The notes beneath the pieces were generated by a model that saw only the letters and a program-made list of their open reading frames with translations, was not told the origin of the DNA and searched no databases. A stretch of 64,000 nt of DNA from positions 1-64,000 of the forward strand of contig NZ_JAAEQH010000147.1 of assembly GCF_024231755.1 (NCBI RefSeq), read 5' to 3'. Below are positions 1 to 64,000 of this stretch, piece after piece; positions within the stretch are counted from its first letter, which is position 1, and the number at the start of each line of letters is the position of its first letter. The position numbers and the translations under genes are program-made. The stretch comes from Neptuniibacter sp. (GTDB taxonomy: Bacteria; Pseudomonadota; Gammaproteobacteria; Pseudomonadales; Balneatricaceae).

Positions 1-90
1 GGCGCGTATTATGCACAAAAATTGCTCGTTGCGCCATTATTGAAAGCAATTCGCATTTGACCTGACTCAAATTTAATCAATTAATACAAT

Positions 91-963
91 TTAATGTATT
101 TGATCAGAACCTGAAGCGGCCCCACCCTCAACAAAAAGGGCTTCAATATCCGCCAGATCAAACTCATAGTGGGCATTACAGAACTGACAGTTCACATCGA
201 TCTGACCACGCTCCTCAATTACCCCAACCAGTTCCTGCTTATCCATCATTTTCAGTGAAGCTGCACTACGTTCACGCGAACAAGTGCATTTAAATCGAAC
301 GTCATCCGCTTTATACAAGCGGCACTGTTCTTCATGAAAGAGGCGATAGAGCAGTGTTTCATTATCTAAAGTAAGCAACTCTTCACTCTTCAACGTTGAT
401 GCCAGATGACTGATCCGCTCCCAATCTTCTTCGCCGGTACCTTCAGCAGGCAAAACCTGAAGCAACATACCTGCAGCTTTTTCACCGTCTGAAGCCAGAT
501 GTACTTGGGTAGGTAACTGTTCGGAACTCACAAAGTAGCTTTCCAGGCAAGCAGCTAGGTTGCCTCCCACCAGTGGTACGACCCCCTGATAGCGCTGCCC
601 TTTCTCCGGCTCAACGGTGATCACCACCTGTCCCTGTGGCAGCAGATCAATGAAGTTAGCATCATCTTTAATATCACCATCAAAACGCGCAATAGCGCGT
701 AGATCATGATTATGAGTGCATTCAGCCATTAACAGACGAACATCACCTTGCCCTTGTGCCTGCAGAATCAAACGCCCTTCAAACTTCAGGTTGGAACTTA
801 ACAGGCAAACAGCCGCTAGCATCTCTCCCAATACCTGTTGAATAGCAGGAGGGTAATCATGGTTTGCAAAACAGTCACTACAGGTCTGTTCCAGACCGCT
901 AACAACGCCACGAATATCCAGTTCATCAAACAGGATTCGTTGAATCTGATCAGAGTTACTCAT
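91..963 (-). CDS. hslO: Hsp33 redox-regulated chaperone
   Basis: Cytosolic holdase chaperone switched on by oxidative unfolding. The 290-residue length is normal for Hsp33. The C-terminal zinc/redox switch is complete: CTC at residues 226-228 and CQFC at 259-262 give the four conserved cysteines. Three further cysteines lie in the N-terminal half (28, 31, 53). The gene normally follows hslR directly; here a formate dehydrogenase and LPS core genes lie between them, so it must have its own promoter in the 200 bases upstream, where a perfect inverted repeat sits about 30 bases before the start codon. Function is secure. Confidence 0.97.
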   Translation of the reverse strand: MSNSDQIQRILFDELDIRGVVSGLEQTCSDCFANHDYPPAIQQVLGEMLAAVCLLSSNLKFEGRLILQAQGQGDVRLLMAECTHNHDLRAIARFDGDIKDDANFIDLLPQGQVVITVEPEKGQRYQGVVPLVGGNLAACLESYFVSSEQLPTQVHLASDGEKAAGMLLQVLPAEGTGEEDWERISHLASTLKSEELLTLDNETLLYRLFHEEQCRLYKADDVRFKCTCSRERSAASLKMMDKQELVGVIEERGQIDVNCQFCNAHYEFDLADIEALFVEGGAASGSDQIH

Positions 964-992
964 TAATGGAATCTACAATGGTTAATCAAGCG

Positions 993-1010
993 GAATACCG
1001 AGCGGTATTC
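993..1010. promoter_or_regulatory. Perfect inverted repeat upstream of hslO
   Basis: Arms GAATACCG and CGGTATTC are separated by two bases, 30 bases upstream of the hslO start. It could be an operator or a hairpin in the hslO 5' leader. There is no T-run after it in the direction of waaP/hslO transcription, so it is not a typical terminator. No regulator is recognised from the sequence. Confidence 0.45.
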
Positions 1011-1167
1011 TAGGAAAGTAGCCATTCTAACATAGCTGCTAAGGTGAAGTGCAGCCCTCAGAATAATCCAAGATACCAGACTCCACCTGCGGGCCTAAAG
1101 ACGGTTTAGTAGATGACAAGCAATCTAATGAGCTGCTAAACAGCTTCCTTCAGCGACAGAAAGATTT

Positions 1168-1992
1168 TTACTGCTTTGCGAACAAGTCATTTGGTTCACG
1201 CTTCCAGTCCCTGATATAAAGCTGACGAGCCCGAGCCTGCACTTTTTGCCAAAAATCCTGTCTCTGCTGCAAAGCTTGCCGCAGAGGCAAGCCGGTGTAG
1301 ACCTTAATAAAACGGAATACATCCCGTCGTGTCAGACCAATATCCATGGCAGAGAAATAGATACTCGCTACATCTTTGACTAACCAACGTTCAGGTACCT
1401 GACTGCGGATTTGTGCGCGGTGTAAATCAACCAGGAAGAAGTCCGGGTTTTGCGGATGTTTTTCTTCTGACTGATCTAAAAGAAAATGGCAGAGATACAG
1501 ATCGCGATGATTGATACCATTTTCATGAATCGTACGCGCTATATACGCAACACGATCAATGATTTTTCGCTTATGTGAAGGATGAGGAGCCTGGTCCAGC
1601 CACGGCTCACAGTACTGAGCCAGGCTATAAGTTTCTGTTAACTCGCGGGTAATAAGAAAAGAGGTTTGTGCTGCGGGATTAAGACCTTTTTTTCCATAAG
1701 CCACTGCATCGAGTGTCTTCAAACCCAGACTCTGGATTAGCGCTATAGCCTCCCACTCATTTCTCGCACCTACTACTGGCAATCTGAGCTGAACAAGGTT
1801 TTTAATAACCTCTTTCCAGCCAACGCCCTCATGCAATTTTGCGTAAAAGCCTTTGCCTTCTATTTCAAAGCGTTGTGTTGTTCTGCCCTCTTTGGAGCGA
1901 ACAACCTTACCTTGAATTGACTTAACCGCCTCAAAAGGATCACGATCAGCCAGCCAACGTTTAACCGTTTCAGAATTGATGATTACTGACAT
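1168..1992 (-). CDS. waaP: LPS core heptose(I) kinase WaaP/RfaP
   Basis: Phosphorylates heptose I of the lipopolysaccharide inner core on the cytoplasmic face of the inner membrane. The 274-residue protein has the WaaP kinase-like fold signature: the catalytic HRDLYLCHFLLD segment at 162-173 and a metal-binding-type VDLHR at 188-192. Its ATG lies inside the 3' end of waaG (10-base overlap), so the two are translationally coupled. In E. coli and Pseudomonas waaG-waaP are likewise adjacent. A short hairpin (AGCTG/CAGCT, 1131-1145) follows the stop but lacks a T-run. Confident call. Confidence 0.95.
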   Translation of the reverse strand: MSVIINSETVKRWLADRDPFEAVKSIQGKVVRSKEGRTTQRFEIEGKGFYAKLHEGVGWKEVIKNLVQLRLPVVGARNEWEAIALIQSLGLKTLDAVAYGKKGLNPAAQTSFLITRELTETYSLAQYCEPWLDQAPHPSHKRKIIDRVAYIARTIHENGINHRDLYLCHFLLDQSEEKHPQNPDFFLVDLHRAQIRSQVPERWLVKDVASIYFSAMDIGLTRRDVFRFIKVYTGLPLRQALQQRQDFWQKVQARARQLYIRDWKREPNDLFAKQ

Positions 1993-3110
1993 CGTTGCTC
2001 CCCGATGCGCTCAATACACTCAGCAGCGCGCAATGGGCGCGAATAAATATCTGCACTTTCAGCAAAGGCGCCACAACGTTGTTGCCAGTTAATATCACTG
2101 GTTAATAAATCTAACAACGCTTGATCAAGTTCCTGCTGTTTAAAAGGCATATCGACCACAGAACCCAGCTGATTATCCCGAATATAAAAGGCATAGCCAC
2201 AATTTGCAGTACAAATCACTGGCAGGCCTGCAACAACGGCTTCCAGAATAACGTTGCCGGTATTCTCCAAATACGCGGGATGCATTAGCAGATCACAAGC
2301 AAACAGTAACTGCGGCACATCATCACGCTGCCCCACAAAAATAACCTGATCGGCAATACCCAGCTGCTTTGCCAGTTTCTGATAATCTGGTAAGCGTTTG
2401 TCACGCCCTATCACCAATGCTCGTACCTGACTTTTCTCATCCTCTGGCAGGGCAGATATTGCATGAAGCATCCTATCCAGACCCTTGCGCTTATAATCCG
2501 ATCCTAGAAAACCAACGACCTTATGCTCAGGTGAAATACCCAGAGACTCGCGTACAGCAGCACCTTCAGCGGCACCACTCTCAGTTCGAATACGATTTCG
2601 GTTTATTCCGGGAGGCATTAGGTGGAAACGTTCAGGTTGAGTGTCGTAATACTTTTTATAAGCCTCACCCTCATTCTGCGATAACAGCAGGGTCTCAGTA
2701 GCAAGATTTTTATCGAAAACCCCTTTCTCAAAAGTTAAAGACCAACGACTACGGGGCAATAGTCTGTAAAAGAACGGCTTGTCTTCGTACACTTTGGTTG
2801 CAAAACAGGTGTCGGCACAATAGTACACATCAAGATCCGGCATTTTGTTAAAGCCGATCACCAGATCAACAGGATCATCCTTTAAGTGCTGCTGCAGCTC
2901 TCGATGAAATCGGCAATTTGTACTGTGGTTACTAAGGCGTTTGACCGAAAGGATTTTTACCTTTAATTGCTCCGGTTTTTCTCCTTCCCAAGCACCCGTA
3001 TAGACAGTCACATCATGGCCTCGATTTAGTAACTCCATCGCAATTGTCAAAAAATTACGCTGCAGGCCACCGTATGGGAAGTACTTAAACAAACATAAAG
3101 CGAGCTTCAT
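1983..3110 (-). CDS. waaG: LPS core glucosyltransferase I WaaG (GT4 family)
   Basis: Adds the first glucose (or equivalent hexose) to heptose II of the LPS core. The 375-residue protein opens with the WaaG-type KYFPYGGLQRNFLTIA segment (residues 9-24) and carries the GT4 C-terminal donor-site segment around HPAYLENTGNVILEAVVAGL, with the E-x7-E type acidic pair. The start has a good AGGTG four bases upstream. First gene of a two-gene waaG-waaP unit. Other core genes (waaF, waaC, waaQ) are not in the window. The exact sugar acceptor cannot be read from the sequence. Confidence 0.94.
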   Translation of the reverse strand: MKLALCLFKYFPYGGLQRNFLTIAMELLNRGHDVTVYTGAWEGEKPEQLKVKILSVKRLSNHSTNCRFHRELQQHLKDDPVDLVIGFNKMPDLDVYYCADTCFATKVYEDKPFFYRLLPRSRWSLTFEKGVFDKNLATETLLLSQNEGEAYKKYYDTQPERFHLMPPGINRNRIRTESGAAEGAAVRESLGISPEHKVVGFLGSDYKRKGLDRMLHAISALPEDEKSQVRALVIGRDKRLPDYQKLAKQLGIADQVIFVGQRDDVPQLLFACDLLMHPAYLENTGNVILEAVVAGLPVICTANCGYAFYIRDNQLGSVVDMPFKQQELDQALLDLLTSDINWQQRCGAFAESADIYSRPLRAAECIERIGEQRCQ

Positions 3111-3479
3111 TAAACACCTTTTTCATACAGTCTTTGCCGGTTAGCACGTCGTTTGCCTAAAACTAGGCTTATCACACATTAGCTCCCACATTTACGTGCA
3201 GAACGTACAGACTGTTGAATTACCTTATCTATGATTTCTAGGTAGCCTAGCTCCATCGTTACACGCAAAACATCTTATCTATACGTGCAGCATTAGCCAG
3301 GGCCAATAATCCGGCTAGTTTACCGCCATTCTTCTGGCCCTGATAGTTTGACTTAAGGAACCTACAAGAAACGAGCTCCTGAAACCTGCCAAAAATAGCT
3401 TAACTTTTCCGACTAAAAATTGAACAATGGAAGACTTAAGAGCCGAAAGGGCAATTATCACAAGACAAAGGATACAGTG
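3111..3479. other. Intergenic region between divergent waaG and a small secreted protein gene
   Basis: About 370 bases with no convincing open reading frame. It must hold the waaG promoter (leftward) and the promoter of the gene at 3480 (rightward). The sequence is AT-rich in the last 60 bases; I see no clear repeats, terminators or recognisable operators. Confidence 0.5.
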
Positions 3480-3845
3480 ATGACAAAGAGGTTACCGGGT
3501 TTAGCAAGTATCGTTTTGCTGTCCCTAGGCGCTATGGGCCCGCAAGGAGTGCAAGCAGCAGATGAGTATTTAGAAGCTTCACGCGCTGCCTGTAATCACA
3601 TTCGTGATTGCGCAATGGGAAAAATGTCAGAAATCCCCCCCGAATACAGACCCATGATGGAGCAAAGCCTTGCCACAATGTGCCAATCCCTGCCTTCAGC
3701 AGAATCGATCCCCGGATTTGGTCCAGCTCACAAGATGTATGCACCTGCACTGGCTTGCATGAAAAGCATTCCAACTCAAAGCTGCAAATCTTATCTGGAT
3801 GATGGACTCATGACGCCTGAGTGCAAGAAGCTGGAAAATATGTAG
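3480..3845 (+). CDS. Small exported cysteine-rich protein of unknown function
   Basis: 121 residues from the chosen ATG, preceded by AAAGGA nine bases upstream; an upstream in-frame ATG at 3420 would add 20 residues before the signal peptide and is less likely. Residues 1-26 form a signal peptide ending in VQAA-like cleavage (VQA/ADEY). The mature part has six cysteines, suggesting three disulfides in the periplasm. No family recognised. It is a lone gene convergent with the formate dehydrogenase operon. The exported nature is well supported, the function unknown. Confidence 0.75.
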   Translation: MTKRLPGLASIVLLSLGAMGPQGVQAADEYLEASRAACNHIRDCAMGKMSEIPPEYRPMMEQSLATMCQSLPSAESIPGFGPAHKMYAPALACMKSIPTQSCKSYLDDGLMTPECKKLENM

Positions 3846-3960
3846 GCTGGTATTTAGGGACAAGAAGTACATAAGGTGCTCTCAGAATTTGAAGGGAATC
3901 ACTCTTCCTTCTGAAAGCATCTATTACTAGCCCTCTCTCCAAGATTCCGCCTCAATCGGT

Positions 3961-6705
3961 CTATAACTCGCTAACATCTACGCACTCGACATTTACCGCA
4001 CAGGTTTTAAATTCTGGAATTTTCCCATACGGGTCAAGCGCGGCATTGGTGAGTAGATTTGCCGCCGCTTCATGAAAACAAAATGGAATAAATACCATTC
4101 CCGGCGGAACTTCTTTATCCAACCTTACCTTCAGGGTCACTTCTCCCCTTCTGGAACTAACCTTAATCGATTGCCCCGGCTCAATACCCCTCGCGCCGAG
4201 CTCTTTCGGATGTAAACTTGCAACAGGCACCTGCTCCAGTTGATTCAATACATTGGAGCGGCGCGTCATAGCACCGGTATGCCAATGCTCAAGCATTCTT
4301 CCCGTGGTGAGGATAAGAGGGTACTCTTCATCCGGACTTTCATCTGGTGCCACCAACTGAGTAGGTACCAGCCGCCCCTGCCCGGTTTCAGTTGGAAAGC
4401 CGCTTCCAAAGAGAACATCTTGCCCATCGGGATATGTGATCGAGTCTTCATTTTCTAAACGAGACCAGCTGATACCTGATAGGGATGCCATTGACCCCGA
4501 CATTTCAGAGAAGACCTGCTGAGGATGTTCATAACTCCAGGCTAAGCCTAAACGTTGCGCCATAGCATTTATGATCCACAAATCCTGCTTAGCTTCTCCA
4601 GGTGGATTAACTGCCTGACGGCCCAATTGAACCTGACGGTTGGTATTGGTAAAAGTGCCATCTTTTTCGGCAAAAGCAGAAGCAGGCAAGACCACATCGG
4701 CCAAAGCGGCAGTTTCGGTCAGAAAAATATCCTGAACCACAAGATGATCCAGTTTAGCCAACGCCTGACGAGCTTTTGCAACATCCGGATCAGACATTGC
4801 CGGGTTTTCACCCATGATATACATGCCTGATATACCGCCCTGCTCAATCTCATGCATTATTTCAACAACGGTTAAGCCTGCTTCTTTATCCAGTTCAGCA
4901 TCCCATAGTTCCTCATATTGAGCGTGAATCTGGGCATCAGACACAGGCTTATAATCAGGAAACACCATTGGTATAAGCCCCGCATCAGAGGCACCTTGAA
5001 CATTATTCTGCCCCCGAAGTGGGTGCAATCCCGTCCCAGGCTTCCCAATATGCCCGGTCGTTAAAGCTAACGCGATCAGAGCCCGGACATTGTCTGTGCC
5101 ATGAATATGTTGAGAAACCCCCATTCCCCAGAAAATAAGGGAGCGCTCTGCGTGGGCATAACTACGTGCAATATCACGTATAGTTTCAGCCGGAACGCCA
5201 CAAATCGGAGCCATCTCTTCTGGGGAAAAGTCTTCAATAGCAGTTTGCAGCTCGGAAAAGCCAAAAGTATTTTTTTCTATATAGTCATGATCTACCAGAT
5301 CTTCAGTAAAGATCACATGCAACATTGCATTCAATAAAGCGACATCAGTTCCTGATTTAAACTGAACCATAGGATCGGCATGGCGACCAAGCCCCTGGCC
5401 CCGTGGGTCCATGACAATCAGACGAGCTCCATCCTCTACCGCCTGTTTGATATAGCTGGCGGCAACGGGGTGGTTCTGTTCCGGACGGGAACCAATAACA
5501 ATGATCAAGTCTGCCTTTAGCGCATCCATAAACGGCGCCGAGACAGCTGCTGAGCCAATACCTTCCATAAGAGCGGCAACAGAAGAGGCATGACACAAGC
5601 GAGTGCAATGATCGACATTATTAGTCTTAAAGGCTGTACGGATCAGTTTCTGGAACAGATAAGCCTCTTCGTTTGAGCCCTTCGCAGAACCAAACCCCGC
5701 TAATGCCTGCCCACCACGTGTATCTAAAATGGACTTTAATCCGCTAGCAGCCCGATCCAACGCTTCTTCCCAGCTTGCTTCTCGGAAGTGAGTAAAAGGA
5801 TTTGCAGGATCGACTGACTCTTCAGCATTTTTTGGCGCATCATCACGTCGAATAAGCGGCACGGTTAAACGCTGTGGGTGATGTATATAATCAAATCCGA
5901 AACGGCCTTTAACACAGAGTTTATTCTGATTGCTTGGCCCATCACGGCCAACGGCTTTAATGATCTGATTATCATTGATATGAAAGCTCAGCTGGCAACC
6001 AACACCACAGAATGGGCAGAGGGAATCAACCGTCTTCTCAGTATCAGATTGGATGACAATCTCATCTGTTTGCGGATTCTTAGGTAGGAGAGCCCCTGTT
6101 GGGCAAGACTGAACACACTCCCCACAAGCCACACAGGTACTAGCATCAACAGTATCAGCTTGGTCGAAGATAATGCGGGAACGTCCACCACGAAAGGCCA
6201 TACCTAACACATCGTTATGTTGTATATCCCGACATGCACTTACACAGTTATTACAATGAATACAGGCATTCAGATCCACTGCCAACGCAGGGTGTGACAG
6301 ATCACATTCAACCTGTCCTTTTCCAGCAAAGCGAGATGTTTTCTGACCCACCTCCTTCGCCATTTCCCAGAAATGTGAATTCTTTTCAGCGGATTGTTCA
6401 TACTTGGGATGATCTGCCAGTAACAGTTCCATCACCATTTTACGCGCCTGTACCACCTTGGCCGATTGAGTCATCACCTTCATGCCTTCCTGCACTGGGC
6501 GGGAGCATGATGCAGTAAGAGTACGCTCGCCTTCGACCTCAACGACACACAGGCGGCAACTACCCTCGGCCTCGTTATATTGATGATAACCAGAACAAAG
6601 GTGAGGTAAGGTGTTACCTAGCCGTTTGGCACAGTCGAAGATTGTTTCCCCATCATGAGCCACAACTTGTTGATCATCCAACGTAAATGTAACTGGCTGG
6701 CTCAT
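3961..6705 (-). CDS. fdsA: Formate dehydrogenase, molybdopterin catalytic subunit (FdsA/FdhA-like)
   Basis: Oxidises formate to CO2 and passes electrons through Fe-S clusters to the NAD-reducing partner encoded just upstream. Domains in order: N-terminal [2Fe-2S] (Cys 37, 50, 53, 67), two [4Fe-4S] ferredoxin clusters (148/151/154/158 and 191/194/197/201), the FDH [4Fe-4S] motif (230, 233, 237, 264), the bis-MGD domain, and a C-terminal molydopterin-binding domain. The active-site position is Cys371-His372 (RLCHASS), i.e. a cysteine rather than selenocysteine enzyme. Odd: the HPxxCxxC-type His(Cys)3 cluster usual between the first two regions is reduced to HPKYEQ without cysteines. The start overlaps the upstream gene by four bases (ATGA). 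No fdhD or cofactor genes are near. Confidence 0.93.
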   Translation of the reverse strand: MSQPVTFTLDDQQVVAHDGETIFDCAKRLGNTLPHLCSGYHQYNEAEGSCRLCVVEVEGERTLTASCSRPVQEGMKVMTQSAKVVQARKMVMELLLADHPKYEQSAEKNSHFWEMAKEVGQKTSRFAGKGQVECDLSHPALAVDLNACIHCNNCVSACRDIQHNDVLGMAFRGGRSRIIFDQADTVDASTCVACGECVQSCPTGALLPKNPQTDEIVIQSDTEKTVDSLCPFCGVGCQLSFHINDNQIIKAVGRDGPSNQNKLCVKGRFGFDYIHHPQRLTVPLIRRDDAPKNAEESVDPANPFTHFREASWEEALDRAASGLKSILDTRGGQALAGFGSAKGSNEEAYLFQKLIRTAFKTNNVDHCTRLCHASSVAALMEGIGSAAVSAPFMDALKADLIIVIGSRPEQNHPVAASYIKQAVEDGARLIVMDPRGQGLGRHADPMVQFKSGTDVALLNAMLHVIFTEDLVDHDYIEKNTFGFSELQTAIEDFSPEEMAPICGVPAETIRDIARSYAHAERSLIFWGMGVSQHIHGTDNVRALIALALTTGHIGKPGTGLHPLRGQNNVQGASDAGLIPMVFPDYKPVSDAQIHAQYEELWDAELDKEAGLTVVEIMHEIEQGGISGMYIMGENPAMSDPDVAKARQALAKLDHLVVQDIFLTETAALADVVLPASAFAEKDGTFTNTNRQVQLGRQAVNPPGEAKQDLWIINAMAQRLGLAWSYEHPQQVFSEMSGSMASLSGISWSRLENEDSITYPDGQDVLFGSGFPTETGQGRLVPTQLVAPDESPDEEYPLILTTGRMLEHWHTGAMTRRSNVLNQLEQVPVASLHPKELGARGIEPGQSIKVSSRRGEVTLKVRLDKEVPPGMVFIPFCFHEAAANLLTNAALDPYGKIPEFKTCAVNVECVDVSEL

Positions 6706-8228
6706 CTGAAATCCTCAGCGAAGTAGGTCATAGCACTTATTAAGGGATTCGGAGCTGCTTGGCCAAGACCGCATATCGATGCAGACCTCATCACTTCGCT
6801 GAGTTCTTCCAGAAGTGAAAAGTCGAGCTTTTCATCCTCAAACATCCCAGCAATTTTTTCGCATCCAACCCGACATGGCGTACATTGACCACAACTTTCA
6901 TGATCAAAGAAATTCATAAGGTTCTGGACTACCGCTTTCATATTGTCTTGATCCGACAACACAACAACAGCGGCAGATCCCACGAAACAACCATACTGCT
7001 CCAGTTCACCGAAGCTCAGGGGTAGATCACCAAGCCCAGCCGGCAAAATGCCACCGGACGCCCCGCCTGGTAGGTAAGCTTTAAAGCTATGCCCAGTAAG
7101 CAGACCGCCACAATATTCAGAGATCAGCGTATTAACACTCGTTCCTGAAGGCGCTTCAACCACACCCGGTTTATTCACCCGGCCGGACACCGAATAAAAG
7201 CGTGGGCAGCCCGCATCAATGTAATTTTGCGCCCCTTTATTTAGGATTTCGGTGACCCGCCATAAAGTTTCTACGTTATTCACCAAGGTCGGGCGACCAA
7301 ATAATCCGGATTGCGCCGGATAAGGAGGTTTAATTCTAGGAAGACCTCGTTTACCTTCAATACTTTCAAGAAGTGCAGTTTCTTCTCCGCAAATATACGC
7401 CCCTGCGCCACGCCTCAGGTGCAGTGTACGCCCCTTACACAGGTCGGACTGGCGCAGATTTTCCAGCTCTTTCAGAAGAAGGGAGCGGATATGAGGGTAT
7501 TCATCACGCAGATAAATATAGATATCCTTGGCATCAATCACTTCTGCCGCAATCAACATTCCCTCAAGCATCTGATGCGGATTGGTTTCCAGGCAGTGGC
7601 GATCTTTGAAGGTCCCAGGTTCCCCCTCGTCAGCATTAACAACAAGAACGCGCTCACCAGAAGAGGCCAGAAGAAACTGCCATTTCCTAGCAACAGGAAA
7701 TCCCGCCCCGCCCATGCCGCAGAGCTGGGACTTTTCTAGTTCAGAGAGGATAAACGCAGTATCTATTTTACCGTTCTGTAGAGATTGTAAGACTGCATAA
7801 CCGCCTTGCGCTTGATACTCGTTCAAGTCTGGATAATTAACGGTAGGAGCAATGTCATGAACGGTAACTGGAGCCTGACTGCAAGCTCCGACGCAAGGGA
7901 CTGTTTTCGATCCAATGGGGAGAGGTGATTGCCTGGAGATCTGGCAAGTGATGCCATCACAATACTTTATATGCTGATCATCAGGTTCATCAGACACCTG
8001 AAAATGCGCGTAAAAAGTTGCACATTCATAAACCTCTGCCTGCGAAAGTCTCATGGCCTCAGCTAAAGCAGCCAATGTATCCCGGCTTAAATACCCATAT
8101 TCATCTTGCAGCACATGAAGGTTTTCAATCAACAAATCTCGTTGATTGGCATCTTCACCTAGAAGCTTTGTAACCTCGCTAAGACGCATTTCATTAACGC
8201 GGCGACCTTTAGGGAAAGATGCTTTCAT
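6702..8228 (-). CDS. fdsB: Fused NuoE/NuoF-like NAD-reducing subunit of formate dehydrogenase (FdsG-FdsB fusion)
   Basis: Diaphorase half of an NAD-linked formate dehydrogenase. Residues 14-125 are a NuoE-like thioredoxin-fold domain with a [2Fe-2S] pattern (Cys90-x4-Cys95, Cys112-x3-Cys116). Residues 165-500 are NuoF-like: the FMN/NADH region with GMGGAGFP (171-178), NADEGEPGTFKDR (198-210), GAGAYICGEE, and the [4Fe-4S] motif SCGQCTPCRVGC (445-456) plus Cys486. The two are separate genes in FdsGB of Cupriavidus/Rhodobacter; here they are one 508-residue chain. The AGGA at seven bases supports the start. It begins 34 bases after hslR, so yrfG-hslR-fdsB-fdsA could be co-transcribed. Confidence 0.92.
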   Translation of the reverse strand: MKASFPKGRRVNEMRLSEVTKLLGEDANQRDLLIENLHVLQDEYGYLSRDTLAALAEAMRLSQAEVYECATFYAHFQVSDEPDDQHIKYCDGITCQISRQSPLPIGSKTVPCVGACSQAPVTVHDIAPTVNYPDLNEYQAQGGYAVLQSLQNGKIDTAFILSELEKSQLCGMGGAGFPVARKWQFLLASSGERVLVVNADEGEPGTFKDRHCLETNPHQMLEGMLIAAEVIDAKDIYIYLRDEYPHIRSLLLKELENLRQSDLCKGRTLHLRRGAGAYICGEETALLESIEGKRGLPRIKPPYPAQSGLFGRPTLVNNVETLWRVTEILNKGAQNYIDAGCPRFYSVSGRVNKPGVVEAPSGTSVNTLISEYCGGLLTGHSFKAYLPGGASGGILPAGLGDLPLSFGELEQYGCFVGSAAVVVLSDQDNMKAVVQNLMNFFDHESCGQCTPCRVGCEKIAGMFEDEKLDFSLLEELSEVMRSASICGLGQAAPNPLISAMTYFAEDFR

Positions 8229-8262
8229 AGGAAATCCTATTTATTAGTGAACAACGGGAATT

Positions 8263-8670
8263 CTACTTATCAAAAATACCACGCTCGCCATCCTTGAATG
8301 AACGGATCTGACGGCGCTCTTTTTTATTCGGTCTGTTTCGCGGGTTCAAGCTACTACCCATGGCTTTACGCTGAGCAGCATGATCTTCACGTTTTTTGAT
8401 ACTGGCTTCCGTTTCCCGATACAGTTTCTGCGCTTCTGGAGCACCGCGACGTTGATCTGAGATCTCAACAATCACAATCTCTTTTTCGTCAAAGCCCTGA
8501 CGGACTTCTAAAACCGCCCCAATCTCCACATGTCGGCTACATTTAGTGCGATGACCGTTATAGTGAACCTTACCTCCATCGATCATCTGTTTGGCAATGG
8601 CACGAGTTTTATAGAATCGTGCCGCCCATAACCACTTATCCAGGCGTACCTTATCTTCAGGCTGGGTCAT
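8263..8670 (-). CDS. hslR: Hsp15 ribosome-associated heat shock protein
   Basis: RNA-binding protein that rescues stalled 50S subunits carrying a nascent chain. The S4 domain fills the first ~70 residues (VRLDKWLWAARFYKTRAIA), followed by a lysine/arginine-rich tail as in E. coli Hsp15; the 135-residue length matches. It starts two bases after the yrfG stop, with GGATAAGA as ribosome binding site. Its usual partner hslO is displaced 7 kb away. Confident. Confidence 0.96.
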   Translation of the reverse strand: MTQPEDKVRLDKWLWAARFYKTRAIAKQMIDGGKVHYNGHRTKCSRHVEIGAVLEVRQGFDEKEIVIVEISDQRRGAPEAQKLYRETEASIKKREDHAAQRKAMGSSLNPRNRPNKKERRQIRSFKDGERGIFDK

Positions 8671-8672
8671 TC

Positions 8673-9335
8673 TTATCCGTTTTGTTTTGGTGTTATTTCG
8701 TTAAAGTGTTCAATAGCTGAAAAGTCTTCTATCTCGCGTTTCGGCTGCTGACTATCCGGCTGGTAAATAGAAAGCAGATAATGGATGCCATAATCACGTG
8801 CACTTTTCAGTACCGACAAACTGTCGTCTACTAACAGTGTACGCTGTTTATCGAATGGTTCCACTTGCTGCAGCTGTTCCCAAAATTCGGGATTTTCCTT
8901 CGGCAGACCAAAGTCATGGGAACAGATTACGTCATCAACCAGTTTATCCAGCCCGGTTTTTTTAATTTTCAGTGAAAGACTACCCCGGTGTGCATTGGTC
9001 ACAATCACTGTCCGGATATTCTCTTCTTTCAATATTTTCAGAAAATCCTGAACATGAGGGCGAAAAGCTATCTTTTCTTCAATCTCAACCTTCAGATCAG
9101 TAATTGGGACATTCAGCTCCCGAGTCCAATAGTCCAGACAGTACCAATTAAGCGTTCCCTGCTGCTGAATAATTTTGTCATGTAGCCATTCACGGGCTTC
9201 ACCTTCATCCATTTTATGGATTTCTGCATAACGCAGGGGTAGATGTTCCAGCCAGAAAAAGGTATCAAAGTGTAGATCAAGGAGAGTACCGTCCATATCA
9301 AGAAGAACGGTATCAATATTCTGCCAATCAAACAT
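8673..9335 (-). CDS. yrfG: GMP/IMP nucleotidase YrfG (HAD superfamily)
   Basis: HAD-family 5'-nucleotidase that in E. coli prefers purine monophosphates. Motif I is DMDGT with Asp13 and Asp15; motif II is VTNA near residue 112; motif III/IV is the LVDDS segment near 165. The 220-residue length matches YrfG. It is divergent from nudE with only 31 bases between start codons, so the two promoters must overlap, as in E. coli where nudE and yrfF/yrfG are also divergent. Confidence 0.93.
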   Translation of the reverse strand: MFDWQNIDTVLLDMDGTLLDLHFDTFFWLEHLPLRYAEIHKMDEGEAREWLHDKIIQQQGTLNWYCLDYWTRELNVPITDLKVEIEEKIAFRPHVQDFLKILKEENIRTVIVTNAHRGSLSLKIKKTGLDKLVDDVICSHDFGLPKENPEFWEQLQQVEPFDKQRTLLVDDSLSVLKSARDYGIHYLLSIYQPDSQQPKREIEDFSAIEHFNEITPKQNG

Positions 9336-9366
9336 TGCTCAGGCCATTCATTAAGGAAACTTCAGT

Positions 9367-9921
9367 ATGCCGGTTAAACCTGAAATTTTGAAGATTACTA
9401 GCACTGCACAAAGCCGGTTATTTAAGGTCGAAGAGATAGAACTGCGTTTTTCCAATGGTGTAGAACGCACCTACGAACGCCTTGCGAAAAGAGGCTTGGG
9501 CGCAGTGATGATCATTCCTGTGACCTCAGACAACGAAGTGCTTCTGATTCGAGAATATGCTGTGGGGTTAGAGGAGTACACACTCACTCTGCCTAAAGGG
9601 CTGATTGATCCTGGTGAAAACGAACATATTGCGGCGGACCGGGAACTGAAAGAGGAAGCCGGATTTGGCAGTAAGCGCCTGGATACGCTAAAAGTTATGA
9701 CATCAGCGCCTAACTATATGGGCCATACTATCACTGCTGTGTTAGCGCGTGATCTCTACCCCTGCCGTTTGCAGGGTGATGAACCAGAAGAGATGGAAGT
9801 GGTTAGCTGGCCGCTGGATAAGCTGGATCAACTGTTACTGGATGAGGATTTCACCGAAGCCAGAGCAATAGCTGCCTTGTATATGACAAAGGATTTTTTA
9901 GCCCGAGAAACTAAAGAGTAG
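9367..9921 (+). CDS. nudE: ADP-compounds hydrolase NudE (Nudix)
   Basis: Hydrolyses ADP-ribose, NADH and Ap3A-type substrates. The Nudix box is a perfect fit to G-x5-E-x7-RE-U-x-EE-x-GU (GLIDPGENEHIAADREL then KEEAGF, around residues 78-100). The 184-residue length and N-terminal MPVKPEIL match NudE. An AAGGAA site lies ahead of the start. It is followed by cysQ 52 bases downstream, a nucleotide-housekeeping pair seen in many gammaproteobacteria. Confidence 0.95.
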   Translation: MPVKPEILKITSTAQSRLFKVEEIELRFSNGVERTYERLAKRGLGAVMIIPVTSDNEVLLIREYAVGLEEYTLTLPKGLIDPGENEHIAADRELKEEAGFGSKRLDTLKVMTSAPNYMGHTITAVLARDLYPCRLQGDEPEEMEVVSWPLDKLDQLLLDEDFTEARAIAALYMTKDFLARETKE

Positions 9922-9973
9922 AAACTCCAGAAAACAAAACGATTCCAAAGATAAGAATAAAAGGGAGTCAGTT

Positions 9974-10789
9974 ATGCAAAACCACCAACAATTAATTGAT
10001 GCTCTATATCAAATCTGCCAACAGGCAGCTGTAGCGATCATGGACGTGTATCAAAAGGATGACTTTTCCATTCAGGAGAAACAAGACCACTCACCTGTTA
10101 CACAAGCAGACCTCGCCGCCCATGAGATAATTAAACAAGGCCTGACCGAATTAACACCAGATATTCCGCAACTGAGCGAAGAAGATACATCCGTCACGTT
10201 CACTCAACGCCAGCAGTGGCAGAAGTTCTGGTGTATCGATCCTCTCGACGGCACCAAAGAGTTCATCAACCGTAATGATGAGTTCACTATCAATATTGCG
10301 TTGATAGAAAACAACCGCCCGATTCTCGGCATTATCTATATTCCGGTAACAAAAGTTGCGTACTGGGGCAGTATCGAACTGGGAGCTTGCAAGCTGGAAC
10401 ATGGGGAGCAAGCTGTTCATATCCGTAGCCGCCCTATGACCGAAAATCTGATTGTCGCGGCCAGCCGCCGCCATGGTCAGGATGCAAGTGCCAATCTACT
10501 TAAACCGATTGAACATCACTTTAAGCATATCCGAAACAAGGGAATGGGTAGTTCTTTGAAGATGTGTCTGATCGCAGAAGGGGCTGCCGACTTCTATCCT
10601 CGCCTATTCCCCACCAGCGAATGGGATACAGCCGCAGCACAGGCAATAGTGGAAGCCGCTGGAGGGAAGCTGGTGAACGCCAGCAGTCTGGAACCTTTGA
10701 GATACAACCAAAGGGAATCGCTGGAGAATCCATATTTCTATGTTTGCGGTGATCCTCAATTCCCGCTGGAAGAGATTGCCAGACGTTAA
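9974..10789 (+). CDS. cysQ: 3'(2'),5'-bisphosphate nucleotidase CysQ
   Basis: Converts PAP to AMP and so protects sulfate assimilation from product inhibition. Inositol monophosphatase fold with metal-site motifs LSEED (residues 61-65) and the DPLDGTKEF motif (about 87-95) and the C-terminal WDTAAAQAI. Length 271 residues. A strong AAAAGGGAG site precedes the ATG. Transcription ends at a clear hairpin-plus-T terminator directly after the stop. Confidence 0.96.
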   Translation: MQNHQQLIDALYQICQQAAVAIMDVYQKDDFSIQEKQDHSPVTQADLAAHEIIKQGLTELTPDIPQLSEEDTSVTFTQRQQWQKFWCIDPLDGTKEFINRNDEFTINIALIENNRPILGIIYIPVTKVAYWGSIELGACKLEHGEQAVHIRSRPMTENLIVAASRRHGQDASANLLKPIEHHFKHIRNKGMGSSLKMCLIAEGAADFYPRLFPTSEWDTAAAQAIVEAAGGKLVNASSLEPLRYNQRESLENPYFYVCGDPQFPLEEIARR

Positions 10790-10792
10790 TAT

Positions 10793-10821
10793 AAAAACGG
10801 GAGCTTTAAGCTCCCGTTTTT
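10793..10821. terminator. Bidirectional rho-independent terminator between convergent genes
   Basis: Twelve-base perfect arms AAAAACGGGAGC / GCTCCCGTTTTT with loop TTTAA, giving a GC stem with T-runs in both directions. It serves cysQ (rightward) and the small gene at 10828-11112 (leftward). Confidence 0.95.
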
Positions 10822-10827
10822 AGTTAA

Positions 10828-11112
10828 TTATTTCTCCGCAGCGCAGGATTGATTACCTCGCGCCAACACCTCTTCAACCTTGAACTTAAAGTCAGGGTCA
10901 TTCACCTGATTTGCTCGGATCAGTTTCACCTCGTTATCACTGAAATGCTTATGCACATATTTAGCTAAACAGTCACAACGCGCCTCAGTCGCACCAGGCA
11001 ATTGCATACAATCTTCTTTAAAAGGTCCGAACGTGGAAGATGTCAGGAATTGCGTTTTCACCATCAACACACCCAGTGAAACAACCGCAATCCAGATAAG
11101 AACTTTATACAT
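10828..11112 (-). CDS. Small membrane-anchored protein with four cysteines, unknown function
   Basis: 94 residues from MYKVLIWIAV; an in-frame start further upstream (11184) would put 24 basic residues ahead of the membrane segment and is less likely. Residues 3-18 form one transmembrane or uncleaved signal segment; the rest is hydrophilic with cysteines in EDC, RCDC and QSC contexts, compatible with periplasmic disulfides. No family recognised. It ends at the shared terminator with cysQ. Confidence 0.65.
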   Translation of the reverse strand: MYKVLIWIAVVSLGVLMVKTQFLTSSTFGPFKEDCMQLPGATEARCDCLAKYVHKHFSDNEVKLIRANQVNDPDFKFKVEEVLARGNQSCAAEK

Positions 11113-11321
11113 CGAAAACAACCGCTTTTTATAATTATGAATGGAGCCCGTCATTCTAGGGGGAAAGCTGAACAGTTTCAGCAAACTTTAGTCGCAGCCC
11201 TTTAAATTCTTAAAATCAGCCCCATATTACAGGCAATCCACAGATTAAAAGCACACTTTTTGTACCATGAAATAATCAAACTTGGGTGCTATTATTTCTG
11301 GGCTTTTTGATTTTTAGAGTT

Positions 11322-11350
11322 GGTTGACCGTGGGGACAACGGGGTCAACC
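11322..11350. promoter_or_regulatory. Inverted repeat in the sodB 5' region
   Basis: Arms GGTTGACC and GGTCAACC are separated by 13 bases, 47 bases upstream of the sodB start. The position fits an operator or a 5' leader hairpin. sodB in other gammaproteobacteria is iron-regulated (Fur and the small RNA RyhB act there), but this repeat is not a Fur box. Confidence 0.45.
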
Positions 11351-11396
11351 GCCATCGACGACTGTCTACAAGACTGATACAAATAAGGTGACACTT

Positions 11397-11978
11397 ATGA
11401 GCTTTGAACTACCAGCACTGCCTTACGCAAAGGATGCACTGGAACCACACATCTCTGCAGAAACTCTGGATTTCCACCACGGCAAACACCACAACACATA
11501 CGTGGTTAAGCTGAACGGTCTGGTTCCTGGTACTGAGTACGAAGGCAAAACACTGGAAGAGATCATCACTTCAGCTCCTGCTGGTGGCGTATTCAACAAC
11601 GCTGCACAGATCTGGAACCACACTTTCTACTGGAACTGCCTGTCTCCAAACGGTGGCGGTGAGCCAACTGGCGCTATCGCTGATGCGATCAACGCTAAAT
11701 GGGGTTCTTTTGCTGCATTCCAGGAAGCACTGAATGACAAAGCTGTTAACAACTTCGGTTCAAGCTGGACTTGGTTGGTTAAAAACGCTGACGGTTCTAT
11801 CGAAATCGTTAACACTAGCAACGCTGGTTGCCCACTGACTGAAGGTCAGACTCCACTACTGACTGTAGACCTGTGGGAACACGCTTACTACATCGATTAC
11901 CGTAACGTTCGTCCTGACTACCTGAAAGGTTTCTGGGCGCTGGTTAACTGGGACTTCGTAAACGCTAACTTCGCATAA
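11397..11978 (+). CDS. sodB: Iron superoxide dismutase
   Basis: Cytosolic Fe-SOD, 193 residues. Metal ligands His27, His74 (WNHTFYW), Asp157 and His161 (DLWEHAYY) are present, and [11 protein letters not shown] with glutamine at the iron-type position marks the Fe rather than Mn enzyme. It is strikingly close to E. coli SodB in the N-terminal stretch. ATG at 11397 is chosen over an in-frame GTG nine bases earlier because AAGGTG lies at the right distance. Followed directly by a strong terminator, so monocistronic. Confidence 0.97.
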
Positions 11979-11998
11979 GTTTCGTTTCCACAAATTAG

Positions 11999-12024
11999 AA
12001 AAGGCACCCTAGGGTGCCTTTTTT
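11999..12024 (+). terminator. sodB terminator
   Basis: Stem AAAAGGCACCC / GGGTGCCTTTT with a tight loop, followed by a T-run, 20 bases after the sodB stop. The A-rich left arm lets it act on the leftward strand as well. Confidence 0.93.
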
Positions 12025-12048
12025 GTTTTGTTCAAACTTCAACTAAGT

Positions 12049-12699
12049 TCAGAATAGATCTCTTTGCTTCTCAGGAGCCGCTTCCATAAATGCAGGGATT
12101 GTCTGGCAAGCCGCGTGAATACGCTGGATCATCGGGTAGGGCGACAGATCGACCTCGAAGCGCTGCGCATTATAAACCTGAGGCACCAAACACAGGTCAG
12201 CCAAGCCAGGTTGATCTCCATGACAAAAGTCACTACTCAGCTCCGACTCTGCCAGCATAGCCTCCAGAGCTTCAAAGCCTTCATATATCCAATGCCTGTA
12301 CCATTGCAACTTTTCTTCTTCGCTGATCTCCAGCGTAGCTTTTAAATAACGCAAAACCCTTAGATTATTTAAAGGATGAATATCACAGGCGATCAACTGA
12401 GATAGTCCTCGAACACGCGCCCTAGCCAGAAGATCATCGGGGAGTAAGCGATACCTTTCAGGATAACTCTCTTCAAGGTATTCACAGATAGCCAAAGACT
12501 GAGGGATAAAGTCCCCCTCCAAATCCAGAACGGGAACTGCAGCTTGCGGGTTACGTTGCTTATGAAACGCCCCCCGCTGCTCAGATTTCAGCAGATTAAC
12601 CGGAATCTGCTGATAACTGAGTTTTTTCAAGTTCAGAGCGATGCGAACTCGATAAGAAGCTGACGAGCGGAAGTAATCGTAAAGGTTCAGCTCCTGCAC
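12049..12699 (-). CDS. maiA: Maleylacetoacetate isomerase (zeta-class GST)
   Basis: Glutathione-dependent isomerisation of maleylacetoacetate to fumarylacetoacetate in tyrosine/homogentisate breakdown. The zeta-GST N-terminal active-site stretch SSASYRVRIAL is present at residues 12-22, followed by the glutathione-binding VPVLDLEG and QSLAICEYLEE. Start codon is GTG, with AAGGAA placed inside the last codons of the upstream VOC gene (gap of two bases), so the pair is tightly coupled. Length 216 residues is normal. Confidence 0.94.
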   Translation of the reverse strand: MQELNLYDYFRSSASYRVRIALNLKKLSYQQIPVNLLKSEQRGAFHKQRNPQAAVPVLDLEGDFIPQSLAICEYLEESYPERYRLLPDDLLARARVRGLSQLIACDIHPLNNLRVLRYLKATLEISEEEKLQWYRHWIYEGFEALEAMLAESELSSDFCHGDQPGLADLCLVPQVYNAQRFEVDLSPYPMIQRIHAACQTIPAFMEAAPEKQRDLF

Positions 12700-12701
12700 G
12701 T

Positions 12702-13244
12702 TTAGAGTTCCTTAAACTCGTCTTCATGCAGCCATGCAGCGTGACGTGGAGCGCGTTTGGTCTGAGACCACTCTTCCAGCATCAGAGGAGCTACCTCAGC
12801 CAATTTCTTCAGTTGTTCATCGGTGCCACAACGATAGGTCAGCTCCAGACGATGTCCGTTAGGATCAAAGAAATAGATAGAGCGGATAATGCCATGATCA
12901 GTCACCCCCACCACATCAAGCCCCTGGCTTTCCAGTTCAGCCTTTGCCGCTTGCAACGCTGCCTGATCTTCAACCTCAAAAGCGATATGCTGGCACCACT
13001 CCGGCGTATTAAGATCACGTCCCATCTCAGGTGAGTTTGGTAGTTCAAAGAACGCCAGAATATTCCCCTGCCCTGCATCCAGAAAAACATGCATATAAGG
13101 GTCCGGCTCCTTGGTAGACGGAACACGGTCCTCGGCAATCGCCACCAGAAAATCCATATTCAAAACTTTCTGATAGAACTCAACCGTCTCTTTTGCATCT
13201 TTACAGCGGTATGCCACATGGTGGATCTGTTTAACATTAATCAT
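12702..13244 (-). CDS. VOC-superfamily (glyoxalase-like) metalloprotein
   Basis: 180 residues with the vicinal-oxygen-chelate fold: HHVAYRCKDAKETVEFY near the start, HIAFEV in the middle and the DPNGHRLELTY strand near residue 140, each supplying a typical metal ligand (His, His, Glu). It sits between fahA and maiA, spacing 17 and 2 bases, so a role in aromatic amino acid catabolism is likely, but the substrate is unknown. It is too short for 4-hydroxyphenylpyruvate dioxygenase and is not homogentisate dioxygenase. Confidence 0.85.
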   Translation of the reverse strand: MINVKQIHHVAYRCKDAKETVEFYQKVLNMDFLVAIAEDRVPSTKEPDPYMHVFLDAGQGNILAFFELPNSPEMGRDLNTPEWCQHIAFEVEDQAALQAAKAELESQGLDVVGVTDHGIIRSIYFFDPNGHRLELTYRCGTDEQLKKLAEVAPLMLEEWSQTKRAPRHAAWLHEDEFKEL

Positions 13245-13261
13245 CTTTTACGCTCTTATTT

Positions 13262-14587
13262 TTATTTTGTTTCTGATCTGGCAGGCAGGACCTGAGCAGA
13301 CACCTCACCAAAACCGATTCTCGCAGCACCCTGTCGCTGACAGCAGCCACTCATCATCACGACATCACCGTCCTCAAGGAACTTACGTTGCTCGCCGTTC
13401 GACAGCTGAATTGCCTCTTTTCCGCCCCGGCTAAGCTCTAAAAGTGAGCCGGCTTCTTCATGCTCCGGGCCAGATTGGGTGCCACTCCCTAAAAGATCCC
13501 CGGGACACAGGTTGCAGCCATTCACAGAGTGATGAGCCACCATCTGCCCCACAGTCCAATAGGAGTGTTCAAAGTTAGATTGAGAGAGCTTCTCCGCTTT
13601 TGTTGCCTGCTTACGCATTCGCTCTGTTTCAAGATAAACCGATAGTTCGATATCAAATGCGCCATACTTCCGGGTGTTCGCCGAATCCAGATAAGGCAGT
13701 GGTTGAGGATCTTCACTCTGTCGATCCCAGGCCTTTCGGTAAGGAGCCAATGCTTCGAGCGTTACGATCCAAGGGGAAACGGTCGACGCAAAATTCTTAG
13801 CCAGAAACGGCCCCAGCGGCTGATATTCCCAAGCCTGAATGTCACGGGCAGACCAGTCATTGAGAAGTGATAAACCAAAGACATGCTGGTCTACAGCGTC
13901 GATGTCGATACGCTCCCCTAACGTGTTACCGCAACCTATGTAGATCGCCATCTCGAGTTCATAATCCAAGCGCTGGCACGGTGACATAACAGGTTCCGCA
14001 GCGTCAGGCGCTTTTACCTGCCCGTATGGGCGATGGAATTTCTGTCCGGAAACGGCAATAGAGGAAGCTCTACCATGGTAACCAATCGGCACCCACTTAT
14101 AGTTGGGCAGCAAAGGGTTATCCGGACGGAACAAAGAGCCAACCGCTGTGGCATGATGGATGGAGGTATAAAAATCAGTGTAATCACCTATCCTACACGG
14201 CAAGCTATATTCCACTGCTACCTGAGCAATCAGCATCCGGCTTAGCGGTTCTTCAAGTTCGCTACCCTGACGTAACGCTTTTGATAACTCTGCGCGCAAT
14301 CCTGACCAAGCGGCAGCTCCCATGGCCATCAGTTCATTGAGTTGCGGCTTTGCACAAGCCCCAACAGCATCCTGAACCGAATCACTGAACAGGCCACTAG
14401 CAGCTAATGCAGCCATATCCAGGACCTGATCACCGATGGCAACACCTACACGGAAGGGTTCATCACTAGCCGTGGGGCGAAACACGGCAAATGGTAGATT
14501 CTGGATAGGAAAATCAGTCAGCCCGTCATTTGCAGAAACGACCCAGCTTTTCAGTTCAGGATCATGGGTCTCGTTCAATTGATACAT
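13262..14587 (-). CDS. fahA: Fumarylacetoacetase
   Basis: Last step of tyrosine catabolism, splitting fumarylacetoacetate into fumarate and acetoacetate. 441 residues with the FAH hallmarks: DYTDFYTSIHHAT and the LLPNYKWVPIGYHGRASS region, later LNDWSARDIQAWEY and the GSGTQSGPE segment near the C-terminus. First gene of fahA-VOC-maiA, divergent from a LysR regulator whose probable operators lie in the shared 135-base gap. Homogentisate dioxygenase (hmgA), often in the same cluster, is absent here. Confidence 0.95.
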   Translation of the reverse strand: MYQLNETHDPELKSWVVSANDGLTDFPIQNLPFAVFRPTASDEPFRVGVAIGDQVLDMAALAASGLFSDSVQDAVGACAKPQLNELMAMGAAAWSGLRAELSKALRQGSELEEPLSRMLIAQVAVEYSLPCRIGDYTDFYTSIHHATAVGSLFRPDNPLLPNYKWVPIGYHGRASSIAVSGQKFHRPYGQVKAPDAAEPVMSPCQRLDYELEMAIYIGCGNTLGERIDIDAVDQHVFGLSLLNDWSARDIQAWEYQPLGPFLAKNFASTVSPWIVTLEALAPYRKAWDRQSEDPQPLPYLDSANTRKYGAFDIELSVYLETERMRKQATKAEKLSQSNFEHSYWTVGQMVAHHSVNGCNLCPGDLLGSGTQSGPEHEEAGSLLELSRGGKEAIQLSNGEQRKFLEDGDVVMMSGCCQRQGAARIGFGEVSAQVLPARSETK

Positions 14588-14647
14588 TGCAGCCTCTATA
14601 AATTGAGAACAGGCAGGCCCGCTCTATCAGGTTATCCCTATAATTTA

Positions 14648-14706
14648 GTCTCACTAATCAAAACATCAATCCATATATATGGGTTAAACTGTCTCAATAA
14701 TGAAAC
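14648..14706. promoter_or_regulatory. Repeated operator-like elements between fahA and the LysR gene
   Basis: GTCTCACTAATCAAAA (14648-14663) and GTCTCAATAATGAAAC (14691-14706) agree at 13 of 16 bases and are 43 bases apart, about four helical turns. The second is itself a near-palindrome, GTnTCA-N4-TGAnAC. Placement in a divergent LysR/target gap makes them likely LysR binding sites. Confidence 0.55.
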
Positions 14707-14722
14707 AAAGATAGAGTTTCCG

Positions 14723-15619
14723 ATGGCAAACCTTGATGACACGGTGATCTTTAACAAAGTTGCCGAGCTGTGTAGCTACACTCAGGCAGGAAAGCAGCTA
14801 AATATTCCCAAAGCCACAGTCAGCCGACGTGTGCGTATTCTAGAAGAGCAGCTTGGAGTAAAGCTGATCAATCGAGATACCAGGAAACTGAGCCTCACAG
14901 AAGCTGGGCACTATCTCTACAACAGCACCCACTCATTACTGACTCAGGTGCAGGAAATTGAGAACTCCACCGTCAGCTTTCAAACCCACCCAGCAGGGGA
15001 ACTAAGGATAACCATGCCAGTGGAGATCGGGATCCGAATGCTTAATGAAATTATCTGTGATTTCGCTAAAGCACACCCTCAGATCCAACTGGATATACAC
15101 ATGACAAACGATGTGGTCGACATAATCAGAGAAGGCTTTGATGTCGCAATCCGCGGAGGTAGCCCGAAAGACTCGAATCTGATCGCTAGAAAGATCATGT
15201 CCAGCCGATTCCATATTTGTTGCTCCCCAGAATATCTCCGCGAACACCCCAGCCCAGCACACCCCTTCGACCTAAAGCAGCATCAACTGATCGCCTTCCC
15301 TTACAGTAGTTACCAACAGTTGAAACTCCGCAAAGGGCAGGAAGAGGTAAATATCCATGCCAATAGCCGTATCTCAGCAAATAGCCTCGATATGTTGCTT
15401 AAAGCAGCAAAGAAAGGGCTGGGAATCGCGATTCTACCGACATCGGTTTGTTCAGATGCAATCAGGTCAGGCGATCTGATCTCACTCTTTAACGACTGGC
15501 ATGGGGAAGATATCGGCCTTTACGCTCTCTACCCCGACCGGGTAAAAACCAAAAAGCTAGAGCTATTTATCCAGTATATTGAGCAGCGGCTTTCAGAGCT
15601 GGAAAAAGGCTTTGTGTAG
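14723..15619 (+). CDS. LysR-family transcriptional regulator, probable regulator of fahA operon
   Basis: 298 residues from the ATG at 14723; the longer in-frame reading back to 14564 runs through fahA's start and is discarded. The N-terminal winged helix-turn-helix is clear (SYTQAGKQLNIPKATVSRRV, about residues 17-36) followed by the linker helix and a two-lobed effector domain. The CrgA/AaeR-type sequence (RLEEQLG, RRLSLT-like RKLSLTEAG) is typical. Divergent from fahA, it probably senses an aromatic catabolite, but the effector is unknown. Its stop is six bases from that of tesA, with no visible terminator. Confidence 0.9.
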   Translation: MANLDDTVIFNKVAELCSYTQAGKQLNIPKATVSRRVRILEEQLGVKLINRDTRKLSLTEAGHYLYNSTHSLLTQVQEIENSTVSFQTHPAGELRITMPVEIGIRMLNEIICDFAKAHPQIQLDIHMTNDVVDIIREGFDVAIRGGSPKDSNLIARKIMSSRFHICCSPEYLREHPSPAHPFDLKQHQLIAFPYSSYQQLKLRKGQEEVNIHANSRISANSLDMLLKAAKKGLGIAILPTSVCSDAIRSGDLISLFNDWHGEDIGLYALYPDRVKTKKLELFIQYIEQRLSELEKGFV

Positions 15620-15625
15620 CCCTTT

Positions 15626-16243
15626 CTACTCTTCAAGCAAAATCTCAAGATATGGCCACACCGTCGCCAAAAGATAGGGCTGACCCTGAGCACTGGGGTG
15701 AATACCATCCTCCTGCATCCGTTCAGGATATAAAGCCACCTGTTCCATAAAGAATGGAACAAGTGCGATACCTTGGTCATCGGCAAGGTCCGGATAAATT
15801 GCTTGGAATTGCTTGTTGTACGCAGCACCGTAGTTGGAAGGTAGTTGGATACCCAACAACAGTACTTTTGCTCCGGCGTCTTCGGCCATATTTACCAGAC
15901 GATTAAGATTCCTTTTCACAGCAAAAGGAGGTGTACCGCGTAAACCATCATTACCACCCAGCTCGATAATCACGATTTCTGCATCAACCTGTTGCAGCAG
16001 TTTGCTGAGACGGGCGATGCCATTTTGGGTAGTATCACCACTGACACTGGCATTAATTACTTCATGGGGATATCCCTCTGATTGCAGCCGTTGCTGCAAC
16101 AGATACACCCACCCCTGCTCGCGCTCCATCTGATATGCAGCAGAAAGACTATCGCCCAACACAACAAGGGAACGAGCCTGAACCGGAAGTGTCACAACTA
16201 CGCATGAAAGTACGAATACAAGAAAGGTCAGCAGTTTACGCAT
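15626..16243 (-). CDS. tesA: TesA: acyl-CoA thioesterase I / lysophospholipase L1 (SGNH hydrolase)
   Basis: Periplasmic GDSL esterase. A signal peptide (1-23, ending VQA) is followed by the block I motif GDSLSAAY with the catalytic Ser, block III GGNDGLRG, and block V DGIHPS supplying Asp and His. Length 205 residues matches TesA. Divergent from ybbA with 14 bases between start codons, the same arrangement as in E. coli. Confidence 0.95.
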   Translation of the reverse strand: MRKLLTFLVFVLSCVVVTLPVQARSLVVLGDSLSAAYQMEREQGWVYLLQQRLQSEGYPHEVINASVSGDTTQNGIARLSKLLQQVDAEIVIIELGGNDGLRGTPPFAVKRNLNRLVNMAEDAGAKVLLLGIQLPSNYGAAYNKQFQAIYPDLADDQGIALVPFFMEQVALYPERMQEDGIHPSAQGQPYLLATVWPYLEILLEE

Positions 16244-16244
16244 A

Positions 16245-16252
16245 GGAATTCC
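16245..16252. promoter_or_regulatory. Palindromic Shine-Dalgarno shared by divergent tesA and ybbA
   Basis: The eight-base palindrome GGAATTCC lies in the 14-base gap between the two start codons. Read leftward it places GGA six bases before the tesA ATG; read rightward AGGA lies ten bases before the ybbA ATG. Promoters for each gene must therefore lie inside the other gene. Confidence 0.6.
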
Positions 16253-16257
16253 AGATA

Positions 16258-16944
16258 ATGCACACAGTGGATACAGTTGTCAGCGCTCAGGATCTCGCAA
16301 AACAGTTTACGACTCAAGCCGGTCACCTGGATCTCTTTACCGGTATTAATCTTGAGATCAAACGAGGAGAGAGTGTCGCTATCATCGGCCCCTCAGGAAC
16401 AGGAAAATCCACACTGCTCTCCCTGTTGGCTGGACTGGACCAACCAAGCTCAGGAAAAATACTACTGAACAATACTGATCTTAATTCTCTGAACGATAAA
16501 CAACGTGCAGAGTTCCGTAACCAGCATATCAGTTTTGTGTTTCAGGCATTCCATCTACTACCCGACCTGACCGCGCTACAAAATGTAATGCTGCCTTTAC
16601 AGATCCGCAATCACAAGAAGGCTGAACAGGAAGCCGCCGTTTGGTTGGAGAAGGTAGGCCTTGGCGAACGGCTCGATCACAAACCAGCTGAACTTTCCGG
16701 TGGCGAACAGCAACGTGTTGCTATAGCCCGTAGCTTTGCCACAGAACCCACCCTACTGTTTGCCGATGAACCAACAGGTAATCTGGATGAGCACACGGGA
16801 GAACAGATCATCCAGCAACTGTTTTCTTTGAATCAAGAACAGCAAACCACTTTGATTTTGATTACTCATGATCCCCTGCTTGCCAGGCGCTGTCAGCGAG
16901 CGCTGCGATTACATAACGGCACACTGGAGGAGATTGAAGCATGA
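16258..16944 (+). CDS. ybbA: ABC transporter ATPase YbbA
   Basis: 228-residue LolD-type ATPase: Walker [11 protein letters not shown]-loop, signature LSGGEQQR, Walker [14 protein letters not shown] and switch His in LITHDP. Works with the FtsX-type permease YbbP, whose start overlaps by four bases (ATGA). The pair is a MacB/LolCDE-like exporter next to tesA, suggested to handle lipid-related or other periplasmic cargo; the substrate is not known. Confidence 0.94.
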
Positions 16945-19400
16945 TTCAGTCGGCTTCTTTCAGGCTTGCCACCCAACAAAGTATCAGTAGTCTGAAACTG
17001 AGTGAGTGGCGCGCACTGATTATCGCCCTGACGTTGGCCATTACCATCGCTAGTTTGATGGCTGTACTGGGAGAGCGTATCGAAAAAACACTGATGCGTC
17101 AGGGCAGTGCAATTCTTGGAGCAGACCTTGTCCTGAGTAACAGCCGCCCTCTATCCAATGAATCAATTCAACAAGCTAAAGCACTGGGGCTTGAGTTTAA
17201 CGAAGTCACGCAACTGGCCACTATGGCAAACAGCGGTGACAACTTCCTGCTGGTATCTATCCGAGCTCTCAGTGCCCCTTACCCTCGTGGAGGGATAGCA
17301 TTACAGCAAGAGATTGATCAGCCCCTGCCTGATCCAGGTACCGCGTGGGCTGAAGCGGGTGTATTTGAACGCTTAGGGTTACAGACAGGTGACCCGTTGG
17401 TTTTAGGAAACTCAACATTCACGCTAAGCGCCCAGATTCAATCGGCTCCTGATCGAGGTCGAGGCTTTATCAGCTTCAATCCACAGATTGTGATCAATCA
17501 AAATGAGTTGAAAGCGACCGGTCTGCTTGGTCCAGGAGCTCGAATGCAATACCGGCAGCTTTTTGCTGGAGGCTCCGTTGCGCTACAACAACTGGAAGAA
17601 ACTCTGCAACAAAACCTAAAAACCGGCGAACGCCTCACCTCGCTGAGTAATGAGGAAAGTCAGCAGAACAGCGCTTTAAACAAAGCGTCCTCCTATCTTC
17701 GCCTCGGGGCACTCTTTGCACTGCTGATCTCAGCTATGACAATTTTCCTTAGCTTGAGGCGTTTTACCCAGAGCCAGAATAAACGCGCCGCCCTGTTCAA
17801 AAGCCTTGGTTTAAGTAATCAACAACTGCTGCAGCTATACCTGAATCAACTGGGTCTTGCCTGGATATTCTGTTCTATCTGTGGAGTTATTCTGGCCTAT
17901 CTATTGGAACAACTGGGACTGCAACTCTTGCATAGCCTTCTTCCACAGCCGGTGCCAGAAGCCGATATTTACACTTATCTCTCGGGCCCACTGCTGGGCT
18001 TGGCAATCCTGTTTTGCCTTGGCCTACCCGCTCTGTTCCGGTTGCAACAAAGCAACCCAATTCAGCTACTACAGGATCAACCTTCCCCGCTACGCTGGGG
18101 CTCAAAGCTTCCCTACATTGCAGCCTTTGCTCTACTGCTGATCTTCACCAGTTGGTACCTGAATAATTTATTACTTACTCTTAGCCTGACACTCTGCTTG
18201 TTATTGATCGGCAGCGGTCTGGGTTGGCTGGGAGCCCGTCTAGCCGAACGACTGGCAAACAGCTTTTCCCGTCATCATCGTCTGGGGAATCTATTGCTTA
18301 GCCGAGTACAACAGCAGCAACGTTGGTATCGTATCCAGATCCCGGTTATTTGCCTGCTGTTTGCTCTGCTGAGTATTAATCTGATCGCCCTGAATGACCT
18401 CTTAGGGCGCTGGCAGAACCAGTTACCTGAAGATACTCCCGACCATTTCCTGATCAATATTCAGGACTGGGAAAAAACCGAAGTTGAAACTCTGCTAGAG
18501 AAGCACCAGATCAGTAATCAGCTCTGGCCAATCTATCGTGGTCGCCTCAGTAAAGTGAACGACAAACCTCTCTCTGAAGCCCTAACTCCGGAACAGCTCG
18601 CGCAACCCTCTTTGAAGCGGGAGTTAAACTTGACCAGCTCTGCCCTGATGCCGGCGCACAACAAACTGGTTGCGGGGGAGTGGTTAACTAAAGGCAGCGT
18701 CTCCATCGAGCGAGAAGAAGCGGAGGAGCTGGGACTGAGGATTGGTGACAAGATCAGTTTTGATATTGCCGGACGAGAAGTCAGCGCCACAATAAGCAGT
18801 ATCCGCGAAGTACGCTGGGATTCGTTCCAGCCTAACTTCTACTTTATTTTCTCTCCCGGAGTTCTGGATCAATTCTCAGCCAGTTATATGACCAGTTTCC
18901 ATCTGGGAGATTACAGTGCTGATGTGAGCCGTGAACTCATCCACCAGTTCCCTACCCTGACGCTGGTTGATGTTCGCCAGATACTGGACCAATTACAACA
19001 ACTGCTCGGTAAACTCTCACTGCTATCCAGCCTATTGATGCTGCTCACCACTTCTGCAGGCTTGGTACTGCTTTACGTCACCCTGACACAAGAACTGGAA
19101 CAACGCCGCTACGAAAACGCTCTGCTGCAAACACTGGGAGCAAGCCAATATCAGTGTAAACAACTGGATCGGATGGAGATGGGTTTTATCGGTGGAATAA
19201 GCGGTATTCTGGCGGTGCTGATAACAGAACTAAGTCTATGGCCAATCCACCAGCAGTTGCTAAAGCTGGAACCAGTAGCGCACCCAATCTTATGGGTAGC
19301 CCTGCCACTACTCAGCTGTTTACTGTTTATTCTGATAAGTCACTTCAGTCATCGTCAACAGGATTTGAGTCAAAGTTACCGCACTCTTTCATCCCGCTAG
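16941..19400 (+). CDS. ybbP: ABC transporter permease YbbP (FtsX-like)
   Basis: 819-residue inner-membrane protein with the YbbP layout: one N-terminal transmembrane helix (about 30-48), a large periplasmic region with MacB-type core, three helices with FtsX domain near 255-370, two more helices, a second periplasmic domain, and a final FtsX helix cluster (about 690-805). Slightly longer than the E. coli protein. Translationally coupled to ybbA. Followed by a weak hairpin terminator, then convergent lapG. Confidence 0.92.
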   Translation: MIQSASFRLATQQSISSLKLSEWRALIIALTLAITIASLMAVLGERIEKTLMRQGSAILGADLVLSNSRPLSNESIQQAKALGLEFNEVTQLATMANSGDNFLLVSIRALSAPYPRGGIALQQEIDQPLPDPGTAWAEAGVFERLGLQTGDPLVLGNSTFTLSAQIQSAPDRGRGFISFNPQIVINQNELKATGLLGPGARMQYRQLFAGGSVALQQLEETLQQNLKTGERLTSLSNEESQQNSALNKASSYLRLGALFALLISAMTIFLSLRRFTQSQNKRAALFKSLGLSNQQLLQLYLNQLGLAWIFCSICGVILAYLLEQLGLQLLHSLLPQPVPEADIYTYLSGPLLGLAILFCLGLPALFRLQQSNPIQLLQDQPSPLRWGSKLPYIAAFALLLIFTSWYLNNLLLTLSLTLCLLLIGSGLGWLGARLAERLANSFSRHHRLGNLLLSRVQQQQRWYRIQIPVICLLFALLSINLIALNDLLGRWQNQLPEDTPDHFLINIQDWEKTEVETLLEKHQISNQLWPIYRGRLSKVNDKPLSEALTPEQLAQPSLKRELNLTSSALMPAHNKLVAGEWLTKGSVSIEREEAEELGLRIGDKISFDIAGREVSATISSIREVRWDSFQPNFYFIFSPGVLDQFSASYMTSFHLGDYSADVSRELIHQFPTLTLVDVRQILDQLQQLLGKLSLLSSLLMLLTTSAGLVLLYVTLTQELEQRRYENALLQTLGASQYQCKQLDRMEMGFIGGISGILAVLITELSLWPIHQQLLKLEPVAHPILWVALPLLSCLLFILISHFSHRQQDLSQSYRTLSSR

Positions 19401-19426
19401 ATCAGACATAGAAAAGGTTTAATAAG

Positions 19427-19460
19427 AAGTGCTGTATAGCGGGTTTCTGTCAGCACTTTT
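19427..19460 (+). terminator. Probable terminator after ybbP
   Basis: Arms AAGTGCTG and CAGCACTT with a 16-base loop, then TTAG. The large loop and short T-run make it weak. It lies between the convergent ybbP and lapG genes. Confidence 0.5.
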
Positions 19461-19475
19461 AGTACGATAAAGCTC

Positions 19476-20162
19476 TCAGGAAACAGGCCGCTGTATCTCC
19501 CTTCGTAGACGCTGCACCATCGATTTCCACTGCTGAATATCATCGACATTTCCCAGGCGTTCCGAAAGATCCTCGTTCTTCCACACACCAAAGCTATTAA
19601 GATGAAACACTGGGGAAAGGTCGGTCCTTTCCGACCCTTTTAAAATATCATTGGTCATATTATCCAGAATCAGCGGGTCACTGTTTGGGTCAGAGAAGTA
19701 GGTCAGCACCATATGTGCCTGTTGTCCCTGGCGATATTTCACATAGGAGATTTTTAGCTTCTCTTCCGATACCCCCATATGCAACAGGCTAAAGTATTTT
19801 GCGATAGAAAAATCTTCACAATCCCCCGCATTTTTCAGCAGGCTTTCTAGCGGTGTTGCCCAGTAATCCTTCTGCCCCCAGAGTTCACGATCCTCCACCC
19901 ATTTCATGCGATTGAAGAAATGATTTACCCGCTCCAGTTTACCCCTGTCATCAAGTTTGGCTCCTGTCGCCATCAGATCTAACCAACTCTGAAGCCTATC
20001 CCTAGTCTCATTGTCATATTTCTTCTGGACCTTTTTAATTAACGTTTGTGGGAAAATCTTTTGAAGGTGGTTTGCATGAGCGGGGTTGTGGATATAAAGC
20101 AGAGCAATTATAGAAACATGCAGTGGTTTGAGGTTCAGTAGTCCTGCAATTTTAGCTTTCAT
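19476..20162 (-). CDS. lapG: LapG-type periplasmic cysteine protease (BTLCP family)
   Basis: In Pseudomonas and Shewanella LapG clips the N-terminus of giant LapA-type adhesins and releases cells from biofilm; it is held inactive by c-di-GMP-bound LapD. The 228-residue protein has an N-terminal hydrophobic export segment (about 14-30, ending HAN) and the transglutaminase-like triad Cys115 (GDCEDFSIAKY), His150 (AHMVL) and Asp167 (LILDN). A strong GGGAGG precedes the start. It is the third gene downstream of a cyclic-di-GMP riboswitch, with an intercistronic hairpin just upstream. Neither LapD nor a LapA adhesin is adjacent. Confidence 0.9.
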   Translation of the reverse strand: MKAKIAGLLNLKPLHVSIIALLYIHNPAHANHLQKIFPQTLIKKVQKKYDNETRDRLQSWLDLMATGAKLDDRGKLERVNHFFNRMKWVEDRELWGQKDYWATPLESLLKNAGDCEDFSIAKYFSLLHMGVSEEKLKISYVKYRQGQQAHMVLTYFSDPNSDPLILDNMTNDILKGSERTDLSPVFHLNSFGVWKNEDLSERLGNVDDIQQWKSMVQRLRREIQRPVS

Positions 20163-20185
20163 GATCGCCTCCCTTATTCATTCTT

Positions 20186-20224
20186 CTGGCATAGTTTCCC
20201 TAACTATTGAGGAAACTACGCCAG
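20186..20224 (-). other. Long intercistronic hairpin upstream of lapG
   Basis: CTGGC-A-TAGTTTCC pairs with GGAAACTA-C-GCCAG, arms of 14 with one mismatch and an 11-base loop, in the 75-base gap before lapG. No T-run follows in the leftward direction, so it looks like an mRNA processing or stability element rather than a simple terminator. Confidence 0.6.
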
Positions 20225-20237
20225 ACCACACACCTTC

Positions 20238-20495
20238 TTACCAATTAGAATGAACTTGATTTCCATATGGATCTTGAAGTACATCTTCCATTTTTCCACC
20301 AGCCGCTGTTGGCTGCTCCTCAAGCTCCTTATTGATCTCATCCATACTCATCATCTCTGTAGTTTTCATCTCATCAGTTACTGTTTCCAAACTGAATAGC
20401 TCAGGTGTCAGCTCGCCAAACTCTGAATTTCCTGCAACTACTACAGCAGGAGCAAACAATAGGGCAAACGCCAGTGCTTTATATTGAATAGCCAT
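20238..20495 (-). CDS. Small acidic exported protein, unknown function
   Basis: 85 residues. A signal peptide (1-21: hydrophobic core LAFALLFAPAVVV, cleavage around AGN) precedes a 64-residue acidic mature region rich in Glu and Met with no cysteine. AGGT lies eight bases before the ATG. It stands between the riboswitch-headed first gene and lapG, all on the same strand, which suggests a role in the same surface or biofilm process. No family recognised. Confidence 0.7.
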   Translation of the reverse strand: MAIQYKALAFALLFAPAVVVAGNSEFGELTPELFSLETVTDEMKTTEMMSMDEINKELEEQPTAAGGKMEDVLQDPYGNQVHSNW

Positions 20496-20602
20496 AACAC
20501 GATACCTATTTTGTTATTCATCTTACTGCTCGTATCAACTCTGACCACTCATTAGGCACTCTGTTCAGTACTTTTGATTATTTTTTATACAGAACATATC
20601 GA

Positions 20603-20923
20603 TCAGTGTCCCCCTACCAACAGAAGAAAACGAAGGTAAAAGCCCCGCATTTTTCTCTTTTGCTGCTTCCGGCTATCCACAACCTTCAGGCAGCGACTAC
20701 TAGTAAGAGTTCTGGCGTTTGCTCCTTTATAGCGTTCTTGTATGAAGCATGGGGCTGTTTTTTGAGGTACTGAAGAAAATGTAACTGCTGTGTATGCTGG
20801 AGAAACTAGCAAAGGCCCTGTACTTCCAGGAGTAGCTGCAATCGCTGAATCAAGAGGGATAGAAAGCATCAGGCAAAGACTTAGCCGACGTATTGGACGT
20901 GTTATTAGAAACTGAGATTTCAC
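20603..20923 (-). CDS. Putative small exported protein directly downstream of the c-di-GMP riboswitch
   Basis: A GTG start at 20923 is chosen because GGAGGT sits four bases ahead; an in-frame GTG at 20935 overlaps that site. The 106-residue product has a basic N-terminus and a hydrophobic stretch (CLMLSIPLDSAIAA) resembling a signal peptide with AIA/A cleavage, then two cysteines and a basic C-terminal tail (RKQQKRKMRGFYLRF). Composition is unusual, so the reading frame could be wrong or degenerate at its 3' end. No family recognised. Its placement right after a riboswitch is the main reason to believe it. Confidence 0.5.
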   Translation of the reverse strand: MKSQFLITRPIRRLSLCLMLSIPLDSAIAATPGSTGPLLVSPAYTAVTFSSVPQKTAPCFIQERYKGANARTLTSSRCLKVVDSRKQQKRKMRGFYLRFLLLVGGH

Positions 20924-20989
20924 GATGACCTCCACTAATCATGTGCAAGATCCTCATGAACGAAAGTTCCTGGGTTGCTCTCCTTTGCT

Positions 20990-21090
20990 TCTCTCCTTTG
21001 GTAGACCGGCCATCCCAATCAATTTCAAGTATGGGACCCGTGACTTTGCGTCCCTCGATTACTCGAGGTTTGCCTTTTTCGAGAGAGGAT
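20990..21090 (-). promoter_or_regulatory. Cyclic-di-GMP-I riboswitch (GEMM-I)
   Basis: Read on the minus strand the aptamer core matches the GEMM-I consensus: GGCAAACC, a stem TCGA/TCGA capped by the GNRA-type tetraloop GTAA, then GGGACGCAAAGTCACGGGT (known Vc2 core GGGACGCAAAGCC) and the second arm GGATGGCCGGTCTACC. The outer P1 stem can form between CCTCTCTC (21081-21088) and GGAGAG (20991-20996). The leader ends 70 bases before the GGAGGT/GTG start of the small exported protein gene; lapG lies third downstream. Confidence 0.92.
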
Positions 21091-21200
21091 CTCTAATAAA
21101 AAACATTCATACGAACGTTTGATTAATTAGATCTTAGCACAAAAAACAACCAGTAAAGGTGTGACTACCCGGATAAGTGATCTGTATCAACCCATACAGG

Positions 21201-23777
21201 TTACAAACCCAACGCCACTTGTGGTTTTTCTTTAGAGGTCAGGTCCACTTTTGGTAAACAGCTAAACAGGCGCTCAATATCAATCCCCAACTTGCCGGAC
21301 AACTCCCCCTTAATTACGTCACTGCGTTGCTGGGCCAATTGCTGCAGTTTCTGCTCTTGCAGTGATTTAAGCTCAACCTCTTTTAAAGGCTCCTTACGTT
21401 TCTTATTTTCGTCCAATAAGGTGGCCCAAACCTTAGGCTGGTCAGCTGCCACCGCATAACCACAGATATTCATTCGCATCGCCTTACGCTCATTCAGCAT
21501 CTGGCCTAACTTTGCAATATACTGTTTTGACTCTGCAGAAAGGCCCGATTGTGCTGGCGCGAAATAAACCGGCTGCAGGTTGATAAAGGAGCCTTTATCC
21601 TGAGCATCTATCACCATTTTACCCAAAGAGATTAGGGTACCGAATGGCTGCAGAGCTTTAGTTAGATAACCCATTGCAGCACTTTTCAAACCTTTGCCCG
21701 CCAGCTTATTAATCACAGTTTGATACCCGAATTGCGGATCATCCAAGGAACCATCAATTGGGATCTGCAGATCGATATTATCGTCGTTGTCCTGCAGGAT
21801 CATAATGGCAGTATCCAAAGGCATAGAAACCTTCTGGTTAAACTCACCACTGCGCTCACTGTTCTGTGCTTCCACCTGTAGTTTATTCAGACGGATATCA
21901 GAATCACCATCCAGCTTGCGGTCTTTGATTTCACCTTTAGAAGTTACGCTCAGCTGCCCACTATGCAAGTAATATCCTGTATATTGAAGTGAGTAAGGGC
22001 TCACTTGAGGCAATTCTAAGCCTTTAATCTCCAGGTCCCAGTTACCGCCATAATTACCGCTAAATAGCTCAATTTCACCTTTAGCATTCAAGAGGGAGAA
22101 CTTATTTTTAGCCTCTAATAGGAAGTCTGTTTTGCCATCTGAAGCGGTGTTGATCTGGTTAAGCTGCAGCTTTTTGATGTCCAGCTCAGTTTTAAAAGCC
22201 GGTGCAACACCACCATCCACAATGGCGAGTTTGTTGCTTCCGGTTAGATCAAGTTTGCCGATATTAACGGTAAACGGTTCTGAAGAGTCCGCATCTGATT
22301 GCTCCTGTTTAGAACCGCCGGATAAACGCCCCAACAGCCAATCCAGATCACTTAACTGACGCTGCTTGGAAAGATGGACACGAGTCTGGCTATCACTTAA
22401 CTTGATACTGCCAATATCCAACTGGTTAAGCTGCTTAAGATTCAGATTTTGCAAACCGATATTTTGCCAACGGGAGAACACACCGCCATCTCCCATCACA
22501 GTCAAACCGGATAGCTTTAGCGCACCCAGATTGATCTGCTCCGTATGTTTCACCTCTGCCCGATTCAGATCCAAATGACTAAGCTCAACTAGAGAATCCC
22601 CTGCAACGGATAACTTAAACTGCTGTAACTGCGTAGAAGGAGCACTAACCATCCACTGGCTCATGTCGGGTGTTTTAACATCAGCTTGAAGCTTTACCCC
22701 CTGAAGGGAGAGCAACTGGTTACCCTGTTGTAGTTTTAGGTTACTTAACGCTATATCTACAGCGTTTGCCTGTAGCTTTTTCAGCCCTTGCAGATCAACC
22801 TCAGCCTGTAAGTCCAGTGCTTCCGCTGCGACACTGTTACCCAATTGTTTCAAATCCAACTGTGCCAGATTGATCTTGTTCTTACTCTTCAAAGCTGACA
22901 GTTCACTGCCGTTCAGAGCCAGATCAACAGAACCATTCCAACTTAGGCTCTTACTCTGTATCGCCAGATCCGTTTGTTGAAAAGCAAAGTTACGAATTCG
23001 AATGGCACCACTCTGCGTTACAGAGGTCACCTTACTAGCCAAATCGCTTTTCGCTTTAATATTCAGATCCAGATCAACCATGGCACGCAATTCAGGAAGG
23101 AACAACGCGGTAACACTGTGTAATGGGAAATTATCGAGCTTGATCTTAAGCTCTGAACTTTTCTCTTGCGGAAGAGGTTTTGAGCTTGAACTAAGTACTA
23201 CGGGTGCACCATTAAGAGCACCATCCAGATCGATTGAAACCGGTTGCTGCTGATCCCATAAATAGAAATCGGCTAAACGTCCCTGCTTCACCTGCAAGCG
23301 ATGATCTTGCCCTGCAAGCTGTGCACGCCAGTTAATGTCATCCAGCACCAGTTCAGCCAGGCCAAAGCTCCATTCAGAAGGAGCTTCATCACCCGTTTTT
23401 TCTTCTGTGCCTGTGCCATCAGAAAGAGCATTAAGATCAATGGGGCCAAACCACAAAGAGTCTCCATGCTCCCGGATCCCTGCATTAATACCCTTTAGTT
23501 CAATCAGACTGATTAAGGCTTTCTTTTCACTAAGCGTTGAATAGTCCAAATCAACCAACAGGGTATCAACCTGTAGCTTCGGTTTACCTTCAGCCTCAAC
23601 ATTCAGATGACCAACTTTTATCCGACCAGAAAACCACTCTACTTCCAGAGCTTTGAGCTGGGCTGTTTCAGCACCATTATCCAGCAACCAGATAACAATC
23701 TGGTCACGCACTAGCAACGGCAGGTTATGTAATAGCAGGGCAATAACAACGACAAAGGCAATTAGAAAACGCAGCAT
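21201..23777 (-). CDS. DUF748/AsmA-like envelope protein
   Basis: 858 residues from MLRFLIAF; an in-frame ATG 36 bases earlier has no ribosome binding site, while AAAGGA precedes the chosen one. One N-terminal transmembrane helix (about 3-22) is followed by a long stretch of repeated amphipathic beta segments (patterns such as L-x-L-x-x-L-x-L), characteristic of DUF748/AsmA/TamB-like bridge proteins in the periplasm. The last 110 residues resemble an OmpA-like fold (NICGYAVA, then a Gln/Lys-rich helix). Probably involved in envelope lipid or outer-membrane maintenance; specific role unknown. Divergent from the gene at 23845. Confidence 0.8.
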   Translation of the reverse strand: MLRFLIAFVVVIALLLHNLPLLVRDQIVIWLLDNGAETAQLKALEVEWFSGRIKVGHLNVEAEGKPKLQVDTLLVDLDYSTLSEKKALISLIELKGINAGIREHGDSLWFGPIDLNALSDGTGTEEKTGDEAPSEWSFGLAELVLDDINWRAQLAGQDHRLQVKQGRLADFYLWDQQQPVSIDLDGALNGAPVVLSSSSKPLPQEKSSELKIKLDNFPLHSVTALFLPELRAMVDLDLNIKAKSDLASKVTSVTQSGAIRIRNFAFQQTDLAIQSKSLSWNGSVDLALNGSELSALKSKNKINLAQLDLKQLGNSVAAEALDLQAEVDLQGLKKLQANAVDIALSNLKLQQGNQLLSLQGVKLQADVKTPDMSQWMVSAPSTQLQQFKLSVAGDSLVELSHLDLNRAEVKHTEQINLGALKLSGLTVMGDGGVFSRWQNIGLQNLNLKQLNQLDIGSIKLSDSQTRVHLSKQRQLSDLDWLLGRLSGGSKQEQSDADSSEPFTVNIGKLDLTGSNKLAIVDGGVAPAFKTELDIKKLQLNQINTASDGKTDFLLEAKNKFSLLNAKGEIELFSGNYGGNWDLEIKGLELPQVSPYSLQYTGYYLHSGQLSVTSKGEIKDRKLDGDSDIRLNKLQVEAQNSERSGEFNQKVSMPLDTAIMILQDNDDNIDLQIPIDGSLDDPQFGYQTVINKLAGKGLKSAAMGYLTKALQPFGTLISLGKMVIDAQDKGSFINLQPVYFAPAQSGLSAESKQYIAKLGQMLNERKAMRMNICGYAVAADQPKVWATLLDENKKRKEPLKEVELKSLQEQKLQQLAQQRSDVIKGELSGKLGIDIERLFSCLPKVDLTSKEKPQVALGL

Positions 23778-23844
23778 GATCCTTTCGCTCGAACAGACAT
23801 ATCTGTTTATCATAATGGATGAAGCGAGAAAGAGTTATCACACC

Positions 23845-24435
23845 ATGATGAAAATCTACGTTTTATTTATCGCTCTACTACTATCAGGTCAGATCAATGC
23901 GGAAATACGTTATGCAGATCTGCAATCTCAGCTAGGTGGGGATGAACTGCTTTTTATTAGCATGGCCGATGCTCCAAATGTTCTGGCGGATGCTGATTCA
24001 GCCAGCCACCTGCGCAGCTACCACAACAAGTTTCTACGCGAACCCCTTTACGATGACTACTTACACAGTCTACTAACAGCCATGCTTGGATATAACGGTT
24101 TTCAGCACCTGTTCAAAAATCTGGGAGGAGGTTTTGTTCCCGTAAAAGTAGAGAACGATATTCTGATTATGAAAGGCACGCAGGACCACTGCGGTGGAAT
24201 GGAGGAAGCAATAGTACTAGTAGATCTAAACAGCGGTGATCTAACCAGCATACTCTACTCCCAAGAAAGCTTTCTGATTCATTCCACTTATGAAACCTCT
24301 GAACAATTACCGCAAAAAGGGCTGCTGTGGATAAAAAGGATTCTCGATGCCTACGGCACTCGTACAGAACCTACACGTAATAAATTGCTTCTAAGGAAAA
24401 TGGCTGGGGATTGGTGTCAGGGCTACAAAAAATGA
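23845..24435 (+). CDS. Exported protein of unknown function
   Basis: 196 residues from MMKIYVLF (a second ATG follows at once). A signal peptide of about 20 residues ends INA/EIRY. The mature region contains two cysteines (DHCGG and DWCQG) that could pair. A longer in-frame reading back to 23653 overlaps the coding part of the divergent DUF748 gene and is rejected. No family recognised; it could be a single-gene unit, as the next 280 bases are noncoding. Confidence 0.75.
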   Translation: MMKIYVLFIALLLSGQINAEIRYADLQSQLGGDELLFISMADAPNVLADADSASHLRSYHNKFLREPLYDDYLHSLLTAMLGYNGFQHLFKNLGGGFVPVKVENDILIMKGTQDHCGGMEEAIVLVDLNSGDLTSILYSQESFLIHSTYETSEQLPQKGLLWIKRILDAYGTRTEPTRNKLLLRKMAGDWCQGYKK

Positions 24436-24630
24436 GCCTTTACCATAAACCGACCAAATACCCTTATAAAAAATAATGATACCTAAATACTATTAAAATA
24501 TTTAAGGTTAATTTATTTTACCTATTAAAAAATGATCAACCCTGATAGAATCGCGCGCCAGAAACAGATCAAGACAGTTCTATGCAACTTTAACCAAAGC
24601 ACGGCTCTGCTCGGTCCAGCCCAAACTAGA

Positions 24631-24676
24631 AGCACTTAAGTGCTCGCCCAGGGCGAAGTAACTTGCTGTTTACTTC
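24631..24676 (+). promoter_or_regulatory. Three consecutive hairpins in the leader of a 39-residue membrane protein gene
   Basis: AGCACTTAAGTGCT (24631-24644, self-complementary), CGCCCAGGGCG (24645-24655) and GAAGTAA/TTACTTC (24655-24676) follow one another without gaps, starting 89 bases before the small ORF. Further upstream GGCT...AGCC (24604-24621) can also pair. ACCCC at 24688 could partly pair with the GAGGG ribosome binding site at 24707, hinting at translational control. No known riboswitch consensus recognised. The rest of 24436-24630 is AT-rich and without ORFs. Confidence 0.5.
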
Positions 24677-24719
24677 AAAAACCGAATACCCCTGCTGCCA
24701 TAATATGAGGGTGACTTTC

Positions 24720-24839
24720 ATGGCTGATAACGAAAACTTCCGCGACTCTTCAGGTTTTACTTGGATCATCATTAACCTGGCTGCTATTGGCTGGATCACA
24801 ATGCCAGCAAGCATCGCTTGGAGCAACGTACTGCTGTAA
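24720..24839 (+). CDS. 39-residue single-pass membrane protein, unknown
   Basis: ATG at 24720 follows GAGGGTG at an ideal distance and the frame runs 39 codons to TAA. The product has a charged N-terminus (MADNENFRDSSG) and a single hydrophobic helix (about residues 13-35, FTWIIINLAAIGWI then TMPASIAW). Tight ribosome binding site, a structured leader and a MerR-family regulator gene 45 bases downstream support a real gene. No homologue is recognised. Confidence 0.65.
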   Translation: MADNENFRDSSGFTWIIINLAAIGWITMPASIAWSNVLL

Positions 24840-24849
24840 GTAGTAATAA

Positions 24850-24898
24850 TTGAGCTGTTTCTCACTCCATGCTAAATATGCAGTATGAAACAGCTCAA
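24850..24898. repeat. 12-base inverted repeat spanning the MerR start codon
   Basis: Arms TTGAGCTGTTTC (24850-24861) and GAAACAGCTCAA (24887-24898) are perfect, with a 25-base loop that contains the merR ATG; the right arm is codons 1-5. As RNA it would bury the start of the MerR reading frame; as DNA it could be an operator. It is also a possible terminator for the 39-residue gene, without T-run. Confidence 0.6.
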
Positions 24899-25283
24899 AA
24901 TAGGCCAAGTGGCCAAACAAGCAGGCCTTACAGTAGAAGCTATTCGCTACTATGAACAGCGCGGCCTGATTCCAGAACCCCACCGTCTTGATTCCGGTTA
25001 CCGGGTTTACCCCGAATCCATTCTTACCCGCCTTCACTTTATTAATCGCTGCAAAGATTTAGGGTTTTCTCTGCAAGAGATCTCCGAACTGCTGTCTATT
25101 CAGATCAACCCTGAAAACAGTTCCGCTCTGGTAAAAGAACAAGTGGAAAATAAGATTACCCTGGTCAAAGAAAAGATCTCAGAACTACAAAAGCTGCAAG
25201 ACTCGTTAGAAAAGCTCTCTGGCCTATGTTGTGGAGATGGTTCGGTTTCCGACTGCCCTATTATCGACTTTTTAAAGCATTGA
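24885..25283 (+). CDS. MerR-family metal-responsive regulator, CueR-like
   Basis: 132 residues: HTH 1-25 (KIGQVAKQAGLTVEAIRYYEQRG has the MerR signature), wing, dimerisation helix 80-110, and a C-terminal metal loop with Cys116-x7-Cys124 (CGDGSVSDCPIID). The spacing and sequence match the CueR loop Cys112-x7-Cys120, and Ser80 stands where CueR has Ser77 and divalent sensors have Cys, pointing to Cu(I)/Ag(I)/Au(I) sensing. There is no adjacent copper ATPase or chaperone; the nearest partners are the 39-residue membrane protein and the MEKHLA gene. The ribosome binding site is poor and the start lies in a large inverted repeat. Confidence 0.85.
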   Translation: MKQLKIGQVAKQAGLTVEAIRYYEQRGLIPEPHRLDSGYRVYPESILTRLHFINRCKDLGFSLQEISELLSIQINPENSSALVKEQVENKITLVKEKISELQKLQDSLEKLSGLCCGDGSVSDCPIIDFLKH

Positions 25284-25403
25284 ATAAGCAAAGGGCAGAA
25301 TTGCTAGAATGCTTCGCTGCTAGTGGCAAGGAAAGCCTGATTTAGCTTTGGCAAATAGTGATACTATACGCGTGTAATTCAGATTTACGTTTAGGCTTCA
25401 TCA

Positions 25404-25880
25404 ATGGCAAAACCTAGCAAACCATCCTCAGAAAATAACTACAACGCAGAGCAAGCGGAACGGCTACTAAGTAGCTTCCAACGCTTGACAGGAAAGTCTC
25501 TTATACCTGCTGGCATCACCGGGAATGGTCGCTATAAAGCGCTCTACGATGCAGAATTCCCCGTACTGTCTCACAATGCAGAGGCCGATCCGAAACTGGA
25601 CTACTCCAATGCGGCAGGTATGGTGCAGTTTGAGATCAGTTGGGAAGAGCTGATTAAACTACCTTCACGCTATACGGCTGAGCCGCAAATACAGGAGGAG
25701 CGGGATCGCTTATTGAAGGCTGTAACCGACAACGGCTTTATTGATGATTATCAGGGCGTCAGAATTTCCGCAAAACAAAATCGTTTTTTTGTGGAAGAGG
25801 CGATTGTTTGGAATATCGTTGATGATGAGGGAACTTACTGGGGACAAGGGGCTGTACTCTACAAGTGTAAGCCACTTTGA
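25404..25880 (+). CDS. MEKHLA-domain protein
   Basis: 158 residues with almost the whole chain in a MEKHLA (PAS-like) domain: AERLLSSFQRLTGKSLIPAG near the start, then ALYDAEFPVLSHN, LDYSNAAGMVQFEISWEEL, LPSRYTAEP, DYQGVRIS and RFFVEEAIVWNIVDDEG. The domain is best known from the C-terminus of plant HD-ZIP III factors and from stand-alone bacterial proteins; its ligand is not established. Single gene, with a plausible promoter in the 120-base gap after merR. Confidence 0.85.
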   Translation: MAKPSKPSSENNYNAEQAERLLSSFQRLTGKSLIPAGITGNGRYKALYDAEFPVLSHNAEADPKLDYSNAAGMVQFEISWEELIKLPSRYTAEPQIQEERDRLLKAVTDNGFIDDYQGVRISAKQNRFFVEEAIVWNIVDDEGTYWGQGAVLYKCKPL

Positions 25881-26007
25881 TTCAGATTCTTCTGAACAGT
25901 GTTTTTAAACTGGTATTCCTACGCATTCATGAGCCAATATATTTCGTCTGAAAGCTAATTAAGGTTTTACGCTAGTGCCGGGACTATGTGGTTGAGATCC
26001 TCTTCGA

Positions 26008-28209
26008 TTACTTAACATCCGAGTAGACAACCACCTGATTTCGGCCTTGAGCTTTAGCCGTGTACAAAGCTTCGTCAGCCGCACTGAGCATATTATTAAA
26101 CTGGTTAAATTGCCCCTCTTGCCAGCTAGCAACCCCCACACTAACCGTAATGGATATTTCTACCGTTTGGGTTCTAATGTGTAGCTGCTCAATATTCTCT
26201 CTGATACGTTCCGCCACTTGAACCGCCGCAGCTTGTTCAGTTTCTGGCATTAAAACAGCAAATTCTTCTCCACCAAGGCGAGCTACAATATCGGTCTTCC
26301 GTGCAGCCTCAACACAGGCGTTGTAAAACACCTGCAACACCTCATCGCCAGCCACATGACCATAATTATCATTAACCCGTTTAAAATAATCTATGTCCAG
26401 CATGAGCAATGACAATGGTCGCTGGTAACGCAGCACTCGACCCATTTCATGATCAGCTAGTTTATTGAATTTACGACGATTAACCGCACCTGTGAGGGAG
26501 TCAGTAGAAGCAAGTCGACGGTATCTCTCATGCTCAATCGTTTTATGCTTAAGATCCATCAGCTGTCGTTGCTGTTCCACTGTGACCCTAATTTCCGCCT
26601 GCAGCAGACTACGACGACATTCTTCATAAGCGGCAACAGAGCGGCCTAGCTCGTCATCTGCAAATTTGTCGGAAAAGATAAACCCCTGGTCACCACGAGA
26701 AAGCCTTACCATCGCTTTGTTTAGCATTCGCACTGGTTTGATGATACTTAGATTGAGTAGCCAACATGCGCCTATAGTTAGCGTAATAACCAATATAAGA
26801 GCGATAGAGGTTATCCAGAGCTGAACCTGTGCATCCTTAGCATTGTTCTCTGCCTGAGATGTGATATCCAATACCAGACGATCTGCCAAAGCTTTTAATA
26901 GGTCTATTTTCTCTGATAAAGCAGCAAACCATAATGCCTCATTTAACGGTATATCCTGACTGTTCTCAGTCTGCAACGCTAAATATAGCTGCTGCTCAAA
27001 GCGTTCTACCTGCTCAAAACTTTGACTCTGCTCTAAACGTTGATAGGCCTGCTGCTGACTGACACTCGCCACCTGATTAAAATACTGAATCAGTCCCTGC
27101 TGCTGCCCCATCAAGGAGATAAAATTATGCAGTGCAGACTGATCTAAACGATCATCTGCCAGAATCAATGTGCCTAACGCACGCTCCTGGCCGGCAACCT
27201 CTTTTAAATTCACGACCGACGTAAAACTGGAAACATGGGACTCTAATTCTGCATCCAAGCCCATAAAGGTGAAAGTCGCTGGAATTTTCAGGAGGAGATC
27301 AATCACGGAGGTGTAATAGTGCTGCATCTCAACGATTGAGAGTAGCTGCTGATCTACACGTTCTCGCTGTTGCTGAATCACTGCTAACCATTCAGAGGCC
27401 TCTACTAACTGTTCATGCAACTGCTGCGGAAGTGTCTGCTGCTGTAGTTTTTCACTTCGTAGTAAAAACGCTTCCAGTACCTGATCTGTTTGCTGCCGTT
27501 TACTGGCTATTTCAGAAATAAAAACCCGGTACCCTGAGGCTATATACCCTGTAGTAAGCCCACGTTCCGCCTGCATGCTGTGACTAAGAGCATTAATCTC
27601 ATGAGCGATAGCACTGATTTTTGACAACTGTTGCATGTTCTGAGAGCGTTCGATAGTGCCACTCAGCAGGACCAAGCTGAGTAGAACCATACCCAAAGCA
27701 GGTATCAATGCAGTCAGGATAATTCGCCAGCCAAGTGCTAGGCGTGAACTGATATAACGCCCTATTTGTGAGAACCAACTAGGCGGCTTGGAGCTACTGT
27801 CAGTTAATCCCCTGTCACATAAACACTGATGGTAAGACATATCATCAACCACGATATGATTAAGCAGCCAATCCACCAGAAACAGATAAACATCTCGCGC
27901 TACTTCAACAGAATCAGCGTGCAGAAGTTGTTTTTTTAGTTCAGGAATACGTTTAAAAAAGGATTGATGACCAAGAATATGTTCATCAAGATCAGGATAG
28001 CCACCGCGCTGCATAATGGCTTCTTCACGCTGAAAGTGAAAACGCACATACTCTTCCAGCTTGGCAAAAACCCGACCTATAGTTTCCTTCTCGTGGTCTT
28101 CTTCAATGGCATGAGCTAATTCAGAAATAATCGCTAACAACCGCTTATGGTCGTTATCAATCTCCTCAATTCCAACACTTAAGCCCTGATTCCATTGGAA
28201 GTCAGCCAT
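26008..28209 (-). CDS. Hemerythrin-NIT-HAMP-GGDEF diguanylate cyclase
   Basis: About 733 residues. An N-terminal bacteriohemerythrin domain (1-130) shows the diiron pattern: DNDHKRL, FHFQREEAIM, GHQSFF and NHIVVDDMSY. A transmembrane helix near 160-185 leads to a periplasmic nitrate/nitrite-sensing NIT-type domain (AERGLTTGYIASG then KRQQTD), a second helix near 465-485, HAMP and a GGDEF domain with intact GGEEF (LGGEEFAVL). It should make c-di-GMP in response to oxygen or NO inside and nitrate-like ligands outside; the signals are inferred from the families. The start at 28209 (MADFQWN) is chosen over an ATG 12 bases upstream. Confidence 0.9.
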   Translation of the reverse strand: MADFQWNQGLSVGIEEIDNDHKRLLAIISELAHAIEEDHEKETIGRVFAKLEEYVRFHFQREEAIMQRGGYPDLDEHILGHQSFFKRIPELKKQLLHADSVEVARDVYLFLVDWLLNHIVVDDMSYHQCLCDRGLTDSSSKPPSWFSQIGRYISSRLALGWRIILTALIPALGMVLLSLVLLSGTIERSQNMQQLSKISAIAHEINALSHSMQAERGLTTGYIASGYRVFISEIASKRQQTDQVLEAFLLRSEKLQQQTLPQQLHEQLVEASEWLAVIQQQRERVDQQLLSIVEMQHYYTSVIDLLLKIPATFTFMGLDAELESHVSSFTSVVNLKEVAGQERALGTLILADDRLDQSALHNFISLMGQQQGLIQYFNQVASVSQQQAYQRLEQSQSFEQVERFEQQLYLALQTENSQDIPLNEALWFAALSEKIDLLKALADRLVLDITSQAENNAKDAQVQLWITSIALILVITLTIGACWLLNLSIIKPVRMLNKAMVRLSRGDQGFIFSDKFADDELGRSVAAYEECRRSLLQAEIRVTVEQQRQLMDLKHKTIEHERYRRLASTDSLTGAVNRRKFNKLADHEMGRVLRYQRPLSLLMLDIDYFKRVNDNYGHVAGDEVLQVFYNACVEAARKTDIVARLGGEEFAVLMPETEQAAAVQVAERIRENIEQLHIRTQTVEISITVSVGVASWQEGQFNQFNNMLSAADEALYTAKAQGRNQVVVYSDVK

Positions 28210-28519
28210 TATGCATATCACTCAAAAAATAAGATAAGTCAGCACCAGCCCAAGACATCCTCTGCCCTATCCATTCACCCTTTACGCGCAGGCTGCTATT
28301 AACAGCATAGTAAACGATCCACTCTATAAAACCATTGTGCTTTGTCAGTAATACAACCATATAAATTCAAAACTAAAAAACTAAGAAGAAATATTTTAGA
28401 AATGCCGTTGTAGATAATGAATCATAGGACGGGAAAGGAGGGGGCAAAGCACTTCATTGAGGAGGTTGACCTTGAAACTAGCGCCATATGCTAATCCAGC
28501 GTTCTGTAATTGCTTCATT
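28210..28519. other. Intergenic region before the hemerythrin-GGDEF gene
   Basis: About 310 bases between the start of the cyclase gene and the end of the solute-binding protein gene, both leftward. It should hold the cyclase promoter. Short ORFs here are continuations of other-frame shadows. Apart from a small GCTG/CAGC dyad near 28290-28305 I see nothing distinctive. Confidence 0.45.
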
Positions 28520-29344
28520 TCATTCCACTGGATGCATTTCTTCATCCAGCTGACTGTAATTAAAGTGCTCAAGAATTTTTGCAAATCGGTTTTCATTGGC
28601 GCTGTTCGTTGCTTGTTTCGCTCGGTTCAGCGCTTGTTGATAGTTTTCGACAATTCTGTCCTCGGTTTGCAGATTAAAAGCAAAATAGAGTAAGCCCGGC
28701 TGCCCAAGGTAAAGTGCCACTGTGTACTCTGCGGGTAACAGCCCTAAACGTCTTTGAATATCTGCCGCAACGTTCACATCATAAGCCCATATATCCAGAC
28801 TACCGTTCTCTAACATCATAGCGGCCTTTTCTGGGTTAACTAGGTGTATGATTTTGATATCTGGGATATTTAGTTCTTCGAGTAAAATTGCAGCGATATC
28901 ATTTTTAATCACCCCAACCCTAAGCCCTTTCATTCGCCTGTAATCACTATAATCCTGTTCAAGATATGAGCGGACAATTAAGCCATTTCGTGAAGAAATA
29001 ATAGGCCCAACCCATTTGAACAATCTTTCCCTTGCCTGTGTTCGATGTGTAGAAAACAGCATACTGTTCTTTTGTGTCAAAGCACGTTTATATCCCCTAG
29101 GCCAAGGCCCAAATTGAATATCCTCAACTCCTAAAGGGGAGCTCATCTGCTCAAACATTATCTTTAATAGCTCGACAGATATCCCCTGTGGCTTATTATT
29201 ACGATAAAAGTTAAATGGAGGGTAATGTTCTGAGTAGATGACAACCTCATCATCAGTAGCGTGAGCCATAGGACCCACAAGCAATAAAACTGCTAGCAAG
29301 AAACAAAGAAAACTGCGGTAAAGGGGAATAATCAGTAGACTCAT
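28520..29344 (-). CDS. Orphan periplasmic solute-binding protein, family 3
   Basis: 274 residues with a signal peptide (hydrophobic core at about 11-26, cleavage near AHA/TDD) and the SBP_bac_3 opening VVIYSEHYPPFNFYRNNKPQGISVELLK. No ABC permease or ATPase adjoins it, as is common for the Pseudomonas/Vibrio-type orphan proteins of this family that may sense or scavenge amino acids. The ligand cannot be inferred. It follows aspA on the same strand after a hairpin. Confidence 0.85.
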   Translation of the reverse strand: MSLLIIPLYRSFLCFLLAVLLLVGPMAHATDDEVVIYSEHYPPFNFYRNNKPQGISVELLKIMFEQMSSPLGVEDIQFGPWPRGYKRALTQKNSMLFSTHRTQARERLFKWVGPIISSRNGLIVRSYLEQDYSDYRRMKGLRVGVIKNDIAAILLEELNIPDIKIIHLVNPEKAAMMLENGSLDIWAYDVNVAADIQRRLGLLPAEYTVALYLGQPGLLYFAFNLQTEDRIVENYQQALNRAKQATNSANENRFAKILEHFNYSQLDEEMHPVE

Positions 29345-29424
29345 AATTCACTCATTATCGCTTGCGTATTAAAGAGTGTAGCCCAGATTGTCAGGGAAGA
29401 GCCGTAGAAGCTAGAGCAGGAGAA

Positions 29425-29446
29425 AGGCTTTCTAGAAAGAAAGCCT
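29425..29446 (-). terminator. Hairpin terminator after the aspartoacylase gene
   Basis: Arms AGGCTTTCT and AGAAAGCCT with a four-base loop, 24 bases after the stop of the gene at 29470-30360 and followed leftward by TTTCTCC. Weak T-run, so moderate confidence. Confidence 0.6.
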
Positions 29447-29469
29447 CAACAGAGCGCACGTTTAGATTT

Positions 29470-30360
29470 TTAAACGGAACCACAGGAAACTATTTTCTTT
29501 CGCATCAGCGATAATCCGTGCGCTTGGTCATAATAAGCCGCTTCATTCACAAATGCTGTGAAAACCTGCTCACTACCGTCATAGCAAATTGTTTCACCCT
29601 CATCTGTAATAAACAGTGGGTCACCGGGGTTTAGTGGCTGATAGTCATTATCCTGCACATCCGGATGAATCATCCCGCAAATATCACCTGTTTCATCACG
29701 CGGCAAATGCAATTTCTCAATAAACTCGTAGGTATGCAATTCCTCAGGAAGTACCGGAATCTCGTTATTGTTGTAGCGCTCAATAAAGTCCAGAGCATGG
29801 AACAAGCCGTCCTGAGTCAGCTTGAAAATATCCCAACGCAATAGCCCTTGCGGGACTGGCCCTACTTCAATTAACAAACTGTGTTTGGCGATAGAGCCTA
29901 AAAAGTTGTCTTCTGCCGGATCACGATCTTCGTAGAAAATAACGGCATCCGGAATCAGGCTCTGAATATAGGCAGCCATTTGTAGCGCAGGTTTATCATT
30001 CTGGTGCACCACCAGTGTTAACCCCATATTGGTGGTGGTTGTATGCAAGTCGATAATCCAGTCAGTTGCAGAATCATCACCTTTGGGACCATATTGCGAG
30101 TTGATTTCCTGAGCACGTTTTTGCTCAACGTTTTGAGGCTCGCCATTCAAAAGGGTATTAGAAAAGCAGCGATTTAAATCCTGCTCGATATAACGACAGT
30201 TCTTCTCTATTGCGGAGGTGTTAGCCAATAGTGTTCCTACTGTATAGCTGCGATCACGAAATTGGCTGATGTTTCGGTTGAGCGCCTTAACACATTGAAC
30301 TCCAGTTTTTTCATTTCCGTGAGTCCCACCAACCACCAACACACGCTGAATCTCCGCCAT
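29470..30360 (-). CDS. Aspartoacylase (AspA/AstE family)
   Basis: Zinc-dependent deacylase that hydrolyses N-acetylaspartate or related N-acyl amino acids. 296 residues from MAEIQR, preceded by GAGGG; a TTG 12 bases upstream is less likely. Zinc-site motif GGTHGNE (HxxE) near residue 12, a second His in DLHTTTTNMG, substrate motif NTSAIEKNCRYIEQDLNRCF and the catalytic LLIEVGPVPQG. The short form matches bacterial aspartoacylases rather than succinylglutamate desuccinylase. Flanked on both sides by orphan solute-binding proteins. Confidence 0.9.
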   Translation of the reverse strand: MAEIQRVLVVGGTHGNEKTGVQCVKALNRNISQFRDRSYTVGTLLANTSAIEKNCRYIEQDLNRCFSNTLLNGEPQNVEQKRAQEINSQYGPKGDDSATDWIIDLHTTTTNMGLTLVVHQNDKPALQMAAYIQSLIPDAVIFYEDRDPAEDNFLGSIAKHSLLIEVGPVPQGLLRWDIFKLTQDGLFHALDFIERYNNNEIPVLPEELHTYEFIEKLHLPRDETGDICGMIHPDVQDNDYQPLNPGDPLFITDEGETICYDGSEQVFTAFVNEAAYYDQAHGLSLMRKKIVSCGSV

Positions 30361-30471
30361 CACTGCCCTCAAACTGACTTTTTATTGAATGAGCAACGAG
30401 TATCTAATATGCGAGGCCACTTGTTAAGTTAGTTTTGGGATTAGAAGGATAAAGGGTAGATTTTTCAAAGT

Positions 30472-30484
30472 CCCCTATATGGGG
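30472..30484. promoter_or_regulatory. CCCC-TATAT-GGGG dyad in divergent gap
   Basis: Short dyad CCCCTATATGGGG in the 200-base gap between aspA and the solute-binding protein gene. It resembles half-site spacing of response-regulator operators, but with four-base arms it may be chance. Confidence 0.25.
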
Positions 30485-30560
30485 GTTAATAGAAACGTCC
30501 AAGCTCCATAAGAGTTGGTAAAAGCTCGTCTATACTGCTTGATAGATCTAGGAGTGCGCC

Positions 30561-31412
30561 GTGAAAGCTGTAACTTGTCTATTTGTGTACCTGCTGTTTT
30601 TTATTCCGCTTAGCTTTGCTAAAGACACTGTTCGATACACATCATCAGTGAAATACCCTGATACCAAACAGCAATACTTTATCGACACCCTAACCCTCGC
30701 TCTTGAGGCTACTAAGGACGATTACGGTGACTACGAGCTACTCCCAATTGAACTTGAAATCCCACAAGGTAGAACCTCCGCCCTAGTCGAGTCAGGAAAT
30801 AGTATCGATATATCTTGGAGGATGACATCAGCCGAACTAGAGCAACGATTAATGCCCATTCCAATACCTTTATTAAAAGGCCTAATGGGTTATCGCATAG
30901 GTATTATTCGTGAAGGCGATCAGCAAAGATTCCCTAGCAACATCACCGAGGGTCAGCTGCAGCAAATTATTATCGGTCAGGGCTATGACTGGCCCGATAC
31001 AGTGATTCTTCGAGAGAACGGTATGACGGTTATCGAAGGCTTTGCTCATACATTGCTTACCATGCTTGAACAAAAACGTTTTGATTTATTTTTACGTGCG
31101 TTGCACGAACCCTGGGTCGAAATAAAGGATAAGTCGGAATTTACAGTAGAAAAAAACATACTCGTTCAATACCCTGCTCCCATGTTTTTCTTCGTTAATC
31201 GCAACAATAATCGGCTCTATGAAAGGCTTACTGTGGGGCTAAACCAATCTATTGATGATGGCAGTTTTCAAACTCTTTTTGAAAATCATCCAGTGACAGC
31301 GGATATAGTTTCAAGAGCTAATCTTGAGCAACGAAAAGTGTTCAAATTATCCAACCCTTTACTCTCTGATGAAACGCAAAAACTTATAGGTGACAAGCGC
31401 CTCTGGCATTAG
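30561..31412 (+). CDS. Orphan periplasmic solute-binding-like protein
   Basis: 283 residues; GTG/ATG region with GGAGTG upstream of the ATG-frame start, signal peptide 1-20 (LLFFIPLSFA/KDTV). The fold resembles family 3 solute-binding proteins (YPDTKQQYFIDTLTLALEAT, later LRALHEPWVEI and FFVNRNNNRLYERLTVGL) but the usual ligand-binding arginine region is not obvious. Divergent from aspA. A CCCC-N5-GGGG dyad lies at 30472-30484, 76 bases upstream. Ligand unknown. Confidence 0.8.
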   Translation: MKAVTCLFVYLLFFIPLSFAKDTVRYTSSVKYPDTKQQYFIDTLTLALEATKDDYGDYELLPIELEIPQGRTSALVESGNSIDISWRMTSAELEQRLMPIPIPLLKGLMGYRIGIIREGDQQRFPSNITEGQLQQIIIGQGYDWPDTVILRENGMTVIEGFAHTLLTMLEQKRFDLFLRALHEPWVEIKDKSEFTVEKNILVQYPAPMFFFVNRNNNRLYERLTVGLNQSIDDGSFQTLFENHPVTADIVSRANLEQRKVFKLSNPLLSDETQKLIGDKRLWH

Positions 31413-31594
31413 CAACGCGCTATTTCTAGATTTACAGTTTTCCTGAATCATGAACCTAAGCCTTGCTCTAACCTTCGTCTACAAATTTCAGTTATAGCTA
31501 ACTTATAAAACCTACTATCATGTATTCTCATATTTAGGATAACGCCTAAGATTGGGTGTGCTCGTTAACTTCAGGATTAGGATAAGGGAACGAA

Positions 31595-32212
31595 ATGATT
31601 TCTTTAGAGTTTCTGATCACATCTTTAATTATTGTACTAATACCGGGAACAGGAGTTCTATATACAGTTGCCACAGGCCTATTGATTGGCAAAAGAGCAA
31701 GTCTATTCGCCGCACTAGGGTGCACGCTCGGCATTGTGCCAGCTATGTTAGCGAGCATTTTTGGCTTGGCTGCGATCTTTCATACCAGCGCCATTGCTTT
31801 TCAAGTTATAAAATTTGCCGGTGTCGTGTATTTACTCTATCTAGCCTGGATGACTTGGCGCTCTGCAACACCCCTAACCGTTGCTTATCTCGACACTCAG
31901 AAGCAACATACTGGAATTATTATCAAAGCCTTCCTACTAAATATATTGAACCCGAAACTCTCAATTTTTTTCCTGGCCTTTCTACCGCAATTCATCCCTG
32001 AAACAGCCTAATCTCCTTTGTACAATATGTTTGTTCTAGGCTTTATATTCATGCTTATGACTTTTGCAGTATTTGTTATTTATGGTCTGTTGGCAGGGCA
32101 CTTCAGTGAATTTGTCAAAAACTCAAAGAAAGCCAGTACCTATATGCAAAAAGCATTTGCTGCTGGATTTGCTGGTTTAGGCGTAAAGCTGGCCTTCAGT
32201 GGGCAGTCGTAA
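31595..32212 (+). pseudogene. LysE/RhtB-family amino acid exporter interrupted by one in-frame stop
   Basis: The N-terminal 139 codons (MISLEFLITSLIIVLIPGTG, with the family GPN/GTG-like turn and LLYLAWMTWR) end at TAA 32009-32011; the same frame continues without shift from TCT-CCT for 66 more codons (NMFVLGFIFMLMTFAVFVIY...) with normal family sequence to 32212. The join falls after LPQFIPETA, a well-conserved LPQF region, so a single base change has truncated a ~206-residue, six-helix transporter. An ATG soon after (32027) could restart the C-terminal part. It may be inactive, a recent mutation or a sequencing error. Confidence 0.85.
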
Positions 32213-32218
32213 AAACAC

Positions 32219-32243
32219 AATAACGAATAACAAGATCGTTATT
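32219..32243 (+). terminator. Weak hairpin after the LysE-type gene
   Basis: Arms AATAACGA and TCGTTATT with a nine-base loop, followed by TCTT. AT-rich and without a proper T-run; it lies between the exporter pseudogene and the convergent peptidoglycan-binding protein gene. Confidence 0.4.
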
Positions 32244-32284
32244 TCTTAACAGTCCTCAACAGCCTCGATCTCGATAGTCATCTG

Positions 32285-33787
32285 CTAAAAATACAGCCCT
32301 AAGCGGCGTTTAGTTTCTAGGTCGACCCAGCCGGATTCAGACAGAGACTCCGCTGCCTGAAATTGCTTCAATGCAGTAACCGTTCGATTACCCCATTGTC
32401 CATCCAATGCGCCGGGGTCATACCCTTTTAGCTCTAGGGCTTGTTGAACCTTTAAGACGAAATTGCTCTGCGGCCCAGCAAACAATGAATGCATAGTGGC
32501 TTGATTAGATAAACCATCCACTGCCAATCCAGCTGTCTGTTGATACAGAGCCAAAGCGGTTGTTGTCGCCAAGCGCCAATCAGAACCATTGGCGGGTGAT
32601 GGATACCCCTGTGCGAACAACGCGGTGTTCAGTAACCTAATTTGCTCGGAAGCCGGGACAACGGCATTGAGGTACTCCGGTAGTTGAACATATGAACGCT
32701 TTAACAAGACATGTAGAGTGTCCTGGTCAAACACTCCAGACGTCTTCAAGTCATGGGCATGCTGAAAATAGATATATTGATATAAGTTGTCTGAAGACCA
32801 ACGGCCATCAAAGCGCCCCGGTTTACCTGCCCAGTTGGCTAACGCAATCTGCACTTCCTGCGTTAAACGCACCCGCTGGAAGCGATTCAAATCAAGATCA
32901 CCCAGAAGTTGAAACATATCCAGCCTGTCAGGATTTACCTTCGCTATTTCAGGGTTAGCCAAAGCGATCTTGGTTAAACGATCTAGCTCGCCTGTAACAG
33001 GCAGCAATGGACTGTCTTTCTGAAATTGCAGCAAAGCTTTATAGGCCTGATAGCTCCAATTCTGGCCTAACTCCCCCGACCTGTAGCCCAACTCGGACAG
33101 CTGTATTTTAGCCGTCTCAGCCAACTCACCCGGATAACGTTGCGTACTGTACAAGCGATCATCAATCTTAGTTTCCTCATCGCAGCGTTCCAGATGACAA
33201 AATTGCTCAGGGTTAAGCGCCACCAGCGTTCTGCGTAGGTTCGTTATCTCTGTCTGTAATACAGTGATTTGGGCATGTAGCTGTTTAGGGTCGTAAATAT
33301 TGAGGTGTTTATTCTGATTTTCCAGCGCTTCAGCAATCGCCATTAACAACGATTCTTCACTTTCATAATGACCGGATAACTTAATAAAGACTTGCTGATC
33401 CAACAGTCGGAAATTGTATTTCAGAACATCCCCCTGCTTTATAAACTGTACCCCAGCCTGCAAATGAGGAGTGAAGTCACGGTTATTAAACAACACTTTA
33501 TTCGGCGTCAGTAACGCATTGATGACAGAGCCTTCCTGCACCAATTCCAAACGCTGCCACTGTATCTGCTGCCAGCGGCTAAACAGCTCCACCAGCTGTA
33601 CAACTTTGCGTGTTTGTTCGGCAGAAAGCTCACTCCCCTGCAGGTAAAACTCTCTGCCCGCAGCGCTTTGCAGATGTGACCAGCCATCTTGCTCAGACAG
33701 TTGTATTACGCCATGTTCTTGCCAAATATCAGCACGCACAGGCAAAACTAAAAAAGCCAAAACAAAGCTAATTACCAGTCTGCTCAC
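32285..33787 (-). CDS. Exported protein with tandem peptidoglycan-binding-like repeats
   Basis: 500 residues, GTG start overlapping the upstream stop by four bases (GTGA). Signal peptide 1-19 (cleavage near VRA/DIW). The last half contains four repeats that look like PG_binding_1 modules, each with an alpha-helical L-x-x-x-G-Y/W...GxW/xGxxxxxTxxALxxFQ pattern: around 230-280, 315-360, 375-425 and 440-497 (LKVQQALELKGYDPGALDGQWGN..., the clearest). The N-terminal half has no recognised domain and a Cys pair (CHLERC). Third gene of the cyclase/coiled-coil operon; probably anchors to or senses the cell wall. Confidence 0.8.
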   Translation of the reverse strand: MSRLVISFVLAFLVLPVRADIWQEHGVIQLSEQDGWSHLQSAAGREFYLQGSELSAEQTRKVVQLVELFSRWQQIQWQRLELVQEGSVINALLTPNKVLFNNRDFTPHLQAGVQFIKQGDVLKYNFRLLDQQVFIKLSGHYESEESLLMAIAEALENQNKHLNIYDPKQLHAQITVLQTEITNLRRTLVALNPEQFCHLERCDEETKIDDRLYSTQRYPGELAETAKIQLSELGYRSGELGQNWSYQAYKALLQFQKDSPLLPVTGELDRLTKIALANPEIAKVNPDRLDMFQLLGDLDLNRFQRVRLTQEVQIALANWAGKPGRFDGRWSSDNLYQYIYFQHAHDLKTSGVFDQDTLHVLLKRSYVQLPEYLNAVVPASEQIRLLNTALFAQGYPSPANGSDWRLATTTALALYQQTAGLAVDGLSNQATMHSLFAGPQSNFVLKVQQALELKGYDPGALDGQWGNRTVTALKQFQAAESLSESGWVDLETKRRLGLYF

Positions 33788-35109
33788 TGTGCATTCCTCT
33801 TTTTAAGCAAAATCACTTTATCCATAGCCTGAATGACTTGGCCGGTATTCAATTTGGAAACCTTAGCCCGCAAACCTTGCTCGGAATCCACAAATACTAA
33901 CTCCGCAATCAGTTGATCATCTTGCCTGAATACCAACGCCATATCGCCGATGTCAGTACGATACGGCCTAGCAAAATGGACAACCACATTTTCTGCATCT
34001 CTTGGATCGAGCACATATCCGGCCTCCTCCTGCTGGACTAATAACTTACCTAGAAAATACTGATAACTGTCCAGCTGTTGCTCAGAGGTGCGCAGGTTAT
34101 CCAATAACGTGCCACTCAGCTCGCTATAACTTGAATTGAGGCTGTCAGTCATCACTTGAAGGTGGGCAGAAGCTGACTGGGGTGAATTGATGTAGGGTAT
34201 TTCAGCGATACGTGATAACAGCATCGCCTGGTTTTCCTGGGTTGCAATCAACTGCGAAAGGGCACCGCTGGAAATAAGTCCCATATCACTTAGATACTTT
34301 TGCTGTTGCTCAGAAAAAGCTTGTGAATCTACCTCTTTTAATCGGGTATTCAGAATCTGGTTGATCTTTTGATCATCAAACTGAGGGTTGTAGCGGTCGA
34401 TTAGGAATTGCTTCTCTTTCTCAAATTCAGCCTTAAGATCTACTATGCGCTTCTCATAATATCGTTGTACATTTTTAATCCGCAGCTCCTGAAGCTTTTG
34501 CTCTGGGTTTAATATCGCAGAGCTACCTCCGGAGAATCGCTGAACCTCACCTTCCACCTGATCAATTTCAGCCTGCAATTTATCGATCTGAGCTTGTTTA
34601 CTGCCTTTACGCTTTAAATATTGCCCCTCCAGCACTTCCAACGCCTGTTTAAGCTCAGTGTTGAGTTGCTGAATTTGAACATCATCACTCTGCAATTGTG
34701 CTAACTTCTCCCGGCGTGCATATTCAGCCACTACGACTGATTTAAGATCGGCATGTTCGTTCTCAATTTCGCTTAATTCCGAGCGCAGCATATCCAACTC
34801 AACGTTGGAATTACCGATCGAAAACACCAACTCTTTTAATTTAACCTCATCAAACTCAGCAATATTGATCTCAACATTATTCTCCTGCTGGCGCATATAC
34901 AGATGAAAAGCAACGCTGGTAAGCAGCATGAACACTATCAGAGAAGAGATGATCTTGGTTAACTTGTAACTTCGATTCAGCTTGGAGCGAGCAAACTCCT
35001 GCTCCAGAGAATAGACACTGGCAGCTTCGCCCTGATGCAACGCTTCATGCGTCAGAAACGATTCTTTAGTGACACGTAAACGGTCGTTTACTTCGAAGTC
35101 AGAACCCAT
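33784..35109 (-). CDS. Membrane coiled-coil protein, unknown function
   Basis: About 441 residues from MGSDFEVN (an ATG 12 bases upstream is also possible). Cytosolic N-terminus of ~50 residues, one transmembrane helix (about 54-73, IISSLIVFMLLTSVAFHLYM), then a periplasmic region dominated by a coiled coil (roughly 85-260, heptads rich in Leu/Glu/Lys/Gln) and a compact C-terminal beta-rich domain (about 375-435). The topology resembles adaptor or bridge proteins. Its start lies inside the 3' end of the cyclase gene (22-base overlap) and its stop overlaps the next start, so the three products are probably made in fixed ratio. No family recognised. Confidence 0.8.
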   Translation of the reverse strand: MGSDFEVNDRLRVTKESFLTHEALHQGEAASVYSLEQEFARSKLNRSYKLTKIISSLIVFMLLTSVAFHLYMRQQENNVEINIAEFDEVKLKELVFSIGNSNVELDMLRSELSEIENEHADLKSVVVAEYARREKLAQLQSDDVQIQQLNTELKQALEVLEGQYLKRKGSKQAQIDKLQAEIDQVEGEVQRFSGGSSAILNPEQKLQELRIKNVQRYYEKRIVDLKAEFEKEKQFLIDRYNPQFDDQKINQILNTRLKEVDSQAFSEQQQKYLSDMGLISSGALSQLIATQENQAMLLSRIAEIPYINSPQSASAHLQVMTDSLNSSYSELSGTLLDNLRTSEQQLDSYQYFLGKLLVQQEEAGYVLDPRDAENVVVHFARPYRTDIGDMALVFRQDDQLIAELVFVDSEQGLRAKVSKLNTGQVIQAMDKVILLKKRNAQ

Positions 35110-36779
35110 GTTCCATCCCAATCACCTGGACACTGCCCAGACGTACGTTGCTTAAACTCATCTGCCACAGGTAAAGCGCATTGGCAGAAATACTCATGTG
35201 CTTTCTGCCAATCACCCTGATAATAGCAATTTAGCCCTTGTTCAAAGGGCTTCAACTGTTGTTGTAACACATCGCTATATTCATCGATTGGTACCGGCCA
35301 GTAGATAGGTAAGGCCTCATTTTTGCCTTTCACTTTTACACTATCGATATTGATAAACTTAAAGCCTGACTCTGCTACCGCTTGTAGAACATCATCCCGT
35401 ACCGAATCCGAACAGATCATGGGCACTTTGTAGATGCGGGTAAGCCCCTCAAGGCGTGACGCAGAATTTACCCGGTCACCAATCACGGTGGTGGTCATTC
35501 GTAGCTGCGAGCCTATAGTGCCATAAAACACATCACCACAATCGATCCCAACGCCCACATCCAGTAATACCGCCTGATAAATGGCCTCTTCTTGCTCAGT
35601 CAGCGAACCCTGTTGGGCAATAAGATCCTGCTTACGCTTTTCCATCTGCGTTTTTAAAGACTCAGTCGCACGAATAATGTCATGAGCTGATAAGAGCGCT
35701 GCGTAAGATTTGTTTTTCTCATGGTCCATCACACCATAAACCGCGAGTAATGCATCACCGATAATGGAAGCAATCACTCCTTCATGTTCATAGATATTGG
35801 CGATGGCATGATCGTATTGGATATTCAGCAGTTTGATAATGTCCGTGCCTAAGGTCTCCGTCATGTTGGTATAACCTTTGATATCGGTAAACAGCATGGT
35901 CAGCTGTTGTTGGTCGCCCTCTAAACGGATCTCTTTCTCTTCGTAGGCTTTTTTGACTATGTCTCGATCGGCGAATTTTTTAAAAATATTCACCAACACA
36001 TCCATGTTGTGAGATAGGACATTAAACGACATGCCCATGTAGGTCACATCGTCGTTAGGCGCATTTTCCAGAGGTATAGGTGCCAGTTTCTGCTTTTTCG
36101 TCATATCCATGATTTCATGGGTAATAGTACTGATAAAACGCAGAATATATCGCACCACATAGATAGCAGTGACCGCCGATAAAACCGTTATCAGCAGAAT
36201 AATCAAAATAATCAGCAGGAAGTTTTGCCAGGATTTTTGGTGGTAAGCCTCATCATCTTCACCCCGGAACAGATACATATCCCAGTGTTTGTTGTATTTG
36301 TATATACCAAAATATTGTTTGCCGTTTATCTCTGTAACAACAAAATCCTCATGCAAGGCTTCTAAGCTGCCACCACCCTTTTCCAGTAACGGCTGCATAT
36401 CAAACTTAGTCCCTTTCTGATCCAAAGTTGAGAAAACTATGTCTCCATTTGGCTCGAAGCCGAGAATAACAGAGCTCTGATTCTCAATTTCAAATAAGCT
36501 TTTTTTCTTTATATTGGCGAGGGCTTCAGCCCTATCCTGACTAATTTCGAAGATCTGCCACTGGATATTGCTGAAATTAGAGATCTCTTTTAGATCTTTG
36601 ATAAGTAACTGCTTGGTGAAGTGCACCTGATTGATACGGTTAAATACCAAGCTGATGTAGTTGGTGGTGAGATTAGAGACAATAATGAATAGCGTTAACA
36701 CCACAACAATCTTCAACGCTACCGGTATTACCCGGACCTTTCCAACCTTGTCAAAACGAACAAAATTGAGAAGTTTCAT
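35088..36779 (-). CDS. Membrane class III adenylate/guanylate cyclase with periplasmic sensor
   Basis: 563 residues from MKLLNFVRF. Transmembrane helices at about 21-45 and 186-212 enclose a ~140-residue periplasmic sensor (Cache-like in position, ends YKYNKHWDMYLF). A HAMP-like linker precedes a class III cyclase domain with both metal aspartates (Asp299 in FTDIKGYT and Asp342 in IGDALLAVYG) and the transition-state Asn438/Arg442 (VNSASRLE). The catalytic set is complete, so it is probably active; cAMP versus cGMP is not certain. The C-terminal ~80 residues look like a short helical repeat. First of a three-gene operon. An ATG 36 bases upstream is possible. Confidence 0.9.
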   Translation of the reverse strand: MKLLNFVRFDKVGKVRVIPVALKIVVVLTLFIIVSNLTTNYISLVFNRINQVHFTKQLLIKDLKEISNFSNIQWQIFEISQDRAEALANIKKKSLFEIENQSSVILGFEPNGDIVFSTLDQKGTKFDMQPLLEKGGGSLEALHEDFVVTEINGKQYFGIYKYNKHWDMYLFRGEDDEAYHQKSWQNFLLIILIILLITVLSAVTAIYVVRYILRFISTITHEIMDMTKKQKLAPIPLENAPNDDVTYMGMSFNVLSHNMDVLVNIFKKFADRDIVKKAYEEKEIRLEGDQQQLTMLFTDIKGYTNMTETLGTDIIKLLNIQYDHAIANIYEHEGVIASIIGDALLAVYGVMDHEKNKSYAALLSAHDIIRATESLKTQMEKRKQDLIAQQGSLTEQEEAIYQAVLLDVGVGIDCGDVFYGTIGSQLRMTTTVIGDRVNSASRLEGLTRIYKVPMICSDSVRDDVLQAVAESGFKFINIDSVKVKGKNEALPIYWPVPIDEYSDVLQQQLKPFEQGLNCYYQGDWQKAHEYFCQCALPVADEFKQRTSGQCPGDWDGTWVLTSK

Positions 36780-36965
36780 CCTGTAACTGCACTCCAATCT
36801 GAACTTCACACGCAAAGGTGTATCAAGGGTTCATTAGGAGAGTAGTCAGCCGTTCTAGGAAAGTCTAGGTATATATAGTTGTAGGCAATAGAGGCAGGTA
36901 AAGATGGCAACAGATCTTTAATAAACCAAGTACCTCGAAACCTTTCTGCTTAACCAGAATTCACA

Positions 36966-36990
36966 TTAAAAAGCCCCGCAAATGCGGGGC
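36966..36990 (-). terminator. rpiA terminator
   Basis: Stem GCCCCGC / GCGGGGC with loop AAAT, followed leftward by a T-run (AAAAA on the plus strand). It lies 56 bases after the rpiA stop and ahead of the divergent-side cyclase gene start region. Confidence 0.93.
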
Positions 36991-37045
36991 CTATAATGCT
37001 TTTTTGCAACGAAGCGCTGTCGCTTATTTTAGGCGGTTTTAACGA

Positions 37046-37717
37046 CTATAAAGTAATCGTTTCAACACCATTCGGCGTTCCCATCAGCACAACATCTGCA
37101 CCACGATTAGCAAAAAGGCCGTTGGTCACAACACCAACAATATTATTCAGCTGTGTTTCCAGTTCTTTGGCGTGCAGGATTTCCAGATCGTGGACATCCA
37201 GAATTACGTTGCCGTTATCGGTGGTGAAGCCTTCGCGCCATTCTGGCATACCATCCAGTTTTACCAGTTCACGAGCAACCTGCGAGCGTGCCATTGGGAT
37301 AACTTCAACAGGCAGTGGGAATTCACCCAGCACATCTACTTTTTTAGTGCTATCAACGATGCAAACAAACTCTTTGGCTACCGCAGCAACGATCTTTTCA
37401 CGAGTCAGTGCGCCGCCACCACCTTTGATCAGGTTCAGACCGGAGTCGAATTCGTCTGCGCCATCTACGTACACTTCCATTTCAGCAACAGAGTTCATGT
37501 CGAAGACTTCAATACCATGGCCTTTAAGGCGTTCTGCTGTTGCTTCAGAGCTGGCTACAGCACCGTCAAACATGTGCTTAATCTCAGCTAACGCATCAAT
37601 AAAGAAGTTTGCGGTAGAGCCGGTACCTACACCAACAATACTGTCTTTGTTTAGCTTAGGTTTGATGTATTCAACAGCGGCTTGGGCTACCGCTTTTTTC
37701 ATCTCATCCTGGGTCAT
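37046..37717 (-). CDS. rpiA: Ribose-5-phosphate isomerase A
   Basis: Interconverts ribose-5-phosphate and ribulose-5-phosphate in the pentose phosphate pathway. 223 residues from MTQDEMKK, which matches the usual ~220; the frame stays open upstream for 39 further codons without ribosome binding support, while AGGTG lies before the chosen ATG. Motifs [42 protein letters not shown] and the C-terminal GVVTNGLFA are all present. Divergent from ilvA, an arrangement common in gammaproteobacteria. Confidence 0.96.
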
Positions 37718-37872
37718 GATAGGCACCTGTGCTCTGCTACCCTTAATCGGGTGCGTGGTAAATGTGAAATTGCGCAAATTATACGCTGCAAAGGCGACCT
37801 GTTGTAGACGTAACAGGGGGTTTCCCATTACCATTTCGGCCCTATTTTTATTTTCAGACGAAAGAAGCGATC

Positions 37873-39387
37873 ATGCCTGATAGATATATCAAGAAAATCC
37901 TCAAAGCCCGTGTCTACGACGTGGCCGTGGAAACGCCGTTGGAAGAAGCAAAAGGTCTGTCGGAGCGTCTGAAAAACCGAATTTTGCTTAAGCGTGAAGA
38001 TGAACAGCCGGTATTCTCTTTTAAACTGCGTGGTGCCTATAACAAGATGGTGCAGCTCAGCGAGGAAGAGCGGGCTTGTGGTGTGGTAGCTGCGTCTGCG
38101 GGCAACCATGCTCAGGGTGTGGCGATGTCCGCCAAAACGCTGGGTATTAAAGCGACTATCGTGATGCCTAAAACGACACCAGATGTGAAGGTGAACAATG
38201 TTCGCCGTCTGGGCGGTAAGGTAGTGCTTCACGGGGATGCCTATGATGACGCTTCAGCCCACGCTAAGAAGCTGGTTGAAGAGAAAGGCATGACCTACGT
38301 GCACCCGTTTGATGATCCTGATGTGATCGCGGGTCAGGGTACGGTTGCGATGGAAATCCTACGTCAGGAGTCCGGCCCTATTAACGCCATCTTTGTTCCT
38401 GTTGGCGGCGGCGGCCTGATCGCAGGTATCGCAGCTTACGTTAAGTACCTGCGCCCTGAGACGAAGATAATTGGCGTTGAATCTGAAGACTCTGCCTGCC
38501 TGTACGAAGCAATGAAAGCAGGTGAGCGAGTTATTTTGCCGCAAGTAGGTATATTCGCTGACGGTGTTGCCGTGGCTCAGATCGGCGAGAAAACCTTTGA
38601 AGTAGCCCAGCGTTACGTGGATGAAGTTATCACTGTATCCACTGATGAGATCTGCGCAGCGATAAAAGATATCTATGATGATACCCGTTCAATCTGTGAA
38701 CCAGCCGGTGCTCTAGGTGTAGCGGGTATGAAGAAATACGTGGCCCGCGATGGCATTGCTGATCAAACCCTGATCGCTATCGATTCCGGCGCCAATGTAA
38801 ACTTCGACCGCCTACGCCATATTGCAGAACGTTCAGAATTGGGTGAGAAACGTGAGGCGATTATCGCTGCGCGTATTCCTGAGAAACCGGGAAGTTTTAG
38901 AAAGTTCTGCTCTGCCTTGGGTAAACGCAATATCACCGAGTTTAACTACCGCTATAGCGATAATGATCAGGCGATTGTATTTGCTGGCATCCAAACTAAA
39001 GCAGAGGCGGATCGTAATGATCTAATCAACGAACTTCAGGATAAACAGTACGAAGTCGCTGACCTGACTGATAACGAGATCGCAAAGATCCACGTTCGTT
39101 ATATGGTTGGCGGACACGCTCCGGAATCACTGGAAAATGAAGTGATCTATCGTTTTGAATTCCCAGAGCGGCCTGGAGCCCTGATGAACTTCCTCAGCAA
39201 GCTAGGCGGAAAATGGAACATCTCTATGTTCCACTACCGTAACCATGGTGCAGCTTATGGTCGTGTTCTGGTTGGCATGCAGGTACCTGAAGGCGAGCGA
39301 GATCAAGTAGGAGCCTTCCTAGAGGAGATTGGTTATAACTACTGGGAAGAGACTGATAACACTGCGTATCAGCTGTTCTTAGGTTAA
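37873..39387 (+). CDS. ilvA: Threonine ammonia-lyase, biosynthetic
   Basis: PLP-dependent conversion of threonine to 2-oxobutanoate, first step of isoleucine synthesis. 504 residues: the PLP lysine lies in the SFKLRGAYNKM motif (about 49-59), the phosphate-binding glycine loop in PVGGGGLIAGIA, and two C-terminal ACT-like regulatory domains (about 325-410 and 420-500) fit the isoleucine-inhibited biosynthetic form. Single-gene unit; the stop is followed by a long hairpin. Confidence 0.97.
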   Translation: MPDRYIKKILKARVYDVAVETPLEEAKGLSERLKNRILLKREDEQPVFSFKLRGAYNKMVQLSEEERACGVVAASAGNHAQGVAMSAKTLGIKATIVMPKTTPDVKVNNVRRLGGKVVLHGDAYDDASAHAKKLVEEKGMTYVHPFDDPDVIAGQGTVAMEILRQESGPINAIFVPVGGGGLIAGIAAYVKYLRPETKIIGVESEDSACLYEAMKAGERVILPQVGIFADGVAVAQIGEKTFEVAQRYVDEVITVSTDEICAAIKDIYDDTRSICEPAGALGVAGMKKYVARDGIADQTLIAIDSGANVNFDRLRHIAERSELGEKREAIIAARIPEKPGSFRKFCSALGKRNITEFNYRYSDNDQAIVFAGIQTKAEADRNDLINELQDKQYEVADLTDNEIAKIHVRYMVGGHAPESLENEVIYRFEFPERPGALMNFLSKLGGKWNISMFHYRNHGAAYGRVLVGMQVPEGERDQVGAFLEEIGYNYWEETDNTAYQLFLG

Positions 39388-39397
39388 AAACAGCCAC

Positions 39398-39426
39398 ATA
39401 TCTGGCAGAACTACTCTGCCAGATAT
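39398..39426. terminator. Perfect 12-base-arm hairpin between convergent ilvA and the GGDEF-EAL gene
   Basis: Arms ATATCTGGCAGA and TCTGCCAGATAT with a five-base loop. It starts 11 bases after the ilvA stop and its right half encodes the last codons and stop of the convergent gene. Neither side has a long T-run, so termination strength is uncertain. Confidence 0.65.
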
Positions 39427-42113
39427 CCTTCTCTATATAGGAATTCAATCAACTCATCTGCTGGCAGCGCCGGCGAAACCAAATACCCCTGTATCTCATC
39501 ACAACCCAATTGCTGCAGATAAGTTTTCTGCCCCTCATTTTCAACGCCTTCCGCTATCACTTTGAGACCTAATCCGTGCGCCATCGCTATAGTGGCTTTA
39601 ACGATAGCCGCATCATCCAGATCCTGTTCAATTTCGTTAATGAAAGAGCGGTCAATTTTCAGCTTATCGGTAGAAAACTGCTTTAGATATGAGAGTGATG
39701 AGTAACCCGTACCAAAATCATCAATCGCTGCTCTGACACCGAGCTTACGCAGATTACTCAGCACCGTAATCGCATTGTTCACATTATCCATCAGCATACT
39801 TTCAGTCAGTTCTAACTCCAGCATGGAAGGTTTAATACCGGTACAATCGAGCGCTTCTTTGATCTGCTTTTCCAAAACCACATGATCCTGGAACTGGCGG
39901 GCCGAGATGTTGATGGATACAGGCAGTGTCTGCTTTATCTCTTGTTGCCATTGAGCTGCCTGCTGACAAGACTGATGAACCACCCACTCTCCTATCTGAC
40001 AGATAAGACCACTCTGCTCAGCTACATCGATAAATGTACCTGGGTAAAGCACCCCCTCTTGCGGATGGTTCCATCGTAATAAACACTCAAGGCCAATCAG
40101 AGAGTTAGTACTAAGATCTATCTGCGGCTGGTAAAACAGCTCAAGCTGCCCAAGCGTTAGCGCATGACGCAACTCCATTTCCAGCTGCATTTGACGCTCA
40201 ATTCTCTCTTTCATCTCCAAAGTAAAGAACTGATAGGAATTGCCTCCAGCACTTTTCGCCCGATACGTAGCCAGATCTGCGTTTTTTAGAATTTCTTTGC
40301 TCTCAATACCGTCCACAGGGTAATGGCTGATGCCAATACTCCCCGACAAGAAGATCGAGTGGCCACCTATATCAAACGCTTCAGATAATGCACCAAGTAA
40401 TTTATCCGCTAAGCGGGCTTGATCAATATCTTTCTCAGCTTTGACCAGCAGTGTGAACTCGTCCCCTCCGAGGCGCGCAATAAGATCACTACTGCGACAG
40501 CAGGCTCGTAAACGATCAGCAACCGCACAGAGTAAGCGATCACCATGATCATGTCCCATCGAATCATTAATACGCTTGAATCCATCCAGATCGATAACAA
40601 GGACTGAAAATTCGAAGCCGCTACGCTCCGCCTCTTTCACATTCTGTTCAAGGAACTGCAGAAAAGCATTACGGTTGTAGAGCCCTGTTAGAGCATCATA
40701 AGTCGTCAGTTCAAGCAAACGCTCTTCAGTTTTCAGGCGCTGCTCTATGTTCGTGACACTACCACGGACAACCACGTCATCTATGGCAGGAAAAGGTACC
40801 AACCTAACTTCACAAGCCACTGGGTCGCGACGGGAATTGATATGTGTCCAAGTGAAACTCTCATAATCGCCTGCCAGCGCTTTTTCAATATGGTACTTAG
40901 CCCGTTCAGCGGAGAGAGTTCCATCTGGCTGCTCTTCTGGTGAAACATCTCTCACGCTCAATTTGAGCAACTCTTCCCGGCTGTAGCCATAGAGCTTCAA
41001 AGCATTATCATTAACATCGATAAAACGGTCTTGTTCCAGACTGAATAACACCACGGCTTCCGGCGCATTTTCAAATAGTGCTCGGTAACGCCTCTCATTG
41101 GTTTTTAACTCTTGAACGGTGGAGCTCAACGCCTCTTGCTGTAACTGCAAAGTTTCATTTTTTTCACGCAGCTGTTCTGTCGCACGGTTGATTCCTATTT
41201 CCAGCTTTGCACTCAAGCGCTGCATCGCCGCACGCGCTTTCTCCCGCTCAAGAATTACCGAACAGAGCAATAAGCCACACAACGAGATACAGCACATATA
41301 TACCTGCTGTATTAGTAACGACTGGGGAATATCTTCAGAAACAAAGGGGCCATAACCAGCTAAGGTGCCATTAATTGCAGATAGCGCAATGAACAAAACC
41401 AACAGCGTGCTTCCTCTGTAACCAAACCTATACCCCACAGCAATCAACAGGGGTATTGGTAGAAAAGCTAAGGGGGCGTGGGTCATTTCAACAACGGTCC
41501 AGCCGCCAAATACAATTAGAGCCAGAATGATAGAAGCGATGGTATAGCCGAAAACCTCTAAAAGACTGCTATCCGGTGATTTATATTCACGCGCAAAGAC
41601 CATAATTAAAGGGGTAAAGATGAGAATACCGACCAGATCCCCAAGCCACCAGACCAACCATATACGTTTAAATTGATCCATAGCACCGCTAGAGGACCAA
41701 TCCGTAACCGCATGACTGCCTATCACTGCAGCCAAAGCGCAGCTAACTACAGCGATCAATGTCAGTTTGAAAATATTATGCGGGTCGTTAAAGAAGTAAC
41801 GCCGAGTAATAAATTTATTGGTGAGAAGTAATGCAGTTAATGCTTCCAGACTATTACCAAAAGCAATCTGCAAGGCAGTTACACTGGCGCTATCCACCTG
41901 CCAGTTAACAAAAAAGGCTCCAAGAAACACTCCAGGCAACATGCCCATGCCACCGAGAAGTAACGCCGCCAGGCTGATGCCACTTGGAGGCCAGAACGGG
42001 CTGGCATAACCGTGTTCCGCCATACCCAAAGCAAGTTTTGCCGTAACCAAATACGCAATCATGACCACTAGGTTTAATACCAGAGGATTCTGAATCAACG
42101 TTGCCTTGCGCAT
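39411..42113 (-). CDS. MASE1-PAS-GGDEF-EAL cyclic-di-GMP protein
   Basis: About 900 residues from MRKATLIQN (an upstream in-frame ATG at 42164 adds 17 residues). Eight or so transmembrane helices in an N-terminal MASE1 sensor (TAKLALGMAEHGYASPFWPPSGI opening is typical), a linker helix, a PAS domain (about 345-460, RALFENAPEAVVLF), GGDEF (RLGGDEFTLLV, intact) and EAL (here ECLLRWNHP, with DFGTGYSSLSYLK and KIDRSFI intact). Both enzymatic activities look possible. It lies downstream of an RluA-type gene on the same strand. The signal is unknown. Confidence 0.9.
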   Translation of the reverse strand: MRKATLIQNPLVLNLVVMIAYLVTAKLALGMAEHGYASPFWPPSGISLAALLLGGMGMLPGVFLGAFFVNWQVDSASVTALQIAFGNSLEALTALLLTNKFITRRYFFNDPHNIFKLTLIAVVSCALAAVIGSHAVTDWSSSGAMDQFKRIWLVWWLGDLVGILIFTPLIMVFAREYKSPDSSLLEVFGYTIASIILALIVFGGWTVVEMTHAPLAFLPIPLLIAVGYRFGYRGSTLLVLFIALSAINGTLAGYGPFVSEDIPQSLLIQQVYMCCISLCGLLLCSVILEREKARAAMQRLSAKLEIGINRATEQLREKNETLQLQQEALSSTVQELKTNERRYRALFENAPEAVVLFSLEQDRFIDVNDNALKLYGYSREELLKLSVRDVSPEEQPDGTLSAERAKYHIEKALAGDYESFTWTHINSRRDPVACEVRLVPFPAIDDVVVRGSVTNIEQRLKTEERLLELTTYDALTGLYNRNAFLQFLEQNVKEAERSGFEFSVLVIDLDGFKRINDSMGHDHGDRLLCAVADRLRACCRSSDLIARLGGDEFTLLVKAEKDIDQARLADKLLGALSEAFDIGGHSIFLSGSIGISHYPVDGIESKEILKNADLATYRAKSAGGNSYQFFTLEMKERIERQMQLEMELRHALTLGQLELFYQPQIDLSTNSLIGLECLLRWNHPQEGVLYPGTFIDVAEQSGLICQIGEWVVHQSCQQAAQWQQEIKQTLPVSINISARQFQDHVVLEKQIKEALDCTGIKPSMLELELTESMLMDNVNNAITVLSNLRKLGVRAAIDDFGTGYSSLSYLKQFSTDKLKIDRSFINEIEQDLDDAAIVKATIAMAHGLGLKVIAEGVENEGQKTYLQQLGCDEIQGYLVSPALPADELIEFLYREGYLAE

Positions 42114-42195
42114 ATTGGCCGCTCTCCATACTGCAGAAATGAAGTTATTCGTGCACTTACACAATGACCGCCTAGAGTAGCAAATTTTTGAATGC

Positions 42196-43158
42196 TTATT
42201 CTTTGCTGTAGGACAGCATTTCAGGAGAAAATGTTTCTATCTCCACCTTTTCATCATCAATGTTCAATTCCAACCGGCTGGCCTCGAGCAGATGATATTC
42301 TGAGCCCAGTTGATCAAAGTCATCGCTTTGCAGGGCAGCTTTCAATCTTTTCAGGTAGAACTGACCCGATAAAGCATAAATTTTATCGCCAATGATCGGA
42401 TAGCCGAGATGCGCCAGATGTACACGGATCTGGTGTTTTCTTCCGGTATACAGCTCACACTCGATTAGCGATCTGCTCCCTTCTCTTTGCAACACTCTGA
42501 AAGCAGTTTTACTATGTTTTGGTTTGGGATAAAGCTCAGAACGATCTTGATCAACCACATACACCTGGCTACGAATCGGGCTATCGTTTTTTTCAGATAG
42601 CTCACAATCCAGTATTTTCTTATCCCATTTGGGATTGCCAAATACCCACGCTTGATAGACCTTACGGGTTATCAAATGGCCTAACTGTGGCTTCCACTTT
42701 TTATCAGCAGCCACCGTTTTAGCAATCAGAACAATACCTGAAGTTTCTGCATCCAGGCGGTGCAGAAGATGCGCAGTAGCGTAAGGAGTTTGTCTACGTA
42801 TTAGAGAGATAAGAGTATTGTACAGATTTCGCGTTGTACGACTGACGGGCAATAGATGCGGTTTATGCACAGCCATCAGCTCATCATTTTCCCAGAGCTT
42901 GTACCACTGAGTATCGACAGGCTCTTCTTGATGATCAGGAAGAGTAACCTCTACTTTCTGACCCGGTTGCAGCTTATGTGTAGAAGTTACACATTCGCCA
43001 TCAACCCGAATCAAACCTTGTTCAAATAAAGTATCGAGCTGCTGTTGATGATTTGTAGCAAGTCTCGAATAAAGGAAATCGGATACAGAGAATTCTGCCG
43101 ACAAAACGTCAAAGCAGAGTCTGAAGTTTGAAGGATCAACACTTAAGCTTTCAGCCAC
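42196..43158 (-). CDS. RluA-family pseudouridine synthase
   Basis: 320 residues: N-terminal S4-like RNA-binding region (about 25-85) and the catalytic domain with HLLHRLDAETSG (about 150-161, catalytic Asp) and the GRKHQIRVHLAHLGYPIIGD segment. The start is GTG with AGGAACCCCTT ahead. It could be RluA or RluC/D-like; the exact rRNA target cannot be read from the sequence. A GGDEF-EAL gene follows on the same strand. Confidence 0.88.
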   Translation of the reverse strand: MAESLSVDPSNFRLCFDVLSAEFSVSDFLYSRLATNHQQQLDTLFEQGLIRVDGECVTSTHKLQPGQKVEVTLPDHQEEPVDTQWYKLWENDELMAVHKPHLLPVSRTTRNLYNTLISLIRRQTPYATAHLLHRLDAETSGIVLIAKTVAADKKWKPQLGHLITRKVYQAWVFGNPKWDKKILDCELSEKNDSPIRSQVYVVDQDRSELYPKPKHSKTAFRVLQREGSRSLIECELYTGRKHQIRVHLAHLGYPIIGDKIYALSGQFYLKRLKAALQSDDFDQLGSEYHLLEASRLELNIDDEKVEIETFSPEMLSYSKE

Positions 43159-43211
43159 AAGGGGTTCCTAGCTCCTAGCAAGCAAAGCATCTAGCCACTC
43201 GCCCCTGCTTT

Positions 43212-43712
43212 CTACGGCATCTCCGGAGAGTGCTGGAAGCCCTGACTGAAAAACGCCTGTGCGGTAAAGATGAACAAAGATGCCAGTCCCCATGCCAAAC
43301 CAGTCACTACACCCAGATCGACTATTCCACGCCATGGCTGGTCTAGCTGATGCACCAGCAGCACCATACCAATGATACCGAAGGTCAGACAGTACGTAAC
43401 GATCATGCGCTTACGCACAATATCAAAGAAGCCCATACAGAATAGCGGAGCCAGAATCAGACGAACAGGTGAGACATTCTGCGATAGGAACAAGATACGG
43501 GCAGCGACACGAGGTGACCACGCTTGTTGGAAGCCACGGTAACCTTCAGCAAAGCCCATGAATGCGATACTCACAGCCAGTGCAACCCAGTGATACCAAT
43601 TCAGGTCGTAATCAAATGTCTGCATACCAATAGCACTGAGGCGATAGATCGCGCTGCCCAACAGCAGGCTGATACCCGTGATTCCCCAAAGTGCTGCAAT
43701 GTAACCTAACAC
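43212..43712 (-). CDS. Small multi-pass membrane protein, unknown
   Basis: 166 residues, GTG start with GAAGAG upstream. Four or so hydrophobic helices (about 3-22, 40-58, 85-106 and 112-156). No family recognised. It stands alone between the RluA-type gene and the dctPQM operon terminator; a TATAAT at 43750-43755 could be its -10 box. Confidence 0.7.
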   Translation of the reverse strand: MLGYIAALWGITGISLLLGSAIYRLSAIGMQTFDYDLNWYHWVALAVSIAFMGFAEGYRGFQQAWSPRVAARILFLSQNVSPVRLILAPLFCMGFFDIVRKRMIVTYCLTFGIIGMVLLVHQLDQPWRGIVDLGVVTGLAWGLASLFIFTAQAFFSQGFQHSPEMP

Positions 43713-43749
43713 GCTAATTCTCTTCGTCTCTTGTCATACGAGGCGCGGA

Positions 43750-43755
43750 TTATAC
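43750..43755 (-). promoter_or_regulatory. -10 box candidate for the small membrane protein gene
   Basis: Read leftward the sequence TATAAT stands 38 bases before the GTG start at 43712. A -35 match at the right spacing is poor, so this is a candidate only. Confidence 0.35.
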
Positions 43756-43787
43756 CTGTTGTACGTAATTCATCCTAATTTGCAGAC

Positions 43788-43813
43788 AAAAAAAACCACC
43801 GCAAGCGGTGGTT
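43788..43813 (-). terminator. dctPQM operon terminator
   Basis: Nine-base arms AACCACCGC / GCGGTGGTT followed leftward by a run of T (A8 on the plus strand), 70 bases after the dctM stop. Confidence 0.93.
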
Positions 43814-43883
43814 AATAGCACTAATCAACAGTTTGATCAGGGTGAGGCACATCCATGTACCCTCGGTCTTTCAAGGATGAAAT

Positions 43884-45281
43884 TTAGTAGCCTTTCATTT
43901 GATCAATATATTCTGGCAGGAACAGAGATATCTGCGGAACATAAGTAATCAACATCAAGAAACCTAACAACAGGCAGAGCCATGGCAGACAAGCTTTAAT
44001 AACCCATATCATGTTCTGCCCGGTTATCCCGGCGGTAACAAAGAGGTTAAGCCCCACCGGCGGGGTTAACATCCCTATCTCCATGTTTACAACCATGATG
44101 ATACCCAGATGAATTGGGTCAATGCCCAGCTGCATAGCAATTGGGAACAGGATAGGCGCCATGATCAGCAGGATTGCAGATGGCTCCATAAAGTTACCCG
44201 CGATCAGCAGCAGGATGTTTACAATGATCAGGAAGCCCCATGCTGGCAGACCCCAGTCCATAATTGCGCCTGCAATGCTGTGCGGGATACGCTCGGTTGT
44301 CAGTACGTGTGCGAACAGCATTGCGTTGGCAATGATGAACAGCAGCATCATGGATACTTTAGAAGCATCCAACAGTACTTTACGCACTTCAGGGTCACGA
44401 ACTGATTTAGGCAATGCCCAAAGCATCTGAGCACTATTACGGATTGCTGCCGTAATGTAGTTCTCACCGTCTTTCAGCCATGGGATACCTTTCATTGGTC
44501 CGATATCACGGTAACCCATTACCGCAATAAAGTAGCCATAAACAGCAGCTACAGCAGCCGCTTCAGTTGGCGAAGCCACACCACCGTAGATGGAACCCAG
44601 TACGATGATAATCAGCATCAAACCGCCCAGAGCAATCAGCCCGGACTTTGCCAATGCTTTAAAGCCTGGGAATGGCTGTGATGGAAGACCTTTAACACGC
44701 GCAACGATGTAGATCGCGATCATCAGAATCAGGCCCATCATCAGACCTGGGATGAAACCCGCCATAAACATGCGTGATGCAGATACTTCCGTTGCTGCTG
44801 CATATACCAGCATTACGATTGATGGAGGAATCAGGATACCCAGTGTACCTGCGTTTGCGATTACACCTGCCGCAAAAGACTGTGGGTAACCGGAACGCAC
44901 CATACCTGCAATACAGATCGTACCGATCGCAGCCACAGTTGCAGGCGATGAACCTGATACCGCAGCAAATAGCATACACGCCATTACCGACGCCATCGCC
45001 AGACCGCCTTTGATATGCCCTACGGTATCAACCGCAAAGTTGATCAAACGTTTCGCTACCCCCCCGGTAGACAGAAACGCTGACGACAGGATGAAGAACG
45101 GAATCGCCAACAGCGTGTAATGTTCAGAAGTCGCCTCAAACAGTTTTAGGGCAATAGATGCCAGAGAGTCGTTTGAGAACAACAGAATTGTAGTTACAGA
45201 AGACAGACCAAGTGCTACAGCGATCGGCATGCCGATAATCATGCAGCCAAACAGTGTGATAAACAGTACCGCGATAGTCAT
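43884..45281 (-). CDS. dctM: TRAP C4-dicarboxylate transporter large permease DctM
   Basis: 465-residue, ~12-helix membrane subunit carrying the Na+-driven transport path of the TRAP system for succinate, malate and fumarate. Typical DctM stretches: GMPIAVALGLSS near the start, ASVMACMLFAAVSGSSPATVAAIG, GTLGILIPPSI and the C-terminal TPPVGLNLFV. Start overlaps the dctQ stop as TAATG. Length slightly above the usual ~430 due to a loop near 270-300. Confidence 0.95.
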   Translation of the reverse strand: MTIAVLFITLFGCMIIGMPIAVALGLSSVTTILLFSNDSLASIALKLFEATSEHYTLLAIPFFILSSAFLSTGGVAKRLINFAVDTVGHIKGGLAMASVMACMLFAAVSGSSPATVAAIGTICIAGMVRSGYPQSFAAGVIANAGTLGILIPPSIVMLVYAAATEVSASRMFMAGFIPGLMMGLILMIAIYIVARVKGLPSQPFPGFKALAKSGLIALGGLMLIIIVLGSIYGGVASPTEAAAVAAVYGYFIAVMGYRDIGPMKGIPWLKDGENYITAAIRNSAQMLWALPKSVRDPEVRKVLLDASKVSMMLLFIIANAMLFAHVLTTERIPHSIAGAIMDWGLPAWGFLIIVNILLLIAGNFMEPSAILLIMAPILFPIAMQLGIDPIHLGIIMVVNMEIGMLTPPVGLNLFVTAGITGQNMIWVIKACLPWLCLLLGFLMLITYVPQISLFLPEYIDQMKGY

Positions 45282-45886
45282 TATTTATCCCCCTGCTTTG
45301 TTTGGCTATTTGATTTTTTTGAATCTTCAGCACTACTTTCATCACTACCAAGCGCGGTTTCTTTCAGCTCGTTAGCGATCTCCATAGATTCTTCAGCTTC
45401 ATCAGCAAAGTGGAAACCTTCAGCTTCATCCTTAATGACTTTCCAGCCCAGCTCTAGGAAGCGGATAATCAGTAGAACGAAACCAATAACCAGAATGCTC
45501 ATCGGTATCCATTTCGGTACTGGAAGATCTTCCAGCTCGATACCGATCATCTTCATCTTGCTCAGGTAGATCCAGGAACCGTAGAGGAACAGACCGCAGT
45601 AAACCAAGCACAGGCCAATTGCGACCAGAGTAATAAAGCGATGGGTGTTATGTGGAAACATTTTCACAAATACGTCCACACCAATGTGTGCACCCACTTT
45701 CACGCCATACGAAGCGCCAAATAATACAAACCAGGCAGCCAGCAGAAGCGTTACTTCCTGCGCCCAGTGGATACCAGCGTTGAAACCAAAGCGGGCTACC
45801 ACTTCAGCAAACACTAGCAGTGTCATTGATACAAGCAGGAGAGAAAGAAAACCTTCTTCCAGCTTGGTTACGAGATTACGTACCAT
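45281..45886 (-). CDS. dctQ: TRAP small permease DctQ
   Basis: 201 residues with four transmembrane helices (about 12-32, 50-68, 86-108, 128-150) and the DctQ signature region around RFGFNAGIHWAQEVTLLLAAWFVLFGASYG. The C-terminal ~40 residues are hydrophilic and acidic/Ser-rich (beyond the family core). Separated from dctP by 147 bases that hold a strong hairpin; GGGGG precedes the start. Confidence 0.93.
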   Translation of the reverse strand: MVRNLVTKLEEGFLSLLLVSMTLLVFAEVVARFGFNAGIHWAQEVTLLLAAWFVLFGASYGVKVGAHIGVDVFVKMFPHNTHRFITLVAIGLCLVYCGLFLYGSWIYLSKMKMIGIELEDLPVPKWIPMSILVIGFVLLIIRFLELGWKVIKDEAEGFHFADEAEESMEIANELKETALGSDESSAEDSKKSNSQTKQGDK

Positions 45887-45991
45887 AACGGCCCCCGTAG
45901 CGACTCACGTCGTTGTTCGTTCTTAGAATAATTGCGGAGTTAACATCCACAGGACAGCTCCTTGCTCTCCTCTGGATGCTATGAAGGAATG

Positions 45992-46019
45992 CCCGGGTGG
46001 GAAGCGAGATCCACCCGGG
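45992..46019 (-). promoter_or_regulatory. Intercistronic hairpin between dctP and dctQ
   Basis: GC-rich stem CCCGGGTGG / CCACCCGGG with a 10-base loop, 15 bases after the dctP stop and without T-run. Such hairpins commonly protect the binding-protein message and lower expression of the permease genes, giving excess DctP. Confidence 0.75.
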
Positions 46020-46033
46020 ACAGATCTAACTGA

Positions 46034-47017
46034 TTAGTTGTTAGATGCTTCAGCAGCTTTGATCAGGTCAGCACCGATCTGATCTTCAAACTTCTTCCAT
46101 ACTGGCTTCATTGCTTCAACCCACTGAGAACGTTCTGCATCAGTCAGGCTTAGCACTTCAGAGCGCTTGGAATCGATGATTTTCTGTTTGTCAGATTCAG
46201 CTTTTTCAGCAGCGATGTTGTTACCGTGCTTGATTGCTTCATCCAGAGCAGATTTGATTTCAGCCTTCAGGCCATCGTCCAGACCCATCCAGAATTCAGC
46301 AGATGTTACAACCAGGTAGTCCAGAACACCGTGGTTAGACTCAGTGATGAAAGGCTGTACTTCGAAGAATTTCTTGGAGTAGATGTTAGACCAAGTATTT
46401 TCCTGACCGTCGATCGCTTTAGTCTGCAGCAGTGTGAATACTTCAGAGAATGGCTTTTTCAGAGGAACCGCATCTACAGCTTCGAACTGAGCGTGCAGTA
46501 CATCAGAAGTCATGATACGGAATTTTTTGCCCGCAGCATCTGAAGGAACTTTCAGTGCATTACTTGCAGAAAGCTGTTTCATACCATTGTGCAGGTAACC
46601 CAGACCAACCAGACCTTTCTTCTGCAGGGAGCCCAGCAGTTTCTGGCCATCAGCACTGTTCTGGAATTTTTCTACTGCAGCCATGTCTTTGAACAGGAAT
46701 GGCAGGTCAAAGATCTGCAGTTTCTTAGTGTATTTCTGGAATTTAGACAGGGAAGGCGCAGCCATCTGCACATCGCCCAGCAGCATCGCTTCCAGAACCT
46801 TGTTATCACCAAACAGCTGAGAGTTAGGGAACACCTTAACTTCAACTTTACCCGCCAGGCGCTCATCTACCAGTTCTTTAAACTTGATAGCCATCTGGCC
46901 TTTTGGTGTGTTTTCAGCAACTACGTGAGAGAACTTGATCTCTACCGGAGCAGCTACAGCAGCCTGAGCACCAAGGGTCAGGGCAAGGGAAGTTACGGCA
47001 GCAGTCAGTAAACGCAT
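46034..47017 (-). CDS. dctP: TRAP C4-dicarboxylate binding protein DctP
   Basis: 327 residues; the ATG at 47017 is chosen because AGGAG precedes it and the signal peptide (MRLLTAAVTSLALTLGAQAAVA/APVEI) starts there; the in-frame ATG at 47104 overlaps the promoter. The mature protein opens with the DctP pattern IKFSHVVAENTPKGQMAIKF and contains the binding region GKKFRIMTSDVLHAQFEAVDAVP with the conserved Arg. First gene of dctPQM, behind a sigma-54 promoter and DctD-like sites. Confidence 0.96.
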   Translation of the reverse strand: MRLLTAAVTSLALTLGAQAAVAAPVEIKFSHVVAENTPKGQMAIKFKELVDERLAGKVEVKVFPNSQLFGDNKVLEAMLLGDVQMAAPSLSKFQKYTKKLQIFDLPFLFKDMAAVEKFQNSADGQKLLGSLQKKGLVGLGYLHNGMKQLSASNALKVPSDAAGKKFRIMTSDVLHAQFEAVDAVPLKKPFSEVFTLLQTKAIDGQENTWSNIYSKKFFEVQPFITESNHGVLDYLVVTSAEFWMGLDDGLKAEIKSALDEAIKHGNNIAAEKAESDKQKIIDSKRSEVLSLTDAERSQWVEAMKPVWKKFEDQIGADLIKAAEASNN

Positions 47018-47114
47018 TATGCATCTCCTGTTATTTAGATTTATGTTTATCGTTGTTTTAGTAAATTCAGCTTTAATCCGATCACGGAAACTTTCTGAAT
47101 CCATGCCCTAAGTA

Positions 47115-47132
47115 GAGCAATTAGAGGGCCAA
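47115..47132 (-). promoter_or_regulatory. Sigma-54 promoter of dctPQM
   Basis: Read leftward: TTGGCCCTCTAATTGCTC. The invariant GG and GC are separated by exactly 10 bases (-24/-12 spacing), and TTGC at -12 is canonical. It lies 98 bases before the dctP start, fitting DctD (sigma-54 activator encoded at 54935-56299) control. Confidence 0.85.
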
Positions 47133-47228
47133 CTTATAAAAAACACATTCAAAAAACAAAAAACACAATAAAAATCAACAAATTAAAATCAGATCATTAA
47201 GAATGGACTCTTAATATGAATTCTAAAT

Positions 47229-47250
47229 AATGTGTGGATTTCCACACATT
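47229..47250. promoter_or_regulatory. DctD-type upstream activator site 1
   Basis: Perfect inverted repeat: arms AATGTGTGGA and TCCACACATT around TT. The core TGTGnGGA-N2-TCCnCACA matches the rhizobial DctD dyad as I recall it. It lies about 100 bases upstream of the -24 element. Confidence 0.75.
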
Positions 47251-47264
47251 CACCAAAAACAAGG

Positions 47265-47280
47265 GGGCGGAAATCCGCCC
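47265..47280. promoter_or_regulatory. DctD-type upstream activator site 2
   Basis: Perfect inverted repeat GGGCGGA-AA-TCCGCCC sharing the GCGGAAATCCGC core of the rhizobial DctD site. Centre to centre it is 33 bases from site 1, about three helical turns, so both sites face the same side of the DNA. Confidence 0.7.
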
Positions 47281-47301
47281 AACAATGACCCGAAAATAAT
47301 T

Positions 47302-47328
47302 TAAACGAAAAACAACAATAGCCGATAC
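47302..47328 (+). promoter_or_regulatory. Sigma-28 (FliA) promoter of the chemoreceptor gene
   Basis: TAAA, exactly 15 bases, then GCCGATAC, against the FliA consensus TAAA-N15-GCCGATAA. It points rightward to the methyl-accepting chemotaxis gene, 137 bases before its GTG start. Confidence 0.85.
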
Positions 47329-47465
47329 CGACCATACGCCCCGGATTTTATTGATCTGGGTCTTTAGATAGGACAGATTAGGCTATACCTTACATAGAGT
47401 TAGCCTTATGATTGGATCACAACTAATATAAAAACTGTTTTGTAAGCGGATGCAGGAGCCGAGTA

Positions 47466-49076
47466 GTGAAACTAGAAGGCATTTCTATTCAGACGAAGGT
47501 CAATCTATCCCTCGCTGTCGTATTTCTGATCATTCTGGTCAGCTCTCTCACAGCCATCAACCGCAGTGAAACTGCACTGGTACTGGATGTAGTTAAGAAA
47601 ACTACCCACGATACAGCTGACTCATATTTTGACAGCATCAATATATTAATGCTCAGTGGAGCAATGGCTAACCGCAAGCCGCTTCAGGAAAAAATCCTTG
47701 CCAACGAAGATGTAATCGAAGCACGAATTATCCGCGGTGAGCAGGTAAGCAGCATCTATGGCCCTGGCACCCCTGATTCCAAAGTTGTTGATGACTTCGA
47801 CAAACGCGCGATGCAAGGTGAAGAGATCATCGAAGAAATCCACGATGAGAAGGGGCACCGCCTGACGGTTGTTGTACCGATGAAAGCCCTATCCGATTAT
47901 AAAGGTACTAACTGCCTGTTATGTCACCAGGTACCTGAAGGTGAAGTTATCGGTGCAGTTCGTGTCACTTACTCTTTTGAAAACCTAGACAGTACAATCA
48001 CCAGCAACCTGATCAGTGTTGCGATTACTGAAATTATCCTGTTTGTTGTAGGCTTGGTTATTATCAGCCTGATGCTAGGTCGTATGGTTGTTCAGCCAAT
48101 CAAACGCATGGGTAAAACGATAAACACTATTCATAACAACTCAGATCTCAAACTGCGTATAGATGTGAACTCGAAAGATGAGATTGGTGTTATGTCCAAT
48201 TCCCTGAATGTAATGCTGGAAGATTTTCATACCAGCCTGAGCAAAGTAAGCACTACCGTACACCAGTTAAGTACATCTAGTTCTTCGATCAATGAAATTG
48301 CTGACATGGCGAACAGTGCAGTGAACAACCAGCAGATGCAAACCAGTGCCGTTGCCTCAGCAATGGAGCAGATGGAAGCCGCGACCAAGAGTGTTGAAGC
48401 AAGTGCTGAAAATACCGTATCCGCCTCTGACCTTGCCCTCGAGCAGAGCCAAGAGGGTACTGTGATCACTGACCATGCGATCAATGCAATTGAGCAACTT
48501 AAGAGCAACATTGATAAAGCATTGGGCGTCATCAATAAACTGGATGAACAAAGCCAGAGCGTTGGTACTGTCCTTGAAGTAATTCAGAAGATCGCTGAGC
48601 AGACTAACCTTCTGGCATTGAACGCAGCAATTGAGGCGGCACGTGCAGGAGAGCAGGGTCGAGGCTTTGCGGTTGTAGCCGATGAAGTACGTACCCTGGC
48701 AAGTAAGACCCGTAACTCCACCGAAGAGATCAATGCCATTATCGAAGAACTGCAGCAGGATGCCCGTGATGCAGTATCGGTTATGAACGAAGCACACACT
48801 AGTGCTGAAGCGGGTGTAAGTAAAGTTCAGGAAACTTCGGATGCTCTGACTAAGATCTCAGAAGAAGTTAAGATGATTAACGATATGAACCATATGGTTG
48901 CTTCCTCTGTTAAAGAGCAGACAGAGATGGCTAGCAGCGTTGAAAGCAGTGTGCATGAAATTGCACAAACAGCAGAACATACCTCTTCCCGTGCCGGTAA
49001 GCTGAATGGGGTTGCTCATGAACTGAATACTCTGGCAGGTCAGCTGGAAAGTATGGTTCAGAAATTTAAACTGTAA
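47466..49076 (+). CDS. Methyl-accepting chemotaxis protein with periplasmic heme-c motif
   Basis: 536 residues, GTG start with AGGAG eight bases upstream. Transmembrane helices at about 12-30 and 183-205 enclose a periplasmic sensor that ends with CLLCH (Cys150-Cys153-His154), a c-type heme attachment motif, just before the second helix. HAMP (about 205-258) and an MCP signaling domain with the conserved hairpin [32 protein letters not shown] follow; glutamate-rich methylation regions flank it. Likely an energy, redox or gas sensor; related heme-c MCPs are known from Geobacter. Divergent from dctP. No chemotaxis pentapeptide at the C-terminus. Confidence 0.92.
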
Positions 49077-49097
49077 ATTCTTCTCTTTATAAAACAT

Positions 49098-49126
49098 AAA
49101 AAGCCCTGCCACTGAGCAGGGCTTTT
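49098..49126 (+). terminator. Terminator of the chemoreceptor gene
   Basis: Stem AAAAGCCCTGC / GCAGGGCTTTT with a six-base loop, 21 bases after the stop, followed by CATTT. Confidence 0.93.
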
Positions 49127-49205
49127 CATTTATTAAGCAATAAGGAACCTATACGCTCTATAACAGTCAGTGTAACTGGACATGATCTAGTTACGGAGAA
49201 TAACT

Positions 49206-49865
49206 GTGTATATACGCACACTACTCAGCGGCCTTGCGATACTGTTCCCTGCAATAGGAAACGCGACCACCCTTGATGTAACCGTTAAAAACCCAGATCT
49301 CTCTGGTGCTGAAGCCATCGTTATATACGCTGAACCCCTAAATCACTCCGTCCCTGATTTACAAACTAGAAAAATTGAAATTTCGCAGAAGGACCGAGCT
49401 TTTGCGCCCTATATAACCGTGATACAGCGCCAAGATACGGTTGAATTTAGCAATCGTGATGATTTCACCCATCATATTTATTCGATCTCAGGAGAGAACC
49501 GTTTTTCCTTTAAACTAAAATCGGGAGAATCCAAAGCCTTGCCCGGCTTAAAAAGTTCATCTGAAGCGGAAACTATTGCGATGGGCTGTAATATTCATGA
49601 CTGGATGAGTGGCTTTATTCTCATTCTTGATACCCCTTATTTCACTAAAACAGATGAAAAAGGGCAGACCTCACTTAAACTAAAACAACCGGGTAAATAT
49701 CGCCTAACCTTATGGCACCCCCAATTAAAAACGACTGGAAATCGATTAACTAAAACAATTGACGTGACACAAGACCAAAAAATCACTTGGTTGTTAACTG
49801 ATAGATTCAAAGCCATACCTCCTGAAGCTGACGAAGAAGACTTTGAATTTTTAGACAAATACTAG
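49206..49865 (+). CDS. Exported cupredoxin-domain protein (methylamine-utilisation-like)
   Basis: 219 residues, GTG start with GGAG upstream. Signal peptide 1-20 (IGNA/TTLD). The middle region is a cupredoxin fold with a type 1 copper ligand set: His89/His90 (DDFTHHIYS) and Cys128-x2-His131-x2-Met134 (MGCNIHDWMSG), followed by a beta-rich C-terminal domain. Proteins of this kind are often labelled methylamine utilisation protein without being linked to methylamine. First of a three-gene set with a GGDEF-EAL protein and an outer-membrane protein (gaps 18 and 13 bases). Confidence 0.88.
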   Translation: MYIRTLLSGLAILFPAIGNATTLDVTVKNPDLSGAEAIVIYAEPLNHSVPDLQTRKIEISQKDRAFAPYITVIQRQDTVEFSNRDDFTHHIYSISGENRFSFKLKSGESKALPGLKSSSEAETIAMGCNIHDWMSGFILILDTPYFTKTDEKGQTSLKLKQPGKYRLTLWHPQLKTTGNRLTKTIDVTQDQKITWLLTDRFKAIPPEADEEDFEFLDKY

Positions 49866-49883
49866 TTGATGGAATAGCTAACC

Positions 49884-52211
49884 ATGGGCAGTTTAAAGAC
49901 CAAAATTTTTATCTTCTTCGTAGCCTTACTGATGGTTGTACAAGCTTCCTCGTTGTGGACCGTTTACGATGCAAACACAAAACAGGGCGAGGAACAGATT
50001 CAGTCAAGGCTAAATGCTGCTGAGTCTGTTTTTAACACTCAGTACCAACAGCGAAGTTATTACTTACAAGCTTTTGCAGAAACCGCCGCTAAAGATTATG
50101 GCCTTAAAGAGGTATTTGGTGCCGATCAGCGCAGCTTTTTGATAGCCTTGAATAATCACCGGAAGCGAATCGATGCAGACATCGCAATCGCGGTAGACGA
50201 GGAAGATAAAATAGTCGGCCAACTCATTCGACGTGCGCCACATGAGAAAATAAGCATTGGCCCTGATCAAGGTAATACCTTTACCAGCCCGCTTTGGTTT
50301 ACCAATGAAAATGCCTTTACCCACCTCTATCAACAAGGAGAGGAACTTTACCAGCTCAGTTTTGCTCCACTAAAAAGCGGTCAGCAAACCGTAGGTTGGA
50401 TCGGTTATGGCTATCAAATCAATACCGTATTAGCTCAAACCTTCGCCGATATTACAGGATTGAGTATTGAGTTTATGCTCAAGCAAAATACCGGGTATTG
50501 GCGCTCAATCGCTGCCGCAATCCCCAGTAATTACCCCTTGGCACCAAGCCATCAGGGGCTCAATATTCTCCAAAACACCTTACCTCAACACATCATCGCT
50601 ACCCAGATAAAGGTCGGCATGGTCAATGAGCTACCGCTACATGTAACGATTTTTGGTTCCCGCTCCAACCTGCTGGAAACCCTCCAAGGAAACTGGTGGC
50701 ACTTACTGGCTCTGGAAGGCGGTATGGTCTCTATCGCGCTCTTTGCTGCATATCTGCTAGCCGCCGGAATTACCCGCCCCGTGAGGCAATTAGTACGCCA
50801 GGCACAGTTTATTGCTAGCGGTAACTATGGAAGTACGGTTGATATAGAGGAAAAAAATGAATTGGGCCAACTCGCCAATGAATTTAATGAGATGCAGAAA
50901 GCCGTCCTGGTCAGAGAGCAAAAAATCAGCCATCAGTTAAAATATAACAGCCTTACCAATCTTCCTAACCGATACTCTCTCCTCCAAGTACTCGAGACAA
51001 AACTAAACGGAAATAATCCAAGCTTTTGTCTTCTGCATCTGGATATTCGCCGCACCCGTACTGTCAATGACACGCTGGGCTACCAGATCGGAGATTTGAT
51101 GATTCAGGAGGTAGGGACAAGACTCGTTCAGCTCGATAACAAAATCCAAACGTTTCATCTAGACGGTGACGAATTTGCGCTTGTCACCGAAAGCTCCAAC
51201 TTAAATGAACTCGCGCAATGGCAACGTAAAATAGAAGAAGCGATGGATAAACCTCTATGTGGTGAAGACACCTTACTACATCTTCAACTCCAGATAGGGT
51301 TTGCCCGAGCCCCTGAAGATGCAAGAGATGCTCACGAATTACTGCAAAAAGCAGATACCGCTCTTAGCCACGGAAAACGAGAACGGCGTGGCTTTCAACA
51401 ATACCTTGTTGATATGGATGCTGATGCAAATCGCCGTCTGAGCCTGGTAAATGATCTGAAAATAGCCATAGAACAAAATCAGCTACGCTTGTTTTATCAA
51501 CCCAAAATGGATCTTAGAACAGGAAAGGTCAATCAATTAGAAGCCCTAGTTCGTTGGCTTCACCCTATCCAGGGCATGATTCCACCTGATGCCTTTATTT
51601 CTATTGCAGAACAAACCGGGCAAATCGATAATTTAAGTAATTGGGTTTTGAACGAAGCTGCACGCCAATACCAAGCTTGGCTCAAGCAAGGGCTCGAACT
51701 CACTATTGCCGTAAACATATCTGCCGAAAACCTTAAAAACCAGCAACTTACTGAGACACTCCAACAAGTGTGGAAGCAACATCAATTGCCTGCACATGCG
51801 CTTTCTTTGGAGGTTACAGAAAGTGCGGTTGTGAGTGATCCGGATAGTGCAATCCGTATGCTATGCGAGATAAGGGATCAGGGTATAAAGCTTTCCATCG
51901 ATGATTATGGAACAGGTTACTCGTCCTTAGCACAGCTTAAACAGATGCCCGTTTCTGAACTGAAAATTGATCGTTCATTCATCGATAAAGTTCATTTAAG
52001 TTCTGATGACCAGATTATTGCTCGATCGACAATTCGTATGGCGCACGATATGGGGTTAATTGTTGTAGCAGAAGGCATCGAAGATCATGACACGCTATTA
52101 TGGTTAAAAGAACATGAATGCGACCTAGCTCAGGGCTATTTTATAAGCAAACCACTTCCGGCAGATGAATTCAGGCAGTGGTTACTATCCTCTGACTATA
52201 ATCCAACTTAG
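49884..52211 (+). CDS. Cache/HAMP/degenerate GGDEF/EAL protein
   Basis: 775 residues. An N-terminal helix (about 5-25), a ~230-residue periplasmic sensor region, a second helix (about 275-295), HAMP, GGDEF and EAL. The GGDEF site is degenerate (LDGDEFALV: first Gly replaced by Asp), while EAL is intact (LEALVRW, DDYGTGYSSLAQLK, KIDRSFI), so it is probably a phosphodiesterase, possibly with GTP or c-di-GMP regulating through the inactive domain. Between the copper protein gene and an outer-membrane protein gene, suggesting a shared envelope signal. Confidence 0.9.
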   Translation: MGSLKTKIFIFFVALLMVVQASSLWTVYDANTKQGEEQIQSRLNAAESVFNTQYQQRSYYLQAFAETAAKDYGLKEVFGADQRSFLIALNNHRKRIDADIAIAVDEEDKIVGQLIRRAPHEKISIGPDQGNTFTSPLWFTNENAFTHLYQQGEELYQLSFAPLKSGQQTVGWIGYGYQINTVLAQTFADITGLSIEFMLKQNTGYWRSIAAAIPSNYPLAPSHQGLNILQNTLPQHIIATQIKVGMVNELPLHVTIFGSRSNLLETLQGNWWHLLALEGGMVSIALFAAYLLAAGITRPVRQLVRQAQFIASGNYGSTVDIEEKNELGQLANEFNEMQKAVLVREQKISHQLKYNSLTNLPNRYSLLQVLETKLNGNNPSFCLLHLDIRRTRTVNDTLGYQIGDLMIQEVGTRLVQLDNKIQTFHLDGDEFALVTESSNLNELAQWQRKIEEAMDKPLCGEDTLLHLQLQIGFARAPEDARDAHELLQKADTALSHGKRERRGFQQYLVDMDADANRRLSLVNDLKIAIEQNQLRLFYQPKMDLRTGKVNQLEALVRWLHPIQGMIPPDAFISIAEQTGQIDNLSNWVLNEAARQYQAWLKQGLELTIAVNISAENLKNQQLTETLQQVWKQHQLPAHALSLEVTESAVVSDPDSAIRMLCEIRDQGIKLSIDDYGTGYSSLAQLKQMPVSELKIDRSFIDKVHLSSDDQIIARSTIRMAHDMGLIVVAEGIEDHDTLLWLKEHECDLAQGYFISKPLPADEFRQWLLSSDYNPT

Positions 52212-52224
52212 ATAGGGACGTTAT

Positions 52225-53451
52225 ATGGTGAGCCGATGGCTATTAGTACTGTCTGTGGTATCCATACCGACATATGCCATTGATATCGAATGGAAGGGCC
52301 TTGCCGATCTGAGAACCAGTCATTCATCCGGTAGCCCTAGCTATGTCAGCGGCCAAAATGGAAAGCTACAAAACTCTCCCGGCACAGATCTTTCTTTAGG
52401 ACAACTAGGAATAGCTTTAAGGTTGGGATTAAGCGACCAAAGTGCCCTCATAGTAGTAGGGAATAGCTTTATCGATAATGAAAAAAACGCTACAGGCCTG
52501 ACTGAACTTTATTTTCAGCATTCCGGCCTACCGGATGAAAATGGACTCCGTCACAATCTACGCCTTGGAAGATTTTATCCACCCATCTCTCTAGAAAACC
52601 GTGCAACAGCATGGTCCCCTGCTAACTCTTTAACCCCTTCAACCATGAACAGCTGGATTGGCGAAGAAATTCGTACTACAGGAATTGAATATTCAGCTGA
52701 ATGGCTAGGGAAGTTCAGAGATACAGATTACGACCTAAAGTTAAGCACCGGACTTTTCACGATGAATGACACTGCCGGTGCGATGCTCTCCTGGCATGGC
52801 TGGACACTGAGTAGCAGACAGTCTGTCTTTGGTGAGGGGCTGCCTATACCACAAACCCCTGCACAAACAGGTATTCTTTCGGCACAAGCTAAAGAATCCG
52901 ACCCATTTCATGAAGGAGATGATCGCCTAGGCTATTTTCTTAACTCTGAATACATCTTACAGAGAAAACTGCGCCTGCAAGCTGGCTTCTATGATAATAA
53001 TGCAACCCCTTACGTAGAAACCGATGGTCAATATGGCTGGAAAACTCAATTTGGTTATGCTGGATTTCGTTGGCAAATAAACAAACAGTGGAGCCTTATG
53101 GGTCAATTGATGCAGGGCAGCACTCTGATGCAATCACCCCAGAAAGTTAACGTGGTCGATAATGATTTTCGGAGTGCTTATTTGACTCTCGGCTGGCGGC
53201 ATCAACAGCACCGGATAAATGCTCGCTTGGAAGAGTTCTCTGTCAGCGACCATGACCAAACCATGGGAGATAATAACGATGAATATGGTAAAGCATTTAC
53301 CTTAAGCCACCGTTACCGCTTAAATCGCCAATGGTTTCTCCTCAGCGAATATATTTGGCTCAACAGCACTCGCCCCGCCAGATTATATTTTGGCGAATCA
53401 GCGAAGCAGATTGAAAAACAACTGCAACTTAGCCTGAGGTATTATTTCTGA
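52225..53451 (+). CDS. Putative outer-membrane beta-barrel protein
   Basis: 408 residues with a signal peptide of about 17 (SIPTYA/IDIE), alternating beta-strand patterns throughout, and a C-terminal aromatic RYYF typical of Omp85-recognised barrels. Similarity to general porins is only by pattern. Third gene of the cupredoxin/GGDEF-EAL set (13-base gap, AGGGAC site). Possible channel or scaffold for the copper-containing partner; unknown. Confidence 0.8.
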   Translation: MVSRWLLVLSVVSIPTYAIDIEWKGLADLRTSHSSGSPSYVSGQNGKLQNSPGTDLSLGQLGIALRLGLSDQSALIVVGNSFIDNEKNATGLTELYFQHSGLPDENGLRHNLRLGRFYPPISLENRATAWSPANSLTPSTMNSWIGEEIRTTGIEYSAEWLGKFRDTDYDLKLSTGLFTMNDTAGAMLSWHGWTLSSRQSVFGEGLPIPQTPAQTGILSAQAKESDPFHEGDDRLGYFLNSEYILQRKLRLQAGFYDNNATPYVETDGQYGWKTQFGYAGFRWQINKQWSLMGQLMQGSTLMQSPQKVNVVDNDFRSAYLTLGWRHQQHRINARLEEFSVSDHDQTMGDNNDEYGKAFTLSHRYRLNRQWFLLSEYIWLNSTRPARLYFGESAKQIEKQLQLSLRYYF

Positions 53452-53458
53452 CTTATGC

Positions 53459-53482
53459 AAAAAAGCCGTAGGTAACTACGGC
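53459..53482 (-). terminator. Terminator of the sigma-54-driven porin gene
   Basis: Stem GCCGTAG / CTACGGC with loop GTAA, followed leftward by a run of T (A6 on plus). It also ends rightward transcription from the gene at 52225. A second hairpin (CGGTGC / GCACCG, 53490-53510) stands alongside it. Confidence 0.88.
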
Positions 53483-53553
53483 TTGAAAACGGTGCGAAGG
53501 GGTTGCACCGAGCGATAAGTGGCCTAGTCACTACTCCAGACCACTTTTTACTA

Positions 53554-54693
53554 TTAAAACTTAGCAGTACCTGTCAGCCAAAGTTTGTCTGTATCTGCAC
53601 CGGTGTCGCCGGCTTCATAATCAGCATATTTCAAGCTTAGACCGTAATTTTTACCGAATTTTTTCGCTATAACTAAACCAAACTCAGATCCCAGATCAGT
53701 AGAAGAACTTTCCGCTTCAAAGTCATGGTAAACCGCCAACAGCTTAACGCCAGCAACCTTAGTACCTACTGATACATAAAGGTCTTCAATACCGTCAGGG
53801 TAACCTGCTACCGGGCTCAGGAACTTATCTGTCCAACCATGGAACTTATGTTTCGTTGCTAAAGGTGTATCGAAGCTTACGCCATTATCCGACTCCAACA
53901 CTTCATAACCTAGTTTAGCTGTCACACCTGCGGCTTTTACACCACCCTCAATCAGATAATAACCTGGGTCTCCATCGCCCTTCTCCTGTGACGCATATTC
54001 TGCGGTGTACAGAATAGTTGCATCACCAGCAGGCTTAGAACCCACAAGACGAATACCAAACGTATCAATGCTGTCAGTCGCTGCATCAGGTTCAATCTGA
54101 TAGTAGTAACCTGTCACAGATCCAATCGGCAGGCCTGAGTATTTGGCATTAACAAGGTGTGTTTTATGCTTAATATCACTCGCAAAGATATTATTTACTT
54201 CGGAAATATATCCGTAGAAGAGAGTAGTATCTGGTAAAGATTTATTAGTCAGAGTTACAGCATCATAAGTCTGCTCATTCTGGCGGAAACCTACACCACC
54301 CACAAAACGCTGGTTATCAAGCAGGATACGCTGACGACCAAACTTCACTGTCGTATCAGCTGCAGTGTAGGCAAGATAAGCTTGGTTTACATCTGTATAT
54401 TCTGAATCGGCAATCCCAGAGTAATCTTCATCACCCAAAACAGTAGTGTCATCTACTTCAAATAATGCTGAAACGCCATTAAACGTATCTGTTTTGTATG
54501 TCAGGCGGCTTTTTAAAGTCAGTGCATCATTGCTTACTGACCCAACTTCTACGTCTTCAAAGCGCAGGCGGAAGCTCACGGAGGTGCTACCGTTCTGGAA
54601 TGCTTCTGCAATCGATTCAGCAGCATAAGCGGATGGATTAGCGATGGCTGTGATAGCCGCAGCTAACAGCAGTTTGGATGGAAGTTTTCTCAT
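53554..54693 (-). CDS. Porin (alginate-export/OprD-like 16-18-stranded family), sigma-54 controlled
   Basis: 379 residues; signal peptide 1-24 (ANPSAYA/AESI) then a short N-terminal helix and a beta-barrel with RLRFEDV, FGRQRILLDNQRFVGGVGFRQNEQTYDAV and a terminal LTGTAKF ending in Phe. That Gly-rich/QxxDA stretch is typical of the alginate-export-type porins. A perfect sigma-54 promoter 38 bases upstream and dctD-dctB next door suggest an outer-membrane route for C4-dicarboxylates. Read from left to right the gene is convergent with the 52225 gene. Confidence 0.85.
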   Translation of the reverse strand: MRKLPSKLLLAAAITAIANPSAYAAESIAEAFQNGSTSVSFRLRFEDVEVGSVSNDALTLKSRLTYKTDTFNGVSALFEVDDTTVLGDEDYSGIADSEYTDVNQAYLAYTAADTTVKFGRQRILLDNQRFVGGVGFRQNEQTYDAVTLTNKSLPDTTLFYGYISEVNNIFASDIKHKTHLVNAKYSGLPIGSVTGYYYQIEPDAATDSIDTFGIRLVGSKPAGDATILYTAEYASQEKGDGDPGYYLIEGGVKAAGVTAKLGYEVLESDNGVSFDTPLATKHKFHGWTDKFLSPVAGYPDGIEDLYVSVGTKVAGVKLLAVYHDFEAESSSTDLGSEFGLVIAKKFGKNYGLSLKYADYEAGDTGADTDKLWLTGTAKF

Positions 54694-54730
54694 GGTTTAC
54701 TCCTAACTCACAAAATAATTGTTAGTCAGA

Positions 54731-54747
54731 GAGCAACCGCTGTGCCA
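54731..54747 (-). promoter_or_regulatory. Sigma-54 promoter of the porin gene
   Basis: Read leftward: TGGCACAGCGGTTGCTC, with GG-N10-GC spacing and TGGCAC/TTGCT identical to the sigma-54 consensus, 38 bases before the porin ATG. No DctD-type dyad as clear as those at dctP is visible between it and dctD. Confidence 0.9.
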
Positions 54748-54934
54748 GCGAGCACATTTTTGTCACTTTTTAGTAAAAAAAGAGTAAAAATGTTTCTCTT
54801 GCACATCTTTAAATCAAAAAAGCATACTCACTGCCTTTTTGCGGTGCAGCAAAGACATTAAGTAATCACTAATACAGGGCGCGACAGCCCATAATTGATC
54901 CGACACTACCTAAGGTTATTCAGGACTTAAGTAC

Positions 54935-56299
54935 TTATTTATAATCATTTTTATCCAAATCGTACTTTTTCATTTTGTCGTACAGCGTTTTTCTCGGTAG
55001 GCCTAAGCTGGAAAGAGTTTCCTTAATAGATCCAGCGCAACGGGAGAGTTCTGCCTGAATAAGCATCTTCTCAAATTGCTCAACTTTGTCAGGTAAACTC
55101 ATTGCCTGGCTAGCATCAGAATCGGTTATAGGACGGTTTTCAAAGTCGAATGTACAGCTTTCCCCCAGCAGTACATATCGCTCAGCCAGATTGCGTAGTT
55201 CTCGCACATTACCCGGCCAGTCATAAGTCACTAGGCTATGCATACGTTCCGGAGAGAGTAATGGCACTTCACGGCCATACTGGGAAGACGCAATAAGAGC
55301 AAAATGTTGGAACAACACACTGATATCATCCCGACGCTCACGTAGAGCGGGGATATCCAGACGAACCACGTTGAGACGGTAATACAGATCTTCTCGGAAC
55401 TCACCACGCTCTGCGGCTTCTTTAAGATCCACTTTTGTTGCTGCCACAACACGTATATCCAGTGGAATAACTTCATTTGCACCAAGCCGCTCTATCGCCC
55501 GCTCTTCAAGCACCCGCAGCAGTTTTATCTGCAGCGTCATCGGCATACTCTCAATCTCATCCAAGAACAGAGTACCGCCATTTGCATGCTCGAACTTACC
55601 TATTCGACGTGCTTTAGCATCGGTAAACGCACCTTTCTCATGACCAAACAGTTCAGACTCAATCAGGTTTTCAGGAACCGCTCCACAGTTGATCGCAACA
55701 AAGTTTTTATCACGACGATTACTGTGTTCGTGAATATAACGGGCCATCAGGTCCTTACCTGTACCGGTTTCACCCAGAATGAGAATATCTGCCGGAGTAT
55801 CAGCAATGGCATGAACCAAACTTCTGACTTGAGCGATCAGTGGCGTATTACCAATAATTCGTGGCCCCGGAGCGCTCTGTGCTTCAAGTTCCTGCTTAAG
55901 TTTGCGGTTTTCAATAACCAGAGCTCGTTTCTCAACGGCTCGACGAACCACATCAAGCAATAGTTCAGAGGAGAAAGGCTTTTCAATAAAATCATAAGCG
56001 CCATCCCGCATAGCACTGACTGCCATGGTGATATCGCCATGACCGGTAATCAGAATAACCGGAAGAGTTGGGTCCAACGCTACGACCCGCTTCATCAATT
56101 CTAAGCCATCAATACCCGGCAGGTTAATATCAGTAATCAGAATACCCGGCCAGTCATCATTGATTACCTGTAGCGCTTCTTCAGCCGTTTCCAGCGTTGT
56201 AACGTCATAGCCTCCCAACTCCAAAGACTGGCCAGCAGCCAAACGGATGTGTTCTTCGTCATCGACTAAAAGAATGGGGAGTTGAGTATTATCTGACAT
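54935..56299 (-). CDS. dctD: DctD: sigma-54-dependent response regulator
   Basis: 454 residues: receiver with Asp57 (TDINLPGIDG), AAA+ domain with Walker A GETGTGKD, Walker B-like GGTLFLDE and arginine finger region, and a Fis-type HTH at the C-terminus (about 415-448). The sigma-54 contact loop reads GAFTDA instead of GAFTGA. Its probable targets are the sigma-54 promoters at 47115 and 54731. It follows dctB on the same strand, 21 bases downstream; 240 bases containing a porin promoter lie after its stop. Confidence 0.95.
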   Translation of the reverse strand: MSDNTQLPILLVDDEEHIRLAAGQSLELGGYDVTTLETAEEALQVINDDWPGILITDINLPGIDGLELMKRVVALDPTLPVILITGHGDITMAVSAMRDGAYDFIEKPFSSELLLDVVRRAVEKRALVIENRKLKQELEAQSAPGPRIIGNTPLIAQVRSLVHAIADTPADILILGETGTGKDLMARYIHEHSNRRDKNFVAINCGAVPENLIESELFGHEKGAFTDAKARRIGKFEHANGGTLFLDEIESMPMTLQIKLLRVLEERAIERLGANEVIPLDIRVVAATKVDLKEAAERGEFREDLYYRLNVVRLDIPALRERRDDISVLFQHFALIASSQYGREVPLLSPERMHSLVTYDWPGNVRELRNLAERYVLLGESCTFDFENRPITDSDASQAMSLPDKVEQFEKMLIQAELSRCAGSIKETLSSLGLPRKTLYDKMKKYDLDKNDYK

Positions 56300-56320
56300 A
56301 GAAAAGATCCACAGGAAAAT

Positions 56321-58582
56321 TTATCCAACAACATTATCAGGCGCCGGGGCCGCTGGTAAACAGAGAGTAAACACCGCGCCCCCATCAATATGGTTAGCGA
56401 CAGATAGTTCGCCCCCCATACTCTCGATAATACGATGAGAGATCGACAAGCCAAGACCTAAGCCCTGCCCCGCTTTTTTGGTTGTATAAAAAGGCTCAAA
56501 TACCCGATCAACTTCATCCACGGGGATTCCAGGGCCATAATCCCGAACCTGCAACGTAACCTGTCCGTTATCGCGTTTTGTGCTGATATCGATCTGTTGA
56601 GAGTCCTGCTCCTCCATTGCCTGCAAGGCGTTACTGATCAGGTTGACCAATACCTGCTCCAGACGCACGGTATCACCCATCACATAGAGCTTACTCAGGC
56701 CATCAGGCCAGTTCACCGTAGCATCTGCTTTATGAAGGCGGCCATACATGATGGACATTGCTCCATCATGGACGTTTTGCAGACAAACCGATTCCGGTTG
56801 GCCTGATGTTTTGCGGGAGAACTCTTTCAACGGGTGAATGATCTTAGCCATACGCTCGGTAAGGCCACTGATCTGTTGTAGGTTGGTCTCCACTGTTTCC
56901 ATCTTGCCCATATCCATAAACGCTCTTGCGTTGTCGGCATAGGTCCGAATCGCGGTCAAAGGCTGATTCAACTCATGGTTAATACCTGCTGACATCTGCC
57001 CTAATACCGCGAGCTTGGCTGTCTGAATCAACTCATTCTGTGTGTTTTTATGTTTCTCTACCTCATCCACCAGTTTCTGGTTGGCATCGGTTAGGTCAGC
57101 GGTTCGCTCTTCGACCCTATGCTCCAACAGGTCACGGGCATGCTGCAATTCCTCTTCGTATTGCTTACGCTGAGTAATATCATGGATCGTAACGATAAAA
57201 CGCTTCTCCGAGCCATAATCCATATATCCGATAATCAATTCAATTGGGAATGTGGAACCATCCTGACGTAAGCCATTTGCTTCGATAAACAGCTCCTCAA
57301 GCCTTTCATGATCTTGCGCTGTGATATGTCTCCAGCAGATTGCTCTGTCAGCCTGAGCCAGAAACTTACTGAAATATTGATCTTTGATCGTCTCTTCTGC
57401 ATAACCAAACAACTTTTCAGCCATAGTGTTCATGCTCTCAATACGGCCCTGCGCATCCAGAGTGATCAATCCAGCCTGGGTATTATCAATTATCTCTCGT
57501 ACACGCTCCTCATTCGCTTCCAATGCTTGTGTTTCCAAGCGTTTAAAGCGCGCTCGCTCTCGGGTAATACGTTGTCGAGTTGAGAGGAAAAGTACTAGCA
57601 ACACCATGGCAACAAAGATAAAGCCACTGGTAATGGCGCTGTAGAACATGCGCTCATGCACAGGCTTAGTACTTGCCAGTACAACCACGTTCAAACCGCT
57701 TCCCTCCAGACTTCGGCTTAGAAGCAAGAACTCCCGGGTACTGACCCCGTCAAAAGCGGGATTATTGATTCTCTGACCATCCACCAAGGTGATGAGCTGG
57801 CCTCCTTCATCACGCTGATCACGTTTAATGATATCCAACGCGGTAAGACGATGATCGCCGTAACGCAGGCTCTCAGCAATACGTTTAATATCAACTTGGG
57901 AAAGTGGGCGTAAGGTACGGAACTTCCAATCTTCGCGGGTTGAGATAAAGATCACCCCATCCTCATCGGTTACCAGAATATCCAGATCTGGATCGTTCCA
58001 ATCAGATTCAATCTCATTCAGATCGATCTTCACCACGACCACGCCGATAATATTTTCCTGCACATCTTGAACGGGATAGGAGAAATAGTAGCCACGTTTT
58101 TTCGAGACCGTCCCCAAGGCAAAATAACGCCCCTCTTTACCTTCCATTGCATCCTTGAAATAGGGACGGAAGCTGTAGTTCTTTCCAACAAAAGACCGCT
58201 CTTCCTTCCAATTGCTGGCAGAGATTGCTGTTCCCACCGTATCCATCAGATATACATCTGCTGCTCCAATCGAATCATTTACTTGCTGCAGATAAAGACT
58301 TGCCTCACCTTTAAGCAGATCATCCTGTGGACTATGCAGAGCATTTATAAGAATGGAGTGAGAAGCTAGCAGTCCAGGTAGATCTTTATACCGATCCAGT
58401 TTCTGCTGCAGGCTAAGCAGATAACGATTCAGATCCGCACCAGAACGCTGTTGCAGCTCCGTCTGCCCCTGACTCCGGCTGACAAGCATTGTTTGCCCCA
58501 CCACCAGCAAAAAGGCAAAAGCCAGAACAATAAAAAACAGCAACCGGTAACGACGCCACTGACTTGATCCTGAATAAGGCAT
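56321..58582 (-). CDS. dctB: DctB: C4-dicarboxylate sensor histidine kinase with added PAS domain
   Basis: 753 residues. Transmembrane helices at about 13-33 and 318-336 enclose the DctB-type periplasmic double-Cache domain (YSFRPYF and GRYFALGTVSKKRGYYFS are the DctB ligand-pocket stretches at 136-168). A PAS domain (about 360-475) is inserted before the coiled coil; typical DctB lacks it. Dimerisation/phosphoacceptor His536 (INHELNQPLTAIR), and ATPase N, G1, F and G2 boxes (VLVNLISNALQA, VRDYGPGIP, GLGLGLSIS). Senses succinate/malate and phosphorylates DctD. Confidence 0.94.
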   Translation of the reverse strand: MPYSGSSQWRRYRLLFFIVLAFAFLLVVGQTMLVSRSQGQTELQQRSGADLNRYLLSLQQKLDRYKDLPGLLASHSILINALHSPQDDLLKGEASLYLQQVNDSIGAADVYLMDTVGTAISASNWKEERSFVGKNYSFRPYFKDAMEGKEGRYFALGTVSKKRGYYFSYPVQDVQENIIGVVVVKIDLNEIESDWNDPDLDILVTDEDGVIFISTREDWKFRTLRPLSQVDIKRIAESLRYGDHRLTALDIIKRDQRDEGGQLITLVDGQRINNPAFDGVSTREFLLLSRSLEGSGLNVVVLASTKPVHERMFYSAITSGFIFVAMVLLVLFLSTRQRITRERARFKRLETQALEANEERVREIIDNTQAGLITLDAQGRIESMNTMAEKLFGYAEETIKDQYFSKFLAQADRAICWRHITAQDHERLEELFIEANGLRQDGSTFPIELIIGYMDYGSEKRFIVTIHDITQRKQYEEELQHARDLLEHRVEERTADLTDANQKLVDEVEKHKNTQNELIQTAKLAVLGQMSAGINHELNQPLTAIRTYADNARAFMDMGKMETVETNLQQISGLTERMAKIIHPLKEFSRKTSGQPESVCLQNVHDGAMSIMYGRLHKADATVNWPDGLSKLYVMGDTVRLEQVLVNLISNALQAMEEQDSQQIDISTKRDNGQVTLQVRDYGPGIPVDEVDRVFEPFYTTKKAGQGLGLGLSISHRIIESMGGELSVANHIDGGAVFTLCLPAAPAPDNVVG

Positions 58583-58728
58583 AACGTCCTGCTAAATAAG
58601 ATGAAATATTTATGCGGTAAAATTATAGATTCTTATTTTTAAATAACCGCAGTATTGAAAATCATAATACCTGCCGCCAATAAGCTCTATACTGCTATCA
58701 AACTTTCTTTAACAGGAATAAAGCTCAC

Positions 58729-60165
58729 ATGCTGAAACGAACCAAAATTGTTGCAACACTCGGCCCATCTTCTGACCAGCCAGGTGTACTGGAAGAGATT
58801 CTGCGAAATGGTGTAAACACTGTTCGCTTAAACTTTTCCCACGGCAGCGCAGACGACCACCGTAAACGTGCCAGCGACGTGAGAAAAGCAGCAAGAAAAC
58901 TTGGTTTATCCATAGCCGTGCTGGGTGACTTGCAAGGGCCAAAGATCCGTATCGCTCGTTTTAAAAACGATAAGATTCAGCTCTGTGCAGGTGATCATTT
59001 TGTGCTTGATGCTGAACTGGGTAATAACGATGGCGATCAGAATCAGGTAGGGATTGATTACAAAGCCCTGCCGGAAGACAGCTCACCGGGAGATATCCTG
59101 CTGCTAGATGATGGCCGGGTACAACTTAAAGTTACGGCAGTAAAAGGCAGCCGTGTAGAAACCGAAGTCATCATCGGCGGGCCCCTCTCCAATAACAAAG
59201 GTATTAACCGTCAGGGAGGCGGATTATCCGCTGCTGCTCTAACTGATAAAGATAAACGCGATATCAAAGTCGCAGGCGAAATTGATATGGACTACGTGGC
59301 TGTATCCTTTCCCCGTAGCGCTGCAGACCTGCAGGAAGCCCGTGAGCTTCTGGACCAGGCCAACAGCCGAGCGGAGATTGTGGCTAAGATTGAGCGTGCC
59401 GAAACCGTTGCCAATGACGCGGCGCTGGATGACATTATTCTTGCCTGTGATGGAGTCATGGTTGCCCGGGGAGATCTTGGCGTTGAGATTGGCGATGCAG
59501 AGCTAATCGGCGTTCAGAAGAAGATTATTCAGCGTGCGCGTGAGCTTAACCGTTTCGTAATCACAGCAACGCAGATGATGGAAACCATGATCGAAAACCC
59601 AATGCCAACCCGTGCCGAGGTATTCGATGTGGCGAATGCGATTTTGGATGGTACCGATGCGGTAATGCTATCTGCAGAAACTGCGGCAGGTAAGAACCCT
59701 ATCGAAGTGGTTAAATCGATGACCTCGATCTGCCAGGGCGCGGAGAAACATCAGGTATCAAAGCCCGTTCCAACCAACATTTCACAAACGCTGGAACGTT
59801 TTGATGAAACCATTGCCCGTTCAGCTATGTACACTGCCAATCACCTTATCGGTGTGAAAGCTATTATCTGCCTTACCGAATCAGGTTCCACACCGCTATG
59901 GATGTCACGTATCCGTTCTGGCCTTCCTATATTTGCCCTGACACGTAATGAGAGAACCATGCGCCGCACAGCTCTCTACCGTGGTGTAGAATCGATATTC
60001 TTCGATTCGACCCAGATCGATAAAGACAAACTGAATGAAGAAGTTCTGGCAGGACTTAAAGCCCGCCAGTTTTTGGAAACCGGTGATCTGGTAATTCTTA
60101 CCCGTGGTGCAGCGCTGGGTGACGCCGGTGGCACCAACTCCATGCAGGTACTGGCCGTGAGCTAA
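58729..60165 (+). CDS. pyk: Pyruvate kinase
   Basis: Phosphoenolpyruvate plus ADP to pyruvate plus ATP. 478 residues, with the N-terminal [11 protein letters not shown], the catalytic region [12 protein letters not shown] and the [21 protein letters not shown] motif with the catalytic Lys/Thr region (KIERAET). AGGA precedes the ATG. The C-terminal domain is of the E. coli PykA (AMP-activated) type size. Followed by a hairpin and a gap before the efflux genes. Confidence 0.96.
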
Positions 60166-60187
60166 GACCTCTGTTGCACAGATAAAT

Positions 60188-60212
60188 ACATCCCCTTCTT
60201 ATCAGGGGATGT
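60188..60212. terminator. Hairpin after pyk
   Basis: Nine-base arms ACATCCCCT / AGGGGATGT with a seven-base loop. A-rich sequence follows on the plus strand; a T-run exists only in the leftward sense, so rightward termination is uncertain. Confidence 0.6.
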
Positions 60213-60265
60213 GTAAAAAAGTGTATATTTGGTTGCGGTCTTTACCCACTTAGTTAAGTATTCTT

Positions 60266-60284
60266 GATAAGAATGAGAACGATT
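60266..60284. promoter_or_regulatory. Fur box candidate upstream of the RND efflux genes
   Basis: GATAAGAATGAGAACGATT: matches the 19-base E. coli Fur consensus at 11 positions and contains the AATGAGAAc half-site common in gammaproteobacterial Fur boxes. It lies 91 bases before the adaptor gene start. Confidence 0.5.
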
Positions 60285-60375
60285 AAAGGCAGACACCTGC
60301 TGGATACTACTCGTTGATCCGGCAGACCTTGCTTGTTCCTAGTTCCTTGTGTATTTCCATGTAGAGTGGCTACTC

Positions 60376-61452
60376 ATGCTTATCAAAAAGAAACTTACCC
60401 TGACAGGGTTAAAAGGCATAATTGCTCTGACCCTTGCTGGGTACTCCTTTACCTTACATGCTGAATCAAAGGCACTTCCCGTTAAGGTGACTACCGCTGA
60501 AATTGCCCCTCTTTACGAAACACTTACCTTACACGGCACTCTGAAAGCAGAGTTAAGCGCAGACCTATCGCTTGCAGTGGAAGGACTGGTCAAAACAATT
60601 AATGTAGATGTTGGAAGCCAAGTTAAAGAGGGGGATCTGTTACTCAGCCTGGATGACGAAATAATCCAGCAGAAATGGATGCAAGCCAAAGCCCACTATC
60701 AGTCGGCTCAAACTCAGTTAAAAGAAGCCCAGCGCCAAGTAGCTGAAGGTGAACAGCTACATAAAAAGAAGCATTTAGCCCAGAACAAACTCATTGCACT
60801 AAAAGTTGCACGTAATGTCGCCGGGTCAGACATGGAAGCGGCTAAAGCAGAAGCCGCACTCTATAAACATCAGATCAGCCAGCATCAGTTAAAAGCCCCT
60901 TTTTCCGGTGCTATCACAGCGAAACATACTGAGAGGGGTGAGTGGCTCAATAGCAGCGATCAGGCCCTAACGCTCGTTGCATTGGATAAGATCCTATTAG
61001 ACGTGCAAATCCCACAGAATTACTTTTCTACTATCAAAAACGCCCAGGATATTACTCTTCACCCTGACACAGCCCCTGATTCGGAAATTGCGGCAGAAAT
61101 TCATACTGTAGTTCCTTTTGGCCAGCAGCAAACACGTACCTTCCTTACGCGTTTCAAACCCAAACAAGCTAACTCCTTATTGCTACCTGGCACTTCGGCC
61201 CGGATAAGCCTTAGTTTTAGTACAGGCAAAGAGTCTGTATTAATTTCTAAGGACGCTATTCTGCACCATGCAGATGACGGTAACAGCGTATTTGTAGTAA
61301 CCGACAACAAAGCGAGCCGACGTGCTGTGAAACTAGGACAGATCAAAGGCGATCAGGTCCAGATTTTAAGCGGCGTGGAACCCGGCGATAGCGTGGTTGT
61401 GCGCGGAAATGAAGTTCTCAGAGATGGTGCGGAAGTAGCCCTGCAACCATAA
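60376..61452 (+). CDS. RND efflux periplasmic adaptor (membrane fusion protein)
   Basis: 358 residues from MLIKKKLTLTG (an ATG 27 bases earlier is possible). Signal peptide-like segment (about 1-29, ending LHA/ESKAL), lipoyl/hairpin and beta-barrel domains: VKTINVDVGSQVKEGDLLLSLDD and LKAPFSGAITAKHTERGEWL are the paired lipoyl halves around an alpha-helical hairpin (about 95-165). Bridges the pump encoded at 61498 to an outer-membrane channel not in the window. The substrate is unknown; an upstream Fur box hints at iron response. Confidence 0.92.
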   Translation: MLIKKKLTLTGLKGIIALTLAGYSFTLHAESKALPVKVTTAEIAPLYETLTLHGTLKAELSADLSLAVEGLVKTINVDVGSQVKEGDLLLSLDDEIIQQKWMQAKAHYQSAQTQLKEAQRQVAEGEQLHKKKHLAQNKLIALKVARNVAGSDMEAAKAEAALYKHQISQHQLKAPFSGAITAKHTERGEWLNSSDQALTLVALDKILLDVQIPQNYFSTIKNAQDITLHPDTAPDSEIAAEIHTVVPFGQQQTRTFLTRFKPKQANSLLLPGTSARISLSFSTGKESVLISKDAILHHADDGNSVFVVTDNKASRRAVKLGQIKGDQVQILSGVEPGDSVVVRGNEVLRDGAEVALQP

Positions 61453-61497
61453 CTATTTTTCTATCCAGGACCATAGATTAAAAAGGTTAGAGTACCG

Positions 61498-64000
61498 ATG
61501 CTTGGGACAATCATTCAGCAAGGCCGCTTACTTACTGTTATCACTCTGATGATATGTCTGCTTGGCATAGTCGCGTCTATGAGAATGCCAGTACAGATGA
61601 TCCCTGACCTGGATGCTCAGGTGATCGAAATTCAAACCTACTGGCCTGGAGCCACACCTCAGGATATCGAAAAAGAGATCCTGCTCGAACAGGAACGACA
61701 CCTGCGAACGATTCCAAACTTAGTCTATATGGAATCAAAAGCATCCACGGGTAGTTCGGAAATCACTTTAGAATTCCCCGCAGGTACCAACCTCGATCAA
61801 ACCATGATTGACGTTATTAACTCGTTAAATCAGGTACCTAGCTATCCCGAAAATGTTGATCAACCACGCATTTCAAGTAGCTCTTTTTCTGAAAACCCCT
61901 TTATGTATTTTTCGGTTACCCCCTTACCGGGTAACCCTTTCCAACTTGATATGGACATGGTCAGTGACTTTATTGACCGGCAGGTACGCCCTGTTATGGA
62001 ACGTGTAAAAGGTGTTTCCAAAGCCTCCATGTTTCACACTGAGCGGCAGATCAGAATCGACGTAAGACCCGATCAATTGGCACAACGTGGACTTAGCCTT
62101 AGCGATGTACGGAACGCTATTCGCTCACGAAATCGTGACTTTTCTGCAGGTGATTTAGAAGAGGGCAAACGCCGTTATCTGCTCAGAACACAGGGCCGCT
62201 TCAATGACCTGGAAGATCTGAGCAACCTGATCATTCGGCATGAAAATGGTGTCAGCACCTACCTTAAAGACGTAGCCCATATCGAACTGGACCACTATGA
62301 GAAGAGCGGTATAGCCTTTGTAGGAGGAGAACGCGCTTCCACTATCAGTATCAGACGTGAGCCCGGAGCCAATGTTATCCAAATCAAACAGGATATGCTC
62401 AAAGTTGTAGAGCAACTTCGCAAGGATGTTCTGCTGCCCAATGGTATGACTATCCAACTAATCGGGGACGATGTTCGTTACGTAGAAGCTTCGATTAAAA
62501 GTGTTGTGAAAAACTTGGCTCTGGGTGCACTTCTCGCCAGTCTGGTCCTATACCTGTTTATGCGTTCAGGACGGGCAACACTGTTCTGCCTACTGGGCTT
62601 ACCTGTCTGTACCATCGCTGCGTTTGTTGGATTAATGCTCTTCGAGCGAAGTATTAACGTTATCTCTCTTGCAGGTATCACTTTCGCCATTGGAATGACC
62701 CTGGATAACAGCATTGTTGTACTGGAAAGTATTGAACAAAAAATGCGCCAAGGCTTACAACGTTTCGAAGCAGCGGTCGCCGGGGTACGCGATGTATGGA
62801 CAGCGGTGATCGCTTCTAGTGCCACTACTGTATTAGTGTTCACTCCTATTTTCTTTGTTCAGCAGGAAGCCGGACAACTCTACTCTGACATTGCGATTAC
62901 CGTATCTGCATCAATCCTTGCATCAATGGTATTTGCACTCTTTGTTGTACCAGCAGCTTGTGCTTATTTTGGATTAGCCTCACCTCGTCAGGTTGACTAC
63001 AACCGAGGAAAACTTATGGGGGTAATCCGTTGGTTAAACGGCGGCGTTAAACGTCGTATTGCCGTCTTGGTGTTAAGTATCACCGGCACATTAGGTCTGG
63101 CTATTATCTTCATGCCCGCTGCTGAGTACCTGCCCGAAGGTGAGGAGCCTAAAGCGTTCAGTCTGATGTTCTCCCCGGCCGGTTACAGTCTCCAGGAGAT
63201 GACCCATATTGGCATGGAGGTAAAAGAGAAGGCAGATAAGGCACTGGAACGTACCCCCCTGGATTACCAACCGGACCAGGGAATAATCCCCGGACTTCGT
63301 TATTACCTGATGTTCATTAGCTCAAATCGAATATTCCTGTTGAGTGAGCCAAAAGATTATGACCAACTCGATCCTATGATGCAGGAGATCACCCAGCTGT
63401 TCACCAGCTATCCGGGAATGAGAGCGTTTTCATCCCGAGGCTCCATTATCTCAAGCAACCGCGGTGGAACACGTACCGTAGTTCTGAATATTTCCGGTGC
63501 AGATCAACAGGCGCTGTTTACTGCGGCTCAGAATATTATGCGCCGCTCAAAAGAACTGTTTGATAATCCAAGGCTAAACTCCAGCCCGTCCTCTTTGTCA
63601 CTGGACCAACCACTGATCCAGATCCTGCCCAAATGGGAGAGAATGGCGGAACTGGGGCTGGATGCTCAATCCTTTGGGATCAGCGTAGCGGCGTATAGTG
63701 ATGGAGCCTTCGTCGGTGAGTTTATTGATGGCGATAAAAAAGTAGATATGTTCCTATACAGTGACATCAGAAAAGAGCGCAGCATAGAACAGCTGGCCCA
63801 AATTCCTATCTACGTTCCTGACGGCGGAATTTTACCGTTGTCTGCTGTAGCAGACATCAGGGAAACCATTGCCAGTGAAGATATCCGCCGTATTGAAGGC
63901 CAGCGCACTGTATCAGTCCATCTGTTACCACCACCGAATGTTGCATTAGAAACAGCAATCGAGAAGGTTCGTTCTGAGCTAATCCCATTACTCAAAACAG
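61498..64000 (+). CDS. RND efflux pump inner-membrane permease (truncated by window edge)
   Basis: Open for 834 codons without a stop to the right edge. Starts MLGTIIQQGRLLTVITLM with the first helix at about 10-28, then the periplasmic porter region (PVQMIPDLDAQVIEIQTYWPGA, the typical PxxxxPxIxxPxVxVxTxYPGA-type start), and helices 2-6 with GMTLDNSIVVLESIE (conserved Asp of the proton relay in the HAE-1-like motif) in residues 320-430. The sequence suits HAE-1/CzcA-type pumps but without a CzcA metal motif seen; call as RND multidrug-type. Starts 45 bases after the adaptor stop. Not a full-length gene in this window. Confidence 0.93.
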   Translation, partial: MLGTIIQQGRLLTVITLMICLLGIVASMRMPVQMIPDLDAQVIEIQTYWPGATPQDIEKEILLEQERHLRTIPNLVYMESKASTGSSEITLEFPAGTNLDQTMIDVINSLNQVPSYPENVDQPRISSSSFSENPFMYFSVTPLPGNPFQLDMDMVSDFIDRQVRPVMERVKGVSKASMFHTERQIRIDVRPDQLAQRGLSLSDVRNAIRSRNRDFSAGDLEEGKRRYLLRTQGRFNDLEDLSNLIIRHENGVSTYLKDVAHIELDHYEKSGIAFVGGERASTISIRREPGANVIQIKQDMLKVVEQLRKDVLLPNGMTIQLIGDDVRYVEASIKSVVKNLALGALLASLVLYLFMRSGRATLFCLLGLPVCTIAAFVGLMLFERSINVISLAGITFAIGMTLDNSIVVLESIEQKMRQGLQRFEAAVAGVRDVWTAVIASSATTVLVFTPIFFVQQEAGQLYSDIAITVSASILASMVFALFVVPAACAYFGLASPRQVDYNRGKLMGVIRWLNGGVKRRIAVLVLSITGTLGLAIIFMPAAEYLPEGEEPKAFSLMFSPAGYSLQEMTHIGMEVKEKADKALERTPLDYQPDQGIIPGLRYYLMFISSNRIFLLSEPKDYDQLDPMMQEITQLFTSYPGMRAFSSRGSIISSNRGGTRTVVLNISGADQQALFTAAQNIMRRSKELFDNPRLNSSPSSLSLDQPLIQILPKWERMAELGLDAQSFGISVAAYSDGAFVGEFIDGDKKVDMFLYSDIRKERSIEQLAQIPIYVPDGGILPLSAVADIRETIASEDIRRIEGQRTVSVHLLPPPNVALETAIEKVRSELIPLLKT

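Follow-up and report, generated by a model that had tools for sequence, protein, structure and literature searches.

Three intact open reading frames, all on the minus strand over 4.5 kb of the window (the whole 64,000-nucleotide stretch of Neptuniibacter sp. DNA that was analysed), form a genuine gene set that is neatly arranged and uncommon, but an orphan among the genomes searched. Gene 1 (35088..36779, minus strand) encodes a class III nucleotide cyclase of 563 aa, with an ATG start and two predicted transmembrane (TM) segments. Gene 2 (33784..35109, minus strand; 441 aa, ATG start) encodes a single-pass membrane protein whose periplasmic part is helical or coiled-coil-like and without a known domain, and gene 3 (32285..33787, minus strand; 500 aa, GTG start) encodes an exported protein with four PG_binding_1-like units. 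On present evidence, the triad is a new combination of known parts and not a new kind of system.

Genes 1 and 2 overlap by 22 bases and genes 2 and 3 by 4 bases, which bears out the proposal of the earlier note that the three form one translational unit. The rpiA gene is located upstream of the triad on the same strand, and the two are separated by a terminator-like hairpin (36971..36992, minus strand); the triad is therefore probably a transcription unit of its own, with its own promoter. A consensus promoter scan detected no minus-strand promoter-like site for it. Codon usage in the three genes is host-like, with z values of 5.5, 5.4 and 4.6 compared with random synonymous recoding (reference, neighbouring genes), and their codon scores (0.027–0.036) are below those of most reference genes. 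There is no Rfam match between positions 25000 and 40000, and no tRNA anywhere in the window.

Protein 1 matches the Guanylate_cyc family (PF00211) with 59.8 bits against a Pfam cut-off of 21.9, and the catalytic domain comprises residues 290–488 (35316..35912, minus strand). Its hydrophobic segments (residues 17–35 and 188–206) flank a stretch of around 150 residues, and from hydropathy this stretch (residues about 36–187; 36219..36674, minus strand) is predicted to be periplasmic; thus the periplasm-facing cyclase that had been described is supported as anatomy. The periplasmic domain has no Pfam assignment above cut-off. At E values up to 1, Pfam reports for protein 1 neither CHASE2, so that the protein is not assigned to the CHASE2 type, nor HAMP, although residues 209–262 look HAMP-like by eye.

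The catalytic residues were compared with those of 104 different class III cyclases, which were left when five identical rows had been removed from the 109 ORFs collected. The cyclase had been credited with a complete catalytic set, and this holds for the metal-binding Asp residues D299 and D342 and the transition-state residues N438 and R442, each of which is invariant in all 104 others, but not for the purine-specifying Lys. At this first base-specifying position protein 1 has neither the Lys of canonical adenylate cyclases nor the Glu of guanylate cyclases; its residue is Ser338 (codon 35766..35768, minus strand), where 100 of the 104 others have Lys, three Glu and one Gln. The four without Lys are L160, L165, L171 and L174. 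At position 337 protein 1 has Ala where 100/104 have Asp, and at position 430 it has Thr where 100/104 have Tyr. Thr431, which by our own reading of the literature numbering we take to be the second base position, is kept, as it is in 101 of the 104. Furthermore, no other cyclase compared has so long an arm between alignment columns 370 and 407 (37 residues in protein 1, 14–27 in the 104 others). A rapidly built tree of 105 rows, in which the placement is unsure according to a warning of the program, gives protein 1 the longest end branch (1.49, median 0.34).

Because the adenine-specifying Lys is replaced by Ser338, the product of the cyclase need not be cAMP. In PMC4215837, Glu at the first base-specifying position is given as the rule for guanylate cyclases, and the Lys-to-Glu change at the base position of Ma1120 lowered activity without abolishing it and raised activity with GTP; an enzyme that has merely lost the Lys is thus not necessarily dead. 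PMC11224242 states that base-pocket residues differ between pyrimidine and purine cyclases. With the base pocket altered, both the activity of protein 1 and its product are predictions, and cAMP cannot be named as that product.

Among known enzymes, protein 1 most resembles gammaproteobacterial membrane receptor cyclases of class III (PF00211). It has in common with them the catalytic fold, the residues for metal binding and the transition state, and a C-terminal end that is conserved. These enzymes comprise long ones, presumably of the CHASE2 type, and others with a short sensor, and the highest identity is about 33–36% in the catalytic part. It differs from these enzymes in its N-terminal periplasmic domain, in Ser338 in place of Lys, in the 37-residue arm and in its long branch. 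The pyrimidine cyclase of Pycsar (PycC) also has a class III catalytic core and departs from Lys at the base position, whereas protein 1 is membrane anchored and has a periplasmic domain, and its unit contains no Pycsar effector. Its best PADLOC match to PycC has 50.8 bits; since four canonical cyclases score higher with the same profile (92.9–109 bits), the match is generic, and we do not assign the unit to Pycsar.

Protein 2 is predicted to consist of a short cytoplasmic N-terminus, one TM segment (residues 53–71; 34897..34953, minus strand; from hydropathy, and preceded by four Lys/Arg) and an extended helical region in the periplasm. A heptad-like stretch at residues 88–201 (34507..34848, minus strand; segments 88–163 and 172–201) is helical in the structure model, which was calculated with no alignment and is largely helical, with a mean pLDDT of 43.9 and low confidence except at residues around 160–240. 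The number of heptad windows is 20, compared with a mean of 3.4 and a maximum of 24 in 200 shuffles, and so does not exceed every shuffle. The evidence for a coiled coil is thus moderate: of the membrane coiled coil described before, the single TM segment and the periplasmic helical part stand, whereas the heptad count is within the shuffle range and most of the model is of low confidence. Pfam and NCBIfam assign protein 2 to no family above cut-off, PADLOC reports none, and among solved chains the nearest match is weak (0.024).

Protein 3 begins with a signal-peptide-like N-terminus (residues 1–20; 33728..33787, minus strand), in which the hydrophobic segment spans residues 4–22 and the cleavage site was placed by eye. 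PG_binding_1 (PF01471) matches it in four stretches with 98.9 bits (Pfam cut-off 23), and a profile built without protein 3 scores it at 100.6 bits, compared with at most 8.2 bits for 500 shuffled sequences. The units score 7.0, 19.3, 10.7 and 60.8 bits in order, and the last alone is strong. Degenerate units are present at residues 226–277 (32957..33112), 309–361 (32705..32863) and 404–436 (in Pfam from about 380; 32489..32650), and the good unit is at residues 444–497 (32297..32458), all on the minus strand. These features agree with the exported protein with peptidoglycan-binding-like repeats that the earlier note had recognized, and from them peptidoglycan binding by protein 3 may be inferred. 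Like other PG_binding_1 proteins, it is exported and ends in a canonical unit; it differs from them in its three extra degenerate units, in the lack of a hydrolase or transpeptidase domain among its Pfam matches, and in an N-terminal region that has no relatives among the 60 family and 210 class genomes searched. No solved chain matched protein 3 at E values up to 0.01, and its structure prediction without an alignment was poor (mean pLDDT 34.9).

Relatives of each protein were then sought in samples of genomes, of which those at class and order level overlap; the best few candidates were scored per genome (for example, 4 of 24). Protein 2 has no convincing relative in 56 related genomes, 368 genomes of the class or 389 of the order (overlapping samples), although sequence searches easily miss coiled coils that evolve fast. 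Its only matches were itself and one weak hit in 57 genomes, itself and two weak hits in 369 genomes of the class, and itself alone in 390 of the order. The weak hits (G031, G423 and G057; 23.8, 23.6 and 19.6 bits) extend over 72–98 residues, and we take such short, weak matches for coiled-coil likeness and not for relationship. The catalytic domain of protein 1, by contrast with its full length, is found widely, in at least 209 of 369 genomes of the class, at least 238 of 322 of the order and at least 151 of 204 of the phylum, own genome included. Among the matches listed, the best other one has 120 bits, compared with 1266.6 bits for protein 1 against itself, and none is full length, all starting at residue 90 or later. 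A match with 46% identity (G550) was followed as a lead and dropped, its neighbourhood having no relative of protein 2 or protein 3. Protein 3 has matches in 19 of 60 genomes of the family and 37 of 210 of the class, counting its own, and the non-self matches listed all start at residue 384 or later, at the PG-binding end.

Pattern searches of the genome collection, which reach close relatives only, matched 91 stretches for protein 2 and 38 for a 121-residue piece of the cyclase, none of them a relative. Viral contigs contained no match for protein 1 or protein 3, and phages none for protein 2. In plasmids there was none for protein 2, protein 3 matched only through its last unit (two records), and protein 1 only through its catalytic domain (485 records, none covering 80%). 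The earlier note had named a lack of conservation of the triad as a ground for refuting it, and the same trio was indeed found in no other genome searched; it does not form a conserved three-gene system among them, and evolution provides no evidence for the three genes belonging together. The inactive cyclase that would also have counted against that note is not indicated, the metal and transition-state residues being kept.

The surroundings of other cyclases were surveyed in two ways. From 61 cyclase loci with 1.5-kb flanks, 37 close same-strand neighbours were taken; among 25 of their 34 Pfam families, SH3_3 occurs in two neighbours, SH3_4 in three and TPR families in up to three, and PG_binding_1 is not represented. 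A PG-binding profile was also applied to 45 wider neighbourhoods (6–16 kb), five around cyclase matches and 40 hand-picked among the matches listed, mostly of shorter cyclases, and it recovered nothing except the positive control, protein 3 itself. Since 0 of the 45 contain a PG_binding_1-like protein, a cyclase beside such a protein is uncommon in this sample. Three other cyclases exist in the same genome, and one of them, which is canonical (C270, L001:163-2512), is followed directly by an SH3_3 protein, a looser parallel to the triad. Seven matches to cNMP_binding are also present in this genome.

The triad occupies a variable slot between a MerR-family gene and rpiA (25283–37046), which measures 11.8 kb here and in genus-mates is either short or occupied by genes of other kinds. 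All ten genus-mates in which the slot was compared, two of them over no more than about 2.9 and 4.9 kb past rpiA, keep the ilvA–rpiA neighbourhood and lack the triad from the slot; protein 2 was searched in ten genus-mates, protein 3 in four and protein 1 in two. The slot contains a sigma-54 activator, an arginase, a Gate-domain protein, a TPP enzyme and an aldehyde dehydrogenase in G002, a CitMHS-PAS protein in G008 and a GGDEF protein in G001. The assembly is 88.66% complete with 5.86% contamination; a contaminant contig is ruled out, because ilvA is 84–90% identical to that of all ten genus-mates and gene order around the slot is kept, and thus the contig belongs to the genus. Beside the trio, a LysE-type translocator gene (31595–32212, plus strand) has an in-frame stop at 32009–32011 and a frame otherwise open to 32209.

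Our preferred reading, which we hold tentatively, is that the triad is a co-translated envelope receptor cyclase unit, in which a tether and a wall-binding protein are expressed together with the cyclase so that the state of the wall is converted into a cyclic mononucleotide. The periplasmic domain and TM pair of the cyclase would control a cytoplasmic catalytic dimer. Protein 2, anchored in the inner membrane, would reach into the periplasm as a long helical rod, and exported protein 3 would use its PG_binding_1-like units to dock on peptidoglycan or some other partner in the wall. The wall state, felt through proteins 3 and 2, might then change the cyclase in its periplasmic domain and thereby alter the level of the cyclic mononucleotide, which CRP-like proteins of the same cell, such as those suggested by the cNMP_binding matches, could read out. 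The contacts among the three proteins, the signal and the product are all parts of a model drawn from predicted domains and topology, and we infer in the same sense what the earlier note proposed, a sensor of the cell wall with a cyclic nucleotide as its output. The tight overlaps and the separate transcription unit, the retained catalytic residues, the predicted topology of proteins 1 and 2, the PG_binding_1-like units, the cNMP_binding matches and the SH3_3 protein downstream of another cyclase speak for this reading. Against it stand the lack of the triad in other genomes, the 45 cyclase neighbourhoods devoid of a PG_binding_1-like protein, the degenerate state of three of the four units, the altered base pocket and the moderate coiled-coil evidence.

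A different reading puts envelope structure first: proteins 2 and 3 would form a wall-anchored, trans-periplasmic scaffold or an accessory of adhesion or secretion, and the cyclase would sense separately, without direct gating by the wall. The single-pass, rod-like form of protein 2 and the wall-binding-like units of protein 3 suit this, and the cyclase, having its own periplasmic domain, needs no partner to sense. However, no structural or secretion genes adjoin the triad among the ten neighbouring ORFs scanned, and the two gene overlaps point to a fixed stoichiometry of all three products; we regard the scaffold as only slightly less probable than our preferred reading. That the genes are passengers of the variable slot, a set private to the species that may be decaying or accidental and whose joint function is hardly under selection, would fit the absence of the triad from the rpiA slot of the genus-mates, the varying content of that slot, the broken LysE-type gene next door and the long branch of the cyclase. 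Three frames intact over 4.5 kb with tight overlaps, host-like codon usage and the retention of essential catalytic residues count against this explanation, which we regard as unlikely.

The residues of the base pocket invite a further alternative, that of a cyclase with altered base choice (cGMP, cCMP or cUMP) serving a defence-like response directed at the membrane or wall. It draws on Ser338, Ala337 and Thr430, at whose positions Lys, Asp and Tyr prevail (100 of 104), on the difference between the base pockets of pyrimidine and purine cyclases stated in PMC11224242, and on the location in a variable slot. The PycC match is generic, the unit contains no CNB-TM or TIR effector in Pfam, and no defence genes were noted among the ten neighbouring ORFs scanned, all of which render such a role quite improbable. 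Equally doubtful is the strongest form of our own reading, a private and recently assembled envelope receptor in which peptidoglycan, felt through the wall-binding protein and the rod, gates the cyclase, and the Ser338/Ala337/Thr430 pocket makes a nucleotide other than cAMP.

In Candida albicans, the adenylyl cyclase Cyr1 senses peptidoglycan fragments. It resembles the proposed triad as a cyclase that reports on wall fragments and differs from it in being eukaryotic and in sensing within the cytoplasm; we claim no homology beyond the cyclase class. In the literature searched (titles and abstract openings), we found neither a bacterial second-messenger cyclase that relies on dedicated partners to read the cell wall nor a description of the trio, and to that extent the statement that no described system has this set stands. 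If both the coupling and the altered base choice are true, the triad would offer a compact model of how a wall signal is turned into a cyclic nucleotide and would lend itself naturally to testing which residues set base choice in class III cyclases, although its general weight is limited by the lack of relatives.

Two further proteins were observed in and near the slot. The gene at 26008–28221 (minus strand) combines Hemerythrin, NIT (nitrate/nitrite sensing) and GGDEF domains in one chain, and that at 39411–42164 (minus strand) encodes a MASE1-PAS-GGDEF-EAL protein. A partly similar protein of 1028–1045 residues exists in four relatives, and it is near the slot in at least three loci (L124, L125 and L130).
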